A stretch of 38,171 bases of DNA from Clostridia bacterium. GTDB taxonomy: Bacteria; Bacillota; Clostridia; Christensenellales; Aristaeellaceae. The notes beneath the pieces were generated by a model. That model searched no databases, was not told the DNA's origin, and worked only from the letters and a program-made list of their open reading frames with translations. The stretch is from assembly GCA_017552535.1 (NCBI GenBank), contig JAFZPV010000011.1, forward strand, positions 1 through 38,171, given 5' to 3'. Positions 1 to 38,171 of this stretch are shown here, piece by piece. The translations under genes were made by a program, and so were the position numbers. The first letter of the stretch is position 1. Each line of letters starts with the position of its first letter.

Positions 1-748
1 GCATGCCCGGTATGTCGAGGGAAAGGATGCGCATCCCGGAAAGGATCTCCGGGATGCCGCCGTCGCTGATGCGCTGCGCCAGCCCCTCGGCGATGGAGCT
101 TTTGCCCACGCCCGGCTCGCCGATCAGCACGGGATTGTTCTTGGTGCGGCGGGACAGGATCTGTATGATGCGCTCCATTTCTCGGTCGCGGCCGATCACC
201 GGGTCCAGTTCGCCCTGACGGGCCGCTTCCACCAGGTCGCGGGCGTATTTGTCCAGCATGGGTGTTTTGCCCTTGCCGGGCGCGCCGGGCTCCTCGATCC
301 CCGCGAACTGTTTGGGCTTTTTGCCGCCCAGGGCGTTGATGAGTTCTTCACGGGCCTTGTTCAGGTCCACGCCCAGCTTGCCCAGCGCGTGGGCCGCCAC
401 ACCCGCCCGCTCCCGCATAAGCGCCAGAAGCAGGTGTTCGGTGTCGATATAGTCCTGCCCCAGGTCGCGGGCTTCCCGGGCGCTGGCCTCCAGCACGGTT
501 TTGGAGCGAATGGTATAGCTCAGGTTGCCGGGCTCCGCGTCGTCGCTGCCCCAGCCCACCAGTTGCACCACGATATTGCGGGCGTCGTCCAGGGTGATCC
601 CCTCCAGCACGATGGAAGCCTTGCCGGGGTCGTTCAGTATGCCCAAAAGCAGGTGCTCCGTGCCGATATAGGCCCGGCGCAGCATCGCCGCTTCCCGCTG
701 CGCCGCCTCCAGGGCTTTGTTTCCGTGATCGTTGAATCTTGCAAGCAT
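1..748 (-). CDS. clpC: ClpC AAA+ unfoldase, N-terminal part (cut by window edge)
   Basis: This is the start of the Clp-family unfoldase that feeds substrates to ClpP; only about the first 249 residues lie in the window. Two Clp N-domain repeats are visible, each with a conserved TEHLLL motif ([12 protein letters not shown], then [12 protein letters not shown]), followed by a linker and the start of the first AAA+ domain with [14 protein letters not shown] and the Walker A motif GEPGVGKSS (usually GKTA). The ATG at 748 is preceded by a GGGAG ribosome binding site and starts 12 bases after the mcsB stop, so it is the last visible gene of the ctsR operon. The fourfold order ctsR-mcsA-mcsB-clpC is diagnostic of Bacillota. 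The gene continues beyond base 1. Family and role are secure; the second AAA+ domain and the ClpP-binding loop cannot be checked. Confidence 0.96.
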
Positions 749-760
749 CGGTCTGCTCCC

Positions 761-1789
761 TTACAGTATGTTCGGTTTGATGTCTTCTGAAAATTTCTTG
801 CGCGCCGCGTCCGCCCGCAGAAGCATTTCCTCCCGCTCGCTGATGTCGCCATACTGGGTGATGAGCCTTTCCGGGGACATGTCCAGCATAAAGGCGTCCA
901 GCTCCCTGAGGTTGCCCTGAAGCATGCCCAGGATCAGTCCGGGCCTGAGCATGGAATACAGGGTGACAAATTCGTCGTAGGGCATCAGGCGGGCGTATGT
1001 GAGCGTGCCTATGCCCCGCATCACGCCGTCGGCAAAGCTTTCCTCGTCGTCCTTGAGCAGCTCCTCCAGCGCGTCCCTCTCCCGCATGACCAGCGCTTCG
1101 CCCTCTTCCCGGAGGCGCGAAAGCACGTCGAAGCGGTTTTTGCCCAGCTGCGTGGCCGTTCTGAGCAGGTAGATCTCGCTGTCTTCGTCGTCCTCGTTCC
1201 AGACCTGGTGCAGAATGAGGCCCTTCTGCTCCAGGGCTTTGGCCTCGTCCCCGATCCGGTCCATGCCCTGAAGGCCCGTAAGCTGCATGAGATATGCGCC
1301 CGTGAGCGCGTTGCCCGCGTAAGCCGGATCGCTGGTAAGGTAGCCCCAGTTCTCATCAAAGGCAAATGGGGCCCTGGCCGACAGGGCCCTTTCCAGCGTA
1401 TCCGTCATGCTGAGGGCCGCCATGATCCCCTCGCTTTTTCGGAAGGACGTGACGTTCAGATGGTCGCCCCGGTTCAGGGTGATCAGCGCCCGGGGCTCAC
1501 TGCTCACCGTGAGGCGCACATCCCACAGCTTCGGGGCGTCCTCCGCGAAGAACGCCAGATCTTCCATCATGCTTTCGAAGGAATCGGGCGTTTCGTCGTT
1601 CAGCTCCGTCTGGACAGGCACCAGGCCCGGAAAGGCATCCAACAGCGCCTGCTTTGCCCGCGCCTTAGCCTCTTTGCGGCCTTCGTCGTCCAGCTTTGGG
1701 GGAAAGGCGAGGTCCGCATAGTTGCGCTTGACGTTTACCGCAGACAGCAGGATCACGTCGCTCAGGTCTTCTTCGTTCACGCGCAGCAT
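761..1789 (-). CDS. mcsB: McsB-like protein with degenerate arginine-kinase motifs
   Basis: By position (between mcsA and clpC), length (342 aa, family about 350) and overall pattern this is McsB, which normally phosphorylates arginines to mark proteins for ClpCP. The fold markers remain: ENWGYLT (147-152), GDHLNV (108-113), and a C-terminal region with RPGLILGML followed by LITQYG. The catalytic signatures do not. The usual SSRIRLARN is replaced by LLSAVNVKRN (14-23). NEEDHLR is replaced by NRGDHLN (106-112). The CPTN-GTG segment with the conserved cysteine is replaced by SDPAYAGNALTG (153-164). The GxYGEGS segment is replaced by LILHQVWNEDDEDSE (191-205). The frame is intact, so this is not a decayed pseudogene; I infer an inactive or re-purposed kinase that may still act as a CtsR or ClpC adaptor. 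It starts 3 bases after mcsA. Confidence 0.88.
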   Translation of the reverse strand: MLRVNEEDLSDVILLSAVNVKRNYADLAFPPKLDDEGRKEAKARAKQALLDAFPGLVPVQTELNDETPDSFESMMEDLAFFAEDAPKLWDVRLTVSSEPRALITLNRGDHLNVTSFRKSEGIMAALSMTDTLERALSARAPFAFDENWGYLTSDPAYAGNALTGAYLMQLTGLQGMDRIGDEAKALEQKGLILHQVWNEDDEDSEIYLLRTATQLGKNRFDVLSRLREEGEALVMRERDALEELLKDDEESFADGVMRGIGTLTYARLMPYDEFVTLYSMLRPGLILGMLQGNLRELDAFMLDMSPERLITQYGDISEREEMLLRADAARKKFSEDIKPNIL

Positions 1790-1792
1790 GCC

Positions 1793-2317
1793 TTACGCTT
1801 CCCTCCGTTCCCCGATCTTTTCGTTCAGGGCCTTCAATTCGTCCCTGAGGCGCGCGGCGGTCTCGTATTCCTCCTGCCTGATGGCCTTCTGCAGTTCGTC
1901 GCGCAGCGTCTGTGCGCGGCGGATGTCTTCGTGCAGCTCGCGTCCGCCCGGCGCGCTGCCGATATAGACGGCGGAGCTGTATTTGCGCACCAGCATCTCC
2001 TCGATGGGCTCACGGAAGGCACGGTAGCATTCGGCGCAGCCCAGCAGCTTGTTCTTTTTGTATTCGCGGTACTCCGTGCCGCATTTGGGGCATACGGCAC
2101 TGAAGCGGTCGTTTTCTTTTTCTCCCCGCCCCATGCGCAGGCGCCCCAGCAGGGCCGTCATAAAATCTGAAATGTCCAGCGCCTTCATCTCGCCGAAGGC
2201 CGGCCGCAGCCTGGAAGCGCACTCCTGGCACAACTCTCTGGAAACGCTGCTGCCGTCCGGCGCGATGGCCTCCACGTGGACGGTGGCTTCATTTTCGCCG
2301 CATTGTTCACACAGCAT
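1793..2317 (-). CDS. mcsA: McsA zinc-finger/UVR-domain activator of the Clp stress operon
   Basis: McsA binds zinc and normally activates McsB and the CtsR response. The 174-residue protein has four CxxC-type zinc-binding pairs: CEQC (3-6), CQEC (30-33), CPKC near residue 76 and CAEC near residue 94. A C-terminal UVR motif follows (LRDELQKAIRQEEYETAARL). Length matches the family. Its ATG directly abuts the ctsR stop (TGAATG), so it is probably translated by coupling. mcsB follows after 3 bases. McsA looks fully conserved although its partner McsB has lost its catalytic motifs, which is worth noting. Identification is secure from motifs and neighbours. Confidence 0.95.
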   Translation of the reverse strand: MLCEQCGENEATVHVEAIAPDGSSVSRELCQECASRLRPAFGEMKALDISDFMTALLGRLRMGRGEKENDRFSAVCPKCGTEYREYKKNKLLGCAECYRAFREPIEEMLVRKYSSAVYIGSAPGGRELHEDIRRAQTLRDELQKAIRQEEYETAARLRDELKALNEKIGERREA

Positions 2318-2785
2318 TCAGTTTTCCTCCTGCAATTCCTTAAACACTTGGGTGATGGCGCTTTTGAGGACGCACGCCCTGAGGGCGTCCTTGCAGCCAA
2401 GGGGCAGCGCCGCGGCCCCCGCGCACACGCAGGAGCGCATGAGCCGTTCCTCCCGCGCCGTAACGAGCTTGAGCTCCCGGAGCCTTGAAATGAGGGCAAA
2501 AGCGGTCTCCTCGTCCACGGCATCGCCGATGCGTTCCATAAGGCTCTCGTACAGATCCGCGCTGGGGGTGCTCAGGCGGATCAGGCGCACGTAGCCGCTG
2601 CCGCCCCGGCGGGATTCCACCAGGTAGCCCCTGTCCACCGAAAAGCGCGTGGCCAGCACATAATTGATCTGGCTGTTGGCGCAGCCGAAATACTGGGCCA
2701 ATTCGTTGCGCTTGATCTCGATGCGGGTATCCTCGCCGAGCAGCTGCTTGATAAAGTTTTCGATACTGTCGCTGAGCGCAGCCAT
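2318..2785 (-). CDS. ctsR: CtsR transcriptional repressor of class III heat-shock genes
   Basis: CtsR is a winged-helix dimer that represses clp genes until heat or protein stress. The 155-residue product has the family N-terminus (LSDSIENFIKQLL), the DNA-contacting segment with RNELAQYFGCANSQINYVLATRF, and the glycine-rich wing ESRRGGSGYVRL. The C-terminal half has the four-helix pattern usual for the family. The start ATG at 2785 follows a strong GGAGG (2791-2795 on the complementary strand) at 5 bases. The gene heads the operon with mcsA, mcsB and clpC, and a CtsR operator lies directly upstream of its own start, so it should autoregulate. Arginine 62 of Bacillus-type CtsR, the McsB target, lies in the wing; this protein keeps arginines there (SRRGG). 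Confidence 0.96.
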   Translation of the reverse strand: MAALSDSIENFIKQLLGEDTRIEIKRNELAQYFGCANSQINYVLATRFSVDRGYLVESRRGGSGYVRLIRLSTPSADLYESLMERIGDAVDEETAFALISRLRELKLVTAREERLMRSCVCAGAAALPLGCKDALRACVLKSAITQVFKELQEEN

Positions 2786-2797
2786 AAGCGCCTCCTG

Positions 2798-2815
2798 TTT
2801 GACTATTTTTGACTA
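2798..2815 (-). promoter_or_regulatory. CtsR operator (direct heptad repeat)
   Basis: Read on the minus strand, two copies of AGTCAAA are separated by AAT, close to the CtsR consensus RGTCAAANNNRGTCAAA. The site lies between the -10 element and the ctsR ribosome binding site, over the predicted transcription start, so bound CtsR would block the promoter of its own operon. Each half departs from consensus only slightly (AGTCAAA for GGTCAAA). Confidence 0.9.
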
Positions 2816-2843
2816 TTATATCAGACCGTTTGTTAAAAAGCAA
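2815..2843 (-). promoter_or_regulatory. Sigma-A promoter of the ctsR operon
   Basis: On the minus strand the -35 TTGCTT (2838-2843) and a perfect -10 TATAAT (2815-2820) are 17 bases apart. The 5' leader would be about 20 bases. The -10 abuts the CtsR operator. The -35 lies inside the T-rich tail of the terminator of the gene upstream. Confidence 0.85.
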
Positions 2844-2867
2844 GGCCCCGGATACATTTCCGGAGCC
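2831..2867 (-). terminator. Rho-independent terminator of the DapA/NanA-family gene
   Basis: On the minus strand a stem with arms 2859-2867 and 2844-2852 (GGCTCCGGA pairing with TCCGGGGCC, one mismatch) closes a 6-base loop and is followed by TTGCTTTTT. It lies about 20 bases after the stop codon at 2885. The T tract doubles as the -35 region of the ctsR promoter. Confidence 0.75.
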
Positions 2868-2884
2868 TCTGCGAAAAACCAGAT

Positions 2885-3808
2885 TTATACACCGTATGCG
2901 CGCCGCAGGAAAGCGGCAGCCCTGTCCATCTGCCGGACCTCGTCACAGAAGGTCTCCGTGAGCCCTTCTTTGGGCTTGGTGCGGCAAAAATCAGAAGACA
3001 GCACGCCCAGCGTTTTCAGGTAATACTTGGCGTTCACCGGATAATACTGGCGCTCGATCTCGGAAAAAACGGTCAGGAACGCCTGGACGTCCCGGGCCTT
3101 GTCCGTTTCACCGCGGGCGGTCAGGTCTGTCATCAGGCGGTACAGGTCCGGATGGAAGGAGAGCATCACGCCGGAAAATCCGCAGGCTCCCAGCAGGATC
3201 GAATCAAGGCACGTGGTGGTGTTGGCGTTGTACAGGCCGAAATCCGAGCCCTTCAGCACGCCCAGGCGTTTTTCGATCAGGGCCAGGTCGCAGCAGGTGT
3301 CTTTCATGAAGCGGAAGCGGCCCATGCCGCGGCACTGCTCCAGTTCTTCCAGCGTGATCAGGCGCTTGAAAGGATACGGGCACTCGTAGAATCCCAGGGG
3401 GATATCCGGTATCTCCCGGGCGATCTCAAGCACCCGGGGCATGATGCTGTCCTGGGGACGCCCCGCCGTCACCAGGCGGTTGGTGATGAGGATCAGCGCG
3501 TCGACGCCCGTGGAGGCGATGGCTTTCAGCTCTTCCAGCTGCTGGCTCGGCGCTTCGGAGACGTGTCCGGAGGCGATCACGGGCACGCGGGCATGGGCCT
3601 TGACGAAGGAGGCGATTTTCACCCGCTCCTCGAGGCTCAGAAAGAATATCTCGCTGGACTGGCAGTCGGCAAACAGCCCGTCCACGCCGTTTTGTTCATA
3701 CCAGTCGATCAGCCGCTCCAGGGAAGCGTAATCCACCTCGCTCTCGTCGGTGAAGGGGGTGAGCATCACCGGCCACAGGCCGGCCCGGTTCTGATTCAGG
3801 CTTTTCAT
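2885..3808 (-). CDS. DapA/NanA-family aldolase-lyase (not classical DapA)
   Basis: This 307-residue protein is a class I Schiff-base TIM-barrel lyase of the dihydrodipicolinate synthase / N-acetylneuraminate lyase superfamily. Visible landmarks are GLWPVMLTPF near the N-terminus, the catalytic tyrosine region GFYECPYPFKR, and the Schiff-base lysine in RFMKDTC near residue 170. The GTTGE loop of true DapA is replaced by DCQSSEI, so the substrate is probably a sugar acid or other 2-keto acid rather than aspartate semialdehyde; this is inference. It stands alone with its own consensus promoter and terminator, divergent from the ThuA-like gene. The ATG at 3808 follows an AGAGGTG site at 4 bases. 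Nearby glycan enzymes suggest a catabolic role. Confidence 0.85.
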   Translation of the reverse strand: MKSLNQNRAGLWPVMLTPFTDESEVDYASLERLIDWYEQNGVDGLFADCQSSEIFFLSLEERVKIASFVKAHARVPVIASGHVSEAPSQQLEELKAIASTGVDALILITNRLVTAGRPQDSIMPRVLEIAREIPDIPLGFYECPYPFKRLITLEELEQCRGMGRFRFMKDTCCDLALIEKRLGVLKGSDFGLYNANTTTCLDSILLGACGFSGVMLSFHPDLYRLMTDLTARGETDKARDVQAFLTVFSEIERQYYPVNAKYYLKTLGVLSSDFCRTKPKEGLTETFCDEVRQMDRAAAFLRRAYGV

Positions 3809-3839
3809 GGCGCACCTCTGCTGTTAATCTTGCCCGTTC

Positions 3840-3868
3840 ATTGTACCGCATCGGGCGGGACGTGTCAA
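3840..3868 (-). promoter_or_regulatory. Consensus sigma-A promoter for the DapA/NanA-family gene
   Basis: On the minus strand TTGACA (3863-3868) and TACAAT (3840-3845) are separated by exactly 17 bases, giving a leader of about 25 bases before the ATG at 3808. A short inverted repeat AGCTGC...GCAGCT (3881-3899) lies just upstream of the -35 and could be an operator, but nothing else supports that. Confidence 0.85.
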
Positions 3869-3947
3869 CACGGAAACGGAAGCTGCGGGGTGTGCAGCTG
3901 TACAACCGCCCTCCGGATGCTGCGCTGTCACACTTCTCCGGCGCTCC

Positions 3948-3976
3948 TTGCCTTTGAGGGCGTTTTGGGGTATACT
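3948..3976 (+). promoter_or_regulatory. Sigma-A promoter for the ThuA-like gene
   Basis: TTGCCT (3948-3953) and TATACT (3971-3976) are 17 bases apart. Transcription would start near 3983, leaving a leader of about 80 bases before the ATG at 4062. It is divergent from the promoter at 3840-3868. Confidence 0.7.
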
Positions 3977-4061
3977 TTGGAGCAGGAACGAAAGCCGGGA
4001 CGGAGCGAGGCGGGAGCGGCAAAAGAAACGGCTTGCCCCGCACCGGAGGAAGGAACACAAG

Positions 4062-4727
4062 ATGAAAGTTCTTTTGATATGCGACGATATCTGGCATCCC
4101 GCCGACGTGATCGAGCGGGGACTTGCGGCCATGAACCCGGAGGAAATGGAATTCGACCTGGTCAAAACCGCGAAGGACATCCTCTCCCCCGCGTTCGTGA
4201 GCCGGTACGACGTGCTGGTGAACTGCGCCGGGAATTCGATAAACGCCGCCAACAGCCATCCCTGGTTCGAGGAGGGCGTGACGGAGTTCGGACCGGAAGC
4301 GTTCCGCGAATACGTATTAAACGGCGGCGGGATGGTGGTGATCCATTCCGGCCTGACCATCGGCGGGCCGCGCGCGCCCGTGCCCGCCTACACGGACGTG
4401 GCCGGGGCTTACTTCGTGAGCCATCCGCCGCGGGAAATGACGCACGTGCGCGTGACGCGCGAAAACGAGATCACCCGCGGCGTGGAGGACTTTTCGGAGC
4501 GCGACGAGCACTACCAGATCGTTATGACCGCCGAAGACGTGCAGCCCTTCCTGCAGACGTCGTCCGAGCACGGCGGCGTGACCGTGAGCGGCTATACCCG
4601 CCTGTTCGGAAAGGGACGGGTTGCCGCGCTCACGCCGGGCCATACGCTGGCGGTCTGGGAGAATCCCAATTTCCAAAAACTTGTGAAAAACTCGATACGC
4701 TGGTGCGCCCTTGGCAGCGGAAAGTAA
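4062..4727 (+). CDS. ThuA-like / glutamine-amidotransferase-fold protein
   Basis: The 221-residue product matches the ThuA-like branch of the class I glutamine amidotransferase fold, which is usually found near sugar catabolism genes and has no settled reaction. Visible features are the N-terminal strand MKVLLICDD, the YDVLVNCAG strand, the GGGMVVIHSG turn, and a C-terminal TPGHTLAVWENPNFQKLVKNSIRW segment whose PGH and FQKLVxNSIRW pattern is typical of ThuA-like proteins. There is no signal peptide, so it is cytoplasmic. The ATG at 4062 was chosen over upstream in-frame starts because a GGAGGAAGG site (4045-4053) precedes it. It ends convergently with the GH92 gene, with a palindromic repeat between them. 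Confidence 0.8.
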   Translation: MKVLLICDDIWHPADVIERGLAAMNPEEMEFDLVKTAKDILSPAFVSRYDVLVNCAGNSINAANSHPWFEEGVTEFGPEAFREYVLNGGGMVVIHSGLTIGGPRAPVPAYTDVAGAYFVSHPPREMTHVRVTRENEITRGVEDFSERDEHYQIVMTAEDVQPFLQTSSEHGGVTVSGYTRLFGKGRVAALTPGHTLAVWENPNFQKLVKNSIRWCALGSGK

Positions 4728-4737
4728 ACTGCAAGAC

Positions 4738-4792
4738 AAATTGGAGGGGCAGCGCCCCTCCAATTTCATTCCGAAGGGCTGCCCTGCAGCCC
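4738..4792. repeat. Two-hairpin palindromic repeat, copy A (possible bidirectional terminator)
   Basis: The first hairpin (4738-4766) has a perfect 13-bp stem and a 3-base AGC loop; its core is TTGGAGGGGC / GCCCCTCCAA. Ten bases later a second hairpin (4776-4792) pairs GGGCTGC with GCAGCCC over a CCT loop. The unit fills the space between the convergent ThuA-like and GH92 genes. A second copy lies at 11185-11238 with an identical 23-base core and a diverged but still paired second stem. A/T bases flank the first stem on both sides, so it could stop transcription in either direction. Confidence 0.8.
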
Positions 4793-4794
4793 GT

Positions 4795-6870
4795 CTATGC
4801 TCCCCACTCCGGATTTGGCCGTTCATCCATATGTAAGGTCAGTTTTCCGCCCGCCAGGATGTCGCTGTGGTTGAGCTTCGTTTGGTTCCAGGGCTTTCCG
4901 TTGAGTTCCGCAGATCGGATGTACTTCGTCTTTGATGTGTTTCCTTTCGCCTCGATCGTAAAAGGCTTGCCGCCCTTCGGACGGATGGTGACGCGCTCGA
5001 AGATCGGGCTGCCGATATCGTATTTGGGCCTGCCCGGGCAGACCGGGTAGAAGCCCATGGCCGAAAACACGAACCAGGCGCACATCGCGCCGCCGTCCTC
5101 GTCGCCGCAGATCCCCTGGGGTGTATCGTCGAACCACCAGCGCATGATCTCCCTGAGGCGCCGCTGGGTCTTCCAGGGCTTGCCCGCATAGTTGTATAGA
5201 TACGGGATATGGAAGGACGGCTCGTTGCCCATGCAGAACTGCCCGATTAAGCCGGTCTCGTCCGGGAACTGGCCGAGGAAGGAATACTTGCTCAGGCCGT
5301 ACTGTTCCACGAACAGACGGTCGAGGTAGTTTTCCAGGGCCTTTGGGCCTCCCATGAGCCGGGCGAGGCCTTCGACGTCATGCTGGACGTGCATGGTGTA
5401 CGTCCAGCTGTTGCACTCGGCGAAGTACGCGCGGCCGCCCTGGCCGCCGGAGCGGACGGGATCGAAGTTCTCCACCCAGGAACCGTCCGCCAGCCGCGGA
5501 GCCATAAAGCCCGTCCGGGGATCGAACACGTTTTTATAGTTTTCCGCGCGCTGGGCGTATCGCTCCGCTTCCGGCTTTCCCAGCGCCTTTGCGTACTGCG
5601 CTAGGCACCACTCGTCATAGCAGGTCTCCAGCGTCACCGAAACGCACTGCCTGCGCTCGAAGGGATGCGCGTCCTTCAGGAACTCCTCTTCTCCCTCCTT
5701 CAGCGCCGGGAAGAAGCCCTTTTCGTCGTAGCACGCGTCAAATTCGTTTCTGAGGCCGGAAGACCAGGGCAGCTTCGTCGCCTGCTCCTGGTTTTTCACC
5801 ATGGCCTCCCAGGCAAGCTCCGTATCAAAGCCGCGAAGCCCTTTCAGGTAAGCGTCCGCGATCATGGCGGAGGAGTGCTTGCCGATCATCACGGCGCGGT
5901 TCCCCGTGAGGTGCGGAAACGTGGGCAGCCATCCGCTCTGGCTGTACATACGAAGGTAGGAGCGGATCATGTCCGTCTGCCTCTCTGGGTCCAGTAGCAG
6001 CTGCAGCGGGTGCGCGCCCCTGTAGGTGTCCCATATGCCGTCGTTCACGTAAAAGTGCGTTTCATCCTCATGCACCCGGCGGTCGTAGCCGCTGAAATAC
6101 CTGCCGTACTCCGTAATGTCGATCATGCGCTGGTGCACCCGGTACAGGGAGGTGTAGAATATGCGCTTTTCCTTCTCGGTCCCGCCTTCCACTTCGATCC
6201 TGCCGAGAGTCTCGTCCCAGACGGCCCGCGCGCGGTCTGCGGCTTCATCAAAGGAAACGCCGTCCGTCTCCTTTTCCAGGTTGTACGCCGCCTGGGCCGT
6301 ATCGATATAGGAAAAGCCCGCTTTCACCACAAGGCTCGCGCCGGGCCTGAATTCAAGGCACAGCGTGCCGTCCTTCCGGTCAGTATTCAGCGGTTCTTCG
6401 CTCAGATTCAGGGCGAAGCAGAAGGGCACGCCTTCCCAAAGCTCGCTTCCGGTGATGCGCCCGTCTTCAAGCGTAAGACGGCCTTCGCCGCCCGGCGAAA
6501 CGCGGAGAAAAGCGCGCTTTTCCGCCGGGTACAAAAAACGGTAGACGGCGCAGTGCTCCGTTACCGTATATTCCGCCGTTACGCCGCTGTCCTCCAGGAG
6601 CACTTTGCCGCGGTAGCATTTCACTTCTTCAAAGTCATGGTCGTATAACGAGAAAAACACCGGCGCGTCCCCCGCGTCCGGCATGATGCGGCCCCGGTTC
6701 ACGGGAAAGCCGTATATCACCGGCGCCAGGTAATGGTCGTTGATGCTTTCGTCCAGCACAGGCCTGATCTGCGCCATGGCGTGAGGCAGGTGCACCAGCG
6801 GCTGCGTGGCCTTCAAAAGGTACGATATCGAGCCGATATACGGATCGACATAGTCAGAATAATGCGTCAT
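4795..6870 (-). CDS. GH92-family alpha-mannosidase, cytoplasmic
   Basis: A 691-residue member of glycoside hydrolase family 92, calcium-dependent exo-alpha-mannosidases that act on mannans or N-glycans. The family opening VDPYIGS appears at once (residues 8-14). The C-terminal catalytic block is clear: GNEPS (548-552) followed by HIPYLYNYAGKPWKTQ, then GDEDGG (589-594), AWFVFSAMGFYPVCPG and DIGSPIFE. There is no signal peptide, so imported oligosaccharides are the likely substrates. The ATG at 6870 has AGGAGGA 7-8 bases upstream and lies 24 bases after larA, making a two-gene operon read from the larA promoter. Many Bacteroides GH92 enzymes are secreted and longer; the compact cytoplasmic form fits a Gram-positive scavenger. 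Linkage specificity cannot be read from the sequence. Confidence 0.93.
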   Translation of the reverse strand: MTHYSDYVDPYIGSISYLLKATQPLVHLPHAMAQIRPVLDESINDHYLAPVIYGFPVNRGRIMPDAGDAPVFFSLYDHDFEEVKCYRGKVLLEDSGVTAEYTVTEHCAVYRFLYPAEKRAFLRVSPGGEGRLTLEDGRITGSELWEGVPFCFALNLSEEPLNTDRKDGTLCLEFRPGASLVVKAGFSYIDTAQAAYNLEKETDGVSFDEAADRARAVWDETLGRIEVEGGTEKEKRIFYTSLYRVHQRMIDITEYGRYFSGYDRRVHEDETHFYVNDGIWDTYRGAHPLQLLLDPERQTDMIRSYLRMYSQSGWLPTFPHLTGNRAVMIGKHSSAMIADAYLKGLRGFDTELAWEAMVKNQEQATKLPWSSGLRNEFDACYDEKGFFPALKEGEEEFLKDAHPFERRQCVSVTLETCYDEWCLAQYAKALGKPEAERYAQRAENYKNVFDPRTGFMAPRLADGSWVENFDPVRSGGQGGRAYFAECNSWTYTMHVQHDVEGLARLMGGPKALENYLDRLFVEQYGLSKYSFLGQFPDETGLIGQFCMGNEPSFHIPYLYNYAGKPWKTQRRLREIMRWWFDDTPQGICGDEDGGAMCAWFVFSAMGFYPVCPGRPKYDIGSPIFERVTIRPKGGKPFTIEAKGNTSKTKYIRSAELNGKPWNQTKLNHSDILAGGKLTLHMDERPNPEWGA

Positions 6871-6894
6871 ATGGTCGTTCCTCCTGCTGCGGTA

Positions 6895-8190
6895 TCAGGG
6901 ATCAACGCGTTGGCCGCCGGTACGCACGATCACGCTCACCCCGTCCGGGATCACCGTGACGGACGCGTCCCTGCGCCCAAGCAGCGCGCCGGCCAGCTCC
7001 ATGGCCTCTTCCAGGCTGTGAGCCGGGTGCATGTGCAGGCTCTTCACCAGCGCGTCGTCCGCCTCCGAAACGTACACGACCCTCGCCCTTTGCAGTACGC
7101 GGATAAAGATCTGTGCCTGCCACTGGTCCGGCAGGGTCTCACTGCGGCCCCGGCGAAGGATGCCCTGCATCAGCGCGTCCAGGTCGCCTGAAGCCGTCAT
7201 CTCCCGGCAGAAGGCTTCCCCGCCATGCCCGTCGCCGGACCGGGCCAGCATGACGATCACGCCGCCCGGCTTTACCGTCGCCTCCGCGGCGGTCATGCCC
7301 TTTACCGCCTGGTAGATGTTCTGGTCCAGGGGATGGCCGCCGTTGGTGGTGACCACGATATCCGCCAAGGCCGGTTCCACGCCGCAATGTTTGTCCAGAA
7401 AAGAGCAGCCCTCTTCGTGCGCAGCGAAGGGATCGCCGGCAGCGGCGTGGATCACGCGCTTTTCGCCGTTCAAAACCACGTTCAGGATGAATCTGAGGCC
7501 CGCCTTTTCCGCCGCCCAGACCATGTCGCGGTGGATGGGGTTGCCGTCCAGGCTGCCCGCCCGGGCGCGAGGATGGGCGATAAATTCCGAGCAGTGATTC
7601 GCCAGCACGCTTTCGCGGCTTGCGACGCCCGGCAGCACGGATTTGCGTCCGCCGGAAAAGCCGGCGAAAAAGTGCGGCTCGATAAAGCCTTCAGCCACCA
7701 GCAGGTCGGCCTTGGCCGCGATGCGGTTCACCCGGCATTCCCCGCCGGAGGGCAGGCGGCCCAGCAGCTTCAGGCCATTTTCGTCATCGCAGTCGTGCAC
7801 CCTGATGCGTTCCCGCGAGGCGATCTCCGGACCGAACTTTTCCTTTAGTTCCTCCGGGGTCGTGCTGCGGTGGCAGCCGGTGGCCACGAGGATCGTGATC
7901 TCCGCGTCCGGGTTTCCACGGCGTATCTCCCGGAGCAAACGAGGCATGATGATCCTGCTGGGCACGGGGCGCGTATGGTCGCTGGCGATCACCGCGACCC
8001 GCTTTTTTCCGCGGGCCAGCTCGCTCAGGGGCGGCGACCCCAGCGGACAGCGCAGCGACCGCTCCACCAGTTCCTCCTCGGAAGCGCCGGGATCGTATTC
8101 TTCTATGCGGGAAGAAAGCACTCCGCGGACGCGGGCGTCCTCCACCCGCAGCACGCGTTTTTCCCTGCCGTAAGGCAATTCGATGTTCAT
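6895..8190 (-). CDS. larA: LarA-family nickel-pincer racemase/epimerase
   Basis: A 431-residue LarA homologue. LarA enzymes racemise or epimerise 2-hydroxy acids with a nickel-pincer nucleotide covalently held by a lysine. All key residues are in register with the Lactiplantibacillus enzyme: DHTRP (71-75), TGCHR (104-108, H107), EPHFFAGFSGGRKSVLPG (171-188, with H173 and K183) and H199 in ANHC. No larB, larC or larE cofactor gene is in the window, so these must be elsewhere or the cofactor is shared. The gene heads an operon with the GH92 mannosidase, which suggests a sugar-acid substrate rather than lactate (inference). The ATG at 8190 follows GAGAGG. A consensus promoter lies 80 bases upstream. 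Confidence 0.9.
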   Translation of the reverse strand: MNIELPYGREKRVLRVEDARVRGVLSSRIEEYDPGASEEELVERSLRCPLGSPPLSELARGKKRVAVIASDHTRPVPSRIIMPRLLREIRRGNPDAEITILVATGCHRSTTPEELKEKFGPEIASRERIRVHDCDDENGLKLLGRLPSGGECRVNRIAAKADLLVAEGFIEPHFFAGFSGGRKSVLPGVASRESVLANHCSEFIAHPRARAGSLDGNPIHRDMVWAAEKAGLRFILNVVLNGEKRVIHAAAGDPFAAHEEGCSFLDKHCGVEPALADIVVTTNGGHPLDQNIYQAVKGMTAAEATVKPGGVIVMLARSGDGHGGEAFCREMTASGDLDALMQGILRRGRSETLPDQWQAQIFIRVLQRARVVYVSEADDALVKSLHMHPAHSLEEAMELAGALLGRRDASVTVIPDGVSVIVRTGGQRVDP

Positions 8191-8251
8191 CGTTCAGACC
8201 TCTCTGATCCGGGGAGCCGCCGTTACTTTCCATTTTTCGGGAAACTCCGCC

Positions 8252-8299
8252 GCACTGAAAGCACGATCCCATCATACGCTTTGGCCGGCACGCTGTCAA
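8252..8299 (-). promoter_or_regulatory. Sigma-A promoter of larA-GH92 with candidate operator
   Basis: On the minus strand TTGACA (8294-8299) and TATGAT (8271-8276) are 17 bases apart. Over the predicted start site lies GTGCTTTCAGTGC (8252-8264, minus strand), an imperfect palindrome resembling the inverted repeat in the divergent promoter. The leader is about 75 bases. Confidence 0.8.
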
Positions 8300-8328
8300 G
8301 CCCGGCCGCGGGCCGCGTTCATTTATGA

Positions 8329-8357
8329 TTGAATTTGCAGCACTTTCGTGCTATGAT
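8329..8357 (+). promoter_or_regulatory. Sigma-A promoter of the Gfo/Idh/MocA gene with inverted repeat in the spacer
   Basis: TTGAAT (8329-8334) and TATGAT (8352-8357) are 17 bases apart. The spacer carries a perfect inverted repeat, AGCAC-TTTC-GTGCT (8339-8352), which touches the -10 and is well placed for a repressor. Leader about 55 bases. Confidence 0.72.
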
Positions 8358-8417
8358 GTTGTCAGCAAAAACGATCTGCGCCCCGGCGGGGCGGTACGAA
8401 GGAAAGGACGGCAGTTT

Positions 8418-9707
8418 ATGAACAGAAAAGTCAGGATCGGCGTTTTCGGCGCGTACCGCGGCATGACGATGATCAGCGTTCTGCTCAGGCACCCGGAAGC
8501 GGAACTCGTGGCCATTTGCGACAAATACCTTCCCGCCCTCCAAAAAGCGGGTGATGCCGCGAAGGAAGCCGGGCTGAACATCGCGCTGTACGAAAACTTC
8601 GAGGATTTTTTCCGGCACGACATGGACGCCGTCGTGCTGGCCAATTACGCCAACGAGCACGCCACCTTCGCCGTGCGCCTGCTCAAAAGCGGCCGGCACG
8701 TGATGAGCGAGGTGCTGCCCTGCGAGACGATGGCCCAGGCTGTTGAACTCATAGAGGCTGTTGAAGAAAGCGGCCTCATCTATGCGTACGCGGAAAACTA
8801 CTGCTATATGTGGCACAGCTTTGAAATGCGCGAGCGCTATGCCCGCGGCGATATCGGGGACGTGATGTACGCCGAGGGCGAATACATTCACGACTGTGCC
8901 GCCATCTGGCCGGGTATCACCTACGGCCAGCGGGACCACTGGCGCAACAATATGTTTCCCAACTTTTACTGCACCCACTCCATCGGTCCCATGCTGTACA
9001 TCACCGGCCGCCGGCCCGTGCAGGTGACCGGCTTCGTTACCCAGCGCAACCTGACCGTTCCCCCGCTGGGGATCAAGAGCGGCGAATGCGCCGGGATCGA
9101 GATTTTGACCCTGGACAACGGCGCCATATGCAAAAGCGTGCACGGGCACCTGAAGCGCGAGCCCGGCAGCATCAATTACGAGATATACGGCACCAAGGGC
9201 TCCATGGAATCGGAGCGCTTCCAGCCCAGCTACGCGCAGGAGGGACGGGAGCCGGAGATCCAGGTGTACCGGGAGGGCGAAAAGCTGTGCATCGGCACCA
9301 CCGAGCGCTATCATCCCGGCATGCAGGCCATTGCCGCAGAGATGGCGAAGAAGTTTTCCACTCACGGCGGCAGCGATTTCTACCCGACGCACTTCTTCAT
9401 AGAGCGCATCCTGGGCAACCCCGACGGGGAAAAGTATTCAATCGACGTATATCAGGCTGTGGATATGGGCATCTGCGGCATCCTCGCTTACCGCTCGGCA
9501 CTGAACGGAAACGCGCCCGTGCGCGTGCCGGACCTGAGAAACCGGGAGGAGCGCAATGCGTGGCGAAACGACAACAAGTGCACCAATCCGGCTGTGGCGA
9601 AGGGGGACGACCTGCTGCCCTGCTACCCTGCCGGGAGCATGGAGTATCCCGACAGCGTATACGAAAACGTGCGCGATCTGTGGCTGGCGGGCAAAAACGC
9701 GGAATGA
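8418..9707 (+). CDS. Gfo/Idh/MocA-family NAD(P)-dependent oxidoreductase
   Basis: A 429-residue Gfo/Idh/MocA protein that oxidises or reduces sugars, inositols or glycosides with NAD(P). The Rossmann start is KVRIGVFGAYRG, followed by AICDKY at the end of the second strand. The usual catalytic EKP motif is replaced by SEVLPCE (about residues 98-104), so the canonical lysine is missing. The second-domain histidine region THSIGPMLYITGR is conserved. It is longer than the usual 330-390 residues, with an extended C-terminus. The ATG at 8418 was preferred to upstream starts because it follows AAAGGA. A secreted ceramidase-like gene follows after 34 bases. The missing lysine suggests a glycosidase-like or substrate-assisted member; this is inference. 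Confidence 0.88.
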   Translation: MNRKVRIGVFGAYRGMTMISVLLRHPEAELVAICDKYLPALQKAGDAAKEAGLNIALYENFEDFFRHDMDAVVLANYANEHATFAVRLLKSGRHVMSEVLPCETMAQAVELIEAVEESGLIYAYAENYCYMWHSFEMRERYARGDIGDVMYAEGEYIHDCAAIWPGITYGQRDHWRNNMFPNFYCTHSIGPMLYITGRRPVQVTGFVTQRNLTVPPLGIKSGECAGIEILTLDNGAICKSVHGHLKREPGSINYEIYGTKGSMESERFQPSYAQEGREPEIQVYREGEKLCIGTTERYHPGMQAIAAEMAKKFSTHGGSDFYPTHFFIERILGNPDGEKYSIDVYQAVDMGICGILAYRSALNGNAPVRVPDLRNREERNAWRNDNKCTNPAVAKGDDLLPCYPAGSMEYPDSVYENVRDLWLAGKNAE

Positions 9708-9741
9708 TCGCACGGAAATACATTTTTAAGGAGCTGCGGAT

Positions 9742-11145
9742 ATGCGCGGAATGAAGACCGTGATCTGCCTTGTGTTGGCTGTGCTGCTGGCCGTCACGGC
9801 AGGCGTCAGGGAACCGGCGAAAACGGAGGAAGAACATATGGCAGATACCGCTTGGCATTTCGGTTTCGCCAAAAGGCAGATTGCCGCGGACGAGAGCCGG
9901 CTGAACAAACTGTATATCGCAGGCTACAGAAACGGCGTTGGCATCACCGGCATACTGGACCTGTGCGAGGCGCGGGCCGTATGGCTGGACGCCGAGGGCG
10001 AAGGTATCCTTCTGATCGGCGTGGACTGCATCGCCCTGGACAGCGGCACCGTGGCCAGCATCCGGGAAGGGCTTTCTGATCTGCCCGGCTGCGCACGCGT
10101 GAACGTGTATTCCACCCATACCCACGCAGGCCCGGATACGCTGGGCCTGTGGGGACGCATCGGCTCAAACGGCAAGGACGCCGCGTATATGAATGACCTG
10201 ATCGCCGCCGCCGTACAGGCGGGCCGGGAGGCGGCCACGAACGTCAAAGCGGCCACGCTGCACTACGGCAAGGTCAAAACCAGCGGCATGTACCGGGATT
10301 CGAGAACGCCTGAAGTGTACGACGAAAACCTGTACCAGCTGCGGTTTTCGGCGCTTGACCAGAGCGCGGGGCTGCGGCTTCTGTTTTACGGCGCGCATGC
10401 CGAATCCCTGCGGGGCGACAATACGCTGCTCAGCCGCGATTATCCCGGCAGGCTCTGCGACAGCGTAAAGGACCTGACAGGCGACGACGCCATGTTTTTC
10501 CCCGGCGCGGTGGGCGGCCTGATCATGACGCGGCTGTTCGTAAGCGACGCTTCGAGGCAGGCCGTGGAAAACATGCGCGTCACGGCGGACAAGCTGACCG
10601 CGTACGCCCTTTCCGTGCGCCCGGAAGACGAGCGCGAACTTGAGCCGGCCCTGAAATGGACGAGCCTTGACTTTACGGTGCCGCTGGACAATCCGGTGTT
10701 CATGGCCTACCGCTTTATGGGCATCCTGAACAGCCGGGCCGTTCCCGCCCAAAGCGCCACGGGCATGGGCGTTCGGAGCGAGCTGGGCATTATCATGCTG
10801 GACGACGCGGCACTGGTGCTGATCCCCGGGGAGATCTTTCCCGAGCTGGTTTCGGGAGAGGCGTACGCCCGGGCGAACCCGGACGGGGTCAATCCCAGGC
10901 CGCTAAAGGAGATCGCCGCCGGATACGGACTTAACGAATTCATGATCGTGGGGCTTTGCAACGACGAATTGGGCTACATCGTGCCGCCCTCCGATTTTCT
11001 GCTGAACGAGAAAAGGCCCTACATCGACAGGATCACGGATTCCCGGGGCGAAGACCACTATGAGGAAACCAATTCCGTCGGCCCGGCATGCGCCCAGTGC
11101 ATCGCGGACGCTTTCGAGCTGGCTTTACAACAGCTATTCGAATGA
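9742..11145 (+). CDS. Neutral/alkaline ceramidase-like secreted hydrolase
   Basis: A 467-residue protein whose core resembles the N-terminal domain of neutral/alkaline non-lysosomal ceramidases. The metal-binding motif STHTHAGPD (124-132) corresponds to STHTHSGPG of that family, and a second histidine motif, YGAHAESL, follows near residue 216. The acyl-amide hydrolase role is inferred from the fold; related proteins in Gram-positives are uncharacterised. The N-terminus has a hydrophobic signal segment (residues 5-21). The ATG at 9742 has AAGGAG 8 bases upstream. An alternative ATG at 9838 also has a good GGAGGA site and would give a cytoplasmic form without the signal segment. It follows the oxidoreductase by 34 bases and is probably cotranscribed with it. 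Confidence 0.78.
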   Translation: MRGMKTVICLVLAVLLAVTAGVREPAKTEEEHMADTAWHFGFAKRQIAADESRLNKLYIAGYRNGVGITGILDLCEARAVWLDAEGEGILLIGVDCIALDSGTVASIREGLSDLPGCARVNVYSTHTHAGPDTLGLWGRIGSNGKDAAYMNDLIAAAVQAGREAATNVKAATLHYGKVKTSGMYRDSRTPEVYDENLYQLRFSALDQSAGLRLLFYGAHAESLRGDNTLLSRDYPGRLCDSVKDLTGDDAMFFPGAVGGLIMTRLFVSDASRQAVENMRVTADKLTAYALSVRPEDERELEPALKWTSLDFTVPLDNPVFMAYRFMGILNSRAVPAQSATGMGVRSELGIIMLDDAALVLIPGEIFPELVSGEAYARANPDGVNPRPLKEIAAGYGLNEFMIVGLCNDELGYIVPPSDFLLNEKRPYIDRITDSRGEDHYEETNSVGPACAQCIADAFELALQQLFE

Positions 11146-11184
11146 TGAAACTGCCGCAGAAGCCCGACGAATAAGCCGGGTGGT

Positions 11185-11467
11185 TTGGAGGGGCAGCGCC
11201 CCTCCAATTTCAATCCGCAGGGCCAGCTTTGCCGGCCCGAGGAGGAAAAATCGCGAAGGGCAGCTTGCCGCCCGGGAGTGATTTTTCTTACATTGCAGTT
11301 TTTTCGCCCGGAAATGCCCGCAGGCATTTCAGAAAAAACTGAGAACCTGTTGCTGGGATTGGTGAAAGACTGACGTTTCGGGCAAATCGGTTCAAATGCA
11401 TCCAAAACTAAACCGCTGGAAATGAAATCCCATTTCATTTCCAGCGAGGGGCTGTGCAGCAGCCCCT
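11185..11467. repeat. Non-coding cluster of five stem-loop modules, including repeat copy B
   Basis: The 460-base gap between the ceramidase-like gene and prs holds no convincing gene. In order: repeat copy B, with a hairpin at 11185-11207 identical in core to copy A and a second stem at 11220-11238; a long stem with arms GAAAAATC / GATTTTTC (11245-11287) enclosing GGGCAGC / GCCGCCC; a compound palindrome 11296-11341 with outer CAGTTTTTTC / GAAAAAACTG and inner GAAATGCC / GGCATTTC; a perfect 15-bp stem with a 3-base loop (11414-11446); and AGGGGCTG / CAGCCCCT (11447-11467) followed by an A/T-rich stretch. Together they could act as terminator, RNA-stability element or remnant mobile sequence. 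Confidence 0.8.
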
Positions 11468-11544
11468 TATTGTGTCGTAAAATCTTTGTCATAAGGATTT
11501 AACAATCATTTTCGTTTTATGTAGCGCCGCCGGCACGGATAAGA

Positions 11545-11573
11545 CTTACAAATTTACGGCCGCATGATATAAT
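11545..11573 (+). promoter_or_regulatory. Sigma-A promoter of prs
   Basis: A perfect -10 TATAAT (11568-11573) with a weaker -35 CTTACA (11545-11550) at a 17-base spacing. The leader would be about 28 bases, ending in GAGGAG and the ATG at 11608. Confidence 0.8.
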
Positions 11574-11607
11574 GATTTTGAAATGAACTGTTGAGGAGAG
11601 TGGTCAT

Positions 11608-12828
11608 ATGAGTGAGGTTCTGTCCGGAGCCGTCAAGGTCCCCTTCGAAACGCGTCCCGTCGCCCCCCTGGGCATCATCGCCATGCCGGGCACCGAAATG
11701 ATCTGTGACAAGATCAACGCCTATCTGCAGTCCTGGCGGGAAGTGCCCGAGGCCGACAACAAAGACTTTGTCACCTTCCCCGGCTACAATCTTGAAAGCT
11801 TCCTGCTCTCCATCAAGTGCCCCCGCTTCGGCACCGGTGAAGGCAAGGGCCTGATCAACCAGTCCGTGCGCGGCTACGACGTATACATCATCAGCGACGT
11901 GACCGCCCGCCAGATCACCTACAAGATGTACGGCCAGACCGTACCCTCCTCCCCCGACGACCACTACGCCAACTTAAAGCGCGTGATCGCCGCCATCGCG
12001 GGCAAAGCGTACCGCATCACCGTGATCATGCCCTTCCTGTACGAGAGCCGCCAGCACCGCAAGGTGAGCCGCGAGAGCATGGACTGCGCGCTGATGCTGC
12101 AGGAGCTCACCCATATGGGCGTTGAAAACATCATCACCTTCGACGCCCACGATCCCCGCGTGCAGAACGCCATTCCTCTCACCGGCTTCGAAAACGTGAT
12201 GCCCACCTACCAGGTGCTCAAGGCGCTTCTGCGCACCCACAAGGACCTGAAGCTCGACAAAGAGCACATGATGATCATCTCCCCCGACGAAGGTGCCATC
12301 ACCCGCAACATCTACTATTCCACGGTGCTCGGACTGGACCTGGGCATGTTCTACAAGCGCAGGGACTATTCCAAGGTGGTGGACGGCCGCAACCAGATCA
12401 TCGCCCACGTCTACATGGGCGACTCCGTGCGCGGCAAGGACGTGCTGGTGGCCGATGACATCATCTCCTCCGGCGAGAGCATGCTGGACCTGCTCAAGGA
12501 CTTGAGGCGCCGCAAGGTGGGCCGCGTGTTCATGACCGCCACTTTCTGCTTCTTCACCAACGGCATCAAAGCCTTCGACGAGGCGTACCGCAAGGGATAC
12601 CTGGGCGGCGTGATCGGCACGAACCTGTGCTATCTGCCCGACGAAGTGCGCAATGCCCCCTGGTTTATCGAAGCCGATATGAGCAAATACATGTCCTTCA
12701 TCATCGCCACCCTCAACCACAACCACACGCTGGACGGCCTGATGAATCCCCACGCCCGCATCCAGAACCTGCTCACCCGCTACAAGGCGGAGCAGGCCGC
12801 GCTGGCGGAAAAGGAGAAGGCTGAATAA
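11608..12828 (+). CDS. prs: Ribose-phosphate pyrophosphokinase, long divergent form
   Basis: Makes PRPP from ribose 5-phosphate and ATP for nucleotide, histidine and NAD synthesis. At 406 residues it is about 90 longer than classical Prs. The family signature SVRGYDVYIISD, the catalytic flexible loop YKRRDYSKVVDGR and the PRPP-binding loop DVLVADDIISSGESM are all present. Compared with classical enzymes, the PRPP loop reads DDIISSGES rather than DDMIDTAGT, and the RFSDGE segment is replaced by RFGTGEGKG with an insertion. The ATG at 11608 is set by GAGGAG. It is a single-gene unit with promoter and terminator. Function is likely conserved; allosteric properties may differ. Confidence 0.9.
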   Translation: MSEVLSGAVKVPFETRPVAPLGIIAMPGTEMICDKINAYLQSWREVPEADNKDFVTFPGYNLESFLLSIKCPRFGTGEGKGLINQSVRGYDVYIISDVTARQITYKMYGQTVPSSPDDHYANLKRVIAAIAGKAYRITVIMPFLYESRQHRKVSRESMDCALMLQELTHMGVENIITFDAHDPRVQNAIPLTGFENVMPTYQVLKALLRTHKDLKLDKEHMMIISPDEGAITRNIYYSTVLGLDLGMFYKRRDYSKVVDGRNQIIAHVYMGDSVRGKDVLVADDIISSGESMLDLLKDLRRRKVGRVFMTATFCFFTNGIKAFDEAYRKGYLGGVIGTNLCYLPDEVRNAPWFIEADMSKYMSFIIATLNHNHTLDGLMNPHARIQNLLTRYKAEQAALAEKEKAE

Positions 12829-12848
12829 ACAAATCCCATACAGCACAG

Positions 12849-12877
12849 CGGAGAGGCATCGCCTCTCCGTCCTTTTT
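12849..12877 (+). terminator. Rho-independent terminator of prs
   Basis: A perfect 9-bp stem, CGGAGAGGC / GCCTCTCCG (12849-12869), with an ATC loop and then TCCTTTTT. It lies 20 bases after the prs stop, facing the convergent anti-sigma gene. Loop size and GC pattern recall the first hairpin of the palindromic repeats. Confidence 0.9.
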
Positions 12878-12896
12878 GGGTTCGCGACGGTCTTTC

Positions 12897-13886
12897 TCAG
12901 TCTGCCGAAAAAATATCCGCCAATTCCGAAGCGTCCAGGCGGGATGCTGAAACGTCGACTCTCACTTCTCCGTAGATTTCGACCGTGTTCTGCCCGTTTC
13001 CCGTAAAGTACAGATACGGGACCGGTTCGCTGAGTGCCCTGCGCATGGCTAGGATGCACGTTTCGGGCGTGCTGACCGCCACGGCGTTGTCCATTCCTTC
13101 CACTCTGACCGCTTCCGCCCGCTGGCCCGGGTTCACGCTGATAAAGTACCCGGATGCATCTTCCGGCATATCCATCCAAACGTCCACCGTGATGAAGTCG
13201 CCTTCCTCAAGGCCATGGAACCTCAGCGCGTATCCGCTTACAAAGTCCATGGACGCATCCACACTGTAACGTTCCACGCTGAAGCCCGCCGGGTGCGTCT
13301 CACAATCCGTCAGAACGAATTCGCCTTCTGGCCTGCAGCTGAGATATACCCGCCCGTCCGCAAAGCGATATCCCTCCGGGAGCTCACCGGGAAACGGCAG
13401 ACTTGACGCAAGCGTCAGGTTGCGCACTTCTTCCAGGCTGCCGGCTTCCTGCTTTCTGGGCGCCCAGCTGCCGGCTTTCTCCTCACGTATGACCACGAGT
13501 TCCCGGTCCGGGCGACTGTTCAGTATCTCCTGTTCCTGATCAAAGCGCGTCCGGGCGTCCGCCTCTGTGAACGGCGCGGGCGTCACGTCCGGCATGTCCG
13601 GCGTTTCCTGCGGCAGCATCTCTCCCAGCCAGTTTATGCCGGAAAAGATGCCTGTGATCCCAGCAGCCAGCGCCGAGAAGCTCAGGATTGCCAGAACCAA
13701 AGCAGCTGCAAAGCCGAAGCGCATTTTCTTTTTCATTTTCCTTCCTCCGATTCCGTCATGGCTGTAGTGTGAGCGCGCTCCTTCCGCGGTCAGTCTGCGG
13801 ATGCTTTCACGGCGTCCTGATTCCGCCTGCAGAAAGGAAAGGCGCCTGTCCATCGCCGCACGGATGCCCAGGTTTTCAGTTTTCAT
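12897..13886 (-). CDS. Membrane protein, candidate anti-sigma factor
   Basis: A 329-residue single-pass protein. Residues 1-55 are hydrophilic and charged (AMDRRLSFLQAESGRRESI), residues 57-77 form one membrane segment, and the rest (about 250 residues) lies outside the cell. A proline- and acid-rich linker (QETPDMPDVTPAPF) precedes a beta-rich domain with no motif I recognise with confidence. The gene overlaps the end of the ECF sigma gene by 11 bases, the usual arrangement for a membrane anti-sigma factor that holds its sigma at the cytoplasmic face. No zinc-binding HxxxCxxC anti-sigma motif is visible, so it would be a non-ZAS type. The role is inferred from position and topology. Confidence 0.65.
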   Translation of the reverse strand: MKTENLGIRAAMDRRLSFLQAESGRRESIRRLTAEGARSHYSHDGIGGRKMKKKMRFGFAAALVLAILSFSALAAGITGIFSGINWLGEMLPQETPDMPDVTPAPFTEADARTRFDQEQEILNSRPDRELVVIREEKAGSWAPRKQEAGSLEEVRNLTLASSLPFPGELPEGYRFADGRVYLSCRPEGEFVLTDCETHPAGFSVERYSVDASMDFVSGYALRFHGLEEGDFITVDVWMDMPEDASGYFISVNPGQRAEAVRVEGMDNAVAVSTPETCILAMRRALSEPVPYLYFTGNGQNTVEIYGEVRVDVSASRLDASELADIFSAD

Positions 13887-14379
13887 GATACCATGCCTCC
13901 AGTTCGCGTTTCAAAATAGTCTGCGCCTTATTGAGCCGCTCATATACCGTTGAACGGGACACGCCAAGCACTTTCGCAGTCTCCTCGGCAGACATCTCCT
14001 GGTACCAGTGGAGAAGCACCGCCTCCCGGAGTCTGGGCCTTAACTTCATCACCGCGCAGGTGACCGTATCGTCCCGTTCGTCAAAGGAAGCTTCCTGCTC
14101 TGGCAGCTGACTCGGCATTGCGCTTCTGTCGATATGCCTGAACCATGTGCCGCGGCGTATGCTTTTGCAGGTATTGATCGCGATGCGCATCAGCCACGTC
14201 TTTTCGTCCGCCTCGCCGCGGAATCGCTCATACCCTTTCCAGGCCTTCAGAAAGGTCTCCTGCACCGCGTCTTCCGCCAGCGCTCGGTCGGCAAGATACG
14301 CGTAGCACATGCGCAGCAAGCTCTCTTCATAGCGTTCCATCGCCGCTTCCAGCCATGCACCGCGCTCGTCTTCCGCCAT
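13876..14379 (-). CDS. ECF-family RNA polymerase sigma factor (first of two)
   Basis: A 167-residue extracytoplasmic-function sigma factor. Region 2 is clear: RMCYAYLADRALAEDAVQETFLKAWKGY, with the region 2.3-2.4 continuation TWLMRIAINTCKSIRR. Region 4 contains LHWYQEMSAEETAKVLGVSRSTVYERLNKA, a typical helix-turn-helix. An in-frame upstream extension exists, but the ATG at 14379 was chosen because AGGAGG (14389-14394, minus strand) lies 9 bases before it and family proteins start here. Upstream, CGTCTAAT on the minus strand resembles an ECF-type -10, which may mean autoregulation, but no matching -35 is convincing. The overlapping downstream gene is its likely regulator. Confidence 0.92.
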   Translation of the reverse strand: MAEDERGAWLEAAMERYEESLLRMCYAYLADRALAEDAVQETFLKAWKGYERFRGEADEKTWLMRIAINTCKSIRRGTWFRHIDRSAMPSQLPEQEASFDERDDTVTCAVMKLRPRLREAVLLHWYQEMSAEETAKVLGVSRSTVYERLNKAQTILKRELEAWYHEN

Positions 14380-14440
14380 CGCTTTTCGCCTCCTTTCACG
14401 CATTAGACGCATCTGGCACAGGATTTGTCCGGTTTTTTCA

Positions 14441-14474
14441 CAAAAATAAGGCAGCTCTTTGCAGGAGCTGCCTT
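14441..14474 (-). terminator. Rho-independent terminator of the SH3b-like gene
   Basis: On the minus strand a perfect 10-bp stem, AAGGCAGCTC / GAGCTGCCTT (arms 14465-14474 and 14448-14457), with a 7-base loop and an ATTTTTG tail. It is 30 bases after the SH3b-like stop and separates it from the sigma factor gene. Confidence 0.9.
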
Positions 14475-14503
14475 TACAGCAGGATCGGAAATGAACCGCT
14501 CGT

Positions 14504-15016
14504 TTATTCATCCATTCCGAAGGGCTGCATGTCCGCTTCAGTCTTGAGGATCCATGCAGAAGCGCCGTTCAGGCTCACCACCAGCCACTCGCCGTCATCC
14601 TTCAGGATGGGCAGGAGGGTGCCTTCTTCAAAGATCTCGAACACGGGCGCCTCGGTATCGTTCCAGGCGTACACCAGGGTCTCTTCGCCAGTGAAGTACC
14701 AGGCGTTGTCGATGAGGAGGGAATCCGCGTCCGCCCAGCCTTCAAAGGTCTCGTCCACAGAATCGGACAGCGTGAATTTCGCCCATCCGTCAGCCTGCTC
14801 CAGCACGATGACGTGCCTGCCGGTCTCCAGGGTCGTAAGGAGTTTGGAAGAAGCGTCGGGCGCTGCGTACACGGGCAGATCGTTCAGCATCACCACGGCG
14901 GAAATGCCGATCTGGCCTGCGCCCTGCGGCGGGATGACGATGGCGTTCGCAGTGCCGATGCAGCCAAGTGCCAGCACCAGTACGGTCAGGATCGCGAACC
15001 GGGAATACTTTTTCAT
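14504..15016 (-). CDS. Secreted SH3b-like domain protein
   Basis: A 170-residue exported protein with a signal peptide ending at the likely cleavage site GTANA-IVIP (about residue 25). The mature part carries one or two bacterial SH3-type beta folds: LPVYAAPDASSKLLTTLETGRHVIVLEQADGWAKF is the classic SH3b opening with its conserved GWAKV-like end, followed by a second half ending GEWLVVSLNGASAWILKTE. Such domains bind cell-wall or sugar ligands. The third in-frame ATG (15016) was chosen because AAGGAG lies 9 bases upstream of it and only 3 from the next earlier one. A TATAAT lies at 15076-15081 (minus strand) with no clear -35. The last codons share a 16-base match with repeat copy A. Confidence 0.8.
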   Translation of the reverse strand: MKKYSRFAILTVLVLALGCIGTANAIVIPPQGAGQIGISAVVMLNDLPVYAAPDASSKLLTTLETGRHVIVLEQADGWAKFTLSDSVDETFEGWADADSLLIDNAWYFTGEETLVYAWNDTEAPVFEIFEEGTLLPILKDDGEWLVVSLNGASAWILKTEADMQPFGMDE

Positions 15017-15259
15017 GTTCATTATCTCCTTCATGTGTATTTCTGTTGTGCCGCCGGTATCACAGCGGTGCGGTAATTATACAGCCGGCGCCAAAGAAAA
15101 ACCATTGACCGGGAGTAATATGCGTATGAAGAAAGCATGAAGCGCGCTCAGGGCTTGGCAAACACGTCGCAAGTATGGTAATATTATTGGCAAATTAATA
15201 GTTTGTATGCATGAAAACCGATAAACTGTTATTGACTTGAACCATGAGGAGTATAGCTT

Positions 15260-16090
15260 ATGAAAAAAGAAAACCTGTTATACTTTCACAGAGTTTTTGA
15301 TGCAGCAATGACCGGGAGCGGGTTTGTCGAACGATCTCAGGTTTTCTGGCGCATTGACTTTCAAAAATCATGGTATATCGCCCTTTGGCTTATTGATAAA
15401 GGCCAGGGACACACATTTGATGTGAATTATACTATGGGCGGATTGTGGGATCTCAGTATCAATGAGTTTAAGACAATGCTCAATTGTCAAGACTACTCCC
15501 TGTTTGGTCTTTGGAACCCAGGGGAGCACTTTCGATTGTGGCGGCAGCCAGATGATTATGAGACAGCCCTTCAGGTGTATAAAGAACAGGTTTGCTGTGA
15601 ATTTGAAAAAATCCATTCAGTTCATGACATCTATGCATTGGAAAGAAGCCTTAATAAAGACATCTTGGTTAACCTGTCGAAAGGAACGCAATGGATCGAT
15701 ATGCTTTTGTTTATGGACAGAGAGGATGAGCTTGATGAAGTTTTCTCAAAGATGCAGGAATGGATAGATTTTCTTTATAGTGACGTCCTGGACAGCGAAC
15801 AACGGATACAGGAAAAGAAAGCGCAGCTGAATGAACTGAGTCCCGTAATTCAAGAGCTGTTATCTTCGGACAAGCGACAAAGATGGTATCAGGACGAATC
15901 AGACAGAATACCGGAAAGAAAAACGCGGATAGGCGAACTTCAGGAGGAGGTTGATAATCTAAAAAAGCAAACAGCTTCACAAGATGAGCGTGATATAAGA
16001 AAAGCCCGGATCCGGGAGAAAGCAAAAAGGAATTCCGAATCTATTATGAAGCTTTTCTCAGCGGAAGAAATCATCACTATGGGACGTTAG
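15260..16090 (+). CDS. AT-rich orphan protein with C-terminal coiled coil, function unknown
   Basis: A 276-residue product I do not recognise. The first half (to about residue 110) is rich in tryptophan and aromatics (FWRIDFQKSWYIALWLID, SLFGLWNPGEHFRLWRQ) and predicts a compact alpha/beta domain. Residues 175-265 are charged and helical with heptad spacing (DSEQRIQEKKAQLNEL, RKTRIGELQEEVDNLKKQ), so a coiled coil is likely. There is no signal peptide or membrane segment. Base and codon use are clearly more AT-rich than every neighbour, pointing to acquisition by transfer. The ATG follows GAGGAG at 9 bases. A possible promoter is TTGGCA (15155-15160) with TAATAT (15179-15184). No partner gene is adjacent. 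Confidence 0.7.
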   Translation: MKKENLLYFHRVFDAAMTGSGFVERSQVFWRIDFQKSWYIALWLIDKGQGHTFDVNYTMGGLWDLSINEFKTMLNCQDYSLFGLWNPGEHFRLWRQPDDYETALQVYKEQVCCEFEKIHSVHDIYALERSLNKDILVNLSKGTQWIDMLLFMDREDELDEVFSKMQEWIDFLYSDVLDSEQRIQEKKAQLNELSPVIQELLSSDKRQRWYQDESDRIPERKTRIGELQEEVDNLKKQTASQDERDIRKARIREKAKRNSESIMKLFSAEEIITMGR

Positions 16091-16141
16091 GCTGCGTATT
16101 TAAGTATATGGGATACGACTATGAACCTGCGGAAAAGCCTC

Positions 16142-16275
16142 ATAAGCCTACGGGAAAGCAGCTTCCCGCAGGCTTATAGCAGGCAAAACGGGCAAAAATG
16201 CAGCTGCCAAGGATGAAATCCAGCGCTATGGGACTACGGGAAGAGCACCGGAAGCCCCGGAAATGGGGGCTTTCC
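16142..16275. repeat. Two intergenic hairpins after the AT-rich gene
   Basis: The 190 bases after the orphan gene contain no gene. A long hairpin at 16142-16177 pairs ATAAGCCT with AGGCTTAT and, inside, GGGAA with TTCCC. A second at 16251-16275 pairs GGAAGCCCC with GGGGCTTTCC (one bulge). Neither has a clear T tract, so they look like repeat modules rather than terminators. Confidence 0.55.
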
Positions 16276-16280
16276 AAGCG

Positions 16281-16320
16281 AAAAGTAACAACCCCAATCT
16301 CGTATCAAGATCAGGGTTGT
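16281..16320 (-). terminator. Terminator of the tRNA operon
   Basis: On the minus strand ACAACCC (16314-16320) pairs with GGGTTGT (16288-16294), with an inner ATCT/AGAT stem, followed by a short T-rich stretch (ACTTTT). It begins 4 bases after the tRNA-Met 3' end. Confidence 0.65.
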
Positions 16321-16324
16321 GATG

Positions 16325-16401
16325 TGGTACCGGCGATCGGATTCGAACCAATGACACTCCGGGTATGAACCGGATTCTCTAGCCAACTGAGATACGCCGG
16401 C
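16325..16401 (-). tRNA. tRNA-Met (CAT), elongator
   Basis: 77 bases including an encoded CCA. The cloverleaf folds: acceptor GCCGGCG / CGCCGGT (with a G1-T72 pair, as in the Bacillus elongator tRNA-Met), D stem TCTC/GAGA, anticodon stem TCCGG / CCGGA with loop TTCATAC (anticodon CAT), and T arm ATTGG-TTCGAAT-CCGAT. A CAT anticodon could also mark a lysidine-modified tRNA-Ile, but the CCGGTTCATACCCGG arm and G1-T72 pair favour elongator methionine. Confidence 0.9.
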
Positions 16402-16406
16402 ATGCG

Positions 16407-16480
<74 letters not shown>

Positions 16481-16508
16481 ACAAAGCGCTTTTCAAGCGA
16501 CGAATGGT

Positions 16509-16537
16509 ATTATATAACCCACAGCGGGCTTTGTCAA
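16509..16537 (-). promoter_or_regulatory. Fully consensus sigma-A promoter of the tRNA operon
   Basis: On the minus strand TTGACA (16532-16537) and TATAAT (16509-16514) at a 17-base spacing: both hexamers are perfect, as expected for a stable-RNA promoter. Transcription would start about 22-24 bases before tRNA-fMet. Confidence 0.93.
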
Positions 16538-16671
16538 GCTTTTTTTGAGGTCAAATCCGATTCTTAACAACAAGGCCGCTGTGCGGCTCCTCGCTTAAAT
16601 GTAATAGATTTCATTTCTTGCCAAGGCAAGTTTCCCTCACGCTGCAATGGAACGATTTGGGGCCTGCGTTT

Positions 16672-16774
16672 CCACCTCATCCGGCCTCGCTCCGCTCACC
16701 CACCTTCCCCTCCAGGGGAAGGCGTTTTCAAGCAGCAAAGCTGCCTTCCAATCCACCTGGCGGATTCTTCCGCC
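16672..16774. repeat. Compound palindromic repeat after rsmI
   Basis: The 300-base gap between the tRNA promoter region and rsmI has no gene. It holds a GC-rich module (16672-16724) ending in the hairpin CCTTCCCCT-CC-AGGGGAAGG (16703-16722), then GCAGC-AAA-GCTGC near 16731-16743, and GGCGGA-TTCT-TCCGCC (16759-16774) placed 3 bases after the rsmI stop. The first part resembles dispersed intergenic repeats I recall from gut Clostridia; that is recollection, not a search result. The last hairpin could help end the rsmI transcript although it lacks a T tract. Confidence 0.6.
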
Positions 16775-16777
16775 CTG

Positions 16778-17659
16778 TCAGGCGCCTGCCTCCGGCGGCG
16801 ATTCCAGAAACTGCGATACCTTCAGCCGCGCGCGGTACAGTTCGTTGCGCTTGATGCCCTGGTCTCTGAGGCCGTAAGCCGCCTCGTCGAGCGTCGAGCC
16901 CTCCAGCATCCTTTGGAGAAGCTTCATTTCGGTGCTGATGCCGTCCGCTTCCGGCGCGGGCTTTTCGTCGGTCTCAACCAGAGACGTGTCCAGCACCACG
17001 CAGTATTCTCCCTTTTCGGCGTTTGGCATATCCTGAAGGCGCCGCGCGATCTCATCCGCGTTCCCCCGGTCGATGCGCTCGAACTTTTTGGTGAGGTCGC
17101 AGCACACGCACACCCTCGCGCCGGGCAGCTGTTTTGCGATGGTCAAAAGCAGCTCCGTCACGCGGTGCGGGGATTCGTACAGTACCGACACCGGTATGCC
17201 GCTTTGGGCGATGGAGGACAGTTTTTCCCTGAGCGCCTTGCCCTCCCGGGGCAGAAAGCCGTAAAACGCGAATTCCCGCGTATTAAATCCGCTCACGGAC
17301 AGGGCGGTAGCCGCGGCGCTGGGGCCACTGACGGGCGTAACGGGTATGCCCGCCTCCCAGCACTCGCTTACCAGCGCTTCGCCGGGGTCAGAGATGCCGG
17401 GGGTGCCCGCGTCGCAGGTGAGGGCCACGGTGAGGTCCTCCTCCAGCATGCGCTCCACGATGCCGCTCTTCCGCTCGTCCTCGTTGTGGCGGTGGCAGGA
17501 GATCATGGGCTTGTGGATGGAAAGCACCTGCAGAAGCTTCATGGTGACGCGCGTATCTTCCGCGGCGATCAGGTCGCAGGTCTCCAAAGCCTCGCGCATG
17601 CGCGGGGACATATCGCCCAGGTTTCCGATGGGCGTGGCCACCACGTAGAGTCTCGCCAT
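16778..17659 (-). CDS. rsmI: RsmI, 16S rRNA C1402 2'-O-methyltransferase
   Basis: RsmI adds the 2'-O-methyl to C1402 in helix 44 of 16S rRNA, using S-adenosylmethionine, and works with RsmH to make m4Cm. The 293-residue protein carries all family motifs: PIGNLGD (10-16), AEDTR (33-37), DAGTPGISDPG (83-93) and VSGPSA (110-115), then the C-terminal lysine/arginine-rich helix region typical of RsmI. Its ATG lies 2 bases after the stop of the G1405-type methyltransferase gene, so the two are translated from one message. It is the last gene of the dat-rsmH operon. Confidence 0.97.
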   Translation of the reverse strand: MARLYVVATPIGNLGDMSPRMREALETCDLIAAEDTRVTMKLLQVLSIHKPMISCHRHNEDERKSGIVERMLEEDLTVALTCDAGTPGISDPGEALVSECWEAGIPVTPVSGPSAAATALSVSGFNTREFAFYGFLPREGKALREKLSSIAQSGIPVSVLYESPHRVTELLLTIAKQLPGARVCVCCDLTKKFERIDRGNADEIARRLQDMPNAEKGEYCVVLDTSLVETDEKPAPEADGISTEMKLLQRMLEGSTLDEAAYGLRDQGIKRNELYRARLKVSQFLESPPEAGA

Positions 17660-17661
17660 CC

Positions 17662-18435
17662 TCAGGCCTCCTTCAATATGTAGCAGAGCTCGCTGCCCGC
17701 CGTAAAGACTTCCGCGATCTCAAAATGACCCGCGATCTCCGAAGCAAACCAGTCGGAATACGTCCGCTCCATGCCCACGTTCCGCCCGCCCAGCGTGCGG
17801 GTGGGAAAGGTGACCAGGATAAAGCGCGCCTTCAGGCTTTTGAGAAACGTAAGCGCCGAACCTTTGCATCCGGTCTCCAGCACCGGCAAAAGTTTCATGG
17901 CCAGTGCCAGGCCGAAGGTTTCATCCGGGGCGGAAAGGATCACGTCCCGGCACTCGGCCCTCACGTCCCAGCCGCAGGCCCTGGCCCAGTCGTTGATCAG
18001 TTTCACCGCGCCGCCGTGGATGTCCCAACCCAGAACGCCCTTCAGCCCCAGATGTCCCAGGTACAGGGGGTTGAGGCCGCAGGCCGCGTCGAACACCCGG
18101 GACGGCCCGCCCGTAAACGAGAGCACGCGGCTGAAAAGAGCGTCCATCCACTCCAGGCGTTCCCGGGTGGAGGCGTGCAGGCGCAGCGCGCGCGTGAGGG
18201 CGCTTTCGTCCCCCGACAGGTATTCGTCAAGGCAGGCTCCGACGGCCCTGGCCTCTCCCGGCGTCATGAACGCGCCGGTCACGGCGTGCAGCCTTTCCCT
18301 GGCGGCTTTCTCCGCGGCGGAAGGGTCGCCGCGGCGGGCCAGCTGGATCTCGAATTCCTTTTTCACGGTATCGGGGCAGATGTCCCGAAAGTTTTTGGCG
18401 GCCAGAAGGCGGTCAAGCGCCTGTTCTTTATTCAC
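17662..18435 (-). CDS. 16S rRNA G1405 N7-methyltransferase homologue (ArmA/RmtB/FmrO family)
   Basis: A 257-residue protein that aligns from end to end with RmtB-type enzymes, which methylate N7 of G1405 in the aminoglycoside site of helix 44. Shared signatures are CPDTVKK (20-26), RLHAVTGAFMTP (49-59), LHASTRERL (86-94), the SAM motif FDAACGLNPL (115-124), GWDIHGG (136-142), MKLLPVLE (180-187), and FPTRTLGGRNVGME (210-223). The start is GTG at 18435, overlapping the tgt stop as GTGA; homology of the first residues supports it. Known producers and resistant pathogens use this enzyme against 4,6-linked deoxystreptamine drugs. Here it sits inside a housekeeping operon with rsmH and rsmI, with no mobile element nearby and normal base composition, so it looks resident. 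Activity and target base are inferred. Confidence 0.88.
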   Translation of the reverse strand: MNKEQALDRLLAAKNFRDICPDTVKKEFEIQLARRGDPSAAEKAARERLHAVTGAFMTPGEARAVGACLDEYLSGDESALTRALRLHASTRERLEWMDALFSRVLSFTGGPSRVFDAACGLNPLYLGHLGLKGVLGWDIHGGAVKLINDWARACGWDVRAECRDVILSAPDETFGLALAMKLLPVLETGCKGSALTFLKSLKARFILVTFPTRTLGGRNVGMERTYSDWFASEIAGHFEIAEVFTAGSELCYILKEA

Positions 18436-19517
18436 AGCGCTTCTCCGATCAGTTCCATCAGTCGCCCATAAAAGCGCAGGTTGTGGGCAGTGGCCAGGCG
18501 CTGCGCCGCGGGGTCCCCCACCTTGAACAGGTGCTGAATGTACGCCCGCGAGTATCTGCGGCAGGCGGCGCAGGTGCAGTTTTCGTCTATGGGGCGACCG
18601 TCCCGGGTGTATTCCTCGTCCATGATGTACATGAAGCGGTAGAACTTTCCGTCCTCGCGCATCACGCCCTGGGGCGTCTCATCCTCGAACACGTACAGGC
18701 GCTGGTGCCTGGCCTCCCGCGTGGGGATCACGCAGTCGAACAGGCTGTAGCCCATCTTCACCAGCAGGCTGATCTCCTCGGGACGACCCACGCCCATGGC
18801 GTATTTCACTTTATCGTCCGGCATGGCGTCCGCCGCCATCCGGAGCACGTCCGTGAGCATTTTTCCGTTTTCGTCCGTAGGCCAGCCGCCAAAGCCGTAT
18901 CCGTCAAAGCCGATCTCCTCCAGGCGCCGGCCGCACTCCATGCGCAGCTCCCGGTCCTGCCCGCCCTGCACGATGCCGAACAGGAGCGGTCTTGGACCTT
19001 TGAGGTTCTTTACCAGCCGGTCGTATTCCTCCCGGCACCTTTTGCCCCACTTGACCGTAAGCTCCACGCTCCTTTTCTGCTCCTCGTACGAGTCAAAGGG
19101 ATGCGTGCACAGGTCAAGCGCCATCATGATGTCGCTTTGGTACATGAACTGGGCCTGGATGCACTTTTCGGGCGTATAGTGCAGCTTCTCCGCGCCGCGG
19201 TCGGGGCGGAAGAGGATCTCCTTTTCGCGGATCTCGCCGTAATCGGCGTTTTCGCGTATCATGGAATACAGCTGGAAGCCGCCCGAATCCGTGAGTACCG
19301 CGCCGCTCCAGCCGGAAAAACGCTTGAGCCCGCCCAGGCTTTTGATGAGTTTCGCGCCCGGCTTGTTGTACAGATGCCAGGTGTTCATCTCCAGGCCCTT
19401 CAGGCCGGCGTCCTTTACGTCGTCCACGTCCGCGGCGCGCACGGCGGCATAGGTGGCGTCCGGGAAAAAGGCGGGCAGGGTGAGCTCGCCTGAGGGCAGT
19501 GAAAGCGATCTTACCAT
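18432..19517 (-). CDS. tgt: tRNA-guanine transglycosylase family protein with altered substrate loop
   Basis: Tgt exchanges the wobble guanine of GUN tRNAs for a 7-deazaguanine. This 361-residue protein keeps the general acid-base TDSGGFQ (D77), the nucleophile FDCVIPTR (D261), FGIVQGG (180-186), MGVGRPEEI (241-249) and the zinc site (C314, C316, C319 and H345). The base-specificity loop, normally GGLAVGE, reads GGWPTDE (210-216): the glutamate is kept but four residues change, and the N-terminal segment normally containing GT-GTVK is FPDATYAAVRAAD. Substrate preference may therefore differ (preQ1, queuine or another base). The ATG at 19517 follows GGAGGGG and overlaps the rsmH stop by 7 bases; the 3' end overlaps the methyltransferase gene. 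Confidence 0.87.
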   Translation of the reverse strand: MVRSLSLPSGELTLPAFFPDATYAAVRAADVDDVKDAGLKGLEMNTWHLYNKPGAKLIKSLGGLKRFSGWSGAVLTDSGGFQLYSMIRENADYGEIREKEILFRPDRGAEKLHYTPEKCIQAQFMYQSDIMMALDLCTHPFDSYEEQKRSVELTVKWGKRCREEYDRLVKNLKGPRPLLFGIVQGGQDRELRMECGRRLEEIGFDGYGFGGWPTDENGKMLTDVLRMAADAMPDDKVKYAMGVGRPEEISLLVKMGYSLFDCVIPTREARHQRLYVFEDETPQGVMREDGKFYRFMYIMDEEYTRDGRPIDENCTCAACRRYSRAYIQHLFKVGDPAAQRLATAHNLRFYGRLMELIGEAL

Positions 19518-20458
19518 TGTATCCCCTCCGCCACGCGCAAAACCGCGCTCCGGGCGCGCGGGTTCGATTCCAGTTCTTCTTCCGAAGCCGTCACGGGCTT
19601 GCCCACCAGTTTGACCTTTGGGTGCTTTCCGCACACGCATACCGGAAAATCCTTAGGGCAGGTGCAGGGATCGGCCAGGCTTTTGAAGGTGTTCTTCACG
19701 ATCCTGTCTTCCAGAGAGTGGAAAGCGATCACGCACAGCCGCCCGCCAGGAACAAGCATGTCCGCCAGGTCCCTCAGGGCCCTTTCCAGCGGCTCCAGTT
19801 CGTCGTTCACCGCGATGCGCAGGGCCTGGAACGTGCGCCGGGCGGGGTGGGAGCCGTCGCGGGCGCGCACCCGTTTGGGAATGGCCGCGTCGATGATGTC
19901 CACCAGCTGCGCGGTGGTCTCCACGGGCATGAGCTTCCGGCGGTCGCAGATCACCCGCGCGATCTGCATGGCCCACTTCTCCTCCCCGTACAGGGTGAGG
20001 ATGCGGCACAGCTCGTTTTGGGAATAGCTGTTCACGATGTCCCGGGCGGTGAGCGCCTGGCTTTTGTCCATGCGCATATCCAGCGGGAAATCCCCCTGGT
20101 AGGAAAATCCCCTCTCCCCTTCGTCCAGCTGGTGGGAGCTCACGCCCAGGTCCAGCAGCGCGCCGTTCAGGCGCGTGACCCCAAGATCCGCCAAAAGCGC
20201 TCTCGCGTCGTGAAAGTTGCCCCGGACGGCGGTAAAGCGGTCCGAAAGCCCCAGGCCGCGGATGCGCTCCGAGGCGGCCTCAATGGCCTCCCGGTCCCGG
20301 TCGATGCCGTACAGATGGCCGGTGGTGAGCCTTTCCAGGATGCGGGCGCTGTGTCCCCCGCCGCCCAGCGTGCCGTCGAGATACACGCCGTCCGGACGGA
20401 TGTTCAGGCCGTCCAGGCACTCGTTAAGCAATACCGGGATATGATGGAACTGGGTCAT
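19511..20458 (-). CDS. rsmH: RsmH, 16S rRNA C1402 N4-methyltransferase
   Basis: RsmH (MraW) adds the N4-methyl to C1402 of 16S rRNA. The 315-residue protein starts HHIPVLLNECLDGL, has the SAM motif YLDGTLGGGGHS (26-37), LDLGVSSHQLDEGERGFSY, HPARRTFQALRIAVNDEL and the C-terminal NPRARSAVLRVAE. The ATG at 20458 overlaps the dat stop as ATGA. In most bacteria rsmH is the second gene of the division and cell wall cluster, after mraZ and before ftsL; here it is coupled to dat and to other decoding-centre enzymes instead. Confidence 0.97.
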   Translation of the reverse strand: MTQFHHIPVLLNECLDGLNIRPDGVYLDGTLGGGGHSARILERLTTGHLYGIDRDREAIEAASERIRGLGLSDRFTAVRGNFHDARALLADLGVTRLNGALLDLGVSSHQLDEGERGFSYQGDFPLDMRMDKSQALTARDIVNSYSQNELCRILTLYGEEKWAMQIARVICDRRKLMPVETTAQLVDIIDAAIPKRVRARDGSHPARRTFQALRIAVNDELEPLERALRDLADMLVPGGRLCVIAFHSLEDRIVKNTFKSLADPCTCPKDFPVCVCGKHPKVKLVGKPVTASEEELESNPRARSAVLRVAEGIQW

Positions 20459-21297
20459 ACGCTGGTCTCGCGCAAAAAGCGCGTCCACACATAGCTCTTG
20501 AGGGCCTCGAAGTTTTCGGGGTCCTTCGCGCCTGCGTCCTGTCCGTCCACACTGACGGCCCGGCGCAGGAAGGAGGTGGAGGAGGTGATCAGGATCTCGT
20601 CCGCCCGCATCAGTTCCTTCACGGTGTAGGGACGCTCCTCCGCGGGGATGCCCAGCGCCGCGCAGGCCTCCAGCAGATGGGCCCTGGCGATGCCGGACAG
20701 GATCAGGTTATCCGCCGGCGCGGTGATCAGGCGACCGTCCTTCAGGATATGCACGTTGCTCTTGGAGCACTCGGTCACGCGTCCGCCCCGGTGCAGGATG
20801 GCTTCGTAGCAGCCCTGCTCCTTGGCGGTCTGCATGGCCATGATGGAGGGAATCAGGTTAAGGGTCTTGATGTTGCAGTGCAGAAAGCGCGTGTCTTCCA
20901 GCGTGATGCACTTTACATACTGCGTAAGGTCCGGAAAACGGTAGGGCGTGATCATCATCATGAGATTCGCCTTCGTTCCCTCCGGGAAGGGATGCGCCCG
21001 CCTGGCCGTTCCCCTGGAAAGCTGCCAGTACAGTACATTGTCGCCGCCGTCCACGAGGGCCACCATGCGTTTGAGCTCGGCCTTGAGCGCCTCCGTGTCC
21101 ATGGGCATATCGATGCGCAGAAGCGACGCGCTCCTGAGCATGCGGTTCACGTGCGCGTCCAGCGCGTAGATCACCTTATTGCGCGTGGGCGTGGCTTCGT
21201 ACACCCCGTCTCCGTAATAAACCGCCCTGTCCGTCATGGGCACCGTCATTTCGTCCAGCGGACCGTATGCGCCGTTATAGTATCCCAGTGCTTCCAT
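20455..21297 (-). CDS. dat: D-alanine aminotransferase
   Basis: A 280-residue fold-type IV PLP enzyme that interconverts D-alanine and D-glutamate, supplying peptidoglycan precursors. The PLP lysine is K144 in CNIKTLNL and the co-factor glutamate is E176 in RVTECSKSNV, nearly the same numbers as in the Bacillus enzyme (K145, E177). The D-side carboxylate trap SRGTARRAHPFP (94-105) supports Dat rather than branched-chain aminotransferase. The ATG at 21297 has GGGAGG 10 bases upstream; longer in-frame extensions lack support. It is the first gene of the operon dat-rsmH-tgt-rmt-rsmI. A perfect TATAAT lies at 21331-21336 on the minus strand. Confidence 0.93.
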   Translation of the reverse strand: MEALGYYNGAYGPLDEMTVPMTDRAVYYGDGVYEATPTRNKVIYALDAHVNRMLRSASLLRIDMPMDTEALKAELKRMVALVDGGDNVLYWQLSRGTARRAHPFPEGTKANLMMMITPYRFPDLTQYVKCITLEDTRFLHCNIKTLNLIPSIMAMQTAKEQGCYEAILHRGGRVTECSKSNVHILKDGRLITAPADNLILSGIARAHLLEACAALGIPAEERPYTVKELMRADEILITSSTSFLRRAVSVDGQDAGAKDPENFEALKSYVWTRFLRETSV

Positions 21298-21330
21298 ACA
21301 GCAATCGCCTCCCGTAAGTGCGCTGAAGCG

Positions 21331-21336
21331 ATTATA
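21331..21336 (-). promoter_or_regulatory. -10 element of the dat operon
   Basis: TATAAT on the minus strand, 34 bases upstream of the dat ATG. No good -35 hexamer is visible at 16-18 bases (the best is TTTATT), so the promoter may be weak or need an activator. Confidence 0.6.
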
Positions 21337-21388
21337 CCCCACGCGCGCCCGGAAATAAAGTCTTTTCCGGATAAACTTTTCCGGGCGA

Positions 21389-21417
21389 TTGAAAAAAACG
21401 CCGTCCCGTGGTAAGAT
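21389..21417 (+). promoter_or_regulatory. Sigma-A promoter of the UroD-like gene
   Basis: TTGAAA (21389-21394) and TAAGAT (21412-21417) are 17 bases apart, leaving a leader of about 28 bases before the ATG at 21453. Confidence 0.75.
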
Positions 21418-21452
21418 GGATAAAGCAAACCGCGAACCGAGGAGACCTGACC

Positions 21453-22691
21453 ATGACACACGCCGTATCCCCCAAAGATCTGGAACGCCTGCGCGCTCTT
21501 GCGCAGCGGAAAGCCAAATATGCCTCCTCCCCCGAGAATGCGCGCATCCTCGCCCAATGGGAAGCGCTGGCGCAGGGCAGGCGCGAAAGCCCCACCGTGC
21601 GGCTTTTGTTTTCAAACTTTATGGACGAGGTGGTGTATTCCCGCCTTAAGTGCGAGGGCGAAAAGGCCCGGGGCGTGGAAGCCCGCCTGCTCTCCTCCCT
21701 GGTGGGACGGGAGCTGTTCGGGGACGACACCCCCATCTCCCCCACCTACGAGCTCACGCTGAACGCGGGCGCGCATCCCTTCGGCCTGAGGCCCAACCTC
21801 AAGCGCTCCCTGAACGGCAAGGGCTTTCACATCGAGCCCGTGATCGAAGACCTGGAAAAACAGCTGGACGAGCTGCGCGGCGGCGGTTTTCACATCGACG
21901 AGGAAAAGACGCAGGAGGATATCGCCTTCGTGACGGAGCTTTTCGGCGACATCCTGCCCGCGCGCCTCGTGCAGCCCAGCCTCACCGGAGCGATCACCAA
22001 TCCCCTGGTGCAGCTGATGGGCATGGAGAATTACTACGTTTCCATGTACGACTGCCCCGACGCCCTGCACGAGGTGATGGACATGGCCACATGCGTGTAC
22101 GAAAGCTATTACGACGAGCTCGAACGGCGGAAGCTGCTCCTGCCCACCTGCGGCATCAGTCCCGTGGCGCAGGAGAGCTTCGCCTTCAACAGCGAGCTGC
22201 CCTTTGACAGGGCCGAAACGACCCGGGACGTGTGGGGCTTTCTGGAATCGCAGGAGACCACGGCGGTATCCCCGGAAACCTACGGCGAGTTCGTGTATCC
22301 TTACCAGGACCGGCTGGTGAGGCGCTACGGTCTTTTGTCCTACGGCTGCTGCGAGCGCGTGGACGCGATCTGGCCGGATTACCTTTCCAAATGGAAGAAC
22401 CTGCGCAAGCTCTCCGTTTCCCCGTTCAACAACGAAAACCTGGTGGGCGAATACCTGAGGGGCAGCAACGTGGTGTACTATTCCAAGCCCCGCGCCGAAT
22501 ACGTCACGCAGCCCGGTCCCCTGGACGAAGAAGCCCTCCGGAAATACTTCAGGGGCGTATGCGAGGCCTCCAGCGGCTGCCTGCTGGAGATCGCCCAGCG
22601 GGAGGTAGGCACCGTTTACGGCGACTTCGAGCGCGGCCACAGATACGTGCAGATCGCCCGGGAATGCGTGAGCGAATATTGGAAGCCTTAG
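21453..22691 (+). CDS. UroD/MtaA-superfamily TIM-barrel protein
   Basis: A 412-residue protein of the uroporphyrinogen decarboxylase / cobamide-methyltransferase superfamily, probably not a haem enzyme. Supporting features are the segment NAGAHPFGLRPNL, PSLTGAITNPLVQLMG as the central barrel strand and loop, YDCPDALHEVMDMATCVYESYYDEL, and LSYGCCERVD near residue 310, placed like the metal or corrinoid-facing cysteine region of MtaA-like proteins. Family members of this length in Clostridia are mostly annotated by superfamily only; the substrate is unknown. The ATG at 21453 follows GAGGAGA at 7 bases. It is a single-gene unit, divergent from dat, closed by a strong hairpin. Confidence 0.75.
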   Translation: MTHAVSPKDLERLRALAQRKAKYASSPENARILAQWEALAQGRRESPTVRLLFSNFMDEVVYSRLKCEGEKARGVEARLLSSLVGRELFGDDTPISPTYELTLNAGAHPFGLRPNLKRSLNGKGFHIEPVIEDLEKQLDELRGGGFHIDEEKTQEDIAFVTELFGDILPARLVQPSLTGAITNPLVQLMGMENYYVSMYDCPDALHEVMDMATCVYESYYDELERRKLLLPTCGISPVAQESFAFNSELPFDRAETTRDVWGFLESQETTAVSPETYGEFVYPYQDRLVRRYGLLSYGCCERVDAIWPDYLSKWKNLRKLSVSPFNNENLVGEYLRGSNVVYYSKPRAEYVTQPGPLDEEALRKYFRGVCEASSGCLLEIAQREVGTVYGDFERGHRYVQIARECVSEYWKP

Positions 22692-22711
22692 TTCCTGTCC
22701 CTGCGTGAACA

Positions 22712-22740
22712 CGGAGCCCGCTTCAGTGAAGCGGGCTCCG
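22712..22740. terminator. Strong convergent-gene hairpin
   Basis: A perfect 13-bp stem, CGGAGCCCGCTTC / GAAGCGGGCTCCG, with an AGT loop. It stands between the UroD-like stop (22691) and the convergent vWA stop (22758). T-rich runs are weak on both sides, so bidirectional intrinsic termination is likely but not certain. Confidence 0.7.
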
Positions 22741-22757
22741 CAATCATTGATTTAAAG

Positions 22758-24905
22758 TCATTCGCCGAGTATGATCAGTTCAGTCTTGCCCGAATCGTTC
22801 AGGTACACGCTCACCGTGCCGCCGTCAGCGCCTTCTTCCGCGGGCCCAAACGTCACTTCCCACATACCGGAGGAAGCGTCGCGGCTCACGGATGCTTCGC
22901 GCTCCCCCGCCACCTCGGTGCGGGCAGCCGTAACGGCTTTTTCCGCGCTGTCGATCCTTTCGGCGCCGGGATTCAGGAAGTCATCAAACCGCACGCAGGG
23001 ATCGCCGTAGACGCTCCAGGCGTAGGAGAGCACTTCGTCATAGGAGAAGCTGCCCACGTATATGCCGCCGTCCCAGGTCTCCAGGCCCTTGGCCCGGGAG
23101 ATCAGGTACATGAGTTCGGTCTCGTCGTCGTTGGCACCGTCCAGCTTTTTAAGGGTCTCCACGGCCATATCATAGCTGGACGCGCCCTTGTACTGGCTGT
23201 TTCTGAGCAGCATGCCGAATTCGGTCACCGCTTCGGCCAGGCGGAGGTTGCGCTGCATGTCTTCGGACGCCTCCGCGTCAGGCGTTACGACGGCAACGTA
23301 CTCTTCGCTCTTTTCGCCGTCAGGCAGCTTGCACCTGACCTTCACCTGCGCCACCTCTTCAATACCGGTGGTCTGGGCGGTCTGGTATTTAAGTTCGGAC
23401 GCCTGAGCGCCCTGGCTGCCCTTCACGCCCGCCAGCACTGTTCCCTCAGCGGGGATCAGTTCGTACAGCGCCACCACCGTGTGGCCGGAGCCCATCTCGC
23501 CGCCGTCCTTGGTGTCGTCGGCAAAGTCTTCATTCGCAAGAGCCCTGTTCTCGTAGCCGATCAGGCGGTAGGCAGAAACGTAGGCGGGATTGAATTCCAC
23601 CTGGAGCTTCACGTCCTTGGCCACCGTGAAGAAGTTGGCGCCCATCTCGGTGACCAGCGCCCGGCGGGCTTCCTCCAGGGAATCGATGTAGGAATACACG
23701 CCGTTTCCATGGTCGGCCAGGGCTTCCAGCTTGTTGTCCTTGTAGTTCCAGCCGCCAAAGCCCATCACGGACAGGAACACGCCGGACTGCTTCTTCTCTT
23801 CGATCAGCTCCGTCAGCGCCGCCTGGCTGGTGACGCCCACGTTCAGGTCGCCGTCGGTCATCAGGATCACACGGTTGTTGCCGCCCTGGATAAAGTATTT
23901 CTCCGCAATGGCGTAGGCCGTCACGATGCCCGCGCTGCCGTTGGTGGAGCCCCAGGCGGTCATGGCGTTCACCTTGTCCATGATCTCGGAGCGCCTGGCC
24001 CCGTCCACGCCTTCCAGCTCCACGCGGTCGGTGCCCGCGTAGGTGACAATGGAGATCACGTCACCCTCGCTGAGGTTTTCGGTAAACAGCGCGAAGGCGC
24101 GCTTGATGAGGTCCAGGCGGTCCGGGCCGTCCATGGAGCCGCTGGTATCCACGAGGAACACGATGTTGGAGCGGGGCAGGTCGTCCGTGGCGATCTTTTG
24201 CGCGCCCACGCCCACCATCAGCAGAGCGGCGTTCTCGTTCCAGGGGCATACGTCCAGCGCCGTGGAGATCGCAACGGGCTTATCGTCTTTGGGCGCCAGG
24301 CCGCGGTAGGAGAAGTAATTGAGCATCTCCTCGATGCGCACGCTTTGGCGGGCGGGCATTTCGCCGTTCAGCAGCTTTCTGCGCACCGTGGTGTAGCCGG
24401 CGGTGTCCACATCCGCCGCGAAGGTGGACAGGGGCGAAGTGAGCACGCTCTTAAAGCCGCTTTCCACGATCTGGCTGTATTCCTCGGTGTTGAAGCTGAA
24501 GGAAAAGCCCTTGTTTGAGTACATGCCCATGGCAGGCATCGCTTCCATGGCGTACATGCCGTCGGCTTCTTCGGTCACCACGAACCATTCCATTTCTCCC
24601 GTGGGGGCTTCATCGTCCGCCGCCGTCTTAACGCCGGGCGTCGCCTGCACAACTGCGGTCTGAGCGGTCGTGTCCGGTTCGGGCAAAGGCATGTTCAAAG
24701 TCCCGTTCCTGACGGGCAGAAAACGCGGCAGGGCGATAGCCAGCGCCAGAGCGCAGGCCACGAGGGCCGCGCCGGACAGGACGAAGCGCCTGATCCTGGG
24801 TTTGGGTTCTCCGCGGGCCGCTTCCATTTTGGCCAGCGTGGCGGCTTCAAAATTCTCCTTGGGTTCGATCTTTGATATGGCCCGGCTGTATCTGTTGTCT
24901 TTCAT
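22758..24905 (-). CDS. YfbK-like von Willebrand factor A membrane protein
   Basis: A 715-residue protein with a cytoplasmic head (1-40), one membrane segment (41-60) and a large outer part. The conserved entry TFAADVDTAGYTTVRRKLLNGEMPARQSVRIEEMLNYF is that of YfbK-type proteins. A vWA domain follows with the metal site DTSGSM (253-258), MTDGD and a conserved threonine region, then the C-terminal YfbK/DUF3520-type domain with TGIEEVAQVKVRCK and LRLAEAVTEFGMLLR. It likely binds proteins through Mg2+ at the cell surface. The gene overlaps the upstream ECF sigma gene by 4 bases (ATGA), the place usually held by an anti-sigma factor; the short cytoplasmic head could serve that purpose (inference). 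Confidence 0.87.
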   Translation of the reverse strand: MKDNRYSRAISKIEPKENFEAATLAKMEAARGEPKPRIRRFVLSGAALVACALALAIALPRFLPVRNGTLNMPLPEPDTTAQTAVVQATPGVKTAADDEAPTGEMEWFVVTEEADGMYAMEAMPAMGMYSNKGFSFSFNTEEYSQIVESGFKSVLTSPLSTFAADVDTAGYTTVRRKLLNGEMPARQSVRIEEMLNYFSYRGLAPKDDKPVAISTALDVCPWNENAALLMVGVGAQKIATDDLPRSNIVFLVDTSGSMDGPDRLDLIKRAFALFTENLSEGDVISIVTYAGTDRVELEGVDGARRSEIMDKVNAMTAWGSTNGSAGIVTAYAIAEKYFIQGGNNRVILMTDGDLNVGVTSQAALTELIEEKKQSGVFLSVMGFGGWNYKDNKLEALADHGNGVYSYIDSLEEARRALVTEMGANFFTVAKDVKLQVEFNPAYVSAYRLIGYENRALANEDFADDTKDGGEMGSGHTVVALYELIPAEGTVLAGVKGSQGAQASELKYQTAQTTGIEEVAQVKVRCKLPDGEKSEEYVAVVTPDAEASEDMQRNLRLAEAVTEFGMLLRNSQYKGASSYDMAVETLKKLDGANDDETELMYLISRAKGLETWDGGIYVGSFSYDEVLSYAWSVYGDPCVRFDDFLNPGAERIDSAEKAVTAARTEVAGEREASVSRDASSGMWEVTFGPAEEGADGGTVSVYLNDSGKTELIILGE

Positions 24906-25381
24906 TCTTCCGTACCTCCCAGTTCCCGGCGCAAAAGCTCCCGCCCGCGGCTGAGCCAGGTGCCTACCGTGGCTTCGCGGGCGCCGAGCATCTGCGCGAT
25001 CTCAGCGATGGAATACCCCTCGTAATACTGCAGGTGTACCGGCCAGCGGTATTTGCCGGGCAGCTTGCCCATCGCCCGGATCACCTCGCGGCTCTCCTCG
25101 TCGGCGGGCAGCTCCTCGGAAAGCGGTTCCCTGCTTTTGAACCAGCCGCTGCGCAGCATGTTTTTGCACTTGTTGGCAGTCACCCGGATCAGCCAGGCCT
25201 TTTCGGCCTCAGGGTCGCTGAATACCGGGGCGTGCTTCATGTAGGACACGAAGGCGTCCTGCACGGCGTCCTGCGCGTCGGCGTGATTGAGCAGATACGA
25301 GTAGGCAAAGCGCACCAGGTCGGCGCTCCAGCGCCTGAGTGCCAAAGCGGCTGCGTCGTATCTAGCGTTGTCCAATGACAT
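24902..25381 (-). CDS. ECF-family RNA polymerase sigma factor (second)
   Basis: A 159-residue ECF sigma factor. Region 2 is VRFAYSYLLNHADAQDAVQDAFVSYMKH with AWLIRVTANKCKNMLRS; region 4 has VHLQYYEGYSIAEIAQMLGAREATVGTWLSRGRELLRREL. It begins at the ATG at 25381, 8 bases after GGAGG; the in-frame GTG at 25390 lies inside that ribosome binding site and is rejected. It lies 75 bases after the ECF transporter S gene, in the same direction; no convincing own promoter was found, so partial read-through from the transporter operon is possible. Its stop overlaps the vWA protein start, so the pair forms one signalling unit. Confidence 0.92.
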   Translation of the reverse strand: MSLDNARYDAAALALRRWSADLVRFAYSYLLNHADAQDAVQDAFVSYMKHAPVFSDPEAEKAWLIRVTANKCKNMLRSGWFKSREPLSEELPADEESREVIRAMGKLPGKYRWPVHLQYYEGYSIAEIAQMLGAREATVGTWLSRGRELLRRELGGTEE

Positions 25382-25456
25382 CTCACGCACCTCCTTCGCC
25401 TGAGAAACACCTGAGCGGGCGTATATTTTTCACGGGAAACGAGAATTAACCGATTC

Positions 25457-26143
25457 TTAAACTCCGTACTTGAGCTTGACGCGGGTAAACTTTTCGCCGA
25501 AAGGCTTTGCAAAAATGAACAAGAATACCGTATTGGAGATCACATAGGAAACGGTGTAGGGCACGGCGCTCACCAGCGAAGTGAGGTACAGCGCGGTATC
25601 GAAACCGTTGCCGTACCAGACGACCGTCCATATATCCATGATAAAGGAATACGCCACGCCCGCCAGGGCGCCGTACAGCACCAGAATGATTCTTGAACGT
25701 TTCAGCGGACCCGAAAGAAAACCCGCGAACAGGCCGATCAGCCCCAGCGCCATCATTTGAAACGACGTCCAGGGGCCCTGGCCGAAATAGAAGTTGGACA
25801 GCACGGCGGTGAGCGACCCCGTGAGGAAACCCGCCTCCCCGCCCAGGTACACGCCCGTCAGGATAGTTAGGGCGGTTACAGGCTTGAACACGGGAATAAA
25901 GCGTCCCGCCACCGACAGCGCCACCATGACGGCCACCAGCACGAGCCGCCGGGAGCCCGTCTTTTTCTTTTCGAAGCCCGCCGCGAACAGCATGAAGGAA
26001 AGCAGCGCGATCAGAAGCGAAATGAGCGCATAGTTCTTCTGTCTAAGCACCAGGGCGCCCAGCGCCACCAGCGCAGGGATCAGCGCGAAGGGCACAAAAG
26101 CGCGCACCGCCCGGCGGAGGGGAGCACTTTTGATCACGAACAT
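25457..26143 (-). CDS. ECF transporter substrate-binding membrane subunit (S component)
   Basis: A 228-residue, almost wholly hydrophobic protein with about seven membrane segments, two more than the common six-helix S unit because of an N-terminal helical pair (residues 15-55). The recognisable core GRFIPVFKPVTALTILTGVYLGGEAGFLTGSLTAVLSNFYFGQGPWTSFQMMALGLIGLFAGFL is typical of vitamin-type S components that have been predicted to carry cobalamin in Clostridia. It overlaps the ATPase gene by 10 bases and ends a six-gene operon that also encodes transcobalamin-like proteins. Substrate is inferred from neighbours; a queuosine-type base or a thiamin precursor cannot be excluded from the sequence alone. 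Confidence 0.8.
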   Translation of the reverse strand: MFVIKSAPLRRAVRAFVPFALIPALVALGALVLRQKNYALISLLIALLSFMLFAAGFEKKKTGSRRLVLVAVMVALSVAGRFIPVFKPVTALTILTGVYLGGEAGFLTGSLTAVLSNFYFGQGPWTSFQMMALGLIGLFAGFLSGPLKRSRIILVLYGALAGVAYSFIMDIWTVVWYGNGFDTALYLTSLVSAVPYTVSYVISNTVFLFIFAKPFGEKFTRVKLKYGV

Positions 26144-27768
26144 GCTTTATCCCTCTCCCCGTTTATCCTCAGGATCTCTTCCGCGTCCTCCAGCGTGGCC
26201 ACAAGGTCATACAGGCCGCGGGTCATGCGGCTGAAAGAAGTGGTATAAAAGCTGTTGCCGGCAAAAAATCGCCTGGGCAGATCGCAGCTCGTCACCTCGC
26301 CCATGAACATCATGGCGCATCTGTCGGAGACCCTGGCGGCGAATTCCACGTCGTGAGTCACGCACAGAACAGCGATGCCGCGGGCTTTAAGGCTTCTGAC
26401 CACGTCTTCAAAGCGGAGCTTTGTCTCCGGGTCCAGGCCTTTCGTAGGCTCGTCCATCAGAAGCAGGCGCGGCTTTGCCATCAGCGCTCTGGCGAGGGCC
26501 ACCAGCTGCTGCTGCCCGCCGGAAAGATCGTAGGGATGCCGGTCCATCAGGCCGCTCAGATCGAAGGGCAGGTCCTGAAGGCAAGCGCCTTCCAGTTCCT
26601 CGCGCACCGTGGCGCGCAGGAACACCGTCTGCACGTCCTGGGGCAGAAGGGCCACGCAGCCATCGTACAGCGACTGGTTTTTGTACTGCCGGATTTTTTT
26701 CCCGAACACGCGCACCGTGCCCGCGTAGGGCCTGCGCAGCCCCGCAGCGCAGCTGAGCAGAGTCGTCTTGCCGGAGCCGTTTCCGCCCAGCAGGCAGAAC
26801 ACCTCGTTTTCATACGCGCGGAAGGAAAGATCTTTAAGCGCGTCCTTTCCGTCCCTGGAGTAGCGGAAATACACGTTTTCAAATTCCAGCGCAGGCTTGC
26901 CTGAAGGCGCTCTGTCCTCCCCGGGCAGCGCGGTCACGTCCCGCTTATACCGCTTTTCGATGAGCGCGCGGCCCTCCTTTGCGCTCACGGGGCAGGCGTC
27001 CTTCAGGCCCAGCTTCAGGCACAGCCGGGTGGCGGCGGGCAGGTACGGGACCATGTCTTCCTGCCTGCCGATCTCTTTAAGCGCCTCCCGCACGGGGGCA
27101 CAGGCGATCAGCCGGCCGTTTTTCAGCGCCATCAGCCTGTCGGAGCGCTCCAGAGCTTCCTCCAGCCGGTGCTCGATCAGAAGCACCGTAAGGCCGAACT
27201 CCCGGTTCAGCCGCCGCACGGTATTGATGAATTCGGACGCCTGTATGGGGTCGAGCTGCGCGGTGGGCTCGTCAAGGAGCAGCACTTCCGGCTGCATCAC
27301 CATGACGGAGGCCAGGTTGAGCATCTGCTTCTGCCCGCCGGACAGGGCGCTCACCTTTTCCTCGAACCAGGGTTCCATACCGAAATAACAGGCGATCTCC
27401 GATACGCGGCGGCGGATCAGCCCGTTTTCAAAGCCCAGGTTTTCCAGGCCGAAGGCCAGCTCGTGCCACACCTTGTCGCACACGATCTGCTCGTCCGGGC
27501 GCTGGCACACGTAGCCGATGCGCGAGGCGGAAAGCGCCCCGTCCAGGTCCCCGAGCTTTTTCCCATCGTACAGGATCTCACCTTCCAGGCTTCCCAGGGG
27601 CTGGAGCTCTTTTTTCAGAAGCCGCATCAGGGTGCTTTTGCCGCTGCCCGTGGCGCCGCACAGCGTAACGAATTCGCCCCGCGCAAGGGCGAACGACACC
27701 TTATCCAGCGCCTTTTGCGAGGCGTTTGGATAGGCAAAGCTCAGATCCCGGACTTCAAGAAGCGCCAT
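26134..27768 (-). CDS. ECF transporter fused double ATPase (A1-A2)
   Basis: A 544-residue protein with two complete ABC ATPase halves in tandem, the energising part of an energy-coupling factor transporter. First half: Walker A GATGSGKST (38-46), signature LSGGQKQ, Walker B LLLDEPTAQLDP. Second half: Walker A GGNGSGKTT, signature LSGGQQQL, Walker B LLLMDEPTKGLDP, then the switch histidine in CVTHD. In most ECF systems the two ATPases are separate genes; fused forms occur in group I systems such as YkoD. The start was set at the ATG at 27768 (MALLEVRDLSFAYP), which overlaps the T-component gene by 28 bases; longer extensions lack support. Confidence 0.95.
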   Translation of the reverse strand: MALLEVRDLSFAYPNASQKALDKVSFALARGEFVTLCGATGSGKSTLMRLLKKELQPLGSLEGEILYDGKKLGDLDGALSASRIGYVCQRPDEQIVCDKVWHELAFGLENLGFENGLIRRRVSEIACYFGMEPWFEEKVSALSGGQKQMLNLASVMVMQPEVLLLDEPTAQLDPIQASEFINTVRRLNREFGLTVLLIEHRLEEALERSDRLMALKNGRLIACAPVREALKEIGRQEDMVPYLPAATRLCLKLGLKDACPVSAKEGRALIEKRYKRDVTALPGEDRAPSGKPALEFENVYFRYSRDGKDALKDLSFRAYENEVFCLLGGNGSGKTTLLSCAAGLRRPYAGTVRVFGKKIRQYKNQSLYDGCVALLPQDVQTVFLRATVREELEGACLQDLPFDLSGLMDRHPYDLSGGQQQLVALARALMAKPRLLLMDEPTKGLDPETKLRFEDVVRSLKARGIAVLCVTHDVEFAARVSDRCAMMFMGEVTSCDLPRRFFAGNSFYTTSFSRMTRGLYDLVATLEDAEEILRINGERDKACS

Positions 27769-28619
27769 TTCAGTTCGTCTCCCCATTCGATCAAAGAGGG
27801 CAAAAGCGTCAAAACGCCGTAGCACAGGTAGGATGCAATGCTCATGCCGTCACAGGGCACGGCGCTGAGCGCCGGATAAAACACGAATCTCACGCCGCCG
27901 AAAGCTGCCGGCCATACGGAGAAAAGCGCCAGAACCAGCGCGCTCGCGGTCAGGCAGGCGTCCTTCGCCCCAAAGCAGCGGCGGGCAAAAAAGCTGCGGC
28001 GGGTCACGCCGTAGCCCCGGGCCGCCATGGAATCCGCCGTGATCACGCCGTTTTCCAGCGCCCAGGTGACCATCACGGAGAATACGCGCATGCCGCCCCG
28101 CATGGCGTCGATGGGATTGTCGTCCTTATACAGTCCCAGCGCCTTCTGGGCGTCGTTCACTTTTTTCGCCTGCTGTTTAAACAGCGGGATGTAGCGCAGC
28201 GCCATGGATACCGTGAGGGCGAGCCTGGGCGAGAAGCGGCCAAACAGGTACAAAAGCTTGTCCGACGTCATGATCTGGGAATAGCTTCTGAACCAGTACA
28301 ATACCGATACGATCATTCCGGAAGCGGCAAGGCCGTACAGACAGGCCTCCAGCGTGACCGGGTTGTCGTTCAGAACGAACAGCACGGTAACGCCGTTGTG
28401 GTGCGTGAGCGGATTGATGAGGGCCATCACCAGAAACAAAAGCAGGTACAGCGCGTGGGAGCGCATGCCGTTTGATCCGTTCCTCGTAAAGTACAGGCTC
28501 AGCGCGCCGAAAAGCGACAGCGCCAAAATCACCGGATGCATGGAGAACATGGCAACGCCCGCCGCGGCCATAAAGTATACCGTGACGGCGACGGGGTCGT
28601 ATCTGTCCAGTGCGCTCAT
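27741..28619 (-). CDS. ECF transporter transmembrane coupling subunit (T component)
   Basis: A 292-residue CbiQ-type membrane subunit that couples the ATPase to the S component. Five to six membrane segments are visible. The two coupling motifs that contact the ATPases are present: the SMALRYIPLF region, and AARGYGVTRRSFF as the usual ARG motif. The conserved STHPVIL-like start SMHPVILALSLFG fits the family. It overlaps the TIM-barrel gene by 4 bases (ATGA) and the ATPase gene by 28 bases, so all three are translationally coupled. Confidence 0.92.
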   Translation of the reverse strand: MSALDRYDPVAVTVYFMAAAGVAMFSMHPVILALSLFGALSLYFTRNGSNGMRSHALYLLLFLVMALINPLTHHNGVTVLFVLNDNPVTLEACLYGLAASGMIVSVLYWFRSYSQIMTSDKLLYLFGRFSPRLALTVSMALRYIPLFKQQAKKVNDAQKALGLYKDDNPIDAMRGGMRVFSVMVTWALENGVITADSMAARGYGVTRRSFFARRCFGAKDACLTASALVLALFSVWPAAFGGVRFVFYPALSAVPCDGMSIASYLCYGVLTLLPSLIEWGDELKWRFLKSGI

Positions 28620-29428
28620 GATAAAAACCCCTGGTCCGACAGCCAGTCTACGGACGGCCGGAGGCTGTTTGTCTCGACGGTGAAGGTAGCCTTGGGAACG
28701 AGCCTGTCCGCCTCCAGAAGCAATTCCCGCATGGGGATCGTTCCATCCCCCAGCGCCTTATGCGTGTCGCCTGCGCCCGCGCAGCCTTTTGCCGGGCCGT
28801 TATTGTTGTGCAGGTGAAAATGGCTGATATACTTTGCACAAGTCCTGAGCCACTCCATGACCGGCAGTCCTGTGAGGTTTGCGTGGCCCACGTCCAGGCA
28901 CATGCGCAAACGCTCGTCGTCCACGCCTTCGATGATGTCCAGGATCACCCCGGGATCCTCCTCCATCACGTTCTCCAGGCATATCACGGTATCGCCCGCA
29001 TGCGCGGCGAGAAAGCGCTTCCAGAATTCGATCTGCCTTGAGGCTGTCCAGGTGGGAAAGTACAGCACGTTTATGTGGTTTACGTGCACGACCATTTTTT
29101 CGCAGCCCGCCTTTTGGCATATCTCCCAGGCGCGGCTTAGGCGCTCCTCGGCGACCCGGGCTACCTTTTTGTCTATGGCGTGGGGCAAAAGCTCGTTGAA
29201 CGGGGCGTGCATCACCCGGTGCTTTGCCCGGCGCACGTTCCGTTCAAAATGCGCCCGCACGGCGGAATCGTCGTCCATGTTGTCGGACAGGCAGTATTCC
29301 GCCAGTTCCAGACCGAAGCCGCATTGGGCCGCCAGATCAGCCGTGCGGGGCTCGTAGCGGATGGCAAAGCTGGTTTCGTCCTCGCACACGTCCGCGATGG
29401 TGGAAAGAAAAAAGCGTTTCCTGTTCAT
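28616..29428 (-). CDS. Xylose-isomerase-like TIM-barrel protein
   Basis: A 270-residue member of the AP endonuclease 2 / sugar isomerase superfamily, a metal-dependent TIM barrel. Metal-ligand motifs run in order: MVVHVNH near residue 112, VICLENVM (conserved glutamate), CLDVGHAN (aspartate and histidine) and HFHLHNNNG, then VETN near the C-terminus. It has no signal peptide. It lies 4 bases after the transcobalamin-like gene and overlaps the T component by 4 bases. Its place inside a transport operon suggests that it acts on the imported compound or on a sugar part of it; the substrate is unknown. Confidence 0.8.
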   Translation of the reverse strand: MNRKRFFLSTIADVCEDETSFAIRYEPRTADLAAQCGFGLELAEYCLSDNMDDDSAVRAHFERNVRRAKHRVMHAPFNELLPHAIDKKVARVAEERLSRAWEICQKAGCEKMVVHVNHINVLYFPTWTASRQIEFWKRFLAAHAGDTVICLENVMEEDPGVILDIIEGVDDERLRMCLDVGHANLTGLPVMEWLRTCAKYISHFHLHNNNGPAKGCAGAGDTHKALGDGTIPMRELLLEADRLVPKATFTVETNSLRPSVDWLSDQGFLS

Positions 29429-29432
29429 ATCT

Positions 29433-31034
29433 TCAGCGGTCCTTTACGTCCTCCCCCAGGTCCCGGGTGTACAGCCAGGCGATCTCGTCTCCGTCCCTGA
29501 GCACATAGTCTCCGCAGCCCACCGACGCCGATATGCCGTTTACATGGTACACCCAGCCGGAAAGCTCGCCGAAATCGTATTCGTACAGGTGGTTGATGCC
29601 CGCGATGTATTTCAGGCCGTATCCGCCCAGCGCGCCGCTTTTGCTGTCCAGCTGGATGCGGTAGGTCCTGGCCGCCTGGGTGAGCACGTCGTACACTGTG
29701 TCGCCCCGCAGGATGGCAAACTCCGTGACCGGCAGGATCACCCCGTCTGCCGGGATGTATTCAGCGTCCGAAAGGCCCAGCACTGTATCGCAGCGTATGG
29801 TGAGCGTGACCGTTCCCGCTTCTTCGCCCGTACGCTCCGCTTCTTGGCTGTAGTATGCCTCGGTAGAGCGGATATCGGTAAACCATATCACGCACGCGAG
29901 CGCGGACGCCACCAGCACAACGAACAGGCAGTTTTTGAAGCGGTGCTTCTTTTTAAGGCACATCAGGGCGCAGGCAGGAAGCGCCAGCAAAATCAGCGCC
30001 AGCGTGGAGACGGTCTTGTAATCCATGCCCTTCCGGACGGATACCGCATCTGCTTCAGACACGCCGGAAGCTTTTCTCACTTCCGCCGCGTGGCCGTCGA
30101 ACACGTAGAACGGCCCAAGGTGGCTGCGGGTGCGCCAGAGGGAAACGAAAGCCTCGAAGGCCTGCACCGTGGCGGTGAGGTTCGAAGGTGAATCCTGAAC
30201 GTGGCAGAAGCTGCCGTCCGCAAGCCGGTACATGAGCATGGCGTCCACGCAGCTTGCACCATTTTTCACAAAGTCCGGCCTGGTCTCCGGGTCCGTTCCC
30301 AGAGCGCACAGGGCGATCACCACCTGCGCGGTGCTCTCCAGGCTCTCGATGCCGCCGAATCCCTTAAAGCCGCCGTTGTCCAATTGCACCCTGCTGAGCA
30401 GTTCCAGCGCCCTGTCCACGCAAGTGCGCACGTTTTCGTAGGAATAGTAATACGGTGCCAGCGCCTGTACGGTCATGGCCGTGACGTCGGTATCGTATCT
30501 GTCCCCCATCACGGCCCAGCCGCCGTCTTTCTTCTGCTGGGACAGGATGACGTCCACGATGTCCGTCGGCGTGAAGCTGTCGCTGCTTACGCCCAGCGTG
30601 AGCAGGTGCAGCCCGTAGATATAGCTCATCAGGCCCTGGGCGCCGATGGAGGAATTGGCCGTGTCCGTTACGTACGCGGCGTCCGCCCGCCCGCAGGAGA
30701 CCAGCGCCAGAGCGTATTTGAGCTTCGTGGTGTCGCCGACGATCGTGTTTTCCTGAAGGAAGGTCACGAGCCGGTCGGCGTACGCCTCTCTGTCGAAGGA
30801 CGTGCCGTACTGGCCCAGCGCCATGATGTACCATTCTGAGGCGGGCGAAAGCGTTTCGGTGAGCGAATGCCGCACCCACTTCTCCGCAGAGGCGCAGCCG
30901 GACGACTGAACGTTATAGGCAACGATACCGTCGGCGAGCGCTTGGGCATCGCCGGCGGTATGTTCGGAAGCGTTCGCCGTGAAGGCGCACAGGGCGATCA
31001 CGGCGAGAAGAAACAGGCTGAAAAGCTTTTTCAT
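29433..31034 (-). CDS. Transcobalamin-like membrane protein: alpha/alpha repeats plus DUF4430
   Basis: A 533-residue surface protein. A signal peptide (1-22) is followed by helical prenyltransferase/squalene-oxidase-type repeats with QKKDGGW (167-173), QLDNGGF (217-223) and LADGSF (271-276). Two membrane segments (341-360 and 368-386), joined by the basic turn KKKHRFKN, form a hairpin. A C-terminal DUF4430 domain (about 435-525) carries DTVYDVLTQAA, YIAGINHLYEYDFGELSG, WVYHVNG and LRDGDEIAWLYT. Both folded domains would face outside. The same two domains make up animal intrinsic factor and transcobalamin, where they clamp cobalamin; here a transmembrane hairpin links them. Cobamide binding is inferred. 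It is the second gene of the ECF transporter operon. Confidence 0.82.
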   Translation of the reverse strand: MKKLFSLFLLAVIALCAFTANASEHTAGDAQALADGIVAYNVQSSGCASAEKWVRHSLTETLSPASEWYIMALGQYGTSFDREAYADRLVTFLQENTIVGDTTKLKYALALVSCGRADAAYVTDTANSSIGAQGLMSYIYGLHLLTLGVSSDSFTPTDIVDVILSQQKKDGGWAVMGDRYDTDVTAMTVQALAPYYYSYENVRTCVDRALELLSRVQLDNGGFKGFGGIESLESTAQVVIALCALGTDPETRPDFVKNGASCVDAMLMYRLADGSFCHVQDSPSNLTATVQAFEAFVSLWRTRSHLGPFYVFDGHAAEVRKASGVSEADAVSVRKGMDYKTVSTLALILLALPACALMCLKKKHRFKNCLFVVLVASALACVIWFTDIRSTEAYYSQEAERTGEEAGTVTLTIRCDTVLGLSDAEYIPADGVILPVTEFAILRGDTVYDVLTQAARTYRIQLDSKSGALGGYGLKYIAGINHLYEYDFGELSGWVYHVNGISASVGCGDYVLRDGDEIAWLYTRDLGEDVKDR

Positions 31035-31056
31035 ACAGCTTCCCGGAAGAAAGCCG

Positions 31057-31761
31057 TCAGGCAGCGATCTCTCCCGCCTCGGGCAGCACGATCAGGCACA
31101 CCGGGGGCACGAGCGTGGCGCTCTCGTAGCGGGCGCTGATGACGCTGACGCCTTCAGGCAGTTCGAAGGTTACTTTGCCTTCGTCGTCCGTGCGGTATTC
31201 GGTATCCTGGCCGTCGAAGGTGATGATCGCGCCGCCGAAGGCCGCGGTGATGGGCGTCCAGTTCTCGTCGTAGGCCGCGCCCAGAAGCGTGAGGGTCACG
31301 GTGTCGCCGTGCTGGGCTTCCACGGTGTCGGGATCGAAGAAGCAGAACGCGTCAGACCAGGAGACCAGGTCGGTATACACGAAGGCCGCCACGCTGTCGC
31401 CGTCATTCAGCGGATCCGCCAGGCTGTAGGCGGCGGTGTTGTTCACATAGTAGCCGTAGCTGCCGCCGTTTTCCACGCCCCAGAGCTTGAACAGGCTCAG
31501 GCCCCACTGGGATTCACCGGCCAGGTAGCCGGCCTCGGCGCCGCCCTCAAAAGCTTCTTCATGCGCCAGGAACAGAGCGTCGTTGATGGTGAGCAGGCCG
31601 TCGGCGTCAGTATCGGTGAGGGTGACAGGCTGACGGATCAGCATCAGATCGCCGTTGGCGATGGTGACGTATACAGTGGGCGCGCCTTCGTCCGCGAGGC
31701 AGACAGCCGCCAGGTTCAGCGCCAGTACAAGCGCGAGAGCCAGCAGGAAAGACTTTTTCAT
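31057..31761 (-). CDS. Secreted DUF4430-like protein
   Basis: A 234-residue exported protein with a signal peptide ending VCLA-DE (about residue 23). Residues 25-150 form a DUF4430-like domain: TINDALFLAHEEAF matches the TVYDAL element, and GSYGYYVNNTAAYSLADPLNDGDSV the YYVNG...GD element. Residues 155-230 look like a beta-sandwich adhesion or Ig-like fold (EYRTDDEGKVTFELPEG). It lacks a lipobox, LPxTG or membrane anchor, so it may be released or bind the membrane-tethered partner. The ATG at 31761 follows AAGGAG at 8 bases. It is the first gene of the ECF operon. Confidence 0.78.
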   Translation of the reverse strand: MKKSFLLALALVLALNLAAVCLADEGAPTVYVTIANGDLMLIRQPVTLTDTDADGLLTINDALFLAHEEAFEGGAEAGYLAGESQWGLSLFKLWGVENGGSYGYYVNNTAAYSLADPLNDGDSVAAFVYTDLVSWSDAFCFFDPDTVEAQHGDTVTLTLLGAAYDENWTPITAAFGGAIITFDGQDTEYRTDDEGKVTFELPEGVSVISARYESATLVPPVCLIVLPEAGEIAA

Positions 31762-31817
31762 GGTCGTATCTCCTTTTCGATATATTCCGGCGGACAGACC
31801 GCAGGATCGCAAAAACA

Positions 31818-31846
31818 ATGATAGCACGCGCCGCGCGCATCCGCAA
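31818..31846 (-). promoter_or_regulatory. Sigma-A promoter of the DUF4430-ECF operon
   Basis: On the minus strand TTGCGG (31841-31846) and TATCAT (31818-31823) are 17 bases apart. The leader is only about 50 bases, too short for a cobalamin riboswitch. The promoter lies in the 110-base gap after the MFS gene, where no T-tailed terminator is seen, so read-through from upstream is possible. Confidence 0.7.
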
Positions 31847-31871
31847 GCGCACAGCGGCGTTTTCCTTTTTC

Positions 31872-33095
31872 TTAACCTTGCGGCTGGATCTCCTGCTTCG
31901 TGAGCACGCGGCGGCGGGCGGCCAGAAGCGCCATCAGGCAGCTGAACACGGCGGCACCCGTCCAGATCAGGTACACGCCCTTCCAGGAGCCTCCGGCTTC
32001 GTACAGCGAGCCTGTGAGCGTGCCCGCCAGCGCGCTGCCCAGATAGATGGAGCAGTCGATGAGCCCCGCCACCAGGCCCACGCGCCCATAGGCGTCGTAG
32101 CCCAGGGGGACCAGGGTGGTGAGCAGCGGATTCGTGCCGTACAGAAGCGCGCTCATGGCGCCCAAAAGTACCGCCAGCGCCCATACGGGCCAGGCGGCGC
32201 CCAGGAAGCAAATCAAAGCCGGCAGCGCCACGCAGGCCATCATCATGCCCACCAGGCCCCGGATGTTACTCCTGACCCGGCGCACCAGGTACGAGCCCAG
32301 CAATATGCCCAGCATGTTGACGCAGGGAATGATGAGGCTGAAGAGCATGTTGCCCCGGTTGGAGCCCAGGATGGTGGGAGACCAGGTGATCACGCCGTCC
32401 CGCACGAAGCCGTTCATGGCGCAGCACATAAGCAGCAGCACGAGCCCCGTTCCCCAAAGCTCTCTGACCGGACGGGCAGACAGCACCGCTTGCTTCTTCT
32501 GGCCTTTTTCGCCCCGGATGTTCCCGGGCAGCATCAGCCAGCAGGCAAGCGCCGCCAGCACCAGCACGGCTGCCGGCAGGCGGTAAGACCATCTCCAGGA
32601 CAGGACGCTGCTCAGATACATGGCAAGCGCCCAGGCCGCGAGGTTGCCCGCCGCCAGGGTGAATGACATCACGAAGGACGCGCTTTTGCGCCGGCTGTCG
32701 TCGAAGGTGTAGGCCATGCACAGCACGATGGGCGTCCAGATCATGGACTGGAAGATGCCGTTGAGCGTCCACGCGGCCACCAGCAGTTCAAAGGAAGGCA
32801 TGAAGGAGAACGCCAGGTTGCAGGCTGCCGATCCCAGCAGGCCCGCGGACATGAGCCTTTTGGGCTCGAACCGGTCTGCCATGGTGCCGAACACCAGCTG
32901 GCCCGCGGCGTAGAACGCCGCAAACACCGTTTGCAGCAGGCCACCCCGCGCCTTGTCTATGCCGAACTCCAGTATGATGTCGTCCAGGGTCGCGCTCATG
33001 TTGAGCCGGCCGATGTAGGTGCACAGGTATACGATAAAGCAGCCCGCCAGCACCTTTTTCTGAAAGCCGTTAAGCGACTTGACTCCCCTGTTCAT
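31872..33095 (-). CDS. MFS transporter, GlpT/organophosphate-antiporter-like
   Basis: A 407-residue major facilitator with about 11-12 membrane segments. The N-terminus, QKKVLAGCFIVYLCTYIGRLNMSATLDDIILEFG, resembles the GlpT/UhpT branch, and the loop GTMADRFEPKRLM is the MFS signature between segments 2 and 3. FQSMIWTPIVLCMAYTF matches the segment 4 region of that branch. The substrate is unknown; organic phosphates, sugar acids or peptides are possible. It overlaps the aminopeptidase gene by 4 bases and ends the GH3-TraX-MalY-M18-MFS operon. Confidence 0.85.
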   Translation of the reverse strand: MNRGVKSLNGFQKKVLAGCFIVYLCTYIGRLNMSATLDDIILEFGIDKARGGLLQTVFAAFYAAGQLVFGTMADRFEPKRLMSAGLLGSAACNLAFSFMPSFELLVAAWTLNGIFQSMIWTPIVLCMAYTFDDSRRKSASFVMSFTLAAGNLAAWALAMYLSSVLSWRWSYRLPAAVLVLAALACWLMLPGNIRGEKGQKKQAVLSARPVRELWGTGLVLLLMCCAMNGFVRDGVITWSPTILGSNRGNMLFSLIIPCVNMLGILLGSYLVRRVRSNIRGLVGMMMACVALPALICFLGAAWPVWALAVLLGAMSALLYGTNPLLTTLVPLGYDAYGRVGLVAGLIDCSIYLGSALAGTLTGSLYEAGGSWKGVYLIWTGAAVFSCLMALLAARRRVLTKQEIQPQG

Positions 33096-34390
33096 CTGAT
33101 CTGATATGCCCCGTCCTTCACGGCCTCTACGCCGGATTCGTAGAAGGCCTTCATGCCGTCGATCATATAGCCCACGTCCCGGGTGCCCGCGGTCTCAAAC
33201 ACGGAGTGCATGGACAGCTGCGCAAGCCCGATATCCACCGTGTTCAGCGAGAAGTGCTTGTTTGAAACGTTGCCCAGCGTTCCGCCGCCCACCATGTCGG
33301 AGCGGTTGGAGAAGAACTGCACGGGCACGCCCGCCCTGTCCATCATGAAGCGGAACATGGCCTTGCTTACGCCGTCGGAGGTGTACTTCTGGTTGGCGCT
33401 CTCCTTGATCACGATGCCCTTGTTCATATACACCGTGTTGGGAGTGTCGGAGAATTCGGGGTGGTTTGGATGCATGGCGTGGGCGTTGTCGCAGGAGAGC
33501 ATCATGGAGGAGGCGCGCAGGCGCTCGAATCCCTCCCGGTCCACACCCAGGCTCAGGCACGCACGGGTCAGCACGTCGGTCAGGAAAGTGGAATCCGCGC
33601 CCTGCTTGGTGGCGGAGCCGACCTCCTCGTTGTCGAACACGCACAGAACGGCCAGGGCTTCCTTCGGTTCGCACAGGCTGAAGGCCTTGGAGCAGGTAAA
33701 GGCGCATTCCAGGTCGTCCAGCCGTCCGCTGGAGAAAAACTCCTTTTCCGGCCCCCACACCGTGGCCTTCTGACGGGCGTACAGGTACAGGTCGTGGCCC
33801 AGGATGTCTTCCTCGCGGCAGGAGGCCAGCTCCGCCACGCGGGCAAAGAACCGGCCTTTGGAGGCATAGTCCGCGTACAGGGGCACCAGGTCGGTCTGGG
33901 GATTGTATTTCATGCCGTCGTTGATATCCCGCTTCATGTGCGGGGCGACGTTGGGGATCACCAGGGAGTCTTCGTCCAGGTCCACCAGGCGCGTTTCGAC
34001 GCCCTCATCCGTCTTTACCAGCACGCGGCCCGCAAAGGAGAGCGGCCTGTCCAGCCAGCTGGTCTGGATGAGCCCGCCGTAGCGCTCGGTGTCCAGCTGG
34101 ATGTAGCTGTTTCTGACCTCCAGCTCGGCGTTCTGCTTGATCTTGAACACGGGCGAATCGCAGTGGCTGGCGGTGAAAAGCATGCATCCGATCCCGTCCC
34201 GGGGTACGATAAAGCCGATCAGGGAGGACAGGTTGCGCGTAACGTAATACTTGCCGCCTTTTTGGATATTCCAGCTTTCGCTTTCGTCCAGGCGTTCAAA
34301 GCCCGCCCTGTCCAGCATGGCGGAGATGTCTTTTACCGCATGGAAAGCGCTGTGCGCGCCGTCTAACAGACCGATGATCTCACTGAGCAT
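33092..34390 (-). CDS. M18-family metalloaminopeptidase
   Basis: A 432-residue aspartyl-aminopeptidase-type enzyme that trims acidic or neutral N-terminal residues from peptides using two metal ions. Metal-binding motifs in order: ASHCDSP (74-80), CVFDNEEVGS, CDNAHAMHPN and KHFSLNTVDIG. Length fits the family. No signal peptide, so it is cytoplasmic. The ATG at 34390 has AGGAG 9 bases upstream and overlaps the MalY-type gene by 11 bases, and the stop overlaps the MFS gene. The context suggests peptide and amino acid use. Confidence 0.94.
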   Translation of the reverse strand: MLSEIIGLLDGAHSAFHAVKDISAMLDRAGFERLDESESWNIQKGGKYYVTRNLSSLIGFIVPRDGIGCMLFTASHCDSPVFKIKQNAELEVRNSYIQLDTERYGGLIQTSWLDRPLSFAGRVLVKTDEGVETRLVDLDEDSLVIPNVAPHMKRDINDGMKYNPQTDLVPLYADYASKGRFFARVAELASCREEDILGHDLYLYARQKATVWGPEKEFFSSGRLDDLECAFTCSKAFSLCEPKEALAVLCVFDNEEVGSATKQGADSTFLTDVLTRACLSLGVDREGFERLRASSMMLSCDNAHAMHPNHPEFSDTPNTVYMNKGIVIKESANQKYTSDGVSKAMFRFMMDRAGVPVQFFSNRSDMVGGGTLGNVSNKHFSLNTVDIGLAQLSMHSVFETAGTRDVGYMIDGMKAFYESGVEAVKDGAYQIR

Positions 34391-35558
34391 GTTGTATCTC
34401 CTTTATTTTTCCGCCCAGCCTGTCCAGCGCCGAAATCAGGTGCGCGCGGGGCAGCGCCAGGTTAAAGCGTTCAAAGCCCTCTCCCTCTTTGCCGAAGATG
34501 TGCCCCGGTGCCAGGATCAGGCCGCAGTCTTCCCGCAGGAAGCGGTCCAGTTCTTCCTTTTGCATGCCCAGGGGCCGGAAGTCCACCCAGGCGAGGTAGG
34601 TGCCCTCCAGGGGCGAAACGGTCAGGTCCGGAAGCTCACGGGCAAAGAAGGACGCAAGCACCCGGTAGTTTTCCCCGATATACTCAAGCGCTTCATCCAG
34701 CCATTCGCCGCCTTCCTCGTATGCGGCGACGGCTGCGGCCCGGCCGAAGTAGTTCACGCTGCCATGCCCGGAAGAAGACAGCTCCGTAACGAAGCGGCGC
34801 CTGTTCTCCGGGCTGCGGATCAGGGCGACGGCCAGCTGCAGGCCCGGGATATTGAATGTCTTGCTGGGTGCGATCAGCATGACAGCGTTTTCGTCCACGT
34901 TCAGCATGGGCGTATGGGGGCCGTGCAGCACGAGGTCCGAGTGGATCTCGTCGGACACCAGAATAACGCCGTTTGGGGCGCAGATGTCCCTTACCCTTTC
35001 CAGTTCTTCGCGCGTCCATACCCGGCCCGCGGGGTTGTGGGGGCTGCACAGCACCATGAGCTTTACGTCCGGTTTGGAAGCCAGGCGCTCCAGGCCGTCA
35101 AAGTCCATCCGATACCGTCCGGACGCGTCCCGCAAAAGCGGATTTTTTTCCAGGCGGCGGCCGTTGGCTTCCGCCATGGAAAAGAACGGCGGGTATACGG
35201 GCGGCTGCACGATCACGCCCTCCCCCGGCTTGGTGAAAGCGCGCACAGCCAGGGCGATGCCGGGCACCACGCCGCCGATCACGGTTATCTCCTCCGGGCT
35301 GATCTCAAGGCCGTGCCGCCTGAGCATCCAGCCCTTTACCGCCTGGATAAAGCGCTCGTCCGCGCAGGTATAGCCGTATATGCCGTGGCGCGCAGCCTGC
35401 TCGCAGGCCCGGATCACGCAGGGCGGACAGCTGAATTCCATGTCCGCCACGGACATGGGCACGATGCCCGCGCGCTTTTCATTCTCCGTGCGGTCAGCCC
35501 ATTTGGCTGCCGCCGAATCCGTGCGGTCCGTAAGGGTATCAAAGTCGAATCGTGCCAT
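34380..35558 (-). CDS. MalY/PatB-family PLP-dependent C-S lyase
   Basis: A 392-residue fold-type I aminotransferase-like enzyme of the MalY/PatB group; PatB cleaves cystathionine and cysteine conjugates. Motifs: VPMSVADMEF (33-42), IYGYT (60-64), CSPHNPAGR (171-179), VSDEIHSDLV (201-210), and the PLP lysine K233 in APSKTFNIPGL. True aminotransferases share the fold, but the VADMEF and EIHSD pattern points to the lyase group. The ATG at 35558 follows GGAGA at 5 bases. It may also act as a regulator, as MalY does, but nothing in the sequence shows this. Confidence 0.92.
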   Translation of the reverse strand: MARFDFDTLTDRTDSAAAKWADRTENEKRAGIVPMSVADMEFSCPPCVIRACEQAARHGIYGYTCADERFIQAVKGWMLRRHGLEISPEEITVIGGVVPGIALAVRAFTKPGEGVIVQPPVYPPFFSMAEANGRRLEKNPLLRDASGRYRMDFDGLERLASKPDVKLMVLCSPHNPAGRVWTREELERVRDICAPNGVILVSDEIHSDLVLHGPHTPMLNVDENAVMLIAPSKTFNIPGLQLAVALIRSPENRRRFVTELSSSGHGSVNYFGRAAAVAAYEEGGEWLDEALEYIGENYRVLASFFARELPDLTVSPLEGTYLAWVDFRPLGMQKEELDRFLREDCGLILAPGHIFGKEGEGFERFNLALPRAHLISALDRLGGKIKEIQHAQ

Positions 35559-35567
35559 ACGCGTCTC

Positions 35568-36461
35568 CTAAAACGCCGCTTTCAGCGCGTCAGCGATCGT
35601 GCAGGCCGCCTCGGCCCAGAACGTGCGGTCCACGCTGATGAGCAGGTAGATGATCGTCAGGTGCGCTGGATAAAAGCCGTAGTAGAACCATTTGGGCAGT
35701 ATCACGCGGCGCCTGCGCAGCGGCAGGTAGATGAGCGGCAGTGCAAGCAAAGCGTACAGCTGCGAAGTGGACGTGGTTTTGAAGGACGAAAACAGGTTCG
35801 GCATCGCCCAGTTGACCATGTACAGGAACACCGCCGCGAACGACGCCAGCGGCCTGTCGATAAACAGGTAGAACAGACAGATGAGCACCACGCCCCGGTA
35901 GCCATAGTCTATCCTGCCCCTTAGCGTCCAGGCCAGAAGCGCCGCCAGCACCGTAAAAACAAAACGCCTGTTCCGGAAGCAGCCGATCAGAAGCGCTCCC
36001 AGAGACAGGGTGAAAAAGATATTCAGATTGGAACTGTAATAGTATTCGTATATCAGGTCCAGCCGCCAGAAGTTATCCGCCCAGTGAAACGAGTTGAGCG
36101 GCACGTGGCCCATGGCCTCCTGATACAGGGGCTGCACCAGGATGCCCATCAGAAGCAGGCGCAGGATATACTTCCATACGGAGCGGGTCTTTAAGCATCC
36201 CACGGCGATGCCGTAGGCGAACATGGGCATGGCCAGGCGGCCGACGGCGCGCAGGACGTTGATCGTGGGCAGCAGGAACGCCCAGGGGCCTGCGGCGCTC
36301 AGGCGGTAGGCAAAGGGATACACCATCTTGCCCATATGGTCGCACATCATACAGGCACAGGCGATCAGCTTGAGCAGCCCCGTGTCCCGGTTCAGGCGGA
36401 TCTCACGCGCGCCGGGCAGCGCCGGCCAAGCGAGAGTTTCCAGCGCAGTTTGCGTTTCCAT
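35568..36461 (-). CDS. TraX-family membrane protein
   Basis: A 297-residue membrane protein with about eight segments. The TraX signature GLLKLIACACMMCDHMGKM (28-46) is followed by the RAVGRLAMPMFAYGIAVGC segment, and the family C-terminus FYYGFYPAHLTIIYLL closes it. TraX proteins acetylate pilin in F plasmids; chromosomal members in Clostridia are thought to be acyltransferases of unknown target. It starts 3 bases after the GH3 gene, with a weak ribosome binding site (TAAGG), so coupling with GH3 translation is likely. There are no conjugation genes near, so the plasmid role does not apply here. Confidence 0.87.
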   Translation of the reverse strand: METQTALETLAWPALPGAREIRLNRDTGLLKLIACACMMCDHMGKMVYPFAYRLSAAGPWAFLLPTINVLRAVGRLAMPMFAYGIAVGCLKTRSVWKYILRLLLMGILVQPLYQEAMGHVPLNSFHWADNFWRLDLIYEYYYSSNLNIFFTLSLGALLIGCFRNRRFVFTVLAALLAWTLRGRIDYGYRGVVLICLFYLFIDRPLASFAAVFLYMVNWAMPNLFSSFKTTSTSQLYALLALPLIYLPLRRRRVILPKWFYYGFYPAHLTIIYLLISVDRTFWAEAACTIADALKAAF

Positions 36462-36464
36462 ACC

Positions 36465-38171
36465 TTACATTACGATGTCCACTTCCAGGGGCGCGGCTCC
36501 CATGCGGTTCACACTCACGATGTCCGGCTGGCTGCCGCCCACGAACAGGCGGAAGTGACGGCCCGCCCGGATACGGCGCCCGTCGTCGGTAACGCACTCG
36601 TAGGCGCGCTCGGGGATGGGTAGCATCACGCGCTTTTCCTCGCCTGCGCTCAGGCTCACGCGGCCAAAGGCGCACAGGGAGTAGTTGAGGCCGTGGCTGT
36701 CGAACTCCAGGGGCTTGATGTACACCTGCGCCACCTCTTCGGCGTCGCGCAGGCCGATGTTCTTGATCTTCACGCTCAGGGCGGACTTCTGCTCGTTGAA
36801 GCTGGGATCGGAATACCTGAACGCGGTATAGCTCAGGCCATAGCCGAAGGGATACAGCGCCTCGCCCTTGAAGTAGCAGTAGGTCCTGCCGTGCATGGAG
36901 TAATCGGTGAATTCCGGCAGCTGGTCCGCGCTTTTGTAGAAGGTGACCGGCAGGCGGCCGCTGGGGCACACCTTGCCGAATATGATGTTGGCCAGGGCCG
37001 TGCCGCCCGCCTGGCCGGAGTACCAGGCCTGCAGGACGGCGTTGCCCTCTTCCACGCGCAGGGCGCTGCCGCTGGCGATCACGGTAACGATCGGCTTTCC
37101 GGTCTTTAAGAGCGCGTCGATCAGCCGCCTCTGGCACTCGGGCAGTTCCAGGTCCTTCTTGTCGCCGGAGGAATACTCGTTGCTGGCGTCGCCCTCTTCG
37201 CCTTCGATAGAGGGATCGAGGCCCACCACCAGCACGGTGACGTCGCTCATCTCGGCGGCCTGCACCGCCTCGGAGATGCGGTCGTCCGCCTGGGCGAGGC
37301 CGCTGGTGCCCTTTTTGTACAGGTGGCAGCCCTCGGAGTAGTTCACGCGCACGCCCGCTTCGCGGCAGGCCGCGCGGATGCCTTCCAGGTAGGTGACGTA
37401 GCGGGAGGAGGTGCCGTTGTAGTTGCCCTCCAGCGCAGCGATGCTGTTGGCGTTGGGGCCGATCACGGCCACGGAGCGGATGGAGCCCAGGCTGATGGGC
37501 AGCACGCCATCGTTTTTAAGCAGCACCATGGCGCGCTCCGCGGCTTTCAGGGCGGCGCGGTCGTGGCGGTCGCAGTCGTTGATGGCGTACGGGATCTTGT
37601 CGTACTCGTTGTCGTCCGCAAACAGGCCCAGCAGGTAGCGGGTGGTAAAGGCCCTCTCGCAGGCCTCGGTGATCATTTCCTCTGTGACGAGGCCTTCGTT
37701 AAGCGCCTCCATCAGGTGGATGTAGGTGTTGCCGCAGTTGATGTCGCAGCCGTTTTTGATGGCCAGGGCCGCGCTTTCGGGCGCGGTGTCGGTGACCTTA
37801 TGGAAATTGTGGAAGTCCGATATGGCCCAGCAGTCCGACACGAAATGACCCTCGAAGCCCCACTTGCCCCGCAGGATGTCCCCCATCAGGCGGCTGTGGC
37901 CGCAGCAGGGCTCGCCGTTGGTGCGGTTGTACGCGCCCATCACGGCTTCCACCTTGGCTTCCTTCACGCAGGCCTCGAAGGCGGGCAGGTAGGTGTCCCA
38001 CAGGTCGTATTCGCTCACTTTGGCGTCAAAGCTGTGGCGAAGCTTTTCGGGGCCGGAATGCACCGCGAAGTGCTTGGCGCAGGCAGCCGCCTTGATGTAG
38101 GGACCGTCCCCCTGCAGGCCCTTTACGAACCGCACACCCATGCGGGAGGTGAGGTACGGGTCTTCGCCGTA
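36465..38171 (-). CDS. GH3-family beta-glycosidase, C-terminal part (start beyond window)
   Basis: At least 568 residues of a glycoside hydrolase family 3 enzyme, reading in from the window edge at YGEDPYLTSRMGVRFVKG. The substrate-binding lysine-histidine motif AKHFAVHSGPE and the nucleophile region FVSDCWAI (aspartate in SDxW) are present. A GH3 C-terminal sandwich (VAVIGPNANS to TVIASGSAL) is followed by a fibronectin type III-like domain ending at ECVTDDGRR. The N-terminal portion is missing. Beta-glucosidase or beta-xylosidase activity is expected; the sequence does not decide. It is the first gene seen of the operon ending with the MFS transporter. Confidence 0.95.
   Translation of the reverse strand, partial: YGEDPYLTSRMGVRFVKGLQGDGPYIKAAACAKHFAVHSGPEKLRHSFDAKVSEYDLWDTYLPAFEACVKEAKVEAVMGAYNRTNGEPCCGHSRLMGDILRGKWGFEGHFVSDCWAISDFHNFHKVTDTAPESAALAIKNGCDINCGNTYIHLMEALNEGLVTEEMITEACERAFTTRYLLGLFADDNEYDKIPYAINDCDRHDRAALKAAERAMVLLKNDGVLPISLGSIRSVAVIGPNANSIAALEGNYNGTSSRYVTYLEGIRAACREAGVRVNYSEGCHLYKKGTSGLAQADDRISEAVQAAEMSDVTVLVVGLDPSIEGEEGDASNEYSSGDKKDLELPECQRRLIDALLKTGKPIVTVIASGSALRVEEGNAVLQAWYSGQAGGTALANIIFGKVCPSGRLPVTFYKSADQLPEFTDYSMHGRTYCYFKGEALYPFGYGLSYTAFRYSDPSFNEQKSALSVKIKNIGLRDAEEVAQVYIKPLEFDSHGLNYSLCAFGRVSLSAGEEKRVMLPIPERAYECVTDDGRRIRAGRHFRLFVGGSQPDIVSVNRMGAAPLEVDIVM

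Follow-up and report, generated by a model that had tools for sequence, protein, structure and literature searches.

Plasmid-borne 16S rRNA methyltransferases (16S-RMTases) abolish the action of nearly all clinical aminoglycosides. Here we describe a run of genes that is probably both a chromosomal operon for modification of the decoding centre, built around a tgt2-rmt module, and a representative of the operon type from which several acquired 16S-RMTases were drawn. The pair consists of an Rmt-family methyltransferase gene (rmt) and a second tRNA-guanine transglycosylase gene (tgt2). Its presence in uncultured gut bacteria, in the same kind and order as on some resistance plasmids of Klebsiella and its relatives, points to where the plasmid genes originated. 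An operon around rmtG is already known from a review (PMC9311965). What is new is a dedicated TGT paralogue that accompanies Rmt both in chromosomes and in some of the plasmids. It also makes sense of the 'tRNA ribosyltransferase' that has been described ahead of rmtG.

The window operon

The window is the whole stretch of DNA analysed, 38,171 nt of contig JAFZPV010000011.1 from a genome (G000) that is 77% complete. It carries the run dat-rsmH-tgt2-rmt-rsmI, all on the minus strand, with the following coordinates (stop codons included):

20455..21297, minus strand: dat, class IV aminotransferase, first in the run (ATG start, GGGAGG upstream; PF01063, 168 bits)
19511..20458, minus strand: rsmH, 16S rRNA (cytosine-1402, N4) methyltransferase (ATG start; TIGR00006, 372 bits)
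18432..19517, minus strand: tgt2, second tRNA-guanine transglycosylase paralogue with GGWP pocket signature, partner of rmt (ATG start; TIGR00430)
17662..18435, minus strand: rmt, chromosomal Rmt-family protein, predicted 16S rRNA (guanine-1405, N7) methyltransferase, 257 aa (GTG start; PF07091, NF000466)
16778..17659, minus strand: rsmI, 16S rRNA (cytidine-1402, 2'-O) methyltransferase (ATG start, GGAGG upstream; TIGR00096, 220 bits)

The coordinates confirm the tight packing described in the first-pass annotation: dat and rsmH overlap by 4 bases, rsmH and tgt2 by 7, and tgt2 and rmt by 4, while a gap of 2 separates rmt from rsmI. These overlaps suggest that the genes are co-transcribed. A consensus scan for minus-strand terminator-like sites found none within the five genes and one 3' of rsmI (16587-16575). 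RsmH and RsmI score well above their cut-offs (154 and 168 bits, respectively), and each has one match in G000, with no second copy found in a genome that is 77% complete. No mobile-element domain occurs among the 20 other window proteins scanned, four of which gave no match at all. The window rmt was placed on neither a plasmid nor a transposon, and its operon order is conserved across species.

The RmtB-like protein had been assigned to the family that methylates G1405, and the assignment holds. Almost all of window Rmt can be aligned with the solved structures of RmtF (6pi9) and RmtB (3frh), and the protein is 50% identical to RmtF and 42% to RmtB. It shares with the solved members the motifs HASTRERL, D.ACG.NP, KLLP.LE and FPTR.LGGR..GM, and scores 123 bits against PF07091 (cut-off 27) and 250.0 bits against NF000466, which is just the cut-off of 250. 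It probably produces a standing m7G1405. Sgm and its kin, the self-protection methylases of aminoglycoside producers, belong to the same superfamily (Sgm 3lcu, 102 bits against window Rmt); window Rmt, unlike them, is linked to housekeeping rRNA genes.

The tgt2-rmt pair in related genomes

Scanning genome contigs with window Rmt as a single protein gave no match, and the loci were found by an alignment-based search. It yielded 65 rmt loci, all in records named as MAG or uncultured; 54 near loci were counted for gene order and 11 distant ones separately. Among the near loci, 50 have tgt2 directly 5' of rmt, 48 have rsmI no more than 1.5 kb 3' of rmt, and 44 have rsmH upstream of tgt2. Twelve of the 20 misses across the three counts are contig ends and eight are real absences at that place. 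The order rsmH-tgt-rmt-rsmI, for which a search of relatives had been proposed as the check, is thus conserved in one family of gut and rumen Clostridia genomes, with a core of two genes.

Within 300 genomes of this host family, Tgt2 and Rmt occur together in 66, Rmt alone in two, Tgt2 alone in one and neither in 231, and each of the three genomes with a single member of the pair is cut by a contig end. Two loci that appeared to carry Rmt without Tgt2 (L051, L096) were ruled out as such: they belong to G049 and G077, where Tgt2 lies on another contig. Rmt is present in 68 of the 300 genomes, and in 27 of the 120 that are at least 90% complete; the module is patchy and therefore dispensable. 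In 11 of 15 Rmt-less host-family genomes checked, rsmH and rsmI are adjacent, so the expectation that rsmI stands alone fails here, and it is the pair lying between them that comes and goes. The ancestral frame was likely rsmH-rsmI, encoding both C1402 enzymes, with tgt2-rmt between them as a module that is present or absent as a unit.

Outside the family, tgt lies upstream in four of four Rmt loci over the cut-off at order level and in two of two at class level. All five phylum-level loci with a GGWP Tgt have rmt and rsmI beside it, rsmI being upstream rather than downstream in two. This recurrent rmt-rsmI linkage supports coordinated modification of helix 44, and to that extent the first-pass proposal of a coordinated unit stands; the conserved core, by contrast, is only tgt2-rmt. 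When viral contigs were searched, Rmt gave no match and the Tgt2 query gave nine loci at 34-40%.

The upstream gene does not belong to the core. Its product scores 217.5 against TIGR01121 (D-amino-acid transaminase; cut-off 277.45), so the name dat is provisional. Of the near loci, 39 show 900 bases or more upstream of rsmH, and the gene lies there in one of them (L034); a piece of it stands at the contig start of L035. In G098, a genome of the same genus without tgt2-rmt, dat adjoins rsmH-rsmI. The gene is a genus-level neighbour, and its inclusion in the unit is dropped.

Tgt had been read as the genome's tRNA wobble enzyme, but it is a second, divergent copy. A separate housekeeping Tgt is present in all 24 genomes checked, whereas Tgt2 occurs alongside it in all seven Rmt carriers (in one as a piece at a contig end) and in none of the 17 others. 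Tgt2 belongs to the same protein family as bacterial TGT (TIGR00430, 311.4 bits, narrowly above the cut-off of 306.75), and forms a clade apart from the housekeeping Tgt in the tree. The two share 65 alignment columns conserved at 95% or more, with the catalytic and zinc positions retained; we take the retained residues to be the catalytic Asp, the base-stacking residues and the zinc ligands. The pocket differs. The motif GGWP is found in window Tgt2, in all 62 chromosomal Tgt2 rows and in three of four plasmid Tgt (the fourth has GGFP), while all 23 housekeeping Tgt rows have GGLS, within the canonical GGL[SA] loop (GGLA in the solved TGT) to which Tgt2 does not conform.

Relatives on enterobacterial plasmids

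Several enterobacterial plasmids carry the same arrangement in whole or in part: rsmH-tgt2-rmtG-rsmI' (an rsmI fragment), the end of rsmH followed by tgt2-rmtD1, tgt2-(metallophosphoesterase)-rmtB2, and tgt2'-rmtE2. The open frames that follow rmtD1 and rmtE2 matched nothing among the chromosomal loci compared and so are not seen to be rsmI, and no tgt was found near rmtF1 or rmtB1 in the plasmid stretches read. Compared with the window, the rmtG copy is 66-70% identical in its RsmH, Tgt and RsmI portions, and RmtG and RmtD1 are 36-41% identical to window Rmt. A review (PMC9311965, citing Passarelli-Araujo 2019) describes rmtG, rsmH, tgt and 'rsmL' as members of one operon. The first-pass annotation drew no link to acquired plasmid resistance.

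In the Rmt tree, RmtD1 and RmtG nest among chromosomal genes of the host family, RmtF1 stands beside L029/L033 (87/86) and the main family clade has RmtB as its sister (99/99). The MAGs nearest to RmtD and RmtG come from the gut of horses, rabbits and deer. RmtE2 groups with L122 (100/94), and RmtE comes from another lineage; RmtE, ArmA and RmtC, although of the same Rmt family, fall outside the main clade, with ArmA and RmtC unplaced. In the Tgt tree, the Tgt of rmtG stands beside L079/L082 (96). The nearest chromosomal counterparts share 41-56% identity with the plasmid Rmt and 68-82% with the plasmid Tgt, which places the donor species outside the sampled genomes. Unlike its plasmid relatives, the window operon is chromosomal and complete. 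With this plasmid-like gene order, and with RmtD and RmtG nested inside the family, sampling can put the question of the donor directly to the test.

IS91/ISCR-type elements may have moved pieces of such operons onto enterobacterial plasmids, namely rsmH-tgt2-rmtG-rsmI', tgt2-rmtD, tgt2-rmtB and tgt2'-rmtE. PMC12406665 names actinomycete producers as a proposed source of plasmid 16S-RMTases. The literature searched, as titles and abstract openings, mentions no chromosomal source of these plasmid genes, nor do the excerpts of PMC10132066 and PMC10536106.

Proposed function and competing explanations

We propose that Rmt, which belongs to the ArmA/Rmt family, adds a methyl group at N7 of G1405 in the 30S subunit, and that this mark is standing rather than inducible. 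Neighbours' 4,6-disubstituted deoxystreptamine aminoglycosides and similar decoding-site drugs would then no longer act on the ribosome. Because the action of RsmI at C1402 can be hindered by m7G1405, a single transcript for Rmt, RsmH and RsmI would keep the three in balance; PMC12406665 reports that ArmA blocks RsmI at C1402 and that RmtC and Sgm block RsmF. RsmF was considered as a co-varying partner and rejected: its PUA domain is present in 20 of 22 genomes with Rmt and 19 of 21 without, which does not point to any adaptation to the reported RsmF interference. The 16S pattern was absent from 30 of the 43 genomes searched. In Rmt carriers it gave only a handful of imperfect matches, from which helix 44 is not readable in these assemblies.

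Tgt2, with an intact catalytic apparatus and an altered base pocket, probably exchanges a base in one of the RNAs of the decoding machinery for another, which would keep translation accurate despite m7G1405. A bolder and unlikely version is that the pair is a two-enzyme system that jointly remodels the decoding apparatus, Rmt setting m7G1405 and Tgt2 exchanging guanine for a base other than that of queuosine, possibly in rRNA itself. TGT enzymes recognize UGU, and the 16S sequence seen in three Rmt-less relatives has a UGU beside helix 44, presumably at positions 1391-1393, that would fit this rule. No base-exchange modification is known to us from any ribosome, so an rRNA-acting Tgt2 would be without precedent, and it would already be circulating on rmt plasmids.

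Alternatively, Rmt could do no more than confer intrinsic resistance, having come to lie in a housekeeping operon that is well expressed, with Tgt2 as a hitch-hiker and no function shared between them. The family is known for resistance, the module is patchy, and Rmt seems functional without tgt on the plasmid stretches of rmtF1 and rmtB1. Seven distant chromosomal Rmt likewise have no tgt in view alongside, judged from their neighbourhoods (Roseiflexus and other Chloroflexota, L086-L089; Defluviitaleaceae, L092 and L093; and L097). Inheritance may also not be wholly vertical, because both Rmt and Tgt2 of one host-family locus (L026, genome G067, genus g29) group with other families on long branches. 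Against hitch-hiking, both genes show purifying selection across 13 pairs of relatives, with dN/dS of 0.05-0.20 for tgt2 and 0.10-0.37 for rmt, the tgt2 value being the lower in every pair. Tgt2 occurs without Rmt only once in the 300 genomes, at a contig end, and in G049, where the operon is split, both genes are retained (as they are in G077, viewed from its rmt side). Strict anaerobes, moreover, take up aminoglycosides poorly. We regard hitch-hiking as unlikely.

Improbable, too, is a reading in which Rmt and Tgt2 tune decoding, in fidelity or initiation, through regulated rather than constant modification, with resistance as a by-product. In its favour, the pair is linked to rsmH and rsmI, whose modifications affect P-site function and fidelity (PMC5053481), and in E. 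coli both readthrough and frameshifting are altered by Rmt-type enzymes (PMC12406665). However, the module is patchy among close relatives and missing from G098 and G137, both of the same genus as the window genome.

That the proteins have drifted, Rmt to another nucleotide and Tgt2 to ordinary queuosine synthesis, is very improbable. The Rmt score at its cut-off and the catalytic residues kept by Tgt2 would allow it, but the motifs shared with RmtF and RmtB span nearly the whole protein, the chromosomal proteins enclose in the tree RmtD and RmtG, which are named as G1405 enzymes, and a housekeeping Tgt exists separately. Chance adjacency has a negligible probability: short intergenic gaps are common in compact genomes, but this gene order is conserved in dozens of species from several families.

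Gene order around the rRNA methyltransferase genes

The first-pass annotation had described dat-rsmH-tgt-rmt-rsmI as five genes that overlap or nearly abut. We find all five at the stated place, on the minus strand, and the spacing is as given: the first three junctions overlap by 4, 7 and 4 bases, and 2 bases separate rmt from rsmI. The window is part of contig C19 in an assembly of 2.39 Mb and 77% completeness. In a family-model search of the window proteins, RsmH, RsmI and Tgt score above their own NCBIfam cut-offs, Rmt falls exactly at its cut-off (250.0 vs 250), and the aminotransferase provisionally named dat scores below the D-amino-acid transaminase cut-off. The best single model for the window Rmt is RmtF, at 254 bits against that model's own cut-off of 500. 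The solved structures closest by sequence are RmtF (6pi9) and RmtB (3frh), with near full-length alignment and the family motifs present.

The gene order, for which the annotation had proposed a search across related genomes, is kept. Of 300 genomes in the window's family, 68 have PF07091 (67 above cut-off); it occurs in 27 of the 120 that are at least 90% complete, and in 18 of 50 genera. Among 30 fetched family loci, the window's own included, tgt adjoins rmt upstream in all 30 and rsmI lies within reach downstream in 29, the exception being L026.

Scanning named species genomes for Rmt gave 65 loci, all MAG or uncultured by label, mostly from rumen, gut and faecal Clostridia, with Chloroflexota and others; they include Candidatus Pullichristensenella, Faecivicinus and Christensenella sp. 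UBA1224. Judged by the near matches, the window's family is probably this group of Clostridia. This set overlaps the family genomes (at least L051 = G049 and L096 = G077). The table gives the 54 near loci; the 11 distant ones (L086-L095, L097) were counted apart. Among the latter, L094 and L095 have tgt directly upstream of rmt, L090 has it about 390 bases upstream and L091 4.2 kb upstream, and no tgt is in view beside rmt in the other seven (L086-L089, L092, L093, L097).

Neighbours of rmt in the 54 near loci
Neighbour; present; contig end; absent
tgt2 directly upstream of rmt; 50; 2; 2 (L051, L096)
rsmI at most 1.5 kb downstream of rmt; 48; 3; 3 (L035, L036, L037)
rsmH upstream of tgt2; 44; 7; 3 (L040, L051, L096)

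A second Tgt tied to Rmt

All 24 chosen genomes carry a Tgt 35-40% identical to that of the window (as two fragments in G118). Another Tgt, 56-100% identical, is present in all 7 Rmt carriers, G153 showing it as a piece at a contig end, and in 0/17 others; the operon Tgt is this second one, Tgt2. Across the 300 family genomes, calling Tgt2 at E of at most 1e-85, the counts are 67 for Tgt2, 68 for Rmt, 66 for the two together and 231 for neither (Fisher p = 6e-63, a value that ignores the relatedness of the genomes). All three one-gene genomes are contig ends: an rmt piece follows tgt2 in G020, a tgt2 piece precedes rmt in G153, and rmt runs off the contig in G078, leaving the tgt2 side out of view.

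The two genes are at most 1 kb apart in 62 of the 66 genomes with both and on different contigs in four (G034, G040, G049, G077). We inspected both sides in G049 and the rmt side in G077. G049 carries the operon as two separate pairs, rsmH-tgt2 and rmt-rsmI, both away from contig ends; that tgt2 and rmt were both kept despite the split speaks for a function shared by Tgt2 and Rmt over hitch-hiking.

Tgt2 and housekeeping Tgt separate with SH-aLRT 100 in a 90-row tree (a quick method, with long branches warned of). The base-pocket motif is GGLS in 23/23 housekeeping rows and GGWP in the window Tgt, 62/62 chromosomal Tgt2 rows (two of which duplicate genes already represented), three plasmid Tgts and five distant Tgt2 of the same phylum; the rmtE2 plasmid Tgt has GGFP instead. 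The two groups have different fixed residues at 18 positions, W212 and P213 included. Sites matching the nucleophile, general acid/base, base-stacking Tyr/Met, the two Arg at U33/U35 and the zinc ligands, roles that we take from Z. mobilis numbering, do not differ between the groups and show conservation of 95% or more. With catalytic and zinc residues kept and pocket positions changed, Tgt2 should be an active TGT with a different base preference. Estimates of dN/dS span 0.05-0.20 (tgt2), 0.10-0.37 (rmt) and 0.02-0.29 (rsmI); tgt2 has a smaller value than rmt in 13/13 pairs and the lowest in 10 of the 12 pairs in which all three were compared.

The genes rsmH and rsmI are single-copy wherever found; in the search of chosen genomes rsmH was not found in G153 and was partial in G006, and rsmI was not found in G006 and G326 and came as two fragments in G118. 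Of 15 Rmt-less family genomes, 11 have the two genes side by side (in reverse order in G026) and three have them apart (G014, G025, G032); G006 was counted as neither. G098, of the window's genus, has dat-rsmH-rsmI joined without tgt2-rmt, and in the single genomes checked from families f17 (G381) and f23 (G385) tgt2-rmt lies on different contigs from rsmH and rsmI.

Farther out, tgt is upstream of rmt in all loci above cut-off, four at order level (L109, L110, L111, L116; 347 genomes searched) and two at class level (L121, L122; 341 genomes), with rsmI beside rmt in L121 only. In a phylum sample of 299 genomes, six besides the window's exceed the Tgt threshold: five have GGWP, with rmt and rsmI adjoining tgt in 5/5, and the sixth (L263) has GGLS and lacks rmt. 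In the class of G1018, Rmt occurs in 5/12 genomes, four of them also in the phylum sample, with tgt2 upstream in 5/5. The two orders of rsmI, downstream of tgt2-rmt in L258, L261 and L262 and upstream in L259, L260 and L273 (G1161, G1018), suggest that its linkage arose more than once.

PMC12406665 describes Rmt-type enzymes as hindering native helix 44 methylases, ArmA hindering RsmI at C1402 in particular, and PMC5053481 describes tuning of the P site by m4Cm1402. One shared transcript would therefore be sensible, as placing RsmH, Rmt and RsmI together could balance enzymes competing on the same helix.

Plasmid copies and their probable source

A tblastn search of 72,556 plasmid records with the window Tgt matched 69, of which 12, all Enterobacterales plasmids, are 60-80% identical: eight with annotated rmtG, two from Klebsiella (KT935445, KT935446) and two from Providencia (CP118864, CP118865). 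Four further records (H57-H60) carry a partial tgt at 55-56%. Nine plasmid records match the window RsmH at 60-80%; among the matches listed, eight are rmtG plasmids at 66%.

Five plasmids were inspected for the tgt neighbourhood. CP021956 reads rsmH-tgt-rmtG-rsmI fragment, then an IS91-like transposase, the fragment's 79 aligned residues being 70% identical to the window and 85% to L015. KT935445 reads rsmH end-tgt-rmtD1, CP118864 reads tgt-metallophosphoesterase-rmtB2, and LC511996 and KU130396 carry partial tgt-rmtE2 preceded by an IS91-family transposase. No tgt was found in the inspected stretches around rmtF1 and rmtB1.

In a 79-row Rmt tree, RmtD1 and RmtG pair (97/95) inside a chromosomal clade of the window's family (99/96), grouping with L079, L081, L082 and L083 (98/79). 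RmtF1 pairs with L029/L033 at moderate support (87/86), RmtB and the main family clade are sister groups (99/99 for the two jointly), and RmtE2 pairs with the class-level L122 (100/94). ArmA and RmtC are long branches without safe placement. L026 (G067), of the window's family, is placed away from the main clade, weakly supported and long-branched, which counts against a simple story. The Tgt tree broadly agrees: the rmtG Tgt groups with L079/L082, 'Lapin' MAGs (96), the rmtD Tgt with L062/L081/L083 (89) and the rmtE2 Tgt with L026, L094, L095, L110 and L122 (93), and the rmtB2 Tgt forms the sister branch of the main family clade (97).

Best chromosomal identity of plasmid proteins
Tgt: rmtG 81%, rmtD 82%, rmtB2 68%, rmtE2 piece 71%
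Rmt: RmtG 52%, RmtD1 56%, RmtF1 52%, RmtB2 47%, RmtE2 41%
RsmH of rmtG: 78%

Tree nesting, with best identities of 41-82%, indicates that the source lineage of the plasmid genes is found and the donor species is not. Already in print are the plasmid rmtG operon (PMC9311965) and the presence, upstream of rmtG, of a tRNA ribosyltransferase (PMC3904158). No paper on the chromosomal source was found by title or abstract start, which is weak evidence of absence since subscription literature is thinly covered.

Other features of the plasmids and the window

Further stretches were seen on plasmid loci:
L104 6158-6967: the metallophosphoesterase between tgt2 and rmtB2; no match in the other loci compared
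L099 2065-2807 (E. coli plasmid p8R-3): two pieces of an unannotated rmt-like stretch (46% and 35% identity to the window), with an IS91-family transposase and blaTEM-1 nearby
L100 2820-2963 and 3774-3836 (rmtF1 plasmid): short rmt-like stretches flanking rmtF1, as if from a broken second copy

Elsewhere in the window we note:
761-1789 (-): ATP:guanido phosphotransferase catalytic domain, in a protein presumed McsB-like
22758-25390 (-): ECF-sigma-like gene (24902-25390, judged by eye) followed directly by a YfbK-like VWA protein, likely a sigma/anti-sigma pair
25457-31034 (-): ECF-type transporter run of S component, two-ABC protein, CbiQ and xylose-isomerase-like TIM barrel

Beside the transporter run stands a protein combining a prenyltransferase/cyclase-like toroid with DUF4430, a combination suggestive of transcobalamin.
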